Source: Polytrichum commune
Taxonomy: Eukaryota > Streptophyta > Polytrichopsida > Polytrichales > Polytrichaceae
DNA: 64,000 nt
Direction: 5' to 3'
NCBI GenBank assembly: GCA_950295325.1
Contig: OX485803.1
Coordinates: 68,525,554 to 68,589,553, forward strand
Shown: in pieces, positions 1-64,000 of the stretch
How positions within the stretch are numbered: the stretch's first letter is position 1
How the letters are laid out: every line of letters begins with the position of its first letter
Made by a program: the position numbers and the translations under genes
Notes under the pieces: generated by a model
Seen by the model: only the letters and a program-made list of their open reading frames with translations
What the model was told of the DNA's origin: nothing
The model's database searches: none

Positions 1-1528
1 TATCTAAATACCGGCGTGAATTTGAGCATGTTGGTCTTATGCTGATCACGATGTCCCGTGATGCAGCAAGAGATTTGTGCCTCTGTTAGGAGGTGGGCAT
101 TCACAAACTAACAACAAGAAAGGGTGTCATCTGACACTTGGTGCTACAACACAAGTCTTGAAGACCACTTCAATTAACATGGCACACCAATCTTAATGCC
201 ATGCTAAAATGGATGTTTAGTGTAGTATGAAATATAGAGTACTTGTGGATAGCACAGTTGAAGTTACACTTTATAAATCAAATTGAGACCAGCAAGTGTG
301 ACTGTGGGCTATGATTGATAATGGGAAAGATAAGGTACGAGGCTTATACATGACATGCTTCAGTATAGTAGATATAATCTCCCATATCGAAGGTGCGCAT
401 ATGTGAAGATGGTTTATCTCTTTGGAGTTCTTTCTTCCTAAATATTGCTCATGATGCAGATATCTGAGATTCGGGAAATGTGTATATATCAACTTCCTAA
501 GCTCCTAACTCTCATTGTTAAGTTTAAAGAATGTGATTCATGATTTTTACAATGCAGTTGGCTGCAATTGCACGAGTTTGGAAATTTTCTTTGGGGTCAA
601 AAGTTTAAGTAGAAGATACTAAAAACCCTGTTAAGTAGTAGAAATTGGCAAGGAGTTTTCACCTTTGCTTCTCCAGTGGATGTGGACTCCACAGGCTGAG
701 TGGCTATCAATAAAATCGCAGATCTCCACAACCTTTACACCGCAAGGTTTATACCAATGTTGATCTGAAATTGTTGTTTTTGGTTACCATTAGGGTATCT
801 ATAACGAGTATTTCACATTTTCTGAGACCAAATAGAGCATCAATATTTTAACGATATTTTTGTTTTCAACACCATTTGAGTCTATATACCATGCAAGAAC
901 CTTCATACCTAGACAAAATCGTCGCCCTAGGATCAATAAAGTTTAGAATGGTATCGATGCAAGTAATAACTCGGGTAGACAAAGATTCCCTCATCTTGAG
1001 ATACCCACCACGTATCCATATTTAACTGGTACAACATTTCTGATACGCATGGGTACAAAGGTTCTTAATGCCATTATAGATGTTGATCATTGATACCCAT
1101 GCATTCACCTATATACAGATGGAACACTCCTTTGTACCATATTGTGATAAGGATGGGGAGGTCGCTCAAGCCCTGAAGAGACTGCATGATACGCATGCAA
1201 GTACAATCTCTTCAAGATCCCAAAAATCGCCTCATTCATTGATTCCGGAATCCTGCCGATTGATTAAGGGGAAATACAACAAGGGTGCAAGGTGCCAGTT
1301 CTTACACAGCCCTGACTCGATTGAGTAACTTGAATAAACTGGGATTTTCAGCTACATGAGTTGAAAACGTCACATTGAAGACAGTCGTCAGTCCATCAAA
1401 TGCTTTGAATGATCTACAATTGAAGGCAAACAATAACCCTAGCTGTGAGAGTCAAACAGAGTGCCCATGAATAGAAATTTGCTGGAATCGTTCATTAACA
1501 AAAATTGGTGTTAACAGAGAGAAACTAC
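1..1528. other. intergenic, no gene seen
   Basis: AT-rich sequence downstream of the L17 gene. No open frame here looks like a protein. Bases about 100-260 resemble 33440-33600 (shared wording around 'catggcacacca'), so this part is probably an old dispersed repeat. A short inverted match around 1045-1062 and 1131-1139 (gtacaaagg / cctttgtac) hints at a small degraded hairpin. Confidence 0.5.
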
Positions 1529-3778
1529 CTAAACGAGCTCAATGAATGCCATGGGAGCATTATCCCCCCTTCTGGGCATGGTTCGGATGATCCTTGTGTA
1601 CCCACCGTTCCTGGCACCATACCTTTCTGGGACCTCAGCAAACAATGAGTGCACTAACTGCTTGTCATAAAGAAACCCTAGGGCTTGCCTTCTCTGGTGG
1701 AGTGAGCCTCCCTTGGCAAGGGTGATCATGTGGTCAACGTATTTCCTCATGGCGCTGGCCCGAGCGCGAGTGGTTTTGATCCTTCCATGGCGAAGAATTT
1801 CGGTTGTGAGGCCCCTGAGCAGAGCCCGCCTCTGGTCTGGAGGTCTGTTGAGCTTAGGCACCTTGCGTCCGTGCCGCATCGCCACCCACTTTGTGCCGTT
1901 GCTAATTCCAAGACCCATCAACCCGAAGCTGCATTCTGTGATTTATACAAATTTAGGAGGTTAGGATCTCCCGCTCTTTTTGTACAGAATCACGCAATCT
2001 CCAAGCCTACTTCAAAACCTCTACCAGAATGTCCACACAAGACAGAGCAACCCTATCCTCATCACACCACCTCCAATAATCTTCATCACCACAAATGACC
2101 GCAAAAAAGTAACAATGCATATACCAACCCCGGCTCCGTAATTATATTCTTGTAAGTATGGATGTTCAAACAATACTTTCAGAAAAGGTAACTGGTAAAC
2201 CATTAGATAAGAATTTGAAGCTCTTAAAGTGACATACTCAATGCAAAGCATTTAAAAAGAAGCAGTCAGAAAGTAGAATGAAATAGGAAACAAATCACAC
2301 ATGTGACAATATACAAATGGTGGCAAGCCTTTTGACCAGGGGCCAAAACACAACAATCTGCATGGAAGAAGCCACCTTCCATAACCTCCCCACTGACTTC
2401 ACCACTTCTGACAGTGGATCATGCCTTGAGTTTCTACTACTGATCTCCAGAGATAACAGGAAGACTCAAGCAAATTATTGTAGAACATGTGTGCTCACAC
2501 CTCAATTTCCACACAAAGGAAACCAGGAACAACGAGGCAAATCCCTGAAGTAGGAAAATCAGAAGCCAAAAATTTGGCTTATTTGATAAAACACCTTACT
2601 TTTTTTAAAGACGACTTTTATTTTTCCTAAGATCTCAGCTCCATAACCCAAAGGAATGACAATGTCAACCCTATCCTCATCACATCCCCCTCCCTGAAAG
2701 CAGAAAATTAAAAAAGAACACGGTAGAATTTACTAAAACACCAGCACTTGGCTCACCGATCTCCTTCCAAATCTATCTCCAAATTTGGAAACCACAAAAC
2801 GCAATTGCATCACCATTGCCAAGCAAGCTGATCTGCACTCTACTTTGATATATCTTCCAAAATGCAGGGTTCATCAAAGGAATGGCACCCCTGCCCAACC
2901 TCTAACCCTCTCTGCCAGGACAGAATTGAAATACAAAACCCCTGCAGCCCAATGCCCGGCTCCATAACATTCAATCTGCTTACAAATCCTCTACCAGAAA
3001 GTGCACTCAACAAAAGCCACTGGCAACCCACCACCCTTGGTCAAATCACCTCTAACTCCCTCGCCAGGACATAATCGACCACAACCAGCTAACTGATGCC
3101 GCAATCTCCATATTGTCCTCAGAAAATTCCATCAAGATTAAACTCCATAAAATAAGATGGAAAGATGTATTCAAAATGACAAAATATTATCTTCCTCCCT
3201 ACATTGCGAACGAAATTGACCGGAAATAGGCAAACCACAAAACCTCAAAATTGAAATACAAAACCCCCGCTAGCCGATGCCCGTCTCCATAACATCCAAT
3301 TTCCCTCACAAATCCTCGACAAAAACCAATGGCAACCCCACCCTTCGTCAAACCTAACTGCCTTGCGGGAACAAAATCGACCACAACCAGCTACCCAAAG
3401 CCCCAATCTCCACTATCCCTTCTAGAAATTCCATCACATTGTAACCTCCCAAAAAGAAGATGGACAGATACACTAAGAAATACGAAACAACATCTTCCTC
3501 CCTACATCGCACACTGAATTGACCAAAAAAACGCAAACCGCAAAACATCACTCACCAGAGCGCAATTGCAGAGGATTCTCGGTACGCAGGCCAGAGAACG
3601 CTTGCAATGCCACGACGCTGCCCTTGGCCGACGCGCGAGAGGAGAGGCGAACACCCGTCCAGCTCCTGGAAGCTCCGACACGGCCACTGGAGGTGGCTGC
3701 GTTTTTGTGCGCCACGCCGCCCACGGCAGGCAGGGCGGCCTGCAGAGACGCCATGGAGAAGGTGGACGCCATGGCCAT
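1529..3778 (-). CDS. RPL17: plastid 50S ribosomal protein L17, nuclear-encoded
   Basis: Bacterial-type bL17 of the chloroplast large ribosomal subunit, made in the cytosol and imported. There are two coding exons: 3556-3778 and 1529-1935 (stop TAG at 1529-1531). The donor at 3555 reads GTGAGT and the acceptor at 1936-1937 is AG. Exon 1 ends in phase 1, and the join gives one frame of 209 aa. Residues 1 to about 75 are Ser/Ala/Arg-rich and start [11 protein letters not shown], a typical chloroplast transit peptide. From about residue 94 the conserved L17 core follows: [20 protein letters not shown], then [28 protein letters not shown] and the C-terminal [18 protein letters not shown]. This closely matches plant plastid L17 as remembered. 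I chose the MAMAS start because it begins the transit peptide; in-frame codons further upstream look non-coding. The GC-rich leader continues to about 4018. Confidence 0.93.
2925..3556. repeat. degenerate tandem duplication (about 324 bp) in the RPL17 intron
   Basis: Bases from about 2925 (attgaaatacaaaacccctg) recur from about 3249 (attgaaatacaaaaccccc). They are followed in the same order by matching blocks: 'ctccataacat', 'caaatcctc', 'atcgaccacaaccagcta', 'caatctcca', and 'atcttcctccctacat'. The second copy ends within a few bases of the exon 1 donor. Looser related fragments lie at about 2020-2090 and 2639-2700. Confidence 0.75.
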
Positions 3779-4025
3779 CGCCGGTTTGGCAAACCCTAGG
3801 CAGCGATGGGCGAAGCTGTGAGTGCTTGGTTCAATTTGAGGGAGGAAGAAGAGCAGCGAAGAGAGGAAGAAATGGGCCGCACAAGCAACAGGAGAAGGGG
3901 AGTGAGAAATGGCTAAGGGAGTGGGAGTGGGAGCGGATAGGGCTCCCATGGCCGTGGGAGATGGGGCGGGTCCCGCCGTGATAAGGGGTCCTATTGCCGT
4001 GATAGGGAGCCCCTCCACTGAATTA

Positions 4026-4410
4026 AGGGAGGATGGGTGTTAAATGGTTAGTTTTTTCTGACTAGCCCAGTTCTCTTAGGATATGAAACATCCAATTACC
4101 TAGTACGAGATGGTTAGCAAATCTAAATGGAGGTCGTGGCCAATTTCCTCATAAGTTTTGGAGCTCATATGAATATTTTGCTCATTATCAAAGAGAATGT
4201 TCTCATGCTCATTAAAAGCTCATATAGGCCTCCCCATACATTGTTGACCATTGACCCTAGAATAGTTAGCGTATTTTGAGCATGCAATCCAATATTTTAT
4301 AAATGTGTGTCATTATGGTTATCGGTTATTGGAGCCACACCAAAGCACGTACCACTCAAATACGGATGCCCGATTAAGATGGGTATTTGAATTAGGCATG
4401 TCTACATCAT
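4026..4410 (+). mobile_element. MITE family A, copy 1 (diverged ends)
   Basis: Non-coding element of about 385 bp that shares its whole length with the copies at 6996, 12817, 18218, 32396 and 37943. Shared landmarks in order: 'cttaaatgg' near the start (ttaaatgg here), 'ctaggatatgaaac', 'gatggttagcaaatc', 'ttggagctcatatgaat', 'gagcctagaatggtta', 'ttttgagca', 'gagccacaccaaa', 'accactcaaata', and 'ggcatgtctac' at the end. No coding capacity. Confidence 0.7.
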
Positions 4411-6481
4411 CTCCTTTGATATGTCATGAGTTGTTTTGCATACAAAATCAATCATTTCTTTCCACTACTTGTAGTGCTCTGAGGTAGTGCTTGCATTTGA
4501 ATACAAGACAACCCAATTTGGTTCATCGGGGGGCAAACTCGTTTATATTGGAGGGATTCGTTGTTTACACATTGTTAGTTGAGTCCCCTTGACACTTCAT
4601 TTATTATGTCGAGTTTGCCTGAATCAATAACTTTGGCTCTACACACACTTGTAATAAGAAATTAAACACATGATGATGAGCATATCCAAATTGAGGCCAC
4701 AAGTATTGTTCTTATTGTTTTTGGAGCTCATATGATTACTTAATCATTATGATAAAATCTCCGTCCTCTTAAATAATTTTATTATAGGTCCCTACAATTA
4801 TTTTCATTATTGATTCCAAGAATAGCTAGTTAACAAGATCTGAGCAGAAAGCCCACATATATCTCATCACCTAATCAATTGCAAAAGAAATTATGATGTA
4901 CTCCACAACATGCTCGTTCGAAGATATTGCATATGCACCCATGTTTAATGGTCCAACTTGGGATTGAGTACCCAACCCACAATTAGGTAGCTTGTCCCCA
5001 TCTCAAGTATGTTAAAGATTTCACTAAACAAAAAACAAAACAAAAGGGAAATCCACAACAAGACAAGACAAAATAAAATCCTTGGCCACATGGCTCAAAT
5101 GCAGACTTGTGACCACACGAATGCAAAAGACAAAGTCATTTTGAAGAAGGTCGCTTTCTTACATGTTTGCACTAAACCACCTTCTATTTTCTCAAGCATC
5201 TAGGGTAAGTGCGCCATAGACCGAATGTGGCCCACGGACCGCACAGCCACCGCATAGTTTTCAATCCTGAGAACTCTCACGGGAACTTCGGGAACATTTA
5301 GGGATTTTCGGAGAGAACGTGAATGTACAGGTACCGCACACTATGCGGTGAAGGGCTCACTAAGCTCTTGAGATCCACCTATGTATGTTTGGATTCAATT
5401 TGTGATAGCTTTCACAAATCAAAATATCTTTCATTTTTATTTTTTTGTAAGAGAATCCTCACTTCACAATTAACAATCCTTCAAAATTTGAAACAATTTA
5501 AGCTTGTAAATTTGTACTTACAAGGATTTGAAGATTGATCGTGCGGTCATTGGCGCACTTACCTTAAGTGTTGTGAGGATTAACCTACTTGACAATCACC
5601 TTCCATTCTCAAGAATCCAAGTGTTGTGGGTGGCTAACTTACTTGGTGCTCTTTACTCATTGCCCTCCAAACAAAATGAGAGCCTTTTAGCTTAGACTGC
5701 TCACCTTCCTAGATTCTAACCTCAAACCCTCCATGCAACATACATTCATCCACATGTCCCTTCTAGTTCCAAACCTACGAGTGGCGCCTCCTCCCTATAG
5801 TGCCCTCATTATGCAAACCTTGTTATTGGAACCCCCTATCAAAACTTAGGAAAAAAAATTGTACATTTGCTAGCATTGAAGGCAAACTTTTTCATCGGAA
5901 GTAAGTTATCATTGTGCAGTGTTAAGGATTAAGACATGCCATTGCAATAGGTACTATGAGTCTAGACTGTTGCTAAGTAATACAACCAAGGGTTAGGAAT
6001 AAACATGTTATGATTCTCAAAAAGTGATGGCCCAAGTCTGAGTGTTGCGGCAAGGTCCATGTAGAATATGACATCTCTTTAAGTATTTAGAAAAGGTGAA
6101 GTACCTAATACCATATGCACACTTATTGAGGCTTAACAATGTTATGAGGGATGGCCCAATAATAATTCCATTGTTGTCAAGCAACGTGCCTAAACTTGTT
6201 GGTAAACTCTTAGTGCCATTGACCCCTTAAAATAACCATTGGTATACATACCTCATCGTAGTAAATAAGGTGTCAAAAGAGTGAGGTTCTCGTAGCCAGT
6301 GGGACTGCGCCACGTCATCACACGAGGTCGTCTCTCTCAAGAGGGAGCTAATCCCTGTGCTCTTGCGATCGAGCATTCGCGAGCGTGGTGCAAAGAGAGC
6401 TAGGTTTAGGGTTTCAAGCGGACGCCATAGCCACACCTCAGAGCTCACCGCGGGCGCGGCAACAAAGAAAAGGCCGTCACA
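4411..6481. other. intergenic between RPL17 and the NDUFA1-type gene
   Basis: No gene recognised. Parts of 4700-4990 resemble scrambled MITE family A sequence ('tttggagctcatatga', a call to 'cattattgattcca'), suggesting an old fragment. Short open frames (5009-5203 and 5323-5538) have no recognisable domain and are taken as chance. From about 6290 the composition turns GC-rich; this is the likely 5' leader and promoter of the next gene. Confidence 0.45.
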
Positions 6482-6850
6482 ATGTCGTGGGAGGCGATGC
6501 TGCCCATGGGCGTCATTTCGGCCATGATTTTCGTCATGGGGACATCGCAGTTCGTCATCCACACGGCCATCTATGGCAAGGTATGTGTATCCAATCCCGG
6601 CTTACTTCCATCCGATGACAGAAAAGAGATTTGGTGAACGCGATGTTGAGTCATACAGAGAGGGAGAAATCCGTTTACAAAGGATTTACTACGTCAGATT
6701 TTGGATGCTGTCATTGCGTTGATGATTTCGCGGCATTGTGTGCAGCCGAAGCATCCTAGACACGATGCATGGGACCGAGCTATGGACGAGAGGGATGCGC
6801 GGTTGAAGGAAGAGTATGCGAAATCTCAACAAGTAAGCTTAAGTATCTGA
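6482..6850 (+). CDS. mitochondrial complex I MWFE-type subunit (NDUFA1 family)
   Basis: Small single-helix subunit of NADH:ubiquinone oxidoreductase in the inner mitochondrial membrane. Exon 1 is 6482-6580 and ends AAG before a GTATGT donor. Exon 2 is 6746-6850 and follows an AG acceptor at 6744-6745. The join is in phase 0 and gives 67 aa, close to the 65 or so of plant homologues. Residues 1-33 start MSWEAMLPMGVISAMIFVMG and form one hydrophobic helix, followed by the family's SQFVIH-x-x-IYGK-PKH. Exon 2 carries the charged tail with HDAWDRAMDERDARLKEEY. The first ATG after the GC-rich leader is used. The last codons include CAAGTAAGC, a possible donor, so the final five residues before the TGA could instead be intron; the length match favours the plain reading. 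Confidence 0.82.
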
Positions 6851-6995
6851 AAATTCCTCATCATGTCAAGGACTTAGTATTGTCGCATTGCTGTTTGACA
6901 TGCATCTGTGTAGTTGTAAACCATAGCGGTATTCCAATCATAACTTTGTGATTGAGAGAAAGACATGCATAATTTGGAAGGTTGAATCGTCAATC

Positions 6996-7360
6996 AAGGT
7001 AAGCGGGTCTTAAATGGACGATTTCAGCTCTTCATACACTTCTCGTAGGATGTAAAATTCACAATTAGTGCAAGATGAGTAGCAAATCCAAACTATGCCC
7101 GTAGCCAGTTTCCTCATAATTTTTGGAGCTCATATTTTTAGTCATTGTCAAATTGAAGATACTGTCTTATTTAATGAACTTACAGGCCCCCTTATTTTAA
7201 TTATTGAGCCTAAATCCGTAGGAAATTCTGAGCGGGTAGTCCAATCTAGTTTAAACATATGTCTTTTTGCTGTCCTTTCTCATATCCACACCCAAGCACA
7301 CACCACTCAAAGATCGGTATCTGTTTAAGACGAGTAATTGAATCAGGCCTGCTTACCTTA
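6996..7360 (+). mobile_element. MITE family A, copy 2
   Basis: Starts aaggtaagcgggtct and ends with its rough inverse, cctgcttacctta. The interior follows the family order: 'cttaaatgg', 'gtaggatgt', 'gcaaatccaaa', 'tttttggagctcatat', 'gagcctaaat', 'ttaaacatatgtctttttg'. It is immediately downstream of the NDUFA1-type gene and may lie in its 3' transcribed region. Confidence 0.75.
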
Positions 7361-8745
7361 TCTTCTGGAACCAGTTTCTCTGGCAGAAGTATTTATCATG
7401 TCACCACCGTGCTTATACTTGCAAAGCTGGTCCTAGAAATTGTAATTGGTCATCACAATTAGGTGTCTTGTTTTGGAAATAGTTTCAGCTTCTGCTTTGA
7501 GGTTCTTGCCTCATCTGTCACTGGATCACTAACTCTTAATGGCCTAAATGTCCAAAATGGCACTCTCAATTTCAAATCAAAGGATCTCACTAGAAAAGTA
7601 TTGTTTACCAAATTGTCTCCCCAGGCAAAGCTATTGAAATTGTGTATCACCTCCAAAAGCTTGATTATAACATTCCATGATAGGTTATCCTCATGAATTG
7701 CTTGCATTTCAAGAGGCTTTTCAACAAATTGATCACTGCAAGATTACATAATGCATGCAACTTTGCACCAACCTCTAGTAGCTGTACCAATTCTGTCAAG
7801 TTCAACATCAAAACAATTAGATGTGTGATCATGATAAATTTTGAGTTTTTTATTCTAATTTCATTATGGGAGGAACAAATGTAGTTTTCATATTCTTAAA
7901 TGTATGGATGTGTTCCTTTGATGGTGCCTCACAGCTTCTCTTTTGTGATAGTTCTCTAGAAATCCTTAAAAATGTTACTTTATAGCAAAGCTTAGAAATG
8001 CTGTTCACCTCCCAGGCCTGTAAAGGTTAAAGTAATCTACATAGCTACCTTTGAAGCCAACTAAAGAGATTGGTCCATATGATATCAAGGATATTATAAT
8101 TTGATGCTTTTCGGGGAGCTTGTGGGAACTGAAGCTTTGACCATAAGCATTCAAATGTCATGGACCCTGATATCTTGTCTCTGCTGTACCAAGACCACGT
8201 AAATGAGCCAGTTGAGTAACCCAGTGTTTTTATTGTGCAGAAATGATCAATCTCCTTGTTATTGAACCTACAAGGCATGTGGATGATTGCCTTCCACAAG
8301 CGCCCTTTTGTAGATGTATACAGACATGCTCTTGAAATGCTCATCACATTGTACTTGTTGCAGCCTTTCAAAATGTGCTTGGGCTGTTCTCTTATGTAGT
8401 AGTGAATAGTATTGCAATAAGTTGAGATTCTCTTCTTGTTTTCTTTAACCTTGTTATCTGCTCTTTGCAGATGAAGGGCATTGTCACATTCATGAAATGA
8501 AAATTGTAGGCAGTTTGCTCCAGAATCCACTGTGCTGAATTCTGCATCATTGTCCATATTCCTTCTGCACAATTCCCATGCAAGTGTTAACAACCAAAAA
8601 TACTCTGAAGTTTGTGAACTGTTTTATGAGTAGAGCCGAAGAATAATCATACTAAAGTGAGAGAGGCTCAATTTCTCTCACTTTGCTGCATTCAGCAGAA
8701 TCGAGTACTGAACTTGGGGTCAAGTTCTGCACTAAACTAATGTCA
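7361..8745. other. intergenic, no gene accepted
   Basis: The longest open stretch is a 182-codon minus-strand frame (8045-8593). It lacks any recognisable domain, is Cys/His/Lys-biased like random AT-rich sequence, and has no convincing splice partners. It may include the 3' untranslated part of the complex I gene. Confidence 0.4.
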
Positions 8746-9433
8746 GTACACTAAATTGTCCTCTTAGTGTGGGTGGAAAATCAATGTGGAGATAATGAAT
8801 TGCTTTGTCAGGGTGGAGATAATGTGGGCCCAATAACCCGGGCCTTCCCTGGAGATTAGGTGGTATGAATTAAACTAATAGCATAAAGTACACTAAATAT
8901 GATAATTAGTGTCATATGGTAATTTATGCACTATGGTAACGTTTCAATTGACACTTCTAATGAATAAGTGAACAAATATTGTCATGGATGATGGATGAGT
9001 TCGTCCATTAGTCAAAACCCTACGTTCTCTTGTCAGCAACTTGTGATGAAATATTGTCATGGATGATTCAAATTTGGATGAAAAATAATTTGGAAAGTGA
9101 TAGTAATTGCAACACTGTAAATCTATAATCCCCCCAAAAAATTACAAGGAATGACAATAAATGTTGGGTTAAGATTTAGTGTTGGTAACACTACACCACA
9201 ATTTACAATTAGTATTGAGCACGACAATTAGAATTGGTGACACTCAATATCATATTTAGTGGAGCACTTAAGGAGCATGAAGTAAAATAGTCACCCACAT
9301 CAATTTCCTACAAATAATTAATGTGGCTCACATAATTCTCAACAAGAGTTTTGGTGTGAGTTGAGAAATTAATGTGGGTTCTAGACAATTACAGTGGCCA
9401 CATTGCCTAAGAGGACAATGTAATTTAGTGTAC
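8746..9433. mobile_element. terminal-inverted-repeat element carrying a nested MITE
   Basis: The left end 8746-8767 begins GTACACTAAATTGTCCTC and is repeated inverted at 9407-9433, where the inverse reads GTACACTAAATTACATTGTC then CTCTTAG. The difference is a 5-bp indel. Inside, 8769-8887 and 9266-9406 also contain matching inverted blocks: 'gtgtgggtggaaa-tcaatgtgg' on one side against 'ccacatcaatt' on the other. The middle (about 8888-9265) is a separate MITE of family B. Sequence at 16570-16790 resembles the outer element's interior. Confidence 0.65.
8888..9265 (-). mobile_element. MITE family B, copy 1 (nested)
   Basis: Ends with inverted 'actaaatatgat-attagtgt' type termini. The body is shared in reverse orientation with copies at 19738, 24349 and 44686: 'gttaccatagtgac', 'catccatgacaa', 'cacaagttg', 'tgttgcaattactgtcact', 'accaacactaaat'. 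Its two ends fall inside the larger element at 8746-9433. Confidence 0.75.
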
Positions 9434-10131
9434 CTCCCTACTACTCACCTTCTACATGCTCACTTATTTTCCTATAAAATAGCCAAACATGTTGAGATTC
9501 CTTGCAAGATTCTTAATGGGACGGCTTGCACAACTTGGCACTTGTTCGACCTTTGCAACTCTACTTATGGGGCATTCCCACCTGACTTTAGTTAAGACCC
9601 AAAGTATTTCCTAAAAACCGGGTAAAGCTCCCTCGGTTATAGCGGAGGCATCCGACTATCCCAATGCACCTACAAGAACTTGCTCCGGAGATTTCCAAGT
9701 AGGTTTTAGTTAAGTAGCTTTCACACATGTTCATGGTTTTATCTACCAAGCAATGACATGTTGGGTAGTTTTTGTCCCATCCCCAAATGCCTTACTACTC
9801 ACCTATCTTACCATCGGTTTTTGTTAATGAAGCTCCTCGTGCCCTCATAGCTAAGACTAAAAAGCAACCAATCACAAGGGTGGGAGGCGACACTTTTAAA
9901 GTTCCTATATTCTTGCCTCATGTTTAGGTACCGATGGGAGGGTCGGTGGTTGAGGCTTAAAACCTCCACTTTTAAGCCATGCCACATCATTTGCCACCTA
10001 GGTTCAGCACTAAAAAGAGCCGTATGTGTGAACCCTAGATAACTAAAACCGCTTTTAGACTAAAACTACTTCTAACTAATGTCAAGTGGGAATGCCCCAT
10101 TATTATGTTCTGTAGGCTTTGCATGCTAAGG
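9434..10131. other. intergenic, nothing recognised
   Basis: No gene or clear repeat boundary. Both strands have only short frames. Confidence 0.4.
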
Positions 10132-10513
10132 GAGAGGGAATTATCGCATATGAGCATACCTCTCATGCATTCAACACTAAGCCCTAAAATAGTATGTAGC
10201 TTGGAGATTACTTTTTTAAAGTTGATTGACACCAAAATAAACTTTGAAGACCCAAAAGTAGCCTACTCGAGGTTATTTGAGGCCTATCTCGCCCTATCTC
10301 ACACAAGCTACTGCACTCCACCACTCTAGAGTTTTAGTTGGTTTGAAACCATCTTGGTGTACTTTCAATCCCATTAGCCTTTTCAAATTCCCGGACTTTA
10401 ATATCAATTTCATTTCATTTGAAATGAAGCAACAACAAACCTAAGTTAGAGAAGGTCATATTTTTATGGTGGATGGATGAGAGGTATGTTAGTATACGAT
10501 AATTCCCTCTCTC
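10132..10513. mobile_element. MITE family D, copy 1 (interrupted)
   Basis: Begins gagagggaattatcgcatat and ends with the inverse at about 10490-10513 (tatacgataattccctctct). The same long terminal inverted repeat occurs at 42698-42934 and 43192-43432. This copy is about 140 bp longer than the others, with unrelated sequence at roughly 10275-10440. Confidence 0.65.
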
Positions 10514-11730
10514 CCATGCTAAGGTGTGGCGCTATTGTGGGCACCATCAAGTTCACAAACAATTTTGACCCTATGATCACATTAGAATTATCTCATATAG
10601 TTAGAAATTATGAACTATGAAAATTGTCATTTGATGTTTCATGATTGAAATTGACATGTAAAAGTTGAAAGAGGTCAAAGTAAAGATTGTCCTTCTCTAT
10701 TAACAAAGAGTAACTACTAAGAATGAGCAATGAACATGGATTGAAGGTAAAGCCAAAACCACAATCATACACGCAAAGTTAATAAAAGAGAAGACTCTCC
10801 AATATATTAAGGGTTTGCCATTGCAAAGTATAGAAGGATTGTAAGCAAACAATCCAAGATTCCTCGAATTTAACATCCAATCTTCACCAAAGCTAACATA
10901 ACTAGACTGCCACAAAACCTTGGTCTCCAACTTAAGTACTCGATTCGGGTCAACAAGCTTTCTAGGAGTGTTCTCTCTTGACCTATCGTTCATTATCTTA
11001 TCCTATCACACTTGGAACCTTCTAAAGGTAAGTAAAAAAACAACCCTAACGGCAAGAACTCCTTCCCCATGGCAACTATTGAAAAGTATGGTTAACATAG
11101 GCCTTCTCAATGAATATGTTAAATGTTAAACTTAGAATGATGTCAATATTTTGAGCACATAGTTAAATTCAATCGTAACATATCTTACTTAGTCCAATGT
11201 CATTATATGATAAATTTTTTTTTTTGGTGTCCATCCTTCACTATTACTTGTACCGTGTAGCATTTAGAAAAAGGTCTCCAAGTAATAAGAGTGACCACCT
11301 AAGGAAGTTTTCCAGGACCACTCTTGAAGGTAAGCCTGGCAAAATGTGTGGCAAGAATTTGGGCTATAGTTCATGGACTTCTCTATGCTTGGAAATATCA
11401 CCCTGGTGCCCTCAACTAATCAACCTTCAAACACACTACTTATTGCTCTCATCCAGACAACGGGATACCATGTACATTTAGAGAGCCATGGCCCAAGGAA
11501 GCAAATTGGGTTTCCCATTTTGGTCCAAGCCAATTCTCTTCCTTTAGACTGTATCAAATTTTGTCTTGTGCATTAAAATATAGTTTCACCTCATTAGAAT
11601 ACAAATCACTTAAAGGCCTTGAAATTGATTTAGTGGATCAAACCAATCACACACAAGGAATTACGCATGTCAGAGCCCAAAATTGGCCTTGACTTCTCAT
11701 GTAAAGTGGCCCTAAAGCCTTTAGCGTAAA
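10514..11730. other. intergenic, no gene seen
   Basis: AT-rich. Only short frames are present, none with recognisable features. Confidence 0.4.
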
Positions 11731-11966
11731 CAAGTCTTTAGGGTCACTTCAAATACAAGATTGAATGCCCATGACCATTGCATTCTGAAATCTCAAAATG
11801 GTCAAAAAGATAGTGACTGTCCAAATTCACTTCACACTAGAAGGTGACAACCTAAGAATCTAAAAAATTTATCACGAATGGAAAATCTACATGAATTCCT
11901 ACACACAAACTATAAAATTTGTTTCATGATCTGGCCCTTGGCTCGTGTGTGAAAGCGGCCCTTAGT
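11731..11966. mobile_element. MITE family C, short degenerate copy
   Basis: The left end 'agggtcacttca' and right end 'ggctcgtgtgtgaaagcggcccttag' match the family C termini seen at 17.7 and 22-23 kb. The interior is cut down to about 236 bp but keeps 'cacttcacacta' and 'tacatgaattcctac'. It lies just upstream of the fibrillin gene. Confidence 0.55.
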
Positions 11967-12214
11967 AGTATACGAAGTCGCCTTCTTCCCCAATCCTGGA
12001 ACACCACCTCAGACGCCAACCGGTGATGTCGCAGTGCCCAGTCATCTCCTGTGGAGCTAATAATGTAAGGAATTTGCAATTGTGCTGCAGGATTTGGTTG
12101 CGGCATCCTTTGCTCTCGCAGATTGGGAGCAGCCGGTCCGCACATGTAAGCTTACAGACACACTCAGTAAGGTAACTTACAGTATTAGCTTCACAATTGA
12201 CTGCTTGGTCGCTC

Positions 12215-15200
12215 ATGGCTACTCTCCAGTCTCATGCGCATGCATTCTTCTCTCCAGTTTCGCCCTGCTCCTCTCCTCCTCCTCCGCAGCTCCCTTGCCA
12301 ATGTCTCCGCGCATTGCGCCACCCTCAGCCTCTCACTCGACCCGTCAGGGCTGCAAGAATGATTCGGGGACCAGAAATGGGGTCTCTGGTCTGTGAGACC
12401 GGAGCAAGCATTTTGGTTTGCCGTGGATTTTCAAGGCAGAGAGACACCAGCGACAGCGTTAGGGTTTGCAATGCCGTGGAAGGTGAAGGGAGCCTTGTTG
12501 CTGCAGCGGATGTGGATGTGGAGACTCAAGCCGAGGAGTTTTCTTCCGTCGAGGAGATTAAAGCCGCATTGTATACCTCACTTGAAGGTACTCATCATGT
12601 GCCACCATATATCAAGCCTGAATTGTTTTACTTGCTGTGGCTGGATGTCGGAGAGCTGTTTCCTTCAATCATGCATTTCCGCATGTTGAGATGAATGTGT
12701 GTGAAACAAGTGCAAAATTTGCAGTGAGAAGGACGCACCTGAAGAAAGCCTGATGTGTACATCCATCTGTAGATGTTGTCGCTCGGTCATGATGGTTCTC
12801 CAAAAGCTAGCCATAGTAAGTTAAGCGGGCTTTAAATGGACGCTTTTAGCTCTTCTCGTAGGATGTGAACACGCAATTAGTGCGAGATGATGAGTGACAA
12901 GTCCATATGCCGAAGCCATTTTTCCTCGTATATTTCGGAGCTCATATTAAATATCGTATTCATTATCAGAGTGAAGATTGTTGTGTGCATTTAATGGTCA
13001 TATAGGTCCCCCAATCATGCTGAATATTGAGCCTAGATTGGTTAACAAAATTTGAGCACGTGGTTCAATATCTTCTAAACACATGTCTTTTTTGGGGTCC
13101 GTTCTTAGATCCACACCTGACCACACACCACTTAAAATTTAGGTGTATGATCAAGAAAGCAACCGACTAAGGCCCACATAGTACCTTACCTTTCCCCATG
13201 TTGACTCAATGTCTAAAACAAGTGAAAATCCACGTAGAGAAGGACAAACTTAAGAAACCCTAATGGGTACTCCATCTTGCACTATTGATGCAGCTGGTTG
13301 CATTGGCACAATGCAGATGTGATGTACTCTTTGGCAAATTCTAAGAAGAGAGGTTGTCAAAGCTCTTTCACGGGAAAACCAGGGTGTTTCCTTGAATAAA
13401 CTAAACTTTTGGCTTTTGTCTTATCTCTCCCGGTTCCTTGTGTCGAAATTGAGATCTTATTAGACAAGCTCTACAACAATTTGTTCTGTGACCTCTAGGG
13501 ATTTAGTAGAAACCCAAGGCAAGGATTCATTGTTGGGAACTGATAAAGTCAGTGGGGAATGTCGTGGAAGGTGGCTTCTTCCATGCAGATTGCTGTGGAT
13601 GGCCCCTGGTCAAATGGCTTGCCACCATTTGGCGGTTGCTGCATGTCTGATTGTTTTCTATCTCATTATAGTTTTGGATTGCTTCCTTTTGATTGAATAT
13701 GGAATTCTAAACGCTTCGCATTCACTATCTCTCTTGATTCTTAGTCTATGGTTTACTGGTTACCTTGATCTGTGAGTGATGTTTGAACATCATTATTTAC
13801 AAGGATATCTTTGTTACTTGATCATTATCTTGTTCATTCTAGCAGAGAGTTTTGTACACATTAAGTGACAAGTTTGCTAGTGGAGGAATCTGTGCGAGGG
13901 TTTGAATCTAGTAGGACAAATTGTTTGGGTGATTGCAGGTGTAATGCATCCTGTGCGCAGGCTTGAACAGGGGCATCTTTGGAGTCCAGAATGCCCGTAA
14001 GGCAGAAGTGGAGAGATTGCTGGAGCTTTTGGAAGCTAAAAATCCTTCACCTCGACCTACTGACGATTTGGACAAGGTTCGCTTCTTTCCCACATCCCAA
14101 GTGCAGGTTGCCTTCCATTAAAAAACTGTCAGATTCAGCTTGCTTCACATACCGAGTGGTTTCTTTGTATGTGCGCAATGACATGTCAAACAAATTGGCA
14201 ACTCATTATCAAAAAGTTTAGTGAAGAGGGATCTCAAACTGTTACTTTGACAAGTTCCTAAAATGGAATTGTGTGCCCAAGCTGGATATATGTAGTTGAA
14301 ATTGGATTGAGCTCACCAGCCTAAAAACGTTGTAGATTATTTCATTCAAGTTGATTTGATCCATAGTTTGTTCTTGTATGAGAAGACAAAGTACGGAACA
14401 ATGTCTTATTATAAAACGCAAAACTGCAATGATTCTAATGTAATTTGTGATATGCAGTCATTAATTACAAAGACAAACTATGGAACATTGATTATTCTAA
14501 TGTTATTTGAGATACAGTCATGTGTGATTCACTGCATCTGTATGGACTTGCTATGCAATTTATAGAAGTGTAAATGGACATGCAATTTCTGTAGAGCTTC
14601 TGCTGCATGACTGAGACCAGATTGTTTTGTTGGTCCAGGTGAAAGGTGAGTGGAAGCTTGTATACAGCACCATCTCAATTTTAGGTTCAAAGAGGACAAA
14701 GCTGGGGCTGCGGGATTTCATTGCCCTTGGCGACTTTGTGCAAATAATTGATGTTGATCAGGTTGGTCTACATACAGAAATTTCTGAGTGGGGTAGAAAT
14801 CTGTACAAGTGCCAGCCTCTTACCAGTTTTGTTATATCTTGATGCCTTCATATAATATGTTATGCAGCTTGCTGTGATTTGTGACTTCATAACCAGGCCA
14901 TGAATTGCCTCTGCAAAGAGGTAAATAAGCACTAAACAAGATTTGTTATCAGTTGAATCCTAGTGTAAACTCATACAGAAAGATGCAAGACTGGATTTAA
15001 CATTCTGCAGTCAGATGGAACTTTGAAGAACTCCAGTAAGGGACTGTTTTTGGAGTATGAAACCTGTTGAGTATTCAGTGGTGTTTTAAGGATGACTAGA
15101 GCTCCCAGCAACAGGAAATAATCCTGCTTTCTGTGTTGCAGAGGAAGGCAGTTAACAGAGTTGGTTTCAGTGTGGCGGGCCTTGGAATGCTGTCTGGTTC

Positions 15201-15768
15201 ATTTACAATTGAAGCCTCATACACAATTGCATCCCCTTCAGTAAGCAGACATCTCTCCCAAAATTTTGCCCTGCAAATATTTTCTTATTGCAATTTCTTT
15301 TCATCTGCAATTAGTTTAATGGCATAAGTCTATGGATTAGTCACATATAGATATTGGACGTAGGTCTTCAGTTAATACTTCTGCTCAACTGGAAGTGGTG
15401 AGCTCTCCATTAAAGTTTGATAAGCTTAAGTTTGATACAGTGAGATGCACCAAGGTGATAGATGAGCAGGATAATACTTGTCAGCATGTATTTCAGCAGC
15501 CTTTCCTCTTTGATTGACTTCAAGAATTCCAATGAAGATGCTTCAAAGTTATCTAATTACTCTAGCTGTGCTGGTGCAGAGGGTTGATATCCAGTTTGAG
15601 AGTTCTCGATTAGTACCCGAACAGCTCCTGTCATTGTTCCAGAAAAATTATGATCTGCTCCTTAGTATCTTCAACCCAGAAGGGTGGTTGGAAATCACAT
15701 ATGTAGACGACACGCTAAGAGTGGGGCGGGATGACAAGGGTAATGTCTTCCTTGTAGAGAGGATATAA
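12215..15768 (+). CDS. plastid-lipid-associated (PAP/fibrillin) protein, FBN5-like
   Basis: Plastid fibrillin-domain protein. Five exons: 12215-12587, 13961-14076, 14639-14761, 15142-15240 and 15580-15768. All borders are GT-AG, the phases close, and the product is 299 aa. Residues 1 to about 60 start [16 protein letters not shown] and are Ser/Pro/Arg-rich, like a chloroplast transit peptide. The PAP/fibrillin domain covers about residues 110-298: a helical [29 protein letters not shown], the [20 protein letters not shown] strand region, [11 protein letters not shown], and a C-terminal [20 protein letters not shown] then [12 protein letters not shown]. That C-terminus matches FBN5 (probable plastid-lipid-associated protein 7) as remembered. 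FBN5 binds solanesyl diphosphate synthases and supports plastoquinone-9 formation. The domain call is firm; the FBN5 assignment is from memory. Intron 1 contains a MITE of family A. Confidence 0.88.
12817..13188 (+). mobile_element. MITE family A, copy 3, inside fibrillin intron 1
   Basis: Begins taagttaagcgggctttaaa and ends catagtaccttacc. The family landmarks are present in order ('gtaggatgtgaa', 'gagctcatat', 'gagcctagattggttaaca', 'gtccgttcttagatccacacc'). It lies wholly in intron 1 (12588-13960), in the same orientation as transcription. Confidence 0.75.
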
Positions 15769-17695
15769 ATTGAAACTTTATCTTCAATTCCTGAATTTTC
15801 AGGTCATGTATTGTATTAGTGATTGACAACAGACACTAGAAAATATTTATTGGTCGATTGGAGCCTCTGAAGGTACTTGGAGTTGTTGAGCGGGTGGCTG
15901 CTCACCTACTTGGTGAGAGGAACTTTTCCTTGAAATCCACAACTACGCCAAAGCAATGACCCACTCCTGCCTGTGGCCTCTCTTTGTGAAGAAAGCAAAT
16001 GCCGTTGATGGCTGACAATAAGATGCAGCGTAGAAAATTCTTCCAAAGCTGAGAATTTGATGCATCAATGTATGTGAAGGATGTGGAGGTGGTTCAAGTA
16101 GATCCCACTTCCCAAGAAATGATCAAAGTGGTTGCCTCTGGCACTTTAACCTATTAGAATGTGTAGTTGTGCTTAGTATTTAGCATTAGGTTTGAGCGCG
16201 TGTTATTCTCTTAGCACAAGCGTCTTGCTCTCTCTTCTTCTCAAATTCCTTTTGCCACCTCTTTTGAATTTACAACCCAAGTAGGCTGGTGAAGGTGGTT
16301 GGAATTTTAATTGAGTCTTTGATCCTCTACAGCATGATCATGTGGTTCTGAGGCTCTCAAGAGTGAAAGACGAATGAATTTGAGGCTTTTGTGATGGGAT
16401 AACTATGGTGGGGTGAATCAGACAGGTACTCCAGCTAAAGGTTGATGACCCATATCTAAAGGGAGTCAAACGAACAAAAAAAAAGTACTGCTTGGAAAAG
16501 GATCTGGAAGAGACCAAAAGGCCTTCTTGACTGTTGTCAACGAAGACCATTCCAAGCCCACGGGTACACCAAATACTCCTATTAATGTGGGTGGAAATTG
16601 GTGTGGAAAACACTTAACGACCACTCTAATTATCAAGTCGGGGTGGAAATAACATGGGTCTTCCCCTTAGTCTTCCTTTTTGACTTCCAACCAACACCTT
16701 ACTTAAAATAAAATAATCACCTTACATCAAAAGTAGCATAAAATGAAACATTCACTCACATCAATTTGAAGTACCTTGGTATTGAAAAACAATGGCTCAC
16801 TACTGCAACACATTTTTGACCGCATATGGCTCGCATGCACAACACCATATGTGACAAGGTATGTGACCAACTCCACACGCTTTCTGGCCACTGCATCAGC
16901 TTGGGAACTGCTTTATGCAGTTAGCTATTGTGGATTGCGAAGGTTGTTGTTTTAGACTGCAAAAATGAGAGCTGAGATGCAAAAGGCATAAGTCTAAGTA
17001 AACATGATCTTTTCTCTTGAAGTGATCATACATACACTTCCGATTGCGTTCACTATTGAGCCTAGGATGATTGTCTATGTTTTGAGCACACAATCCAATC
17101 TCATTGCAACACGTGTCATTTTGGTGTTTTAAAAAAAAAACTAAACGTCGTGCCATGTACCACTCACATATTTGCAAAGTTTAATTATGCAGACCGACCA
17201 GAAGGGTTACACTACCTCAGAGCACAGTTTGCAAACATGGGTTTACAATGTTTGCATCTACAAGTCACAGTTATGGATTATAATATGTGGAGAAACCATA
17301 TGCAATATGAATATATAGAAATACACAAGTTGCTTCTTAAATACACAAGTTTGACACTTGTGTGAATAAAAACCCATTTGTCATGAGAGAATATAATATT
17401 CTATGGCCAACCTTTAAATGCGCACATGACACATGGACAATAGTTTTGGAAGAAGGTGGTATTGGTGAGATGCTCCGACACCTCATAAATATAGTGGCCA
17501 CGGTATTCTCAAAGTGGATGAGCTGACATCTATGGGCCCGGCTGAGGGTTCCGACTTTTGACTGGTCCAACTTGGACCTTTATACCATTGTAAGTTGCCA
17601 TTTGGAATGTTATATAGGACCTTTCGAAAAAGGTCTAAAACTTCCCACCTTTAGGAACTGGCTTGCCACGGTGGTGAAAAAGGATGCTTAGACTA
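15769..17695. other. 3' region of the fibrillin gene and intergenic repeats
   Basis: 15769 to about 16150 probably holds the 3' untranslated region, though no poly-A signal was pinned down. 16570-16790 resembles the outer element at 8746-9433 ('attaatgtgggtggaaatt', 'ctcacatcaattt'). 17040-17175 is a fragment of MITE family A ('cactattgagcctaggatga', 'ttttgagcacacaatccaatct'). Confidence 0.45.
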
Positions 17696-18197
17696 AGGGC
17701 CACTTCACACACGAGCCAAGAGCCGTGACCATGACATTGTGAGAGCCCAAAAGAAAGTGTCCAAAGGCCGTCCCAACACACCTCTGAAATCATGTAGTGT
17801 GGTCACGGACCCTCAAGTGTAGTGTAAAGTCATATGTGACCGGGCCTTCAACCAAATGCTATTTCAATGAATTTTTATTCAAGCGGGTCCTCACACATGA
17901 TAAAATATAATAAACCAACGGTTGTGAGTGTTTGAAGTACCATGGTCTCCCAGTTTTGTGTTAGGCCCACCTCCAAGATGTGGTTTTTGAAAACAATCCA
18001 AGTGACCATGAAACATGATCCATTCGATGCCATGTAGGAAGCCATGTAGAGTTTATATCCATCTTGCATTCACATACTTTGTTAGTCCCTCAAACGTAGT
18101 GTGAAGCGAACTTGGACCGGCTCCACCTTTTCCACCAATGAGAGTGCTTGAAGTGCATTGGTCACGGGCTCTTAGTCTCGTGTGTGAAGTGGCCCTA
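17696..18197 (+). mobile_element. MITE family C, copy 1 (about 500 bp)
   Basis: The 5' end reads AGGGCCACTTCACACACGAG. The 3' end is the inverse (ctcgtgtgtgaagtggccct). The interior is shared with copies at 22012 and 22783, including 'gagggtccgtgaccac' type blocks near each end and 'aaacatgatccattcgatgccatgtagg'-like sequence in the middle. No coding frame. Confidence 0.8.
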
Positions 18198-18217
18198 AAG
18201 GGCTCAAATCTTCCCCT

Positions 18218-18595
18218 GAGGTAGATGGGTCTTAAATGGTTAATTTCCCGACTATCTCCTAAAGGATTAGTAAGAGTAGCATATCCGAATCGAGGCTATA
18301 ACCACTCTCATAATTTTTAGAGTTTGTATGAATATCTTCTTCTTCTTTTTTATCGAAGTGAATATGTTTGTGCTCAATAAATGGTCATATAAGTCCCATG
18401 TCCCTCCCTCCCCCCCCCCCCTTCAATTATGTCGACTACTGAGCCCATGATGGTTATCGTATTTTGAGCACATTGTCCAGTCTCTTTTAAACATATTTTT
18501 TTGGGTATCCATTTTTGGAGCCATGCCTAACCACACACCACTCAAATATAGGTGCATGATTAAGATAAGTAATTGTGTTAGGCACATCTACCTTA
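18218..18595 (+). mobile_element. MITE family A, copy 4
   Basis: Begins tgaggtagatgggtctta and ends ggcacatctacctta, giving the clearest inverted termini AGGTAGATG/CATCTACCT. It starts only 20 bp after the family C element at 17696-18197. It contains a C-rich run at about 18410-18421. Confidence 0.8.
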
Positions 18596-19326
18596 TTTGT
18601 TTCATTATAGTGGACATAACACTTCTTAGCCCTTACAAAGAGTTTGTGGGCCTTGGAATATACATAGAACAATGTCAAGTCTCAAAGTAAGCTTTTGAAA
18701 AATCTTTCAAGGAGACCAAAATTTAACGTTGAATCTAGTCATATGGAGTCCATAAATATGTCACCTATTTGTTTAAATAGAAAACCCAAGAGGACTGAAT
18801 GAATTTATCGTCAAGGCAAGTTGGAAAAGAAATCAATTGAGTAGCTCCAATCCTTAAGGACCAAACTAGTACTAAGGTAATTCTACACTTTTAGAAATAA
18901 GCAAGTAGATTTATGGAAATGTGAATATTCGTGCTTCAAGTGTTGCTATTTGTACTCGCCATGTAGTCATTACGTAGGTGATTGTATACTAAAAAGACCA
19001 TGGACATGTTGTGCGTAGACAATTGACACCATAGTGGAGATGTTAAAGTAGACAGTAGAATAGTCCAGAACTGACCAAAAAATCCATAATCACCTAAATA
19101 TGAGTTACCAACATGATTTTTGATTGGTGGCATTGATTCCATGGCATTAAATGGTGTTGCTTACCAAGTGTTATCTTGTGTTAGAGAGATGAAAAGTATG
19201 AATTTCAAGCTTCACCGTATCATGGTAGGAGAATCAAACTTGGGTCACTTTTGTCGCGAGAACAAGTCTCAATGACCAAACCAAAGGTTTCATGCCCAAG
19301 TCTACTTCACATTATGTTTAGAGCCA
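18596..19326. other. intergenic before the assembly gap
   Basis: No gene recognised up to the run of Ns. Confidence 0.4.
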
Positions 19327-19526
19327 NNNNNNNNNNNNNNNNNNNNNNNNNNNNNNNNNNNNNNNNNNNNNNNNNNNNNNNNNNNNNNNNNNNNNNNNNN
19401 NNNNNNNNNNNNNNNNNNNNNNNNNNNNNNNNNNNNNNNNNNNNNNNNNNNNNNNNNNNNNNNNNNNNNNNNNNNNNNNNNNNNNNNNNNNNNNNNNNNN
19501 NNNNNNNNNNNNNNNNNNNNNNNNNN
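19327..19526. other. assembly gap (200 N)
   Basis: Exactly 200 unknown bases, a conventional gap placeholder. Sequence just after it (about 19545-19605: 'tctaccttagatgtgcaatcaag' and 'gcaaccgaattaggcac') looks like the end of a MITE family A copy, so a repeat may have caused the break. Confidence 0.98.
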
Positions 19527-19737
19527 CGGACAATGTAAAATAGGTCTATCTACCTTAGATGTGCAATCAAGATAAGCAACCGAATTAGGCACGTGACCTT
19601 AGTATAACAATCAGAGTTGGACTACCACACCTCCTCAAGAGGGTGTCTCCAAGCGGCCTCCGTGACTTTCCCTTTATTAATTTACAAGGGGAACGAGGGG
19701 CATCAAATTCATCACATAAGGGTCCCATAGGCTTTAC

Positions 19738-20125
19738 CTACACTAAATATCATATTTTAGCGTCACCAAATCTAATTACGTTGCTCGATACTAAATGTAA
19801 ACCATGGTATAGCGTCACCAACACTAAATACCAACCCAATATTATTTGCCATTCCTTGTAAATTTTTTAGGGGAGGGATTATAGATTACAGTGTTGCAAT
19901 TACTGCCACTTACCAAGAGACTTTCCATCCAAATCTCAATCATCCATGACAACATTTCATCACAAGTTGGGTGACAAGAGAAGGGAGGGGGTTTGGGCCA
20001 ACGGATGAACCCATCCGTCATCCACGACACTATTTTTTTCGCTTATTCATAAGGAAGTGTCATCCGAAAAGCAACCCTAGTGACACGAAATACCGTGTGA
20101 CACTAAAATACCATATTTAGGGCAG
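19738..20125 (+). mobile_element. MITE family B, copy 2
   Basis: Starts ctacactaaatatcatattt and ends aataccatatttaggg. The body matches the other family B copies: 'ccaacactaaat', 'cattccttgtaaa', 'cagtgttgcaattactg', 'catccatgacaac', 'tcacaagttgggtgacaaga', 'catccgtcatccacgaca'. Confidence 0.8.
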
Positions 20126-21626
20126 CTTTCCACCTAGAGGTTGGGCCAATTCGTTGTGTAAGAGGTTTGAAATCCTCACTTGTGATTGGTCAAAAGGTTG
20201 AAATCGGCCCTAACCCCTTTACACCTAGAGGCGGGGCCGATTTGGTGATATGATTTATTTAATCAAAAAATGCATGTTTTGACACGGCCCGAGCTCATTG
20301 AATTGGGTGCACGCAAAATGAAGGGCCAATGTCACATTTCAATAAAAAAATCATTTTCTTAATAAAATATGATTTTTTCAACGAACTATATCCATTGGAT
20401 TATGTGAAAATATGAAGGGCTCTATGCTATATTATGCTAGATCTGTTGGATTATGCTAGATTTATTGAATCGGCCTAGCTTCTTGGCCCTAAGGCTTTTA
20501 CATATGGGAAAATTGGCCCCCATTATCATCTTATATATAACGTGTAGTTGAGGCCAGCCTCCAACCCAAAAGGGGTGGAAATTTCATGCAATCGGCCTCA
20601 AGGGGAATTGGCCTGGCCTCTAGGTGTAAAGTGGCCCTTAATATAGCACGTGGATGGCCTAAGCGCCACGTGAAGTCCGAGGGCCCTACAAAGGCCGTCC
20701 TTCCACTTGGCAAAATAACAATCTCCCCACCGGGACTTCTCACTTTCCATGCATGGCACCAATTCCAAGGAGGAGCTTCTGGGTTTTTTAAAACCCGGAA
20801 TGTCCGAACACCCACCGTTCCTTAGACTCATAATATTTGAGGCAGTGATCGGGGAGGTTTTTGGGCATAATCGGTTGAGATCCTAGTGTTTGCAAGTCCA
20901 ACCGGTTACATGTTGATATCCTCCGGTTTTCCTTTATTAAAAGTGGGGCATATTGTATAGATTCTTCTAAAATGATCAGTAATTTTTCTTGCAGACTTGA
21001 ACTTCAACCGGTTATTTCTCAAGTTCAACCGGTTCATTTGTGACTAACTGCCGGTTCTCCTTGATCATAGATTTGTGGGGCAACTGTAAAGATGAGTTTG
21101 ACCACTAAGGAGAGATACTATAAACCGTGAAAATAAGGTGATTCACATTGAAGATATGGTCTTAAAACCATGAGATGATTTTCCAAGATGGAAGAGAAGG
21201 ATTCACGAAGAATGCAAGTTGTTACATATTTATATTCCATGTCATAGAAAAATAGAAAAATAGAAAAATAGAAAATCCTACAATGTTTCAAAGTGGAAAG
21301 TTTGTCAAACCCCCTACTCGTTCACTAGATTCTCCTTAAACCGAACACGGTAATGCTCATTTCCACACAGAACATCACCTAGACCGGTTAACCCATGAGT
21401 ACATTAAAATTGTGATTGATGGTAGTCAAACACGACTAAATTTGGCTAAATTGACTATACACGCATTTCAAGATGCCGGCCTGGTAATTATCGGTTTCAG
21501 AAATGGCACTTCACTGTTATGACGGAAATCTACTGCACATGTAGAGGGCAGTTCACGGTTTATGGTATTTCTACCTTAGATCAGATGAACCCTCAAAGGA
21601 CGTAGAGTAGGGGCTCAATGTACGAA

Positions 21627-21661
<35 letters not shown>

Positions 21662-22011
21662 ACTTCTACGGGTCTCTCATCAACTTAACATTACTAGACA
21701 TCTACATGATGATCTCATTAGTTAAAAACGCGCTTATAATTTATGACCGTTTGTCAAAAAGTTCAAGTCTAAGTGCTTCCCCGTAAACAAAGAATCCCGA
21801 AGTCAAAGTTGAATTATGCTCGTGTGATACTTGTGCTTAGATGGTGCTCTCTTTTGGTTTTGGGTTCTTTGGTCTCCCGACTCTGAACTTGTTTCGAGCC
21901 GCAGTCGGTGTTTTCAAATTCTCCAATCCTTGACTAGGTGTGGATGGCCCAGATTGTTCGGTTAAGACCATATACAAGATTCAACGGCTGAGATGCAAAG
22001 CAGCGTCAGGG
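20126..22011. other. intergenic repeat-rich stretch
   Basis: 20590-20640 holds short pieces matching 'aagtggccct' ends. 20846-21062 is a copy of the AACCGGTTA repeat (see that entry). 21243-21275 is a short run of 'atagaaaa' units. 21628-21660 is an (AT)n/(AC)n microsatellite. Open frames around 20531-20831 overlap one another on both strands and lack domain features. Confidence 0.45.
20846..21062 (+). repeat. AACCGGTTA-containing dispersed repeat, copy 1
   Basis: Conserved core about 215 bp long. Order: 'tttttgggca', 'aatcggttgagatcctag', 'aagtccaaccggttacatgt', 'ctaaaatgat', 'acttcaaccggttat', 'tctcaagttcaaccggtt'. The same order occurs at 43443-43630 and 61688-61912 (plus) and 40512-40725 (minus). 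The repeated palindromic AACCGGTT word is its hallmark. Confidence 0.7.
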
Positions 22012-22509
22012 CCACTTCACACACGAGACTGAGAGCCCGTGACCAGTACACTTCAAGCACTCTCATTGGTGGAAAAGGCGGAGCCGGTCCAAGTTCGCTT
22101 CACACTACGCTTGAGGGACCAACGGAGTACGTGAATGCAAGATGGATGTAAACGTCTACATGGATCCCTACATGACATCAAATGGATCATGTTTCATGGT
22201 CACTTGGATTATTTTCAAAAACCACCTCCTGGAGGTAGGCCTCACATAAAACCAAGAGACCACCATACTCCGAACGCTCACAACCATTAATATATTATAC
22301 TTTATCATATGTGAAGACCCGCACGAATAGAAATTCATTGAAATAGCATTTGGCTGAGGGCCCGGTCACATATGACTTCACACTACGCTTGAGGGTCCGT
22401 GACCACACTACATGATGTTGGAGGTGTGTTGGGACGGCCTTGGGACACTTTCTTTGGGCTCTCACAATTCCATGGTCACGGCTCTTGGCTCGTGCGTGAA
22501 GTGGCCCTG
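22012..22509 (-). mobile_element. MITE family C, copy 2
   Basis: Inverted termini agggccacttcacacacgag / ctcgtgcgtgaagtggccct. It is highly similar to 22783-23283 read in reverse, and to 17696-18197. The bases AGCGT abut the element on the left (before CAGGGCC) and on the right (after GGCCCTG), a possible 5-bp target duplication. Confidence 0.82.
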
Positions 22510-22782
22510 AGCGTCCCAAAGCCATCAAGACGAGGAAATTCCTTTGGGATGGCTCATGGCCGATCTGGACCGTGGAGCCCCGAAACCGGTGGACGGACGA
22601 GATCCGAGCGCCAGCCACCTCAGCTTCACTAACCAATAACTGCCACTTTAGGTTCTCGTGCATATCCATTGAGAGCAACAAACTTGGGATGAGGTGGCGG
22701 CCCACCTCAAGCCACCCGCTCCCAGCCATATTGTGCCACTTGTACTGTGGGACCCACCGTATTCGACCATCTGGTTGATGTT
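22510..22782. other. spacer between two inverted family C copies
   Basis: Moderately GC-rich unique sequence of about 270 bp between two copies of the same element in opposite orientations. Contains no recognisable gene. Confidence 0.4.
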
Positions 22783-23283
22783 AGGGCCACTTCACGCACG
22801 AGCCAAGAGCCGTGACCATGGAATTGTGAGAGCCCAAAAGAAAGTGTCCCAAGGCCATCCCAACACACCTCCAACATCATGTAGTGTGGTCACGGACCCT
22901 CAAGCGTAGTGTGAAGTCATACGTGACCGGGCCCTCAGCCAAATGCTATTTCAAATAATTTCTATTCGTGCGGGTCTTCACACATGATAAAGTAGAATAT
23001 ATTAATGGTTGTGAGCGTTCGGAGTGCCATGGTCTCTTGGTTTTGTGTGAGGTCTACCTGCAAAGGGTGGTTTTTGAATATAGTTCAAGTGGCCATGAAA
23101 CGTGATCCATTTGATGCCATGTAGGAATTCATGTAGACGTTACGTCCATCTTGCATTCACATACTCCGTTGGTCCCTCAAGCGTAGTGTGAAGCGAACTT
23201 GGACCGGCTCTGCCTTTTCCACAAACGAGGGTGATTGAAGTGTAGTGGTCACGGGCTCTCAGTCTTGTGTGTGAAGTGGCCCT
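22783..23283 (+). mobile_element. MITE family C, copy 3
   Basis: Begins agggccacttcacgcacgag and ends gtgtgtgaagtggccct. It is the reverse-oriented partner of the copy at 22012-22509; long blocks such as 'ccgtgaccatggaattgtga' are shared exactly, so the insertion is comparatively recent. Confidence 0.82.
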
Positions 23284-24348
23284 TAGTCTCTATCTTACTG
23301 AGGTCATTGCACTATGTTATTTTAGGAAATTATTATTATTTAAATAAATAAAAAATCATCTTGATGTACTTCTCGTCCCATAAACCTTTTGACTTCCTAA
23401 ACTCTAAAAACACTTTCATGAAGCGAGGTGGGAACATAACATTATTCAGCTACATGGGTGTGTTCCATTCTATATTTAGAATATAATCATGGGCCTCCAC
23501 TATCTTACCTTCATGAGAAGAAGCTTAGAAAATGGGAAGAAATTGTTGCTGGTACAAGTAATGAATAGTGCCGGTTGGATTATTAAAAATGTTATGAAGA
23601 GTATCAATATTTTCAATGAAGTCGCTAACTATGATTAGTGATTTCAAGGAATAATATTGGGATGAACAATATTCCCTAGGAAATATTCCTAGGGTGAATA
23701 GTAATCCCTACAGATAATGTTGGGAGTATAACTCCACCCAAATCCGCAAGTTCAACCTGAACGTATGAACAATAGATGAATATTCCTAGGTTTGTTCGAG
23801 GAACGTGCAAAATATAATTGACATATTCCAGGGTCACGGACCCGACCCGCATGGTTGAATAATATTACGAAGCTCAGTTTTTTAAATGACTACATAATTT
23901 ATTAACGGTGATGGTCCTCGTGCTCATTTTCATATCACGAAGCACCGCAAATTGCGTTTCTCATGTGTTAATATCACGACCCTATGATTTTCCTAAGTGA
24001 ATGCCACTTCTTCTTAACGGGCCTTCCAATAGTACAATGTTCATTGAAGATGGTATATTGACTTACGGCATTTTGGAGAACCCTAAAACCGCTCGGCATT
24101 CAAGTGTATGTATGTACCTCACCGGAAGTCTAGATCCAAGCAAATCACAAGAACACCTACATAAAAAATAATATCATGAAAGTGATGGTAGAACTATTAA
24201 TATCCACCCTTGGTGCCAAACGTGTGAGGGGTGTGGTCATCACGATCCTATGAAAATTGTAACAAGAAGTGGAAAGAAAGTCAAATGACGTGCGATGTCA
24301 CATGATATGATACATTCGTCATATTTTGGCCCCCCCACAAAGATAGTG
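23284..24348. other. intergenic, no gene seen
   Basis: AT-rich with short self-similar pieces around 23650-23790 ('attccctagg', 'attcctaggg'). No coding features. Confidence 0.4.
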
Positions 24349-24714
24349 CTACACTAAATGTGATATTTAGTGTTCACCAATTCTAATTGCTCAACACTAG
24401 TCGTAAACCGTGGTGTAGTGTTACCAACACTACATGTTAAGCCAACATTGTTTGTCATTCCTTTTGATAAATCTTTTGTGGGGATTGTAGATTTACAATG
24501 TTGCGATTACTGTCACTTACCAGGTGATGGTTTCATCCATATTTCCATCATCCATATCGATGTTTCATCACAAGTTGGTGACAAGAGAAGGTAGGGTTTT
24601 GGCCGATGGATGAACTCGTCCATCATCCATGACAAAATTTGTTCACTTGTTTGTAAGAACTGTCATCCAAAAAGTTACCATAGTGACATTAAATATCATA
24701 TTTAGTGTAGCTCA
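24349..24714 (+). mobile_element. MITE family B, copy 3
   Basis: Starts ctacactaaatgtgatattt and ends catatttagtgtag, an inverted pair. The best preserved copy of this family: 'gtggtgtagtgttaccaac', 'gtcattccttttgataaa', 'tacaatgttgcgattactgt', 'cgtccatcatccatgacaa', 'gttaccatagtgac'. Confidence 0.82.
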
Positions 24715-25800
24715 TCTTACAAGAAGTAGGTCAATGCGAGGTCCCATGCTTTATGCATTGAGTCCCAAACAGAATGAGATATGCGGGTGTTAATTTCTTT
24801 GAATGGACCCATATGTTCGGATCAAAGAACAAACACCATAAAGGCACGTGTTTAAAAGAGTCTCTTGAACTGCGTCTTCAAATTTGATGGATGACTCCAC
24901 ATTCAATAGTGAACACAATGGGATTGTAGTCACTTTAGGCATGCAGTTAGGTACGTTGCACTAAACAATTCCATTAATGGGATGTGCGAATTTTGGGAAT
25001 GCACAAAGTTGTGAATAGTTCAAGGATTGTTGTCGTAGCCTATCTCACTTTATATACATACATTCATGTTTCATCGGGCACTTCTTTGCCTAAGTTCAAT
25101 CTCCCAAATTAACTTTGAGGAGGTTCCAACCACTCATTTAATGATATGTGGCATTTGATAAAAACAATTCCTATCCCCAATCAAACTTGCACATACGGTG
25201 TTCAATTGATTGCTCTATAGAAGAAAATTCTCACATGTTGTCATCTCATTGATTCAATGTGCATGTGAAAATCACATTTTGCTACTCCAAGTGGCTAAAA
25301 GAAAATTGTCACATACAAATGTATCTCTCATCCACCCAACATTTAAAAATTGAAAATTGAAAATAAATCTTTATAGGATTGTGGTTGATTCACCTCAAAT
25401 GACTTCAATTAGATTAATTCAGAGGGTTTGCAACTAATTTTAATGTCAAATCAACAAAACAAAAAGTCCCCCAAACTTCAAAGTACCCAATTCTGTCAAT
25501 CATCCCGAATCCAACATCTATATATACGTTGTCCAAAGTCTCGCAGCCCGTTTCAACATGAACGTTGATTATATCATTATAGAAATTGAAAATGCAACCC
25601 ATTGTTTGAAAGAGACAAATTATCAACAATCAACGTTTGGGAGGGAGGGAGAAAGAGGGGGGAAAACCTTGTAACCATTTCGGGTTGCAAAGTTGAGTGA
25701 AGTATATTCTATACATGTTTAAGAATCTCAAGTTATAAGCGTTCTACTTTAATTTCATCTTGCCCTCAAAGTGTTGAGCCCGAACTAATAAGGGAACTAT
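24715..25800. other. intergenic, no gene seen
   Basis: No recognisable gene. A short match near 25320 to the terminus of MITE family D ('ctctcatccacccaacattt') suggests a fragment. Confidence 0.4.
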
Positions 25801-25912
25801 TAGGTGGCCATTCCCTTAGGTGACTTGGAACTGCCACGTCACCCGAAAACGGTGATCTGGATTTGAGGATGTGGATTTGCGGACCTGGGGTTGGACATGG
25901 GGAGACCGCGAG

Positions 25913-25914
<2 letters not shown>

Positions 25915-25963
<49 letters not shown>
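25915..25963. repeat. (GA)n microsatellite
   Basis: About 24 uninterrupted GA units. Such GA tracts are common in plant promoters and 5' leaders. It lies upstream of the tandem repeats and the membrane-protein exon further right, so a leader or promoter role is possible but not shown. Open frames across it (poly-Arg/Glu, poly-Ser/Leu) are artefacts of the repeat. Confidence 0.97.
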
Positions 25964-25965
<2 letters not shown>

Positions 25966-26164
25966 CCTGAAGGCATCGTTGCAGCGGCGGCCACCATAGC
26001 CACGCCCGCCTTCAATTTTGACAAGCCTCTCCACACTCCTCCTCCCTCTCTCATCCATCTCTCGCTGTCACTGTAATTCCGTCTCGAAGTTTGTGCTTCA
26101 AAGAGCCTACTTTCGCATTTTCCTGCATCCTATCCACTACAATCCGCTTTTAGAGGTTCTCTCT

Positions 26165-26770
26165 ACTCACAGCTCTCTCTATCTCTCTCCCTGCATCAGG
26201 GAATTGCATCTTACTTCTCTTCGTTGAAGAGTATCATCTATTGATTACGCTCCGTCTGTTTATGTGGAGGTCTCGGTCATATAATCACAGTTTCTACTTG
26301 ATTTAATAGGTAGTTTTTAGTCAGAGCTCTCGTTTTCCCTCTTCCTGCATCAGGAGATTTCAGCCTACTCCTCCTTCCTTCAAGAAAATTAGCTGATTCT
26401 CTTTGTTCATCTTTTTGGATGGAGGTCTCGGTCATGTGATTGCAGTTTGGCTTTGGTTGGATAGGGAGTTTCTTCTCAGAGCCCGCTTTTACCCTCTCCC
26501 TGCATCTGGAAATTCCAACTTACTCCTCCTTCCTTGAAGAATTTGATAAGACCTTCTGTTCATCGGTTTGAGTGGAGATCCCGGTCATGTAATTAAAGTG
26601 TTTCTTTGATTTGATAGGTAGTTTCACTCAGAGCTCTCTTTTGTCCTCTTCCTGCATCGAGAAACTTCAGCTTACTCCTCCTTCCTTGAAGAAAATAAGC
26701 TAAGACTGCTGCTTCATCTATTTTAACAGAGGTCTCTCGGTCATGTGTTTCAGATTGGCTTCGATTTAAG
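26165..26770 (+). repeat. four tandem copies of a unit of about 154 bp
   Basis: The landmark ctgcatc recurs at 26191, 26345, 26500 and 26652, giving spacings of 154, 155 and 152 bp. Each unit carries, in order, 'tccctgcatc', 'ttactcctccttccttgaag' (diverged in unit 1), 'ttcatc...ggaggtctcggtcatgtgat', 'tttgatttgataggtagtttt' and 'cagagctct'. Units differ by substitutions, so the array is not new. No protein frame runs through it. Confidence 0.88.
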
Positions 26771-28696
26771 TTGTTTTGTAACGGAGGCGTCATCAGTAGG
26801 CAGGGTTGTTTTGTGTTGTGTTGCGTGGTGTACTTGCTTTAACCTTCCGGGATATATGGTGAGGGAATGCGAGTCCAGAGTAGCCTCACTTTGAAGTTGA
26901 TGTTATATTTCTAGAGTGAGGAAGGTGAACCACCGCCCTGTGGCTTACTGTACCATTTGCCAGTGTCGTATACGCCGTCAGCAGTCAGTACGTAAAGAGT
27001 ATGTTATATCATGTTTCGATTATTGTTTCCCGCGCTTCCTCGCTCTATCGCTTGCAACCAAATAGAGCCTTCAATCGAGACCGGTACAAAGGCTTGGGCA
27101 ACTGTCGTTAGTCGACGTACATGACTTGCCTTATTCATTTCTCTTCTCTCATAGCATATAAGCGGAGTCTGTCAGCAACACGATTGCGTTTGGTTCTGTA
27201 CGTCATATGATATTTTGCTTTGTAGTGTTCAGGGTGTTGTCAACTCAGTAGACTCTGTTTTCCTTGGCTAAGGGTTTAAGATTTTCTACCTCTTACGTTC
27301 CTGAAGTTCATTTTCGTGTGGCTTTTGTACACTAGCGCTGATTATGAATATGTCTATGAACCACCAGAGCTGTTTTTGTCCTTGTTGCTCCTTTCTTTCT
27401 ATCATACTCTAAAAATTCCTCTCGCTGAGTAGAGTTTTGACGAATGAAAACTTCGTCGCAGAGTCTTCTATAGCTTTTAATGTTCCTGAAACAAACCGTT
27501 TAGTACTTGACGAGCGAGCTCCTATCGCAGGTTTTCTTTTGTCGTTGTATAGTTAACAATCGCTTCTCCAAATATGTTGTTGCTAACGAGCAGGTGTACA
27601 TACCGCAGGATATGACCCGTTGAGTATTTCAACACGAGATGGAGCCAACTCAGTAGCTGACACTAAAGGTACTTAATTTGGACATTTGCCTGGGTTTAGA
27701 ATGAACTCTTTGACCATCTTCTCTGGCCATTCTATCCTGTTCGTGATGTAACCTGAGACAAACAACAAGATGTAAGGGTTTATAACAATTAACTGGTGAT
27801 TTAGATGATATGAAGAGCTTGTAGATCATTCACCTGTTAATATTTCTGGTAGATACAGCAAATAGAATAGAATAAATTCTCTTAACTTTAAGATGTAAAT
27901 TTCAGGGCTGTGCTTGACACCCTAAATCAGTTCTCTATTATTGCATGTGTAGGTCGTTCATCGTAGCTTTAGATTGACCTTGTCCTTATAAGGATTCGCT
28001 TGAAAAGCTGTCTTCCCAGATTCGATCTCTCTCTCTTTCTTTACCTCTCTGGGAGCAGAGTGTGTAATTTCATTCCTGCATCAAGCTGAACATAAAGTCA
28101 AGGAATTTTTTTCTGAGTCGACGAGGATTGAGATTTCTCAAGGGTTCAGTTGATATCATCTAAATTAAGGGGCGTAGGATGTCAACGGTGAAGATTTAGC
28201 TTGGTCCTTATGATAACAAGTTCAATAGGATGTTAGATCTTTTTTCCTTATATGATCATGAATATACCAGGCGTTGTCACTTTCCTATGCAAACTTGACT
28301 TTATAACACTTGTGGCCGCAGGGAAGTTCCCAATGGCAACACCCTATTTAAGTTCTTTGACAAGGATAAGATCAGTGGTTCAGCAGCAAAACCATGTCAT
28401 GGCTGATCATCTGCGGATTCCTCTGCTTGTACTAAGGCGATATTATCAGGTGCTCACATGGAGCCATCCATTTGCTAAGAAGCGCTGGGGAAAATTGTGT
28501 GTTTCTAGAGCAACATGAAAGTTTGCAAGGAGGGAAAAAGGTTTGTGGGTTGCACTTGGAATGGGAAGGCCTGAGAGAATTTATACTGATATTTAGAGTG
28601 ACAATTAAAGTGTGGTGCATAACTTTGTTTTCATTGTTGAAGTTTTGAAATCTGGTTCTGATCTTATGTCAGGGTGTTTTGCTTGTGTAAACTTTC
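26771..28696 (+). other. probable 5' region of the membrane-protein gene
   Basis: Moderately T-rich sequence between the tandem array and the coding exon at 28697. It may contain leader exons and introns. One candidate upstream coding piece ends CAG before GTGCTC at 28450 (frame MADHLRIPLLVLRRYYQ); joining it to the next exon keeps the frame, but the donor is weak and I do not rely on it. Confidence 0.35.
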
Positions 28697-29062
28697 CAGA
28701 CAGCCATATTTTTTGCACGGAAATTGGCAAGCCAGCCCTTATTATTCTACACCATTTTCTGGACACTCATGCTTGCAGCAACTGTCACAGTTGCAGCTCT
28801 CAGCCTGGAGATGGGTTTCAGTACGGCCATATCTCCTCATATGGAGATTGCTGAGGCATGCTCTTTGCAGAGCAACAAAGCTTCTCCATCATGTCGACAA
28901 TGTTTTCGGTTACCACTTGATGGCCCTCGCGATGGTCTGTGCGTACCTGCAAGCTTGTTCAGGAAGTCAGGATTGGATTTTGCAGTGCCGCCAATTTTTG
29001 CTGCTCTTGTTGTAACTGCGTCCGCTCTATTTGTCCAAGGGCTTGGACTATGGAGTTACTAG
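28697..29062 (+). CDS. small two-helix membrane protein, last exon (5' end unresolved)
   Basis: An AG acceptor before 28700 or nearby opens a frame that runs to TAG at 29060-29062. The readable part is about 120 aa. The first hydrophobic stretch includes LLFYTIFWTLMLAATVTVAA and is followed by LSLEMGFSTAISPHMEI. A central Cys-bearing loop follows (CSLQSNKASPSCRQC, then RLPLDGPRDGLCVPASLF). The second hydrophobic stretch near the C-terminus is VPPIFAALVVTASALFVQGL, ending LWSY. The alternation of hydrophobic and Cys/Pro-containing segments and good codon continuity argue for a real protein. It resembles a conserved plant family of short membrane proteins whose function I do not know. There is no ATG in frame before the helix in this exon, so the start must lie in an upstream exon. 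Exact acceptor uncertain. Confidence 0.6.
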   Translation, partial: QTAIFFARKLASQPLLFYTIFWTLMLAATVTVAALSLEMGFSTAISPHMEIAEACSLQSNKASPSCRQCFRLPLDGPRDGLCVPASLFRKSGLDFAVPPIFAALVVTASALFVQGLGLWSY

Positions 29063-32000
29063 TACCTGCCTTCATAAGCTGTGCATATAGAGAATGGCAA
29101 CAGTACAATCTCAGTGAATTGTCTCGTCACAACTGACCATTTCAAGCGATTGCAAGCTCATCTCATTTGGTATTCAGGTGACCGGACAGTGTTACATGCT
29201 GGACTACTCTACTAACCCCTTCTGACTTTCTCTTCTTTAAGTAGTGAAGCTGAAAGCTCCAAAATACAAAAGCCACTGGACAAGGTTGACTACTCCACCG
29301 CAAGAGTATGTGTTCATTTCTGAAGGACAACCTGTGGCTGTGGTCAAGAACCTTCAATTGCAGTATCTGAGGCACAAGTTACTGGATACTTACACAAGTT
29401 GAAACAACTTCTAGCTTATGTATTGGGTGTCTCACTCAAGAATATGTACAATATTTCCTTCACTGCTGTAGAAGCAAGGATAAGCCCAGAGCTACTGCGA
29501 ATAGGTGAAGGCCTTCTTGAGGTAGACAAACACCCATATCCCTTGCTGTTGTATAACACGAGCTCCTAGTCTCCTCTCTTTGGTTCCAACCATTGCAATA
29601 TCTGTAGGCATCCCCCTCCATGGCACTGATGTGGGTTGACCTGGAGCATCTCGGGAAGTTTCATTTTGTACCATAAGAGTTGCTATGTATATCCCAGTTG
29701 TGTTTTGAGGATTTAGGCAAGTCTAGCATTTGTTTAGTGCTGCTAAATAGGTTGTATGACCACAGCACCTGTGTATGGTAGTTATAGTTCACCAGTCTCA
29801 AAAGTTGTAAAGAAACTTGCAGAATGCTAATCTTCAAATACGAAGGCGTCCTTCTGTATTGCAGAAGTGATGATGTTTATACTCCTGGGTCTGAGGTTCT
29901 GACTCTCATGGATAGTTACTTAGTGTCCTTTGATTAGTGCTTGTCATGAATACCTGGGCTTCAAGAATTGAGCATTATGTAAGACACTGGGTAGATGTTT
30001 TTGATGCTCATGCAGGTGAAGAAGAGGCATGTTTACAGGAATGAATATTATGGAGCTATGAATGAGCTAGATTATGCAAGATGTATAAGAATTTGGTAGT
30101 GTCACCATTGAAGAGATGTATTTGTCTTCATCAATCACCCAATGTATTAGGTATATCATCAGCAGAGTTCTTTCATGTGTAGTTACCTACCATTAATCAC
30201 CCAATGTAATAGGTGAATCATTGGCAGAGGTCTTTCATGAGCCCCTCATTAGGGTTGTAAATCTGTATTCAATTTCACGGCAGTGTAGATTTATGTTCTG
30301 AACTTCAAAGTATGCTTCCTCAACAGGTGTGCAGATATACAACATCTTGATTCTCTAACCCATGTTCTGTTATCTTCATAATAAAATAAAATAAATACTG
30401 GAACATAATGCAGAATTGCAACATATTAACAAATTTGATGCAACAATATATGAACAAATTTGTACAGGGAATGTTCCCAAGATACATTCCAAGTAGAAAG
30501 AAAAAGGAACATTGACATGTATCTTTTACGTTGACATGTAATGTCCATTCACCGTCTCCCCCTCATGTCTGAGTAATATACCAACCTACTACCTATACCT
30601 GTAAAATTGAAGTGCTTTCTTGGTTCACTGTACAGTATTTGGAGGCAGCAGATCTGAGAATTATCTTTAAAGTCTGCAAACTGGTCAACACCTGACCCTT
30701 CGTTACTTAAGAGGGATAAGTGGGCATCAGGAACAAAAGCAATTATGGAAGAAAATCAAAAGAAAAATTCAAGGTATTGGGCAGTTTGCACATTAAACTG
30801 AAACATTTAATCTTTCGACCCAGTCTGGCTGCAGAGAAGGTTATTTGTGTTTCACAATCATATGCTATGAGATAATTCTGCTAAAAATTGCGGCTCAAAA
30901 TCCCATCAAACATGTGATAGTAAATGACTTCATAAGAAACCACCTTTTCAAAAATTGACACCATGGACACTCTTATACTAAGGTAGAGGGTGCTAAAACT
31001 AACACCCCATTCAAAACCAACATCTATGAACGCCTCCCAATTGCCAACACTCTATAACCTTGAACCGTACCTGGCGGTGTAGGAGTGTCTGGGCCCACGG
31101 AGTGACGGTTTTAGGTGTCATTAGTGATGCCACTTCATAGCGGCCTCCACTACCTTCACTACCTCCATGTCGGGTAGGTAACAGGTTCCACTCTGTTTCA
31201 TGTTGGTTCAAGGTGGGATTAAGGGGGCTTGTCAATGCCTATTTTAACCATTCTATTCACAACGCCAAGGAGGTAGGCCCACAAAACACAAAAGGGTCAT
31301 TTCCCAGGATGCAAGAGGGTCGGTTCCCGGGATGCAAGGTGATGGTTTTGCAAGCGAACTGGGTGGGATCATGGAGGTAACCATGTGGCTTTGACGTAGT
31401 TTGGGTCTAGTACCCAACTATGTTGTGTTGGTTCTAGGCAATAAAGGTGGGGGTCCTCATCATATCCAAGGTTGCCATACAAGGGGCCTATGGATTGGTT
31501 CAAGGAAGCTAGTAGTTTTGACTTTGAATATTCATCAAATATTCAATTGAGACTAAAAATAATTTTCTTTCTTCATACCTATGTTTAGCCCAAAGGCTAA
31601 TATGAATATATATTTTTTATATCAACCACATAGCCATATGTATGTGCAATAGCTTAAAGTGTTGGTTTAAGCACCCTCTACCTTACATGACAACATAAAA
31701 TTGCAACTGCCATGTCAACAATCTGCAGTAATTTTTTAGTCATGTACTCAATAGTACCACTTAGCTTGTTTCCATTCTGTAAACAGAACATGTACTCTTC
31801 GCATCAGGACCCAGCCAAAAGTTCTCAGAATTCAAGTGACAAAACCCACGGGGGTGTGTCAAATGTTTCTAGTCCTTTATACTTTCTTGCAACATTCTGT
31901 ATAAAATTGATGGTGGCCAGTGCTTCACTCCATCTGCTCCATAAAGATACAGAAGTTGTATGGATGCAAAAAGCATGGCCAAGTTGCTTGCGGATGAAAC

Positions 32001-32187
32001 ATAATACTACTCCACACAATCTAGCTAGGATGTGTGCAACTCATTTGTGGTCAAGAATTTGTAAGAATCTACTTCAAAAGCGTTTCTGCGAGCTTTCCCA
32101 CAGAAAAAAGCTGGAGTGGTGGAAAGAATAAAATTACAGTGTCCGCGGAATTAAGAATGGAGGAATCGAATCGGGAGGCTTTGGATT
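29063..32187. other. intergenic and 3' regions
   Basis: 29063 to about 30400 may include the 3' part of the membrane-protein gene; no further coding exon was found. A short near-duplicate occurs at 30126-30190 and 30190-30240 ('aatcacccaatgta-taggt'). About 31650-32187 is the likely 3' untranslated region of ZDS on the minus strand. The plus-strand 139-codon frame at 31712-32131 is taken as antisense chance. Confidence 0.45.
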
Positions 32188-35100
32188 TTAAACCAGTGTG
32201 AGTTCATCTGTGGCGGTGGCTGCTTCCAACTGTAGCAATGCATCTCCTTCACTTTTGATGAGTCTTTGTCGAAGCTCTTGAAGATATGGACCAGCCTCGC
32301 AAATGCGGGAAGATGTTTGTCGGCCTGACAAGGTGGCGCCTTCCATGCTGTCAATGTAATCCTGTATTATACCAAATACAACCAAAAGCTCTCAGTAAGG
32401 TAGCAGGTCTTAAATGATTACTTTTTCCTGACTAGCCCACTTCTCCTAGGATATAAAACATGCTAATAATACCAGATGGTTAGCAAATCCTAAATCAAGG
32501 TCATAACCACTTTCCCCTCAAGTTTGGAGCTCATATGAATATCTTATTCATTATCAAAGTGAAGATTTTTGTGCCTATTAAATGGACAGAGTCCCCTCCA
32601 TTATGCTGAGTACGGAGACTAAAATGATTATCATATTTTGAGTCTCAATAGCTATATAATCGAGTCTCAATAGTCAACCATTCTAGTCAATAGTCAACAT
32701 AATCGAGGGCCTACATTCTAACCTCTCTAATATCACGCATGTGGCAACCAAAGTGTCATGAAATTAAGGAGGTTTGTAGTATTAACATGGATGATTGATG
32801 TAGTATTAACATGCATTGAAATTTGAGGTGAATTATTTTAATGTCAAAACCCATGATATATGGGAGGGAAATGTGACAACAAGGAGGGGAATTTATCCGA
32901 GCACATCCGTTCCCTAGGGTTTTGGTATAAAAGAGAGATATTGACATAATGGAGGGTGACATTACTGAGGTTAGGGTGCATATGAGCATGCAGTCAAATT
33001 TCTTTAGAAATCATGTCTTTTTGGTATCAGTTTTTGGAGCCACACCAAACCACATACCATTCAAATATAGGTGTTCTAATAAGAAAAGTAGCCGAATAAG
33101 GATTGTCTACCTTGCACATATACTAGACATCTGATGTAGTGTGACCCATACTACATCACAAATTTCCAATGGGTGTGTATTATGTAATTATTACATTAAA
33201 ACTATACCTACTGGTGTAAAATGTAGCTATCATATAATGAAATGCATTGTTCTCATGTAATTGTTTGCTTCATAGTAGCTTAATGTGGCACATGTTAGCA
33301 GAAAATAAGAAAGACATGTATTTATAACAACATTATTGATAAATTAAGATGTTATATCCACATGTTTTTGGACCTACATGATAATGTTGCTTCTGTAAGT
33401 TTGTGATGTATTCATCATCGATCTACATTCCACATTGATTGTCTTACAATCACTGGGTGGCAACTAGAGAGGGTGTCACATGAAACTTAGTGGTACATGA
33501 CGAGTCACAAAGACCACTCTAAGTCACATGGCACACCAGATTTTAACGCCCCACCAAATAAGATGTAGTGGAGTAATGTATGGTATAATCAGACTATCAC
33601 ACGTCCACTAACCTTGTGTAACAGTTTGTTTTGTAGTAGAAGTATACTGTGGAGTACTACATTTAGAAGGAAGTAGGGGACCATGCAATCACCATTGCAC
33701 TAATTGAGAATATGTGATTGTATTCTACATTTTATTGTTATTTTGACTCCAGGGGTTTCTGATGTCTAACAATTTCAGTAAAGGAAACCCAAAAATTGAT
33801 TGCCAATTAGCCATCACATACTACACATCAAGGACATCAAGGAGTAAAAAAGTGTGACACACCTGTTTGGTGTAGGAGCCTGAGAGGAAGAAGTTGGAGA
33901 TGGGTGTCTTTTGGTCAGGTCGGAATGGATCCATTCCTGGAGCTTCACGATACAGCGATTGCGCAATTTTGACCACTGATGACCATGTCATCTCCAGCCC
34001 TTGTGCAGAGGGGAATAGACGCAGAACCTGTTTTTAAAGTCACCAGGGTCACCCAGTCAGGAATAAAAATACTTTAGGGTGTTGTCTAACTTGACACAAA
34101 ATAATTGTTTCTGGAATAGTTTTGCCATTTTGTATCCACATTGATCAAGACCATGCTCACTCCAATGTGGAAATTAGCTTTTAGCACTCAAAGTGTTGAA
34201 CTAGACAGCACTCTACGGTAATAGAAAAAGCAGCTACTTTTCCACATACAAGGCATGCTCTGTGCAGCAGAGTGAACAAAGCAAAGAATCCTGCCAACAA
34301 AACTTGTACCTGTTCATGCACAGCTTTGACAATTTTGTCATTTGTGGATCGCATGTAAGGATCTCCTGGAGTCAGCACAGCTCTGGTTCATGCACGCATT
34401 CAATCCAATCAGAATGGGATTGCACAATTCTCTTAACTAATTCATCATCCAAGTCCAGACAAAGGACACATTGATTTAGATTATGAAAAAATCCCATCCT
34501 ACAAAGTATTAGTGCATCAGGATGGACATTGAGACAACCAGGGCAGTCAATGATCTGTATGTAATTGAAATAAAGAGAGAAATAGTAGAAGAAGAGACAT
34601 ACTGAATAAGAGAGCCTTCGCCAGGTTTGTAATAATCCTCGGGTGAGGTGAGTGCAAGATCGGCAAAACAAGAAAAATCAGCATCTGCTGAATACAATAG
34701 ATTATCCAAGCCAGCTGCGCGTTGAATTTGCCTGTTTCATTTCAGATAGATCAATAACACTGCAAACAACATTTGCTATTTCATTGAATATCCTCATTCT
34801 AAAGTGAGTTCTGCTGTACACAAATTTGGTATTGAGATTGTGCCCATATTTAAGCAAGAGACTGAGCACCCAGTCAGCTAATTAAGTGTGTCAATTTCTT
34901 GCCAGGTGGATATGTCTTGCAAGAAGTTTCAGCACATGTTTCTGTACATGTTCATACTTTATGTGGTTAGTTCATAGTCGAGGACAGATTGTCTACCTGG
35001 ACAGCTCCAAATCTTGCATTTCTGTGACCCAACCATTAAACCGCAATTGGACAGTCACAACGGGTACTCCTACAAGCTTGTAAATGTTGTCAAAAAACTC

Positions 35101-38100
35101 CCATTCACGCCAAGGTTGTGGCAAAAGCCTCTTGATCCCAGGCACATCACATGCTGCACAAGACAAAGACAAAAGTGTTCAATTCATGCTTCTTGGGCTC
35201 TAATTAGGGCCACTTTTACACTAGACTTGAGAACCTGTGATTATTGAAATCTAGAAAAGTTTCATGGGCGGAAATGGCTGAGACTCCCATTTAGCTCTAC
35301 ACTATAGCTTTGAGGGCCCAAGGGATCAAGGTTGAATGGATGAAAAAACCACATGGAGTCCTACATGGTATGAAATCGCTAATGTTTCATGGTCTAACAG
35401 GTTTTGCGTCAAGCGGGCCTTAACACCAAACCAGGAGACCATGACACTTCAAACCTCCAAAACCGTCCCTTTATGTAACTAGATTTAACAACAAAAACCA
35501 AAACAGGTACAATTCTCTAGAAACACATGGTTGAAATTCTGACCTGCCACATAAGCATCTGCTTTGACGATCTGCTTTTCAGTAGCCTGTTTCAAAATCA
35601 GAACATCAATATCATCAGAAAGAGCTCTAGGAGACATCAATCAAGATTGCCGAAACCAACTTTTCAATAATAAACTCCCATTGAAGTTGCTTGAAGCTGG
35701 TATATATTTCAAATTTGCTGACTGCATATTCTGCTCAAATACTTCACAAACCCCAAATCACAGTAAATATTCAAATCATCAAAGTCAACAGATGAAATCC
35801 TGCTCACCTTGGTCATAACAAGTCCAGACACATAAGTTTCACCCTCTGTCGTATAATCGTAGAGAACTTCACGGCAACCCCACCGCAAGTGGAACCTGTA
35901 AGCAGGACAAAATTCCTTAGGGAAAAACTAAACTGGTAAGACATCTTACAGTCACCTATGACAAACCCTATTGAGTTACATGCAGGTCAGATTGGGCGTA
36001 GATTGATTTTTTGCCAAAATATACATGTTGTGATGTGATTGGTTGGAACCTCTTAAGAAATGAATTAGTCATGATCTTGTTATCCCAAGTACCTTCCTCC
36101 TTTGTCAGTGATGTATTTTGCAATAGGACCATTGAGTCGCATATCCGGGGAGCCGTTGAGCATCCGCAATAACGATGCCTCAGTTTTCGTAGCAAAGAAG
36201 GCAAATATGGTAAGCATACACCGTGCACTAATGTTGTCACAGTCGATAAAACCCAATGCATATGCAATAGGGTCCCACATTCGTTTGATACTCATGCGGG
36301 TTCCGCCATGAGAGATGAACCAATCTGAAAAACTCACCTGTCACAAACCACATGACTTGTAAACACCACCTACAAAATCATCAACTACCCAAAACTGATG
36401 CAAGTAACTACTAATCACAAATATCTTAGTGTTATACACAATTATTGCCTTATAATTATAACTAGTGGTGTCTAGTGTCATAATCTTTCAATCTGTGTCT
36501 TATTGTTATGTAAAAAATTGCTTCATAGTAGCACAATGTGGCACATACTACAAGAAAACAAGACAATCATACAATTACAACACATACATTAGGAATTTGC
36601 GATGTAATTTCAACATTTTATTGTTTCTAAAAAATAATTTCGCCTCTGGAAGTTTGTATAATACCACATCTAAGTCCCGGATGTTGCGCATGGCACCCTC
36701 AGGATCAACTAGAGCTCGAACAACTGGACTTGTTGCGAGAGCCAATGCATTTGCTGCCTTGTCACCAAGCTGCCACAATTCAATAATTTGTAAATCAAAG
36801 ACATGTGAACTTTGCAAAATAATACTAATTCACGTCGTAGGTAAGAACTGCTAGAGATTCAATTTGAGGTGTAGCACCTTAATAAAGCCTACTTCACTTG
36901 AGACTACATTCAACATTGTGCTTGTTGCAGATGAACTGGGCTTGAATGGATACAAAATCAATACCAAACTTGATCACAGATCAATGGTCTGTCGGACACA
37001 TAGAATGAACAAAAATGCTACATACTTACATTCAGCTGGGTGGTAGTAAGAAATGCATTCATGCCGTGAAGGGGTGCTCCCACAGGGAATCTGAAGTCAA
37101 GCTCTGACAGCACCATAATTTACATCAGAAAAATAAACCAAAAGATGCATCCCAAATTTGACCCCTTGCAGTATTATACTGCTCCTAAATTTTGTCTCCA
37201 GCATCTCACAAGCTGTCAAGTGTGCATTTACGCAGCATAGAGGAAACTAACATTTTGATCGACTTTAACAAATGGCTATCCATAACTTGGGCACTTAATA
37301 AAAAATATCTGGTAATTGCTTCCTTTACATCTACCATAGTGAAGACACAGGAAGTGGCCCTAGAGTTTCAGAGGTCACCAGCACATTCAAATGCCACTTA
37401 GTTTCAAAATAAAAGCAAGAAAACCTAAAATAGCCTTTGAATTCAACTGACCTCCAACATCTCCACCCTTGTTGATGAAAGTGTGAGTGTGGTCCTTGAT
37501 GAGCAGATTGTTATCAGCTCCAACCTATTCCAAACCACCATAATTTTCTTATTCCAATTTAAATCTACAGGTGTCGTCCTAAGTAACAACACTAGTAAAC
37601 AAATTTTAGAACTCTTATATATTGGCCAAAATCCTTCACTGTAGACCATTGCATGATATTCACGAGTCACAACGTCTCAAACACAAAACCATGTGAAATA
37701 TCAGAATTGAAGCTATACCTTAGTCAAGAGCCGGAAAAGATTATTGTAGCAGCCAAAAAAGACATGCAGACCCATCTCAATGTGGTTCCCATCCTTGTCT
37801 GTGAAGGACCCAACTTTACCACCAATGAACTTTCGGGACTCGTAAATATCCACCTGGAAACAACAACAGCGATACCGTATTTTCCTCAACACTGCCCTCT
37901 TTGAAACCAAACCAAGATTAAGAGGCAGTCATCTAGTATACATAAGGTAAATGCATCTTAAATGGTTACTTTTTCCAACTAAACCAATTCTCCTAGGATA
38001 TGAAACACACAATTAGCACAAGATGGTTAGCAAATCCAAATTGTAGCCGCAGCCAATGTCCTCATTATTCTTGGAGTTCATATCAATATCCAATAACTTA

Positions 38101-39892
38101 ACTCATGAAATGATCATACAGATCCCCTCAGTTCAGTTAACTATTGAGCTTAGACTGGTTAATATTCTGAGCACGTAGTCCAATCTCTTTTAAACAAATG
38201 TCAATTTGGTGTCCATTTTTAAATCCACACCAAACAACGTACCACTCAAATATAGGTATCCAATTAGGATAAGTAACCAAATTAGGCACATCTACCTTAG
38301 AGTACAGGTGGGCATTTATGCAAGTGCCATTTACACTAGGGGTGATCGTACTTGTGGTCATGGTTGTGGTACACTTTCTTTGGTTCTAATTCCATGAAAT
38401 GAGCACAATAAATGCTCACCGCAAACACGCTCTATCCCATTGATACCACTACTTTGCATGTGGCACCATTAGAGAGCTTTAAGGCCAAGGTCCCGGGAGA
38501 AAGTTGAGGAGGCAATCAGTTTAACTACTATCCAAGGTCACCAAGGATACTAATCACTTTAAATTCTTCTCGAGTCCAAGACCTAAACCAATGATAGATT
38601 GCGACAATTTAGAAGACTGATCCCGCCATCAACAACAACCACAAGGATTCACACAAGACAAGTGTGATAGCAAAAACATGTAGTTGTGGTTGATTATTGT
38701 GGTTAACCACAACCACAACCACCTATGTATTGTAAACAACCCTGCAGTTGCCTTTCCAAAGTTCTAAGACAGCCGCCTGCTGACAATAACTCGTTCATAT
38801 GCACAGGTGCAACAGGCCAGGACAACACGGCCCCCAAACTTGTATCTAACAAAACATAATGCAATAGGGAAAGAAAAGAAAAGAAAAGAATTAATGACAA
38901 GTACCTCATGACCTTGTTCTAGAAGCTCAACAGCAGTGGACATGCCTGCGAGGCCGGCCCCAATGATGGCTACTTTCAGCTTGGGACCTGTGTACTTCTC
39001 CGGATCGGGTGGGAAAAGCCCCTTTGGTGCTGCAACCAAAATCCAAAATCCAAAACCCACACACTAAACAAACTGGATCCAAAAATTTACATACCAAGAA
39101 CTAATTCCCCACATGCATTTCCCTACATTCACCGAACACAAAATGCACACCCAACTAACTACATAACCTCCTGAAGATGGTTGCTCTCCACATTGCTTTC
39201 TAAGCCTCCAACTGTCAAATCCCCCAACAAGACCCCTAAACCTTGACTTCACAAAAACCTCCCCAATTCCGCATACCTACTCCAACCATTCCCACAACCT
39301 TGTTTGGTCCGCGGACAGAGATCAACGCGCAGGGAAAACAAACAAGGAAGAACTCATCATGCGAGGATGAAGTTAAATTCCAACTATTTGTCGCTTAAAG
39401 TGGCAAGTAAGTTCAGGAAGACCTTTCTTCCTGTTGTGCTATTATTTATGTTAAAATTTATGCAAAATATTCTTGAACTCAGACATCATCAAGGATTGCA
39501 ACATTTGTTTCTATCTATCTATATGGCATCTATTTCTGTCTATCTACATGCAAATCCTTGATGCCAGGAAAATTCCCAGGACAGAAATCCAGGAATAGAA
39601 TTCAGAGTCTCACATCCCAAAGTGCACATGAATTTGCAAACTGGCAACCATCACAATAAGGAAGACATTTAATTTTTTCCCTACCTTTTCGACTCATATC
39701 CGAAACCATGCTTTGCAAGGAGCTCGAAACTCGAAGGCGCCTGCCATCACTGCTGCTGCCGACCCTCTTTTTCACCACCACCACCCCAAATGGCGATGAC
39801 CCACACAAAAATAAAGAAGAAGAAGAAGAAGAAGGTGCAAAGGCCAAAGTCCCTCCCAGACACTTCCCAGCCTGCAGCATCAGCCCCGCCAT
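32188..39892 (-). CDS. ZDS: zeta-carotene desaturase, plastid
   Basis: Plastid flavoenzyme that turns zeta-carotene into neurosporene and then prolycopene, passing electrons to plastoquinone. Fourteen exons: 39685-39892, 38905-39029, 37719-37853, 37452-37524, 37030-37103, 36668-36769, 36093-36337, 35808-35895, 35544-35586, 34997-35153, 34603-34731, 34310-34382, 33863-34027, 32188-32361. All junctions are GT-AG and all phases close: 1791 bases, 596 aa. Residues 1 to about 68 start [11 protein letters not shown] with a Ser run, a transit peptide. Then [13 protein letters not shown], the dinucleotide-binding fold [12 protein letters not shown] (about residues 89-100), [84 protein letters not shown] and the C-terminal [18 protein letters not shown]. 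Every block matches plant ZDS. An in-frame ATG at 39931 could add 13 residues. MITE copies sit in introns 2, 9 and 13. No sign of damage. Confidence 0.97.
32396..33114 (+). mobile_element. MITE family A, copy 5, in ZDS last intron, with inserted sequence
   Basis: Starts taaggtagcaggtctt and ends near 'attgtctaccttgc'. Family landmarks are present on both sides, but about 300 bp of extra sequence lies between roughly 32645 and 32970. The first part of the extra sequence (32640-32710) is a small inverted rearrangement of the element's own 'gactattgagcctagaatggtta' region. Confidence 0.7.
35206..35465. mobile_element. MITE family C, degenerate copy in a ZDS intron
   Basis: Begins agggccacttttacactaga and keeps family C order: 'gagggcccaagggatcaa', 'gtcctacatgg', 'gtttcatggtc', 'gcgggccttaacaccaaaccaggagacca'. 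The right end is missing. It lies in the intron between exons 9 and 10. Confidence 0.6.
37943..38299 (+). mobile_element. MITE family A, copy 6, in ZDS intron 2
   Basis: The clearest copy. TA, then AGGTAAATGC at the left; GCACATCTACCT, then TA at the right. This pattern suggests a 357-bp element with inverted ends flanked by a TA dinucleotide, as in Tc1/mariner-type (Stowaway-like) MITEs. No coding frame. Confidence 0.8.
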
Positions 39893-40511
39893 ATCTGCCC
39901 ACCAAATTCCTTCTACAACCTCAAATCCCACAAATTTTTCAACCCTCCGGATTGCAACACAAACTTGATACGCTGGGACTCAATCCAAAAACCCACAACC
40001 CAAAAAGTTATGGAACCCCTGAAATGAAAGAACTCACTCACTCACCCCACAAAAACTAAACTTGAATGTGTGTGAGAGTTGAGTTTGGAACTTGTAGGGG
40101 GTCAAGAACCCATGAGAGCAAAACCCAGGAACCGAGAGGAGATGGACTGGACTTTTAGTGACACCGAGACATGCGAGAGAGTGTGTCTGGATAAGAGGTG
40201 TGGAAGCTTGGCAAGCAGACAGCAAGCCTCACATTTTTGGCTGGGCTCCTAGGAAAAGAGAGAATTAAATTCTCTCGTTTTGCGCTTTTTCCCTTCCCCT
40301 TCCTTCGGAATTTGGATTGAGTCTCTGCATCATCGCAACTCGAACTGATTTGATTCCTCCACCGAGTCCCTTGTGATGAGGAAGGAGTGAGTCTTCGTCA
40401 TTTGGATGAAAATGTATGAAACTGGAATTTCAATTTCCATTTTTTTTATTTAATTCCGCTGTAATTACACCAACCCTCCGTAGGCTGCCCACAGGGGGAC
40501 CCCACTGCTAG
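39893..40511. promoter_or_regulatory. upstream region of ZDS
   Basis: About 600 bp upstream of the ZDS start, before the next dispersed repeat. It should hold the 5' leader and promoter. On the minus strand a CT-rich stretch near 40260-40330 precedes the leader. No individual element is called with confidence. Confidence 0.4.
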
Positions 40512-40725
40512 ATCCAGATGAACCGATTGAGTTTGAGAAATAACTGGTTGAAGTTCGAAACTTCAGGAAAATTATTAATCGTTTTAGAGGAATTTAGAGA
40601 ATATACCTCAATTAAATGGAAAAAAACCGAAAGATGTCAACATGTAACTGGTTGGACTTGGAAACACTAGGATCTCGACCAATAGTGCTCAAAGTCCTCT
40701 TCAGAAAATGTCTTAGGGTGCATTG
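40512..40725 (-). repeat. AACCGGTTA-type dispersed repeat, copy 2
   Basis: Reverse-oriented copy: 'aaccgattgagtttgagaaa', 'taactggttgaagtt', 'atgtaactggttggacttgg', 'ctaggatctcgacca'. The palindromic core has decayed to ACTGGTT. Confidence 0.6.
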
Positions 40726-42697
40726 TGACATTTTCTAACACACCCACCTCATTCAAAAACTATTGTATGATCTTGCAACAATACTTCTTAGGGTTCTTTC
40801 ATTATGTGTAGAATCTCATCCCAATGAAGTTACGCTAGATAATGACCATATCGCTAAATATTGCTACACATTGACAATCGAGTGGATCCAGCAAGTGGCC
40901 ACCTTCTACTCGCTCAGGTTCACAAAAAGGTCATTGTCTAAATATGTATTAGTCAGTTGGGATTCCATTGCATGAGAAGGGAAACATTTGAGTGGTGAGC
41001 TTATGTCCATGAAATATCGCTTAGCCAAGTCTGAAGCTTTTGTGGGACCTAGAATAAAGTGGGAATTTTGTGCACATTATTCTTGAAAGATGCTTACCCT
41101 AGGCGCATATTCAACATTAAATCTAAGCATGTACCATGCAAATAAATCGCACCATGCTTATATACAACGAGAAGAAATTTAGTTGCAAAGTCAGAGTCAT
41201 AAGAGGGTGTCGTATCTTGGGCAAGTCATTTCCAATTTATTTCTACCATTACAACATTCTACAATCATAGAAAGAAAAAAGTTGCAAGGGAGAGATTAAC
41301 AATACTATGCACCAAGATGCAATCAAGAAAGGATAATTTGGTTTGGGGAGTGTAGAAAATGTACAATAATTTTCTTTTCTTTTCTTTTCTTTTGGGGGGG
41401 GGTTCCTCAATAATGAATGGAGATTGTATTGGAAAGTATACTATGTGCGCAAAGATTGCATCACCACAAGAGCTAGAAGGGTTTAAAATTTGTGACACCA
41501 TGTCAAGGGACTCTATAGATTAATTATGGGATTAAACCTACTAAAAGAGAGATCTCTAAATTACGAGGGGTTTCCAAACTCTTTACCTTTAACTTACAAG
41601 TGTGCCACAAGTCCTTAGTAAAAATGTAAAACACGGAAGCTTACAATAAATTTTACGTGATAGGGAAGTGCATTGTGGACATGTTTAAGGACATGGCCCC
41701 AAATTCCACAATGCACAATCCGAAGCACATTCCCTTACATAAAGACCCTTATATTTATTATGCATACGGACTATACAATTGTGCATTCTACTAGGTGGCA
41801 AGACATTACATGCTAGCATAAATGGAATATTATGTTTCTAAAATGGACATGTATCAATTAAGCAAAAAGGAAGAGGGGAGGTGGGGGGGGGGGCATGTGT
41901 TATGACTTTCATTCACCTTCCTAGCATATAAAATTGCCACCCAAATCCGTCCTTGTTTCTACTTTTTGATTGAAACATTGAACGGTGCAAGCTATGTATG
42001 GACTCCTCCTCCTACTTTGGTGGAAAGTCATTCAAATGGAAATTCCTTGCAATACAACATATATGCCTATGTAGAGGATTGAGAACCTTCCGCAATAAGG
42101 GAAGTTGAAATTAGGAGCATAATTTTAAGCTTGTTGTTCTCAAAGTCAAGAAAAGTATCTTTCAACTCAAGTTCTTGAGTTGTTCAAGCTCCAATTAGAT
42201 TTTAATGATGTATGACTTACTTATTTCTGGAGCCAAATGAGATTAGGACGAGTGATTTCCATCAAAGAGAATCAAAGTATCACCAAGTAGGCCTTCTCAT
42301 ATGATGGAATGTTCTAGAGTTGAATATGTACCTAAGGTATACGGATGTTGTTCGGTAACTTTTCTTGATCGGACCCTTATATTTGATTGGTGTGTGGTGA
42401 GTTCACGATCAAAGAACAAACACCGTAAAGCAACATGCGATATTGGATTGTGTCTTCAAATTTTGTTAACTACGCCACATTTAATTGTGAACAAAATTGG
42501 GAGGATTTGTGTATTCAATTTATAAGAATCAATGAACGTACATTTCTTATAATCATAATTGAATTAGGGAAAGTCTAGTTTTGAATTCATTTTTTTGTTG
42601 ATACTTCATCGTAGATTTGCTAACGCAACACGAATTTTTTTTGTATAAATCCAATTGGTAGAGGTTGGAGAACATGAAAAACAAACGAATAACACGA
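40726..42697. other. intergenic, no gene seen
   Basis: No coding features. Homopolymeric G runs at 41394-41402 and 41883-41893 and a 'ttttc' run at 41368-41392 are simple repeats. Confidence 0.4.
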
Positions 42698-42934
42698 AGA
42701 GAGGGAATTATCATATATGAGTGTACCTCTCATTCATCCACCATAAGAGCCCTGAAATTGTATGCAATGCGTAGGTTACTTCTTTTAGATAATTTGACAC
42801 CAGTGTCAACTTCAAAGACCCTTAATTAGTTTAAGCGAGGTCATTTGAGATGAGTCGGCAACAAACCTATAGGGGTCCAAGTTTTAATGTTGGATGAATG
42901 AGAGGCACACTCGTATACGATAATCCCCTCTCTC
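42698..42934. mobile_element. MITE family D, copy 2
   Basis: Long terminal inverted repeat of about 45 bp. The left end is gagagggaattatcatatat, then gagtgtacctctcattcatcc. The right end is the inverse, 'ggatgaatgagaggcacact' then 'cgtatacgataatcccctct'. The middle is AT-rich and non-coding. Confidence 0.78.
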
Positions 42935-43191
42935 CGAACAATGAATGGGGGGAACCGGCTACTAGTTATAGATCAACTAGTTTGTTTTCCCAGATTACCA
43001 ATTCAAATCAAAGCTCTAGGAAATGATCAAAACCATACTTTGGAAATCATCCTATCATAAGTAAGAATATAAGGAATAATTGAAGCATTTCAATGAATAA
43101 CATGTTGATTCTATAGAAGTAAAGATAGCAACCAAGTTGGCTCAAATTTTCTCCCCGTTCATCGTTTCCAAATAACTCCCACATGTCTAGC

Positions 43192-43432
43192 GAGAGGGAA
43201 CTATCATATATGAGTGTACCTTTCATTCATCCAACATTAAAAAAAACCCTAAATTAGCATGCAACCCAAAGGTAATTTTTTTAAAGTTTATTGGCATTGG
43301 AATAAGCTCTAAAGACCCCGACTTAATCTACTTGAGATCATTTGAAATGAACTGACAACAAACCTACAGGGGATCGAATCTTTATGTTGGATGGATGAGA
43401 GGTATGCTCATATACAATAATTCCCTCTCTCT
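43192..43432. mobile_element. MITE family D, copy 3
   Basis: Same inverted ends as the copy 260 bp to the left (gagagggaactatcatatat / tatacaataattccctctct) and the same interior landmarks ('tgcaa', 'ggtaattttttta', 'agacccc', 'tttgaaatgaactgacaaca'). Same orientation as the neighbour. Confidence 0.78.
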
Positions 43433-43442
43433 CCTACACAAT

Positions 43443-43630
43443 GTTCAGGGAGATTTTTGGGCATGATTGGTCGAGATCCTACTATTCCCACGTCCAACCG
43501 GTTACATGTTCAGATCTTTCCTTTTTTCTTTATGAACATGAAGTATATTCTCTAAAGTCCTCTAAAATGATTGGTAATTTTCCTAAACTTCAACCGGTTA
43601 TCTCTCAAACTCAACCAGTCATATGTAACT
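43443..43630 (+). repeat. AACCGGTTA-type dispersed repeat, copy 3
   Basis: Order as in the copy at 20846: 'tttttgggcatgattggt', 'gtccaaccggttacatgtt', 'ctaaaatgattggtaatttt', 'acttcaaccggttatctctc'. It starts about 10 bp after the MITE family D copy. Confidence 0.7.
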
Positions 43631-44385
43631 AGAGTCAAACCACCTATTCCCAATCAACACCCCGTCATAGAACCTATAGGGTACCATAATTTCAATTAGG
43701 CCGGGACTGAATTTCGATTGGGTCGAAATCAAAAGTGCCATGACACATGTCCCTGGATTTGAGTGCTAAAGTGAGGAGGAATTTGTCTCAAATGACCAGT
43801 TATGACAAACTCTAGACATTGGTAATATGTTCAGGCCAACTTTTGACTTAAAAAATTCACAATAATCTCAAAACAAGGAATAAAATAACCAAAAAAATTA
43901 CAGTCCTTTTGATTTCTATCTTCCCACACAGAAAAAAAAAATTACACCACCTTATACTTCTCCAGATCTAGCGTAGAATCTCTCAAGTGATCCGTTATGG
44001 GCACCTCTACTAAAGTGGTCGGTTCTCCCCATTCAATGCTCCCACATACCTTACGTTAGAAACCACCTAATGTCAATGCCCATCTTTCACCTTGAGTTAC
44101 TTTCTTGATACATTCACCCAAACTAACTTTGAATAATACCAAATATACCTCGAACCCGAGAAGTCCTTTGTGCTACAGGAAGGTCAAACGCATGCCTTGT
44201 TTGCACTCGGCTAGTATTTGGGGATCCACTTTACGATTTAGTAAGGCAAGTGGAAGCCGCCCAATCACGACACAGATCGGAGGATCTCCACCCTTGATTT
44301 GGTGCCATGGTTTTGAGGATTAGGATCCGAGATCATGAGGGAACCTTCCACAATTAAAGAATGTGGTTGGATTTGTATACCCATC

Positions 44386-44432
<47 letters not shown>

Positions 44433-44685
44433 TATGTGATCCGGCCGGTTGGGTTTCCCAAAGATTCGGCACACGAGCTTGACCAATCCCCATGGTCCTA
44501 GTAAACTAGAGTCCGTATACGTGGGTAAACCTCCATGTGTATTGGGCATGTAGTCCAATGTTTCTTGAGCATGTGTCTTCTTGGACTTTGTTCTTGGATC
44601 CCAAGCCTAACCATTCAACATTCATAAATAAGTGTGTAACATAGATGGGTTCTAAATTGTTACTTTTCTAACTAGACTATACCTC
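43631..44685. other. intergenic, simple repeats and fragments
   Basis: (AT)n microsatellite at about 44393-44428. 44535-44685 holds rearranged fragments of MITE family A ('gggcatgtagtccaatgttt', 'gatgggttctaaattgttac'). No gene. Confidence 0.5.
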
Positions 44686-45048
44686 ATGTTGTATTAGTGT
44701 TGCCCATTCTATTTGTCTTACTCGATAGTGATTGTAAACTACGGGTGTAGTGTCACCACCACCATATGTGAACCTAATATTATTTGTCATTTTTTGTTAG
44801 TACATTATCGGTTTACAATGTTGTAGTTACTGTCACTTACTAAGTGACTTCTCATCCAAATTGCAATCATCCATGACAACAATTCATTACGGAAATTGTT
44901 AGGATGTAGAATATGCCAAAAGTGAATGAAACTAAATGTAAATTGGGATGACATTGTTTGTGAAGTTATGGATAAGAAGTGTCATTAGAAAGTTACCACA
45001 ATGACATAGAATACCATATGACACTAAACACAATATTTAGTGTGCTTC
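44686..45048 (+). mobile_element. MITE family B, copy 4
   Basis: Left end weak (tattagtgttgcccattcta); right end 'cactaaacacaatatttagtgtg'. The body matches: 'gtgtagtgtcaccac', 'tttacaatgttgtagttact', 'catccatgacaacaa', 'gtgtcattagaaagttacca'. Confidence 0.72.
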
Positions 45049-45332
45049 TCCCTAAAATTTTAGGCACCATTAAGATTAGTATTGGGACAAAAATTAAGAT
45101 TAAATGGGACAAAAAATTTAAAAATTTTAGGCACCATTAAGATTAGTATTGGATCACTAAATTTTCTGTCCCATTTAGAGGGGTGACCCATTTATGAGGT
45201 CATATAGTAAAATCCTTAATACGTATGCAAGGTCATGCGCTTGAGACGCCTCCTTGACCATGAATTTGAACCAAATATGAATGTCCTAGACTCAGGTGAT
45301 GACGTATTGCTGACATATGCACAGTGCAAGGG

Positions 45333-46149
45333 CACGGGTAGATCACTCCCACGGGTAGATCACTCCATTGTCAAGTTGAACACCATGTGCGACCAAAAAA
45401 AATCTTCTTTTGGTAATTTGCACCACCAAAATGGGTCAAAATTTTATCAAAATTTTATCATGAGTAGATATACACAATACCTATGACATAGTTAAAAGTG
45501 GTAACTAAATTTGATGATTTGTTTTTTTCATAAAACATACCATTTCTAACTAGAATGACACAAAATTGAACTAAAACAATTACTAAAAAAAATAAAGATG
45601 ACTAAAAATTTCAAAAAATTATACAAAAGATACTATCAATGGTTATGTATATGTAGAAAAAATATCATAAATTTTAAAATTATATATGGCATGTAATATA
45701 GGGGTAGCAAACTTTGTCCGCACGTGGTGTCAACTTGACAATGAAGTGACCTCCCCGTGATCACTCCATTGTCAAGTTGACACCACGTGCGGACAAAGTT
45801 TGCTACCCCTATATTACATGCCATATATAATTTTAAAATTTATGATATTTTTTCTACATATACATAATCATTGATAGTATCTTTTGTATATTTTTTTGAA
45901 ATTTTTAGTCATCTTTAATTTTTTTAATAAATGTTTTAGTTCAATTCTGTGTCATTCTAGTTAGAAATGGTATGTTTTATGAAAAAAAACAAATCATCAA
46001 ATTTAGTTATCACTTTTACCTATGTCATAGGTACTATGTATATCTACTCATGATAAAATTTTGACCCATTTTGGTGGTGCAACTTACCAAAAGAAGATTT
46101 TTTTTGTTGCATGTGGTGTTCAACTTGACAATGGAGTGATCTACCCGTG
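45333..46149. mobile_element. 817-bp fold-back element with 8-bp target duplication
   Basis: TGCAAGGG at 45325-45332 is repeated at 46150-46157. The element begins CACGGGTAGATCAC and ends with its exact inverse. Almost the whole length is one inverted repeat: about 400 bp on each side of a centre near 45753, including matching poly-A/T runs. The central ends (tcacttcattgtcaagttga / tcactccattgtcaagttga) resemble the outer ends, so each arm looks like a complete smaller element with its own inverted termini. The 8-bp duplication and CA...TG ends suggest a hAT-type relative. No coding frame. Confidence 0.9.
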
Positions 46150-46157
46150 TGCAAGGG

Positions 46158-48951
46158 GCGACTGGTGGATACAGTGTGTATGAACGAGATGAAGAGACGT
46201 GAGAGCCTCCAACCACCTTACTTTTTAGTTGGTGGGGTCCTTCTTATAGCAGCCATAAGAGTTCTCTAATTCCAAACTTGTTACAAGCCAACCCTTGGCC
46301 ATTCAGATGGGCCAAAAGTTTGTGGGTCTAAATCTTAGTGTTGTGAATGTATCAAGACTTTCTTTTGCTCATTTGAACTTTATTTTTGTGCAATATAATT
46401 AATGGTCATTCATTCAAGGATTTCAATACCATATTAATAATCTCAAACCACATTGTTTGATTCTATGCTCGGGGGGGGGGGGGGGGGCACTTAGTGTATA
46501 CTTTGTGAACCACCTACGTGACTCATGTTTACTACAAGGGTTTTCTTTTGTTTTTTGGGAGGGGGTTTAGTTATAAAAAATATGGTGTAAGACGCATTCT
46601 TCATACCCTTCTAGTACTTGTATTTTTTGGACCATGTGTTTATTTGACACCCTATCTTAATTACAAAGCATTAGAATTTTGGTAGTCGTTTAGGGTCTAT
46701 TCTCTAGGCTACCACACAAGAATCTGACACAACAAAGTTCATAGGCTTTGACACACAACACACTATGATACCCAATAGCAATCATAGAAGAAGAGTTAGG
46801 CATGAAGATTTAAACACAAGACATCGCATGCAAAGGAGACGACGAGAAAAAAAATAGTTTTTGCATTATACTCATTGCAAAAAACATTGTGTTTTATTAA
46901 ACAGAGTTTCATGACATAAATGAAGACATTATGTTTCAATGAACGTAGTTTCAAGTCTCTACACACTTACAAGCAAGAAAATATCCCAACAACTTGACCA
47001 GTAATACAACCACAGGGGCCTCCAAAAATCTAGGAAACAATGGAGCACAAAAAAAAATTGCATCAAACTAGACTATTCCATACATTGGAGATGAAGAAAT
47101 GAGGGCAACAACTAAGTTGAAGGGTGGACGCTTCATTGAACTCCTTTGCAGCCGTCAACTTAGGCACGAACAACAACTTTAGTGCTTACAATCCAGAGAA
47201 CAACAATGGCCATGCTCAACAACAATCCACCCCAAACTTAAGACAATGAAGGGTTTAAATTAAAAGAACTCACCTTACAAACACAAATGAAAGGTAATCC
47301 AGATGTTGGCAAGGTGCTCATGGTTGTCATCCATTTGGACCGTGGCTTCCTCACACTAGCCAACCTCAAGTAAACGACAAAGGTACACAAGCTCACAAAA
47401 CTTTAGCGATGACATGCAGCCATATCAGAGGTGCTCAAGGATATCATGCTCCAACACCCAAGACCTTGCCAAGACATTCAAATAGGCATCAAACAAATCT
47501 ATTGGGTGCTCATCTAGAGCCCCATTGAAAGAGAGGTGTTTGCAACACCAAGATGTACCAATGCTAATGCGTTGAACTCTACACAAGTGCCCAACAAACG
47601 CTGGGTGTTGTGGCTCACAAAGGTATTGGGGGGGGGGGGCAACTTGCACAGAAAGATTGCGTGGTAAGTAGGTGGACATTGGAGTGCCTCCCATGGTGAC
47701 GTTGGTGTTGCCATCTCTGCCAACATGCAATTGATAAAGATCTAGAGTGCCTTCTCGTATGTAGGAACGACGTTTGGATCCTTGAAGGAGACCTCCAACA
47801 CGTTCGCCATAGTGCCCAGCTACATCCCACATACTGCATTACTAGCTAGATCTTAGTAAAGAAGAGGTGCGCATTCAGTGGAAAAACCAAAATGCAAGTC
47901 AAGAGAACAATGCACAAATGTGTGCATAAGGTCGGGAGATGGTGCACTTACAGAAACTCGCCTATTGCCTAGTGTAGAAGTTACCAACATCATTGAGAGA
48001 GACCGACCGTACCTTCATGGTGTTGAATAGAATCTGCACCAAACCCACAGATGAGATGAGGAACATGATGGAGTAGACCAGGATCCCAATAAGTCCAATC
48101 ACAATCATGACTAGGGATTACTGTAAGACATACATGATTGGGTATGGAGAAGAATAATCACCAGAAGGAGGGATCTAACCTGAATAATGTGGGTGATGAA
48201 AATGAACGTTAACCTAATTGATGACCTTGCACATGCCCACAAAAAAAAAAAAAAAAAAAACTTTAATTGGGAATACAACTTCTAAGATGCAACACACCTG
48301 AACAAAAAATGAAAACAAAGTAACATGTGCATGGGGATTTAGAACATGTGCATGTGCATTGGGAAAGGTATTCCATTGTCAAGGACAACTGCAACATTAG
48401 TATTCAACATGTAAACTTTAGTGTCTTGATTATATTACAATTGAACACATGTCAAAATAGAATTTAAGTCAACCCATGTCCAATCAAAATGATCATACTT
48501 ATAAAAAAATTCGACCAACTTGTTTTGAATATCAGTATAACATCATAAAATTAGTCGGGGATGATAAACATTTTTGGGTACACACCTCTACAACCTCTTT
48601 CAAATCAATCGGATGTTTCAATGCTCCCCATTTGCTCCCAAATGTTTTCCTTATTTTATTGGACCCGACTGAGCCACCATTTTCTTTCATCTACACCGTT
48701 CAAGATGCTTGTGGGTCTTCCCTTCGGTCTCCCTATATTCTTCTGTGAGACTTTTTTTCTCTTTAGAGCAACCTTGAATGTAGACGGAATAATCATGGAA
48801 TTGTGTTCTACAAAATAGACCCCAACATCCTATCCTAGCCCCACTATCCTACTACTACACGATGATGCATCAAAGTATGCATCATTATTGTTGAAATGTA
48901 CAACATTTCTAACCCGGGTAAGTGAATCTTTGGAGAGAAATAGATTACCGT
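46158..48951. other. repeat-rich intergenic stretch
   Basis: Poly-G runs at about 46471-46487 and 47630-47639 and poly-A at about 48240-48260. A minus-strand 135-codon frame at 47425-47832 shows no domain I know and crosses the poly-G run. It may be eroded transposon sequence related to the coding remnant at 48952. No host gene seen. Confidence 0.4.
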
Positions 48952-49596
48952 TCAACTCAGCCACAAGTGTCGACTTACATACCTTGTGAAGTTGTGACCT
49001 ATATACTTCACGAATGGCACATTCTTGGTTGGGACAATGATTGCTTGGGGATGTGGCTCCTCTGCATCTAGCAATTTAGAGATCACCTGACGTGTCTCAT
49101 CCTCCAACTCGGGAAGAGCCTGTGACCTAACTCGTTCCTCATCAACAACTTCGTCTTTCAACTTTTTTGCACTCATGAGTGTAACTCGTGCCTCCTCGGC
49201 AATCTGTGCAACATTGGCCTAGTAATGCAGATCATGTTGCAACACTTCCATATCTATATCTTCTTCTCTAACATGTCGTTGTGTTGGTGTATAAACAAAA
49301 TGCTTAGGATCTTCTTTTTCAAAGAGCCATGGTTTATTGAACCGCGCTAAATTCTTAGGGTTGGCACCAAGTGATGGAGCCATGTTCAACCCATGAAAAT
49401 CCTTATGAGCTTCCCTAAACCCCTCCTTCAGGGCGCCAACGTACTCATCGGTGGAAACTAGATTGTGTCGAGGTCACCTTCAACCCTCAGCCTTAGACGA
49501 TGTAACCCGCTGCTGAACCGGTCTACATGGAAGTTACTCCCACCAAAATTAGACCATTCTAGGTTTTCATTTCTATGAAGGTGGTTGTATGCACAC
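48952..49596 (-). pseudogene. decayed coding stretch cut by the CACTA terminus
   Basis: Read on the minus strand from the CACTA junction, the first codons after the transposon end are open. They include HLHRNENLEWSNFGGSN and FSSGLHRLRLRVEGDLD, then a stop. A shifted frame continues with STDEYVGALKEGFREAHKDF, GLNMAPSLGANPKNLARF and WLFEKEDPKHFVYTPTQRH. An in-frame TAG (49219-49221) follows, then AEEARVTLMSAKKLKDEV and RSQALPELEDETRQVISK, stopping at 48952. The sustained acidic/basic, protein-like composition over some 600 bp with one shift and one stop indicates a former coding sequence. I do not recognise the family; a transposon protein is likely. Confidence 0.5.
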
Positions 49597-49619
49597 TATG
49601 CCAAATACAGGCTTTTTTG

Positions 49620-50335
49620 ACTGGGGTTTTCGACTAAAAATGGTATAAAACCAGGTACTTGACTAGGACTACTGTAGTAGCAAAGTGAGTCAAATGCTTG
49701 TCAGGTCGGACCAGTCGCTTGCAACAAGTTGACTATGGTTTATTCTGTGGGCATTTCGTTCCCTATGCACGTTCCCAATGACCTTTTGGGACCTCGATTG
49801 GCACCGCCCTTGGGACCTCCCGTGTCTCGACTACATATAGTCAAGTATTGTTGACTACCAGTAGTAAACACGTAGTGCCCACTCTAATAAAGATAGTTAT
49901 AATATCTTGACTATACCTAGTAAAAACTTAGTCATGTCAATAATTATGTCGCTTCACTAAGTCTAGTCATAATGATTTGTGTATAATCCAAATAAAACAT
50001 AGTCATCTTTGCTACAACGTTCCACTATATTTAGTCACATTGGTGTGACTGAGATTAGTCAAGGGATTGTTCATGGTGGACAATCTTGGGTTTACCTTGA
50101 CTAAAACTAGTCACACAATTGGCATTCAGCTGGCCTTAAAGATTGTCTTCTTCCCTACTTGCAATCGTTTTAGTCATTGTTGTCAATTGGAAACTACTAC
50201 GCATAGTCAACTCTCCTCATTCACTTTAGTCTTGCATTCCAGATTCATGACTGACTCTAGTCAACCCATGTGAATTGTTCTGGTCTTCATTTTTAGCATT
50301 GCTTTCACAGTAGTCAAATTAATACGACTAGTGAT
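49620..50335. repeat. CACTA subterminal motif array (TAGTCA / TGACTA words)
   Basis: About 25-30 irregularly spaced occurrences of the words in both orientations, many as close inverted pairs (for example gactaaaactagtc at about 50098-50111 and cgactacatatagtcaag). In En/Spm such motifs bind the element's own TNPA-like protein. Binding here is inferred. Confidence 0.8.
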
Positions 50336-50536
50336 AGAAATAGATGCATATCCATGTATGTGCAATCTGTACTACTTGTTGTAACAAGCTCAGCTGCGAC
50401 ATGCGCAAACATTCCATAGAAACAATCACTTGTGGCAATCCATACACTGGTTCAAAAAACACTTTATATTCAAAATAATCGTTCCTGGGTGTAGTCCTCC
50501 CATAAGCACATGCGGGTTCCTGGAACTAGTTCAAAA

Positions 50537-53500
50537 CTAAACTGGTGGAGGCCGGCGCAAACATTCTGTGGGCCACAAAATAAACTGACCCACGGCATCA
50601 CCGATTTTCGAGACCGGCGGATCATCTAGCATTAGGGGTTTATATAGCACATATCCGTCATCGTGGCTCTGGAGCACTGCCAAGGACACAGTTCCTTCAG
50701 CGATTACTACTCCGTGCAAAGTCCCCCCCGGAAGAGTCGTGACCCTCCCTTCCCCTACTAGAAGAGATTCCTCGTCGACTCCTATTCCCATGATCTGTAC
50801 TACGTCTCCTGCTACAAAGGGTTGCATTGCTTCAACCTCCTTCAATGTTTCTTTCTCCTACAAAGAAATTGACATGCTGAGGAGTTAGTATGAGCTACAA
50901 CCATGGATACATAACTTGTCATTTGATTACTAATAGGGGTGACATTCAAAAAGTCAATCATTGTCAACTGCCAGTAGTAAACATGTAGTGCCCACCCTGC
51001 TAAATATATTTACGACATGTTGACTAGACCTAGTCAAGCATTAGTCTAGACCTAGTCACTGGTTAGTCAACCACTAGTCACTGGTTAGTCAACCATGAGT
51101 CACTGGTTAGTCAACCATTAGTCACTGGTTAGTCAACCATGAGTCACTGGTTAGTCCAACATTAGTCACTGGTTAGTCCAACATTAGTCACTAGTTAGTC
51201 AAGCATTAGTCAATTGCTAGTCAAGCATTAGTCAAACATAGACTAGAGATGCCCATTATATTGGTTAGACAAGCATTAGACAAGCATTAAGACAAGCATT
51301 AGACAAGCATGTATCAAACATAAGCCAAGCATAAGTCATTGTCCTACCTTTGAGATTTTTGATGCGCTTTTCTTGGGGAGCCGCTTCTTGCCAATCTTCT
51401 CCGATTCCTTTTCCACTACATGCTTGGCTCGTAATTTGCGGGGCATTTGCGGTGACTGCATTCCAACCTGTAGCTTTTGCAACTCCGTGGCCCGCGCCCT
51501 CTTCTTCGGAGTGAATGCAACATCGCTGGCCACCTTCTCCCTGGAGCCGGAGCTTACCTCCTGATCGTTCTGAGTCTCCAACTCTGCAACCTCCTGCGCA
51601 GTGGGACCTTCGTCTTCTGCCTTCCGTTTCTTTCCCTGTTCAAAGTATCCACCCCAGTAGCATTTAGTCTAGCAAATTTATATCACTCCAAAGCTAGCCA
51701 ACTTTGCGCTAAGAATGAACTTCACATTTCATACTCGAGTGCTCAACAACATAAGCTACTATTACTCAGGACATGATCTCTACTTTACTATGTTGTCGTC
51801 ACAAACTCTATGTTCAGAATGTCTTTGTAGTCACCTCTTGCTCATGTGTAGTGTGTGCGTGTACCACATGAGCTTCGTTAATTTGAGGAGTATCTTCTCT
51901 TGAATGTCCCTTGGATTTTGGTGAGGCCAAATTCTGGTTTGGGAACTACACAACATGGGCAACAATACAACCTTAATGTTTAGGATTTGGCAGTCATAGC
52001 ACGTGAACTCTACCAATGCATTTAAACCAAGTTGAGGTTTGGAATTAAAAACGTACCGAGTTGGGCAAGCACTCGGTGCTACACGTGTTCGGAGTTGACT
52101 GCAGTTGCTCGAAAGACGAAGGCTGCTGAACATTGGATGTAGTAGGGTTTGGAACAGCTGGTATGTTTAGTGCTGTCATAATTGCCTTCATACTTGCCTC
52201 CATCCCAGCCATTCGGGTATAGAAGTCGCGTTTCATCGACTTAAATTCCATTGCCAGGGACGTCGACGGCTCCTGCACTCCGCTTCCGCTACCAGAAATG
52301 TGGGACACATTTGGCGTGCCTGCCGGCTGCTTCTTGCGAGATTTTTGGCGTAGCATCTCCAACTCTATCTCCTCGCAGCTTGGATCCCGTTGCAACTCTG
52401 CTGCCTGCACCAAGACCCTCTTGCATTGCATTCCATTAATCAGACATGAACATAGTTACAGAGTTCCATATATTTGCATAAACAAGTCCTGAAGTGCTGA
52501 GGAACTTTAGAACTAGTTGACTACCACTACAGAAATGGTTGACTAGAACATTACTACCAGGTCTGTGAATGATGACTATAGTATTACTAGGACTTCACTG
52601 GATGTCTACTCGACTTCGGCTGGAGCCAGTGGAATCGAGAACGAGGGTGCGCATCAAGTGCAAAAGTCAGAGGTGTTAGAAGACTCGCAAAATAACACTC
52701 ATAAAGCGAAGCAGTCAGTGGGCTACTATACGAAGATCTAACATCACCTGCACATAAAACTCAAGAATGTGCATACATATACCCTAAACACAACTCAAAT
52801 GACTACCCATCTAGAGACACTCTCGGAACAGAACTTTGTGGTCCTAGACTAGACTAACCAGAATCGGGCCTCCTTGAATCGGGTGTGGAAATCACATTTT
52901 TGGCATTAGTGAAGATGAAATATAACAATATCAACAATGAGTAATCTTCTCTAGTATGCTGCATATGTTATAGTTACACTGGCAGAATTCATTGAACTTA
53001 GTTTGAATTACATAAGAAAACCCAAAAGTTGTCCACATCTAACTGGCTGGACTTGGAAACTCTAGAATTTTAGGAATAAAGCAACCCACAACTCCGGGAA
53101 TGAAAAGGGTTGAAAGAAATGCGCAGTAATCTAGGTCTATAAAGAACGTTGATTCTTGCCTGACCTTGAAATGTCAAACTACAAACTCAGCAAAAACCTT
53201 ATACCCAGAATCTCGGGAGAAATATAATCTCACTAGATATTTATTCCTCTAAACTTAACATTGATCGAACCTGGAGAACAACAGGAAGCAATATAGACAC
53301 ACAACAGAAAGTTAATGGTTAAATCCAGGGACTGGTGACCATGAAATTGTATGAGCCCAAAAGGAGAGGACGTGTAAATGGACTTATATTGGCCATAACC
53401 CTACAAGTTCAAGACTGCAGAAAAATTATCCGAACATTATCTGAGGAATTTAGAGAACTTACCTCAAATTCCAAAAGAAATCGAGAAAGATGAACACGTA

Positions 53501-56500
53501 ACTCAAATGAACACACAACTCAAATGACTGCCCAACTAGAGCAAGTCGTAGTCGTATGTTCCTTTCACAGTATGCAGCGTATGCTGAAATCTAAAAGCAA
53601 TCAGTTCTTAAAACTTACGAGGCTTAAACTAATTTCTTGCACCTTCTAGTTTGGTTCTAAATGCAGCATTCTAGATATGAATATTAAGTGGGCTTTGAGG
53701 AAGTAGACCATGGTTGCCCGAGCAGAAATCCAAACCGAAGGAAGGTGGATTCTTGGCTACAATCTTAGTTATTGGCAAATGCTATCAGGTATAATCTGAG
53801 ATTCTGGGACACAACATTTAATTGCATGTGAAAATGCGGGGTCCAGGTGACAGTGGTTTACCTGGACTAGGGAGGTACCTCTGTACTGCTCATCAGATTG
53901 TCATCGTTTCTTAGGCTTCGTCATCAAAAGCGACGTCACGTAGGTTCACATGTAAACTTACAAGGAGTCAAAGATGAGTAGCTAAGTGAACATGTTGATT
54001 AAAGTCCTTTTAAGCTGGATTGAACTCTTCCAGGCGAGAGCAAGGCTAGCAGAAGAGGAACTTCAGCGGGGGAGAACAAAACTAATGTAAGCAACTGTAC
54101 CATTAAAAATGTCTATGTGCTCACTTCAGTTGCATCACAAGAGAAGTTCTCTTAAATCCCATATTGACTGCATTTCACCTTCAACGTCCTAAATCCATTA
54201 TATCCGTGCACTTCCACTTAGCAAATAAACAATTGATTAGGATTTCATTCCCGAATTGGAACTGTGAATAAAGCATGTAATTACCTTGGAAGCCAAAAAC
54301 ATTACGGAGGCTACCGCACTCCACCACTCTAAAGATTGAGTTGGTTTGAAGCCATCATGATATAGTTTTAGCCTTATTAGCCTTATGGGTTCCAAGATTT
54401 TAACGTCAATTTCATAACATTGCATGACAAAGTACTCGTTAGCATGGAGGTTATAATTTTTGTGAGTTCCCATTACAATTGTACAATTTAATATACTTTG
54501 GGTGATGTCTTTTAATTTTGAAAATTTTCAGACACAACCAAACTCATAAAGGTTGATTCTATGTAATCAAGCATATTTAGCCTAATTGCGCTTGATGAAC
54601 CTAATCAAGCCTAATCAAAACTGATACTATGCCTACCTAACAAATTATGCCTAATTAATTTCTTAATGTGCTTAGTTGAGTTGAGTATGATCTAACTCAG
54701 AGAAGAAAATTGTTGTGCTTAATTTCACTTGTTTAGGCTTCATGATGCTGAATTAGGTGTAAAATGCTGGTTGGCAACTAATCAGCCTTAAATAGTTCAA
54801 ATGTGTCTGAATACTTTTAGAAACCTAGAACTTGCTCTCAATAGCTTTCAAATACGGTTATGTACACTCGATTACATCTATTCATGCTTAAATAGTTCAA
54901 ATGCATATGAACACTTGTGAAAGTAGAAGGCATCACCTAAACTATTACCAAAATATATGTACTAAAGTCAGCACACTAATTTAAGTTCCACTTTACAATG
55001 ACAAAGATCCTTTGCCAACCGTAAGTCACAAAAATGAAAAATTCCTCAAATGCTAATGAGGAATTTGTCATGTAATGAAATGAAATTGATTTTGTCAAAT
55101 TGATTTTGTGAAAGAGGCCTCTGTATAGAGCTATTTAAATGCTTCATGCATGCGTCCTCAAACAATGAAATTGTGAGGAGTTGTAGGCTATGTGGGATTT
55201 CAGATTCAAATATGACTAAAATATGACTAAAATATGACTAAACTATGACTAAAAAGCTACTGCAGCATGACAAGAGTAGAAACTTGGGAGGGATACTTAC
55301 CAGATTTGCCGTTACCTCCCCCTCGGACCTGCCAGCATGGGAAAGTCGCTTCAGTTGAGCGCGATTTAGAGTGAGTGTCTCCGCTTGCTTTACCTTCTTC
55401 TCGTCTGCGATTAGTGCTGAGAGGTTGACCCAATGGTCTTGCCTGATGTGCTTTGGTTTCTCTCTGCCAGCGACCATTAACTTTTTCATGGCATACCTCT
55501 TCATCTTCAACTGTGATTTCAGATTTGCATGGAAGGACCACTCTGTGACGTGCCCAATGCCACCTTCATACTCAAAGGTATTATCCACCCTCTTCTTGAT
55601 ATTCAACAACGTCATTGCATTGTGGTCGTTGTAGTTGTCCACACTGAAGTCCAAGTCAACTACATGGCCTCGTAGGCATTTCAGCCATAAGTGACGGTTT
55701 CCCGCGCATGGATTTCCCTTCATATCCACTTCCACTGTGTAGCGTTTTTTTTCATGTTGCTCTCGCACCGGTGCTTCCTGTTGCAGTCGTCGTGTATGTA
55801 GTCGCCTCCGGTGACGTTTGTCAGCTTCCGAGCTGTGTGGAGGATCATCGAACTCTCCCCCCGCAACTGCCTCTGGACTAAGCTTAGCCGCAAGACGTTG
55901 CTTTTGAGCCCTCTGTACCTTCAGCATCTCCAACTCCTTGCTGATAATCTTTAGGTCCATGCTTGCATAGTCGTCCAGCCCAAGCTCAGACGTCCTACCA
56001 GAAGAACGTGAACCATCGAACCTCCTTGCTGGCGGTGGTGCATAATCCTCCAGTAGGCTTTCCTCCTCCAGAAAGTCATGCTCGTCCCCATCGTTAGATG
56101 ACCACGTCACACTAGTCGACATGTTGCGTGCTTCCTTTTGTATTGCGGAGTCTTGTTGACTAATTGTGCGTGGCACCGCAAATTTTGCACCTGAAGGGAT
56201 GGAAGGCTGTGAACGCGCTGAAGTGGGTGTGCTGTTCACACTATAGGGCCTTCTGGTGTCCCACTTCGCCGGCTCGGACAGTTCAGGTTTTCCCTGCACA
56301 TGTGCATTCACTGACTTATTCCAGGTTCTATGCACATAACTCCTAGTTCTCAAGATGCTAAGCGTACTAACAGTTGAGATAATGCATAAGGTGAACCAAC
56401 ACCTGGCATTGTTTGCAGCATTAGAACTGAAGTACATACACGCACCTTTGCAGGAGCTTTAGGAGCTGGAGAAGTTGGCAACACTGCTTCCGAGTTCCTT

Positions 56501-56529
56501 CTGGACCTCCTCCCCTCTTCGTCTAATGC
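50537..56529 (-). CDS. CACTA transposon protein, TNP1 / Transposase_24 type
   Basis: Five exons, all phase 0 with good GT-AG borders: 56446-56529, 55301-56293, 52057-52404, 51348-51635 and 50537-50857, giving 677 aa before any upstream exon. The N-terminal part is basic and Ser-rich with an acidic DGDEHDFLEEESLLEDY. A coiled MDLKIISKELEMLKVQRAQK follows. The central region VDMKGNPCAGNRHLWLKCLR to HIRQDHWVNLSALIADEKKV, then NRAQLKRLSHAGRSEGEV, matches the Transposase_24 (Ptta/En/Spm) pattern. It continues across the splice into AAELQRDPSCEEIELEMLRQ. The fourth exon is Lys-rich, with probable nuclear localisation. The last exon has VAGDVVQIMGIG ... VSKIGDAVGQFILWP, the C-terminal TNP1 (En/Spm-like) domain. 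Such proteins bind subterminal repeats. The catalytic Transposase_21 partner is not seen in the window. The start is not in these exons; 59426-59836 is one candidate first exon. No stop breaks these five exons. Confidence 0.8.
51040..51240 (+). repeat. tandem array of a 21-22 bp unit with TAGTCA words
   Basis: Unit close to agtcactggttagtcaacca-t, repeated about eight times with small changes (aaccat/caacat, ggtta/agtta). It is followed to about 51335 by a looser run of 'acaagcattag' units. It lies in the last intron (50858-51347) of the TNP1-type gene and is built from the same word as the subterminal array. Confidence 0.9.
53005..53500 (-). repeat. fragments of the AACCGGTTA-type repeat in a CACTA intron
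   Basis: 'ccacatctaactggctggac', then 'ttggaaactctagaatttta' at about 53032-53070; 'tctgaggaatttagagaac', then 'ttacctcaaat' at about 53441-53472. Both match parts of the minus-strand copy at 40512-40725. They lie in the intron between 52405 and 55300. Confidence 0.5.
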
Positions 56530-57520
56530 CTGTAGTTCCTATGCAGTAGTTAGTACTTCCATACTTTACTAGTACCAATTTAAAATGTTCAACGATCATA
56601 CTAGTGTTTGTCACCTTCTGCACACAATGTGACAAGAAATAGTCAAATTATGCATGCGAATGACTAACATCAGAAGTCTAAGAAATCTAGAGAGGTATGT
56701 TGTTGCTCTTCAAACTCCCAACCCAATTATTATATCACAAAACAGACACGAAATTGGTACATCCAGTTACAAACACGAGGCCATGTTGCTGACCCAAAGG
56801 CTGGTTTATGTCACAGGCAGCTTCATGACAATAGTTTCAGTGGCAATATACCAAAATCAATGCAGCTTCTCACATCACTGCAATTGCTTCTCATGGGTCA
56901 TGGGTTCTCAAGGGTCATGGGTACAATTCTGTGCATTGAAGTATTTCCCAACCCACACTAAATATCAGATGTCAACATTGTGGTTAATAAATATCTATTG
57001 GATTGAAAATAATGTCCATTTAAAACACTTTTAACCCATATGGAAAGGAGGTGGGCATATCAGTTGCAAGCATGATAAGTCCAATATTTAAGGGACACTC
57101 TACAATTGACGGATTTGGAAATTCAGCCTACCAAAACCTGAGTCTGGCCCAAGATTAAATTCTCAAAAGTAATCTCAGTCCAGGCTGAATTTTGCCTTGG
57201 AGGCTATCCTGAACTAATCTTCAACACAGGAAATTGGATAAATTTCAATCCAGATCTTGTTGAGGGGTCAGTTTACTCTAAAAGTAAGCATTAACCTGCA
57301 CTTGAACTGCACAAGTGAGGGAGCTACGTGAAATGAGCACCTGAGACATCAATGATATGATTCCAGAATGGTGATCCATGGTCAACACAATCTCTATAAA
57401 ACAAGTTTTTTCAATCACGTGAAGGAGTCACTAAGTCCAGCTGAAACTTCTAATATAGACAAATGCCTTGTAGCCCCTCTAAGAGGTAAACTTTCCAGAA
57501 GCTATAACAAGGAAACCCTT

Positions 57521-58662
57521 TTACATCCACATAAACCACAGACACTCACAAACATACCGAAAAGAACAAGTCATCCTGAACTGGAGAACACATCTCCAAA
57601 TTCTTTCTAGACACAGAGACCTCTCCCACATACCTCGAAAACAGGAAGGCCTTGCACCAGCCACTACAGAAGGGGAGCAGTTACAGCTGAAGGGCGAAGC
57701 ACATTGTACTGCACTTTGCCCTGAACATAGTACTGGACGATGTGAGCAACTGAAAGGGCCCTGAGACAGCAGCTGCTCCTGTCCTTTGGACATATTTCCT
57801 TTACTGTTTGTTTCATCATTTGGCCTTGCAGAAAATCGTCTAGGAGCCACCTTCATTTCTTTATCTGTTATTTGACCAGACTTAGAGTTCTGAGCAACTG
57901 TGGGGTTCTCAGTTTTGTTGCTTTTCTTGGATTTCTTTCGCTGTCTCCTAGGTGAGCTTCCACGCAGGGGTGCAGCCATTGGGACTCCAAGCCGAGCAGC
58001 TACAAGCTCACGAAAAGCTGCTATTGCTGCGCCAGTGACAAATTCTCACATGCAGCTAATTGTAGCTGCAAGCTGAGAGTCCCATTGCATGTGGCACCCT
58101 TACCAGAACATTTGCAATCTCTTCTTGCATGGCCACCATTCCCTTGTGGATTGCCTTCGGTAACACTGGGCTGTAAATAACTACATTCATCTCTAAGGGC
58201 AGCCATGACTGCCTCAGCAGCTAGGCATGCCCTAATGGCACGAGTTGTGAGGTCGTCGTCCTTTTCAGGTTTTGTAATTTCTACTGCAGTTGGGGCACAG
58301 CCCACCAGATCACTGGACCTGCCCTTTGGTTTAAAATTGTTCTCGTGTTGGACTGCAGTGTAGCTTCTATCAATTTGATCCTGAGAACTTAGCTCAATAC
58401 TGTGGCCTTCAGCCATGAACTTAGAAGGAATAATAGGCTTGTCAGGTGGAGCTGCTCGGCCTAAAATTAGTTTACCAGCACCTTTCTTCTTTTCTGGAGG
58501 TGATACTGTGTCATCTTCCGATTCGGGGAAAATAGATTGACCGAGAGCAACGAGGCTATCAACTCTATCGACATCTTCCACTGTTATACCTTGCTTGTTT
58601 CCAGAATCATCATCATCTGTGTCAGACTGTTCTTCCTCAAACATATTGTCTATTCTCTACTC
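57521..58662 (-). CDS. unrecognised acidic/basic protein, possibly captured gene fragment
   Basis: An AG acceptor at about 58663 is followed by a short leader and ATG at 58644. The first block is strongly acidic (MFEEEQSDTDDDDSG, then VEDVDRVDSLVALGQSIFPE). Next come EKKKGAGKLILGRAAPPDKP and ITKPEKDDDLTTRAIRACLA. Unspliced, it stops at 58021 (207 aa). If GTAAGG at 58103 is used with AG at 58045-58046 (59-bp intron), the frame continues EFVTGAAIAAFRELVAARLG and a basic SPRRQRKKSKKSNKTE, to a stop at 57521. The last 50 residues look non-coding. The family is not recognised; the composition suggests a nuclear protein. It lies on the same strand as the transposon gene and inside a possible large intron of it. 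Confidence 0.4.
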
Positions 58663-58886
58663 TGCAAAAAGAGTGGGAGCTTAGGACGTTAAGACTAACA
58701 AGCCAAATTATGTCCCAGTATGACAAAGTCACTTAAAGTAAATGACCTCTTTCGTAACAAAATTTGGGCAACTATCATTTGATTCCTCTTTCAAATTGAT
58801 GAAGTACAAGTATATATGAACACCAAAGCAGCTGAAAAGGCTACAACATTAGTGACTAAAATTTAGTACCTGCTAAATTGGACAAT

Positions 58887-59163
58887 ACAGGTGACAGAAC
58901 CAGAAAACCATAAAAGGGTCTCATTCACAGGCCTGGACCAAAGATTGCTTAGTGACCAAAATAGGAACAATGTATATTCATACACTTACATCTTGATTGC
59001 CATACTTGCACAAGCACAGAGGTTACAACCATTCCAAACAAAGCTTATGTCTTTTGACCACTACCGTCTGCAAGTGTGATAGGCAGCTATTGTGGTTTTC
59101 TCATCACCGCAGCTACACTAAATTGAAAGGAGTATTTCAGGTGACAGAACCAGAAAACCATCT
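58887..59163. repeat. 24-bp direct repeat about 251 bp apart
   Basis: The word beginning caggtgacagaaccagaaaa and ending ccat occurs at about 58889 and again at about 59140. The sequence between holds short unremarkable frames. It could mark an insertion, a slippage duplication or a former target-site duplication. Confidence 0.6.
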
Positions 59164-59365
59164 TTGACAAAATAACTCGTAACGAGTTCAATAGGGTAAA
59201 CAAAAAGAGAGACGAAAACTTTGGAAAGTCGATGTACTCAACGTAGACCAATCGACGCACAACCAAATCATTGAAATATTTCTCTATAACCCACTAACGG
59301 GCTCAGGGAATTAAAAATCCTAGGATAAGAATTAAACACGCCTTTAAACCCTAAATCTCTCAACC

Positions 59366-59836
59366 CTAGACTTTAGGGTTGCAAGAGAGAACAGGGATTG
59401 AGTAAAGCCCTAGATGAAAACTTACCTGGAGACGAGCTTGATCCGACAGAGAAGTCGGAGATGGTGCTCTCCATGACCGAGTGATCCTCGAAACCTCCCC
59501 CACCTGCAGTGATACCTGCACACGACCAGCTCCAAGTTTTTCGGGATGCCTGCCTTTCTCCGCCTTCGGCACTCCGACTTCAGTTGCAAGCGCTTGTAAC
59601 CCTAACTCCTCAAGCTTCTTGTTGTTACTCTCTATCCTCTTCAAGCGAGCAGCCTCGTATGCCGTTAGGGGAACCTATGTTTCTTGCAAGGCTTTGCTTG
59701 GTGATTCGCCGCCCTCACTGTCGCTCAAGCTTTCGGTGCCCTCGCTCTTGCTCCATGGTCCGCTCTCACTACCGCTTATTGTGTCGCCCTCACTAGTCTC
59801 ATAGCTAGCATTCTCAAACCCCTCTTCCGTGTCCAT
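59366..59836 (-). CDS. possible first exon of the transposon gene, interrupted by an in-frame TAG
   Basis: ATG at 59834-59836 opens an acidic, Ser-rich frame (MDTEEGFENASYETSEGDTI then repeated S-E-G-G words). It meets TAG at 59675-59677 after 53 residues. The same frame then continues VPLTAYEAARLKRIESNNKK, LEELGLQALATEVGVP and ITRSWRAP, and reaches an excellent donor (CAG/GTAAGT) at 59425-59426, in phase 0. That donor is compatible with the exon at 56529. The YE-x-x-R-x-x-RIE-x-N-x-x-x-LEELGL pattern is a coiled module seen at the N-terminus of several plant nuclear proteins (WDR76-like, some B3 proteins). Whether the TAG is a real mutation, a recoded stop or the end of an upstream ORF is not settled. 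Confidence 0.45.
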
Positions 59837-61200
59837 GACTCAACAACCCGAAGCTCTGAAGGAAGGGATGGGTGGTGTCAGCTGGTATGTAATGCATCCA
59901 CGCCATTGTTGCAGGCTGTGTTTTTCTACTCCAAGCAATTAGCAGGTTGTTGAGCGCTGCCCCTACACTGGATGCCGAACACACCAGTAGTTCACTTAGG
60001 TGGCCGTTTGGGTCCTCGTTTGTTAATGTTGAGGCAGTAAGTGCGGTGGATGGCGGGGAAGGAAGGGTTGCAGTTGGGGTGCGGTGAATGGCGGGGAGGG
60101 AGGGAGGGAGGCTAGGGTGCTCTCCATGGCGGGTTCGGGTTAAGGGGAGATTAGGGTCATTGACCGTTAGTCAACACTTTAAGTTAAATTTGAAAGTAGT
60201 CCAGGTTGCCCAAAACCCAAACCTCTGCAGCTAACACTTTCCCATTGTGATATGAATGCTCTCAAAAGGCTTAAGTCTTGCGCTGAACCACTTTCAATTT
60301 TCACGTAATGGTTTTTTACAAATTATTACATTTAATTGCACTTAATTAGGTTTAATATGTATGAATACTTGTGAAAGTAGTTCTCATTAACTAAAATATT
60401 TTCGAAATTGACATATTCAAAATAACACAGTAATTTAAAGTTTAAATTTTGGATGATAAAGACCTTTCAAATGGAAGTCAGCAAATTATAATCCTCCATC
60501 CTCTTGTATTAAATTCCTCCTCAACAACAGTGTCGATCAGTGTTGTGAGGAAACATCCAATAACAACTGTGGTGCCATTGGCACTGGATTGGTGGTGAAT
60601 TGGTGCAGTACTTGTGGATTGCAAATTGCAGATTCGCCCTTCCATTCATTCATTCACCTACAAGGAGAGCAATCTGGTTGTTGCAGAAGAAAGGGTTGCA
60701 GTAATCAATCGGAGCAAGCTTGTATTTTTTTTCTGTGCTTCTTCTTCTTCTTCTTCTTCTTCGTTGTTACTCAGTCTTGTGAGGAGACATCAACATTTGT
60801 AGTTATAGGAGTGCCTTGTCCATACTTGATCTGCACCAGGAGCAGTTACCTAGGTAGTTTTCTTGGAGGTGAAGATTGGTGGTAGGTCGGTGGCTTGGTC
60901 CTGCTGTGTCTGCAAGCTGGGGAGTCACCTACAAGAAGGAGGGAAAAAAATTGTGTTTTGCATTAGAGGCCAAGTAATCAGAACTAGTTTCATGTCCTTG
61001 GCTCCCTCTTGTGAGGAGTCATTTGAATAGACAGTTGTAGGATCAAGGAGAAAAAACCAAAATTGGTTGTTGCAGATTAAGGCTAGTGGTCTGAGCTAAG
61101 TCTGTTGAGCTAAATTGGAAGACATGGAGACAATGAGAGTGGTGTTACAAGTGCTGGAGACAATTGCATGTGTATGTGTGTGCATTGTAATGATCCAGCT
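59837..61200. other. non-coding part of the CACTA region
   Basis: 59837-60170 is GC-rich upstream sequence, perhaps a promoter for the minus-strand transcript. 60748-60764 is a (CTT)n run. Plus-strand frames at 60589-60885 cross this run and lack domain features. Confidence 0.4.
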
Positions 61201-61210
61201 ATGGATGAGC

Positions 61211-61630
61211 TCAAATAGACCCCGTGAATCCTAGATATGAAAATATTCTAGTGGTGTCCACCAAATTAAGAGGTTTCACTTTTACCTTCGATTTCAGCAG
61301 GGTTTCTCCCGCTGGACGCACGCGCTTTTTTCCTGTCGTTGGCACTCCCATTTCCACTAGCTCGCACTCCGATATGCCACGACGATTATTCATACAACCA
61401 CCAAATGTGCTTCCTCCTGCTGCCCCTAAATTTGGAGATTTTCCGTCGTTGCTGGCCTCCTCCTTCTGTGCCGCTTCGGTGACATATCAACAAGGACGCA
61501 ACATGCTTCTCAAATAGACGTGTGCTTTGCCTTCGCGGTGTCGCTGGTGTGTCCTTGTGCATCGTCACTTTCGAATCATCGTCATCCTCGTCCTCGTCCT
61601 TCTGTTTGGGTTGCTCTGAATCACATACAT
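61211..61630 (-). pseudogene. eroded coding pieces, Lys/Arg-rich
   Basis: Two minus-strand pieces. The upstream piece reads acidic then basic (EQPKQKDEDEDDDDSKV, then TPATPRRQSTRLFEKHVA). The downstream piece reads ISECELVEMGVPTTGKKRVR then ETLLKSKVKVKPLNL. They resemble in style the exon at 59426-59836 (ELGL...VGVP then RITRSWR), but in the opposite order. They may be remnants of a related transposon or captured gene. No full frame can be built. Confidence 0.3.
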
Positions 61631-61687
61631 GAAATCATTTGGAAACATACCAACCTGTGTCCAAGTTTTTCCCTTCTTAGAAACCAT

Positions 61688-61912
61688 GTCCAGGGATATT
61701 TCTGGGCACAATCGGTCAAGACCCTTGTGTTTCCAAGTCCAACCGGATACATGTTCAGAGACCATCTTTCAAAATTTCTTTGTTTAATTGGAGTACATTA
61801 TTCTATACATTCATGTAAAGTGACGGGTAATCTTCCTGAGGCCTTGAACCTCAACCAGTTGTTTCTCAAACTCAACGGGTTTATCCGTAACTAGCAGCCG
61901 CCGCTTCTCCCT
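61688..61912 (+). repeat. AACCGGTTA-type dispersed repeat, copy 4
   Basis: 'ccagggatatttctgggcac', 'gtttccaagtccaaccggat', 'cctcaaccagttgtttctca'. Same order as the copy at 20846. Its presence inside the CACTA span means it inserted later or was carried along. Confidence 0.65.
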
Positions 61913-61961
61913 GTTCATTACTTAGTAAGGTATGTAAGTAGGCCTTATGTGGACACTCTTC

Positions 61962-62366
61962 TTAACGCACACCTATAAATGAGGACAAGGGAGGAACTTC
62001 AGGGTTACTAAGTTGCAACTCAGCTGTGCATTTGTTAAAAAGCCAAACACTCTTTCGAACAGCAGGCTGCATCGTCATGTCTGAAGAATCTGATGCGAGT
62101 TTCACAGCATTCGCATGAGCAGTGCTCGGTTTTTTCAGTTTGTTGGAATGATAATTATTATTATTACTATTACGTGATGATCTCATTTCCTTTGCAGTGG
62201 GGTTATCCTTGAGGATGTTGTAAAGTGCGTCCACCGAAAAGATGAATTTGCCAGCGTGACTTGTCAATCTTTTGCCGCGTGTGCGGACAGCTGATCTCAA
62301 TGAATGTTGTGAAACTCGAGCATCCACTCTCGGAGGTACCATCCTTAAATTATGTTCCTGCTTCAT
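61962..62366 (-). CDS. unrecognised basic Ser/Asn-rich open frame
   Basis: 134 codons from ATG at 62366 to a stop at 61962. Basic N-terminal part with RTRGKRLTSHAGKFIFSVDA, then LYNILKDNPTAKEMRSSRN, an Asn run from an (ATT)n-like stretch, and a short KLKKP. No known domain recognised. The composition is more protein-like than the average frame here, but there is no independent support. It may be part of the transposon's cargo. Confidence 0.25.
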   Translation of the reverse strand: MKQEHNLRMVPPRVDARVSQHSLRSAVRTRGKRLTSHAGKFIFSVDALYNILKDNPTAKEMRSSRNSNNNNYHSNKLKKPSTAHANAVKLASDSSDMTMQPAVRKSVWLFNKCTAELQLSNPEVPPLSSFIGVR

Positions 62367-63384
62367 GAATTCAAAGCAAAACTTTCAGAATCTTCAAAAA
62401 CTTGTGATAGGGGTTTTTTGTATTAAGATAGTAACAAAAAGAGGCCATGTGCTAAACCAATGAGACTGTGACACATTTCATATTTCTTAATATTTGGTCT
62501 CTTGTCATACAGGATCGCACTGTCTCCATGAGGCATCAATTGCCTCATAATTTTACAGATGGAAGGAGTTGAAATAATGAGGCTACATTTGTGAATACTA
62601 AAGTCAATTCAGCCCTTGCTGACACTATTCCACTTAAAAGAAAGTGCGGGTGAAATTATGTCTAGGTTGAATATACAGAGCCCCGGCCCTCCTTGAATTC
62701 TACCTTGAAGAGCATCATGCAACGAAGTTAGACCAGTCAATGATGGGAGTATAGGGCAAATTGGAATCAAAGGTGCACAGGTTTACAATGAAACATAGAT
62801 TCCAATCTCCTCATTTTTTCGTGTCGGTGTTGATAGATGGGATGTGGTGGTTGTGTATCTTTCAGACAGTGAGGCGGATGAAGTCATCACCGCTATTTGC
62901 ATGAAGAGGAGGCTTGTATTCGAGAGGATGTACTTCTTCATGTGTGCTGATGCCATGGAGGAGATTAGATGAACTAGACTCCTTCTTTGACCACCTAATT
63001 GGTTTGCTTACATGAACAAGTTCTGAATTTTTGCTTTACTTTATAGTAATTTAGATTTTTTCCTCCTGGGGGATTAAATGAAGTGTGGATGTTGCTAGGA
63101 CTTAAACGTGCAGGCTCTCAAGGTTTCTAAGTACGACTGGACCAAAGTGCGGCACAAAAATCGTATAAGTCTAGTGAGAGCAACAAAGAAAAGCGCCGGG
63201 TTTATGAGGCTGCAAGACGCCAGGATACTTAGCTGCGCAGAAGGACAACCCTCTTGATGTCAAGGTGAGTAGTATTTCTAAACATTTGTCTGCAATTGAC
63301 ATAGGGGCAACATTTCAAGGGAATCATGGCTTTAGCCAAAGTTCTTGACAAACTGTGGGTATTTCTAAAACTTGACTGAAATAA

Positions 63385-63480
63385 TGTGCGCTGTTGACTA
63401 CCCACATCTGCGTTGTTGACTAGCCATAGTCACGTATGTTAATGTTGTGACTACGTGTAGTCGTACATGTAGAGTTGTGG
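63385..63480. repeat. second cluster of CACTA-type TAGTCA words
   Basis: tgttgactaccca, gttgactagccatagtcacg, gtgactacgtgtagtcgtac. Closely spaced gacta/tagtc words as in 49620-50335. It may be the start of the right subterminal region, or an internal cluster like 51040-51240. Confidence 0.6.
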
Positions 63481-63690
63481 ATGTACAAGCAGCGAAAGCC
63501 ATTGTTAATAGGTCGCGTAAATGGTAGAAATATATAATGGCAGTTGGAAATATATAATGGCAAATAGTGCCACAGTTGGATGCTTTCCTTTTCCCCAAAG
63601 TTGACTGGAAATGTTGCTATTGCCATTTTTGGCTCACAGTCGGGTTGCAATGTTGCAAACATGGATAATTGTGTCCTTTGTGATTTGCAG

Positions 63691-63921
63691 ATAAAGCATG
63701 TGTGTTCCAAGTCCAACAAGCCCTGTGACTACTTATGTAAAGATTGTGGCCGTGATAGGTGGGGCTGCAATAAACCACCTTGCATATGTCCGTTGAAGTT
63801 GAAGTGCACGTTCGGGCTGGATTTCGCCGTGCGCAAACAACGTTTAAAGTGCAAGTGCCGCTGGAAGAACGGTCGGGTGCTTCCAAGGTGGATGTGCAAG
63901 TGCAAAGTGAGGGCGACTTGA
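63691..63921 (+). CDS. possible Cys-rich exon, partial
   Basis: After a possible acceptor (tttgcag at 63684-63690) a plus-strand frame reads with regularly spaced cysteines: HVCSKSNKPCDYLCKDCGRD, then WGCNKPPCICPLKLKC and LKCKCRWKNGR, ending MCKCKVRAT. This could be a zinc-binding segment. A second plus frame overlapping it (from 63786) reads VEVEVHVRAGF then FKVQVPLEERSG and ends at a possible donor, so only one can be real. Neither is recognised. Plus-strand coding here would oppose the TNP1-type gene. Confidence 0.25.
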   Translation: MKHVCSKSNKPCDYLCKDCGRDRWGCNKPPCICPLKLKCTFGLDFAVRKQRLKCKCRWKNGRVLPRWMCKCKVRAT

Positions 63922-64000
63922 TTTTTGGTAAATGCCTATCAGACCTATGCGTAACGCAGCGTCGTCTCCGTGGATGTCACCGAACGTGTTGTCATTGAGG

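Follow-up and report, generated by a model that had tools for sequence, protein, structure and literature searches.

In a 64,000-nucleotide stretch of Polytrichum commune DNA (hereafter the window), the last intron of a predicted gene carries a tandem array of the word TAGTC, and this array begins at the end of a 100-bp block that the intron shares with the subterminal region of a CACTA-type transposon end. We read the array as a minisatellite of candidate binding half-sites, which was born from the transposon end and may provide a CACTA-type element with a VANC-like platform. We hold this reading tentatively, at a little short of an even chance. The features on which it draws are listed in Table 1.

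Table 1. Predicted and observed features of the array, its gene and the transposon end, in positions of the window
Feature	Position	Strand	Description	Basis
CACTA-type terminus	49594-49607		reads CACTATGCCAAATA on the + strand; element 3' end relative to the minus-strand gene	
Subterminal region	49594-50345		752 bp; dispersed dyads GACTA-N4-TAGTC	
Subterminal block from which the intron copy presumably came	49834-49933	+		blastn
Last coding exon	50540-50857	-	106 aa, then TAG stop; AG acceptor upstream	open frame
Last intron (predicted)	50858-51347	-	GT-AG, phase 0, 490 bp	splice sites and frames
Intron copy of the subterminal block	50947-51046	+	78% over 100 bp to 49834-49933	
Perfect dyad	51021-51036		TGACTAGACCTAGTCA; 0 mismatches to TGACTA-N4-TAGTCA; right arm forms the first unit of the array	
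Array	51031-51239	+	19 direct 11-bp units; 22-bp dimers over about 51053-51195	
Decayed tail	51265-51335	+	11-12-bp repeats TTAGACAAGCA; word lost	TRF and register
Penultimate coding exon	51348-51635	-	96 aa; CAG acceptor, GT donor	open frame
Further predicted exons, same gene	about 51835-51933, 52057-52419, 56446-56529		ordinary splice sites	
Second array	55208-55254	-	4.3 copies of AAATATGACTA (11 bp, + strand); in a different intron of this gene	TRF
Large coding exon	55301-56293	-	about 331 aa; CAG acceptor, GT donor	open frame
Dyad cluster and 22-bp duplication	63383-63463		either the right-hand subterminal region or a further internal site	

The intron array and its apparent source

An earlier note on this DNA had placed an ordered 21-22-bp tandem array at 51040-51335, in the last intron of the gene. 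The host interval, 50858-51347, fits a predicted GT-AG intron, and the array is real: TRF reported 8.3 copies of a 22-bp unit at 51053-51234, with 91% matches and a score of 273. The true step, however, is 11 bp, with 19 successive units in register, and the word-bearing array does not fill the whole range, the tail being mostly TAGACA or AAGACA, with the spacer kept and the word gone. By a plain count over the units, AGTC is present in 19 of 19, TAGTC in 17 and TAGTCA in 14; because the presence of the word was used to set both ends of the run, its constancy can be judged from the inner units only. Adjacent units share 91% of their core positions, while the fraction for spacer positions is 21%. 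The spacers fall into several kinds, and the 22-bp period and the low match between neighboring spacers arise from the alternation of two different spacers along much of the array. When units were matched in phase, that is, each with the next but one, 93% of the core and 79% of the spacer were conserved. The array is composed of direct half-sites; a perfect dyad is found at its edge only, and a dyad with two mismatches lies within it, at 51043.

Comparison of the terminus with the window by blastn returned a single other match, in which 49834-49933 and 50947-51046 share 78% identity over 100 bp, on the same strand (E 6e-18). The array begins at the right-hand end of the intron copy, which suggests that it was seeded by the transposon end and grew from its dyad. 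The link between element end and array in the earlier note is thus real, and stronger than it was stated, since the start of the array falls within copied subterminal sequence; that note had included neither the shared block nor the array in a second intron. Judging from the sequence, a piece of the terminus was probably copied into the intron, the reverse direction being less likely. Identity is higher among the 22-bp units of the array (91%) than between the two block copies (78%), so the expansion probably came after the duplication.

The CACTA-type end was read directly from the sequence (CACTATGCCAAATACAGG at 49594). Six matches to the terminus with at most three mismatches were present in the window (8.7 expected), all on the same strand, and the only exact one was that at 49594. 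No inverted partner was found within the 64-kb window, and the element may extend beyond position 64000. A search of the open-licence literature for the terminus sequence as a phrase gave nothing related among the matches listed, as judged by title.

In the subterminal region, TAGTC or GACTA occurs 21 times, versus 1.84 expected, and ACTA-N4-TAGT seven times, versus 0.03 expected; in both cases, counts as high were seen in 0 of 1000 shuffles. The short repeats stand in direct and inverted orientation, as is found in the CACTA (En/Spm) superfamily. With up to two mismatches to TGACTA-N4-TAGTCA, nine dyads lie in this region, six in positions 1-49593, and the remaining five of the window at 51021, 51043, 56630, 63417 and 63448. 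The word tagtca, which had been said to mark the element's end, is therefore enriched there, although the subterminal unit is mostly the dyad GACTA-N4-TAGTC and not a lone TAGTCA. We tabulated the information content of 27 sites in 49594-50345 and 63300-63800, aligned on TAGTC. The sequence ACTA stands at positions -8 to -5, each of which carries about 0.5-1.1 bits, figures that are raised somewhat because full dyads were entered twice (once per arm), while the four bases between the arms were near random (0.01-0.13 bits). Kept arms with random spacers, at irregular distances, resemble a protein-binding dyad and are unlike the products of slippage; selection on binding sites would be expected to leave such a pattern, unlike simple duplication. 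On this pattern, it is plausible that the word is a protein-binding site.

Dyads also cluster at 63383-63463, distant from the terminus at 49.6 kb. ACTA-N4-TAGT occurs twice in 63300-63800, versus 0.01 expected (as high in 0 of 1000 shuffles), and a 22-bp duplication that includes the word, at 63383-63428, was picked up by a looser period scan only and missed by the stricter one. The isolated dyad at 56630-56645, TGACAAGAAATAGTCA, has one mismatch and lies just upstream of the exon at 56446-56529.

The second array carries TAGTCA on the minus strand. Its orientation is opposite to that of the first array, and its spacers are unrelated. A uniform scan of the 64 kb for periods of 8-60, under a strict criterion that was set after both word arrays were known, returned three non-microsatellite arrays: an 8-bp one at 21243 and the two word arrays. 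Both of the arrays with a period above 8 bp have the word in register. TRF lists further repeats of low copy number or less regularity, for example a 155-bp unit at 26162-26746 (3.8 copies, 72% matches) and a 38-bp unit at 60041-60120, from whose consensus the word is absent as far as printed.

Over the whole window, TAGTCA occurs 77 times, versus 35.5 expected (as high in 0 of 100 shuffles). Within 49594-56600, it was counted once in about 2.1 kb of six predicted exons and 40 times in about 4.9 kb of non-coding DNA, with exon boundaries that differ from those in Table 1 by up to nine bases; the two arrays together with the subterminal region account for 35 of the 40 non-coding occurrences. 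The concentration is local, at the terminus and the arrays, and not general over the introns. A short motif concentrated in non-coding parts, with arrays in introns, is the pattern of a VANC-type target. General enrichment in introns was considered and rejected, with eight occurrences versus 5.3 expected in 52421-55200 (as high in 159 of 1000 shuffles). Elsewhere outside the arrays, the counts were 0 versus 0.28 expected in 50858-51020 and 7 versus 10.3 in 56532-63300. Three TGACTA on the + strand lie within about 60 bp at 52518-52578, in the big intron near the 3' end, and form no dyad.

Two further features of the window were recorded. A near-perfect foldback of about 800 bp occupies 45350-46149. 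Its arms at 45522-45749 and 45761-45988 are 97% complementary and 11 nt apart, and further arm pairs extend out to 45350 and 46149; it is probably a foldback/MITE-like element or a source of hairpin RNA. A run of about 200 N at 19327-19526 is an assembly gap.

The predicted gene

The gene model was predicted from reading frames and splice signals. The exon upstream of the array intron is an open frame that ends in ...KKSASKISK, and a TACTAAC branch-like site lies near the acceptor of the intron. By eye, we take the gene product to resemble the En/Spm accessory proteins. The earlier note had called the gene TNP1-type, a label that Pfam did not bear out: no match reached the cut-off in the four larger of the six predicted exons or in the last two exons joined, and neither Transposase_24 nor Transposase_23 was found in these. 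The whole frame of the large exon had no match at E up to 1, and a part of this exon gave one chance-level match, far below its cut-off. Transposase_21, the domain of the TNPD transposase, had no match among 13 frames of the window and four further segments, a subset of the frames up to position 64000. The only matches over all the scanned frames were at chance level (E 0.04-0.4), none of them at a curated cut-off. DUF1985 and DUF287, the VANC domains named in the available part of PMC5735166, were absent from the frames scanned with Pfam. According to the available part of PMC8195511, tnpA is highly diverged between species, so the negative Pfam result for this gene is not a strong one. The label is unsupported by Pfam and should be dropped pending support.

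Structure prediction with AlphaFold, made without relatives, gave a mean pLDDT of 43.5 for the last exon and 37.0 for 55301-55750, a confidence too low for the models to be usable. A pattern search of viral contigs for the last exon gave seven matches, none of which proved to be a relative by tblastn. Two exact 17-base matches in viral contigs were judged to be due to chance, and a dense run of TAGTCA was present in neither locus. A minus-strand frame at 59366-59836 starts, by eye, with MDTEEGFENASYETSEG and has an in-frame TAG before VPLTAYEAARLKRIESNNKKLEELGL. This may be the accessory gene's first exon, or a decayed one; Pfam gave no match for the portion downstream of the stop.

A candidate binding platform and the competing accounts

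The mechanism that we propose is comprised of four steps, the first two of which are supported by the sequence. A dyad-bearing subterminal piece of roughly 100 bp would have been copied into the last intron of the accessory gene. The half-site TAGTC would then have been multiplied beside the copied dyad in steps of 11 bp (about one turn of DNA), partly as 22-bp dimers. In the third step, the protein of the gene, in the role of TNPA/TNP1, would bind the dyads at the element end as well as the intron half-sites, which are in helical phase. Finally, the array would serve as a non-coding platform for binding, from which hypomethylation and activity of the gene are maintained, in the manner of VANC21, which does so from the motif repeats within the introns of its own gene. 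It counts against this reading that the array has no CpG, so that CG demethylation could act on its flanks only. The same binding could alternatively be used for negative feedback, with the polymerase blocked inside the gene; we favor the anti-silencing use, which accords better with arrays at several non-coding sites than does a block in the last intron. Autoregulation or a decoy for transposase, as suggested in the earlier note, would be one option only, and anti-silencing binding has a direct published precedent in VANC21 (available part of PMC5735166).

The main rival, and a strong one, is a neutral minisatellite. Here too a piece of the terminus is copied into the intron, and replication slippage or unequal exchange then expands a unit that happens to contain the word, with no function attached. 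We consider this account a serious possibility, though well below an even chance. It is consistent with a single homogeneous run (91%), and with the tail, which kept the spacer and lost the word as neutral repeats would. The small gap between core and spacer in phase-matched units (93% vs 79%) also speaks for it and against a binding platform. The platform is further weakened by the geometry of the array, as a protein that requires the dyad may not bind where dyads stand at the edge only, by the lack of any Pfam match tying the gene to TNPA/TNP1, and by the word not being generally enriched outside the arrays. In contrast, the neutral account does not lead one to expect that AGTC is unchanged in all 19 units, among several kinds of spacer, or that the word forms a further array, with unrelated spacers, in a different intron. 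Both observations count for the binding platform, for which the tandem repeats in the introns of VANC21 and VANB21 (PMC5735166) and the correlation of Spm activation by TnpA with demethylation (PMC10398659) are precedents in the available parts of these sources.

The protein of the gene might instead act as a self-suppressor, blocking RNA polymerase from the intron array within its own transcription unit, in the way that TNPA exerts its Suppressor action on genes with defective Spm. The array does lie inside the predicted gene, but from the last intron it would act only once most of the gene had been transcribed, and the binding itself is putative. We regard this as improbable.

The bound protein could also be a host WRKY factor, in which case host stress signaling would act on the element. 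The W-box, TTGAC[CT], is contained in TTGACTA, which is found 10 times in the 752-bp subterminal region and 10 times in the 221 bp of 51020-51240, versus nine times in positions 1-49593. However, a W-box leaves unexplained both the N4-spaced dyad and the TA that follows TTGAC, and 8 of the 18 TAGTC words in 51020-51240 (both strands) are not followed by AA. This makes WRKY binding quite improbable, even less credible than self-suppression.

Last, the array could function in the RNA, as an intronic hairpin or as a group of CTAAY sites that resemble branch points and alter splicing. Near-complementarity between the alternating spacers CTGGT and ACCAT/C allows the sense RNA of the intron to pair into a long, imperfect hairpin. 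For 51020-51240, the folding energy of the sense transcript is -63.1 kcal/mol (z -2.96), with equal stability in 1 of 200 shuffles, and CT[AG]A[CT] occurs 13 times on the sense strand and never on the other. We nevertheless give this account hardly any weight, as stable folding is expected of tandem, partly palindromic units even in the absence of selection, the array lies more than 160 nt from an acceptor that has a TACTAAC of its own, the second array is opposite in orientation relative to the gene, and the stop codon precedes the subterminal sites, where TAGTCA stands on both strands (11 on +, 5 on -).

Comparison with known transposons

Tandem repeats inside an element near its 3' end are also described for Jozin, a CACTA-like element of Chenopodium quinoa (PMC8978399). 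The repeats of Jozin differ in being satellite DNA with a much longer monomer (171 bp for a similar one in C. sosnowskyi) and in being described as captured; a tie to a subterminal word is not mentioned in the available part of that source. The soybean element Tgmt* resembles the present one as a long CACTA element with asymmetric subterminal repeats, direct and inverted, and an accessory transcript that bears little resemblance to known TNPA. Its motif is different (TTGGCAG plus AATCTTACAG), and the available text of PMC2613891 mentions no intronic arrays. With maize En/Spm, the present element shares the CACTA end, a short subterminal word in both orientations and a multi-exon accessory gene (PMC2613891, PMC8195511, available parts). 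It differs in that the word of En-1 is a 12-bp motif, in that no expanded array in a tnpA intron is mentioned in those parts, and in that no Pfam domain links the present gene to TNPA. Per the parts available, TNPA on the subterminal domains of defective Spm elements blocks the polymerase and can regulate its own activity in both directions (PMC2613891), and activation of Spm by TnpA is stated to correlate with demethylation (PMC10398659).

The earlier note had presented the arrangement as one not known from described elements. For CACTA elements, this stands as far as we searched: within a limited search, intronic word arrays were not found among the open-licence matches listed, nor in the available parts of PMC2613891, PMC8195511 and PMC8978399, and the part of PMC12312487 available mentions only a possible target of VANC6. 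For transposons generally, the claim fails, since this kind of arrangement is already known from VANDAL elements.

In the Arabidopsis MULE VANDAL21, the protein VANC21 binds a 9-base motif that occurs in introns and in intergenic and terminal non-coding DNA of its own element, and this binding leads to a loss of methylation (PMC5735166, PMC10398659, available parts). Tandem repeats of the motif are located in the introns of VANC21 and VANB21 and upstream of VANA21 (available part of PMC5735166). The likeness to the present element thus lies in a short motif in the non-coding parts of the element, with tandem repeats in the introns of its own genes and in other non-coding DNA. By its CACTA-type terminus and by the frames scanned with Pfam, the present element is not a VANDAL MULE with VANC proteins. 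The motifs differ as well: YAGTATTAY for VANC21 and AGTTGTCC/AGTTGTAC for VANC6, versus the dyad GACTA-N4-TAGTC here. Binding and demethylation have been shown for VANC21 (PMC5735166, PMC10398659, available parts) and are proposed for the present element. What the present element supplies is a concrete origin for such an array, with a duplicated piece of the transposon end as its seed. It is possible, though rather unlikely, that a CACTA-type transposon evolved a platform for anti-silencing or self-control independently of VANDAL, by placing copies of its own end-binding site in the introns of the accessory gene and multiplying the half-site in steps of one helical turn, which would have converted a dyad into direct repeats in helical phase. 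Should the array prove to be bound, then amplification of a binding word in a transposon's own introns arose in a second superfamily, and motif amplification would be a general route to counter silencing and not a peculiarity of VANDAL.
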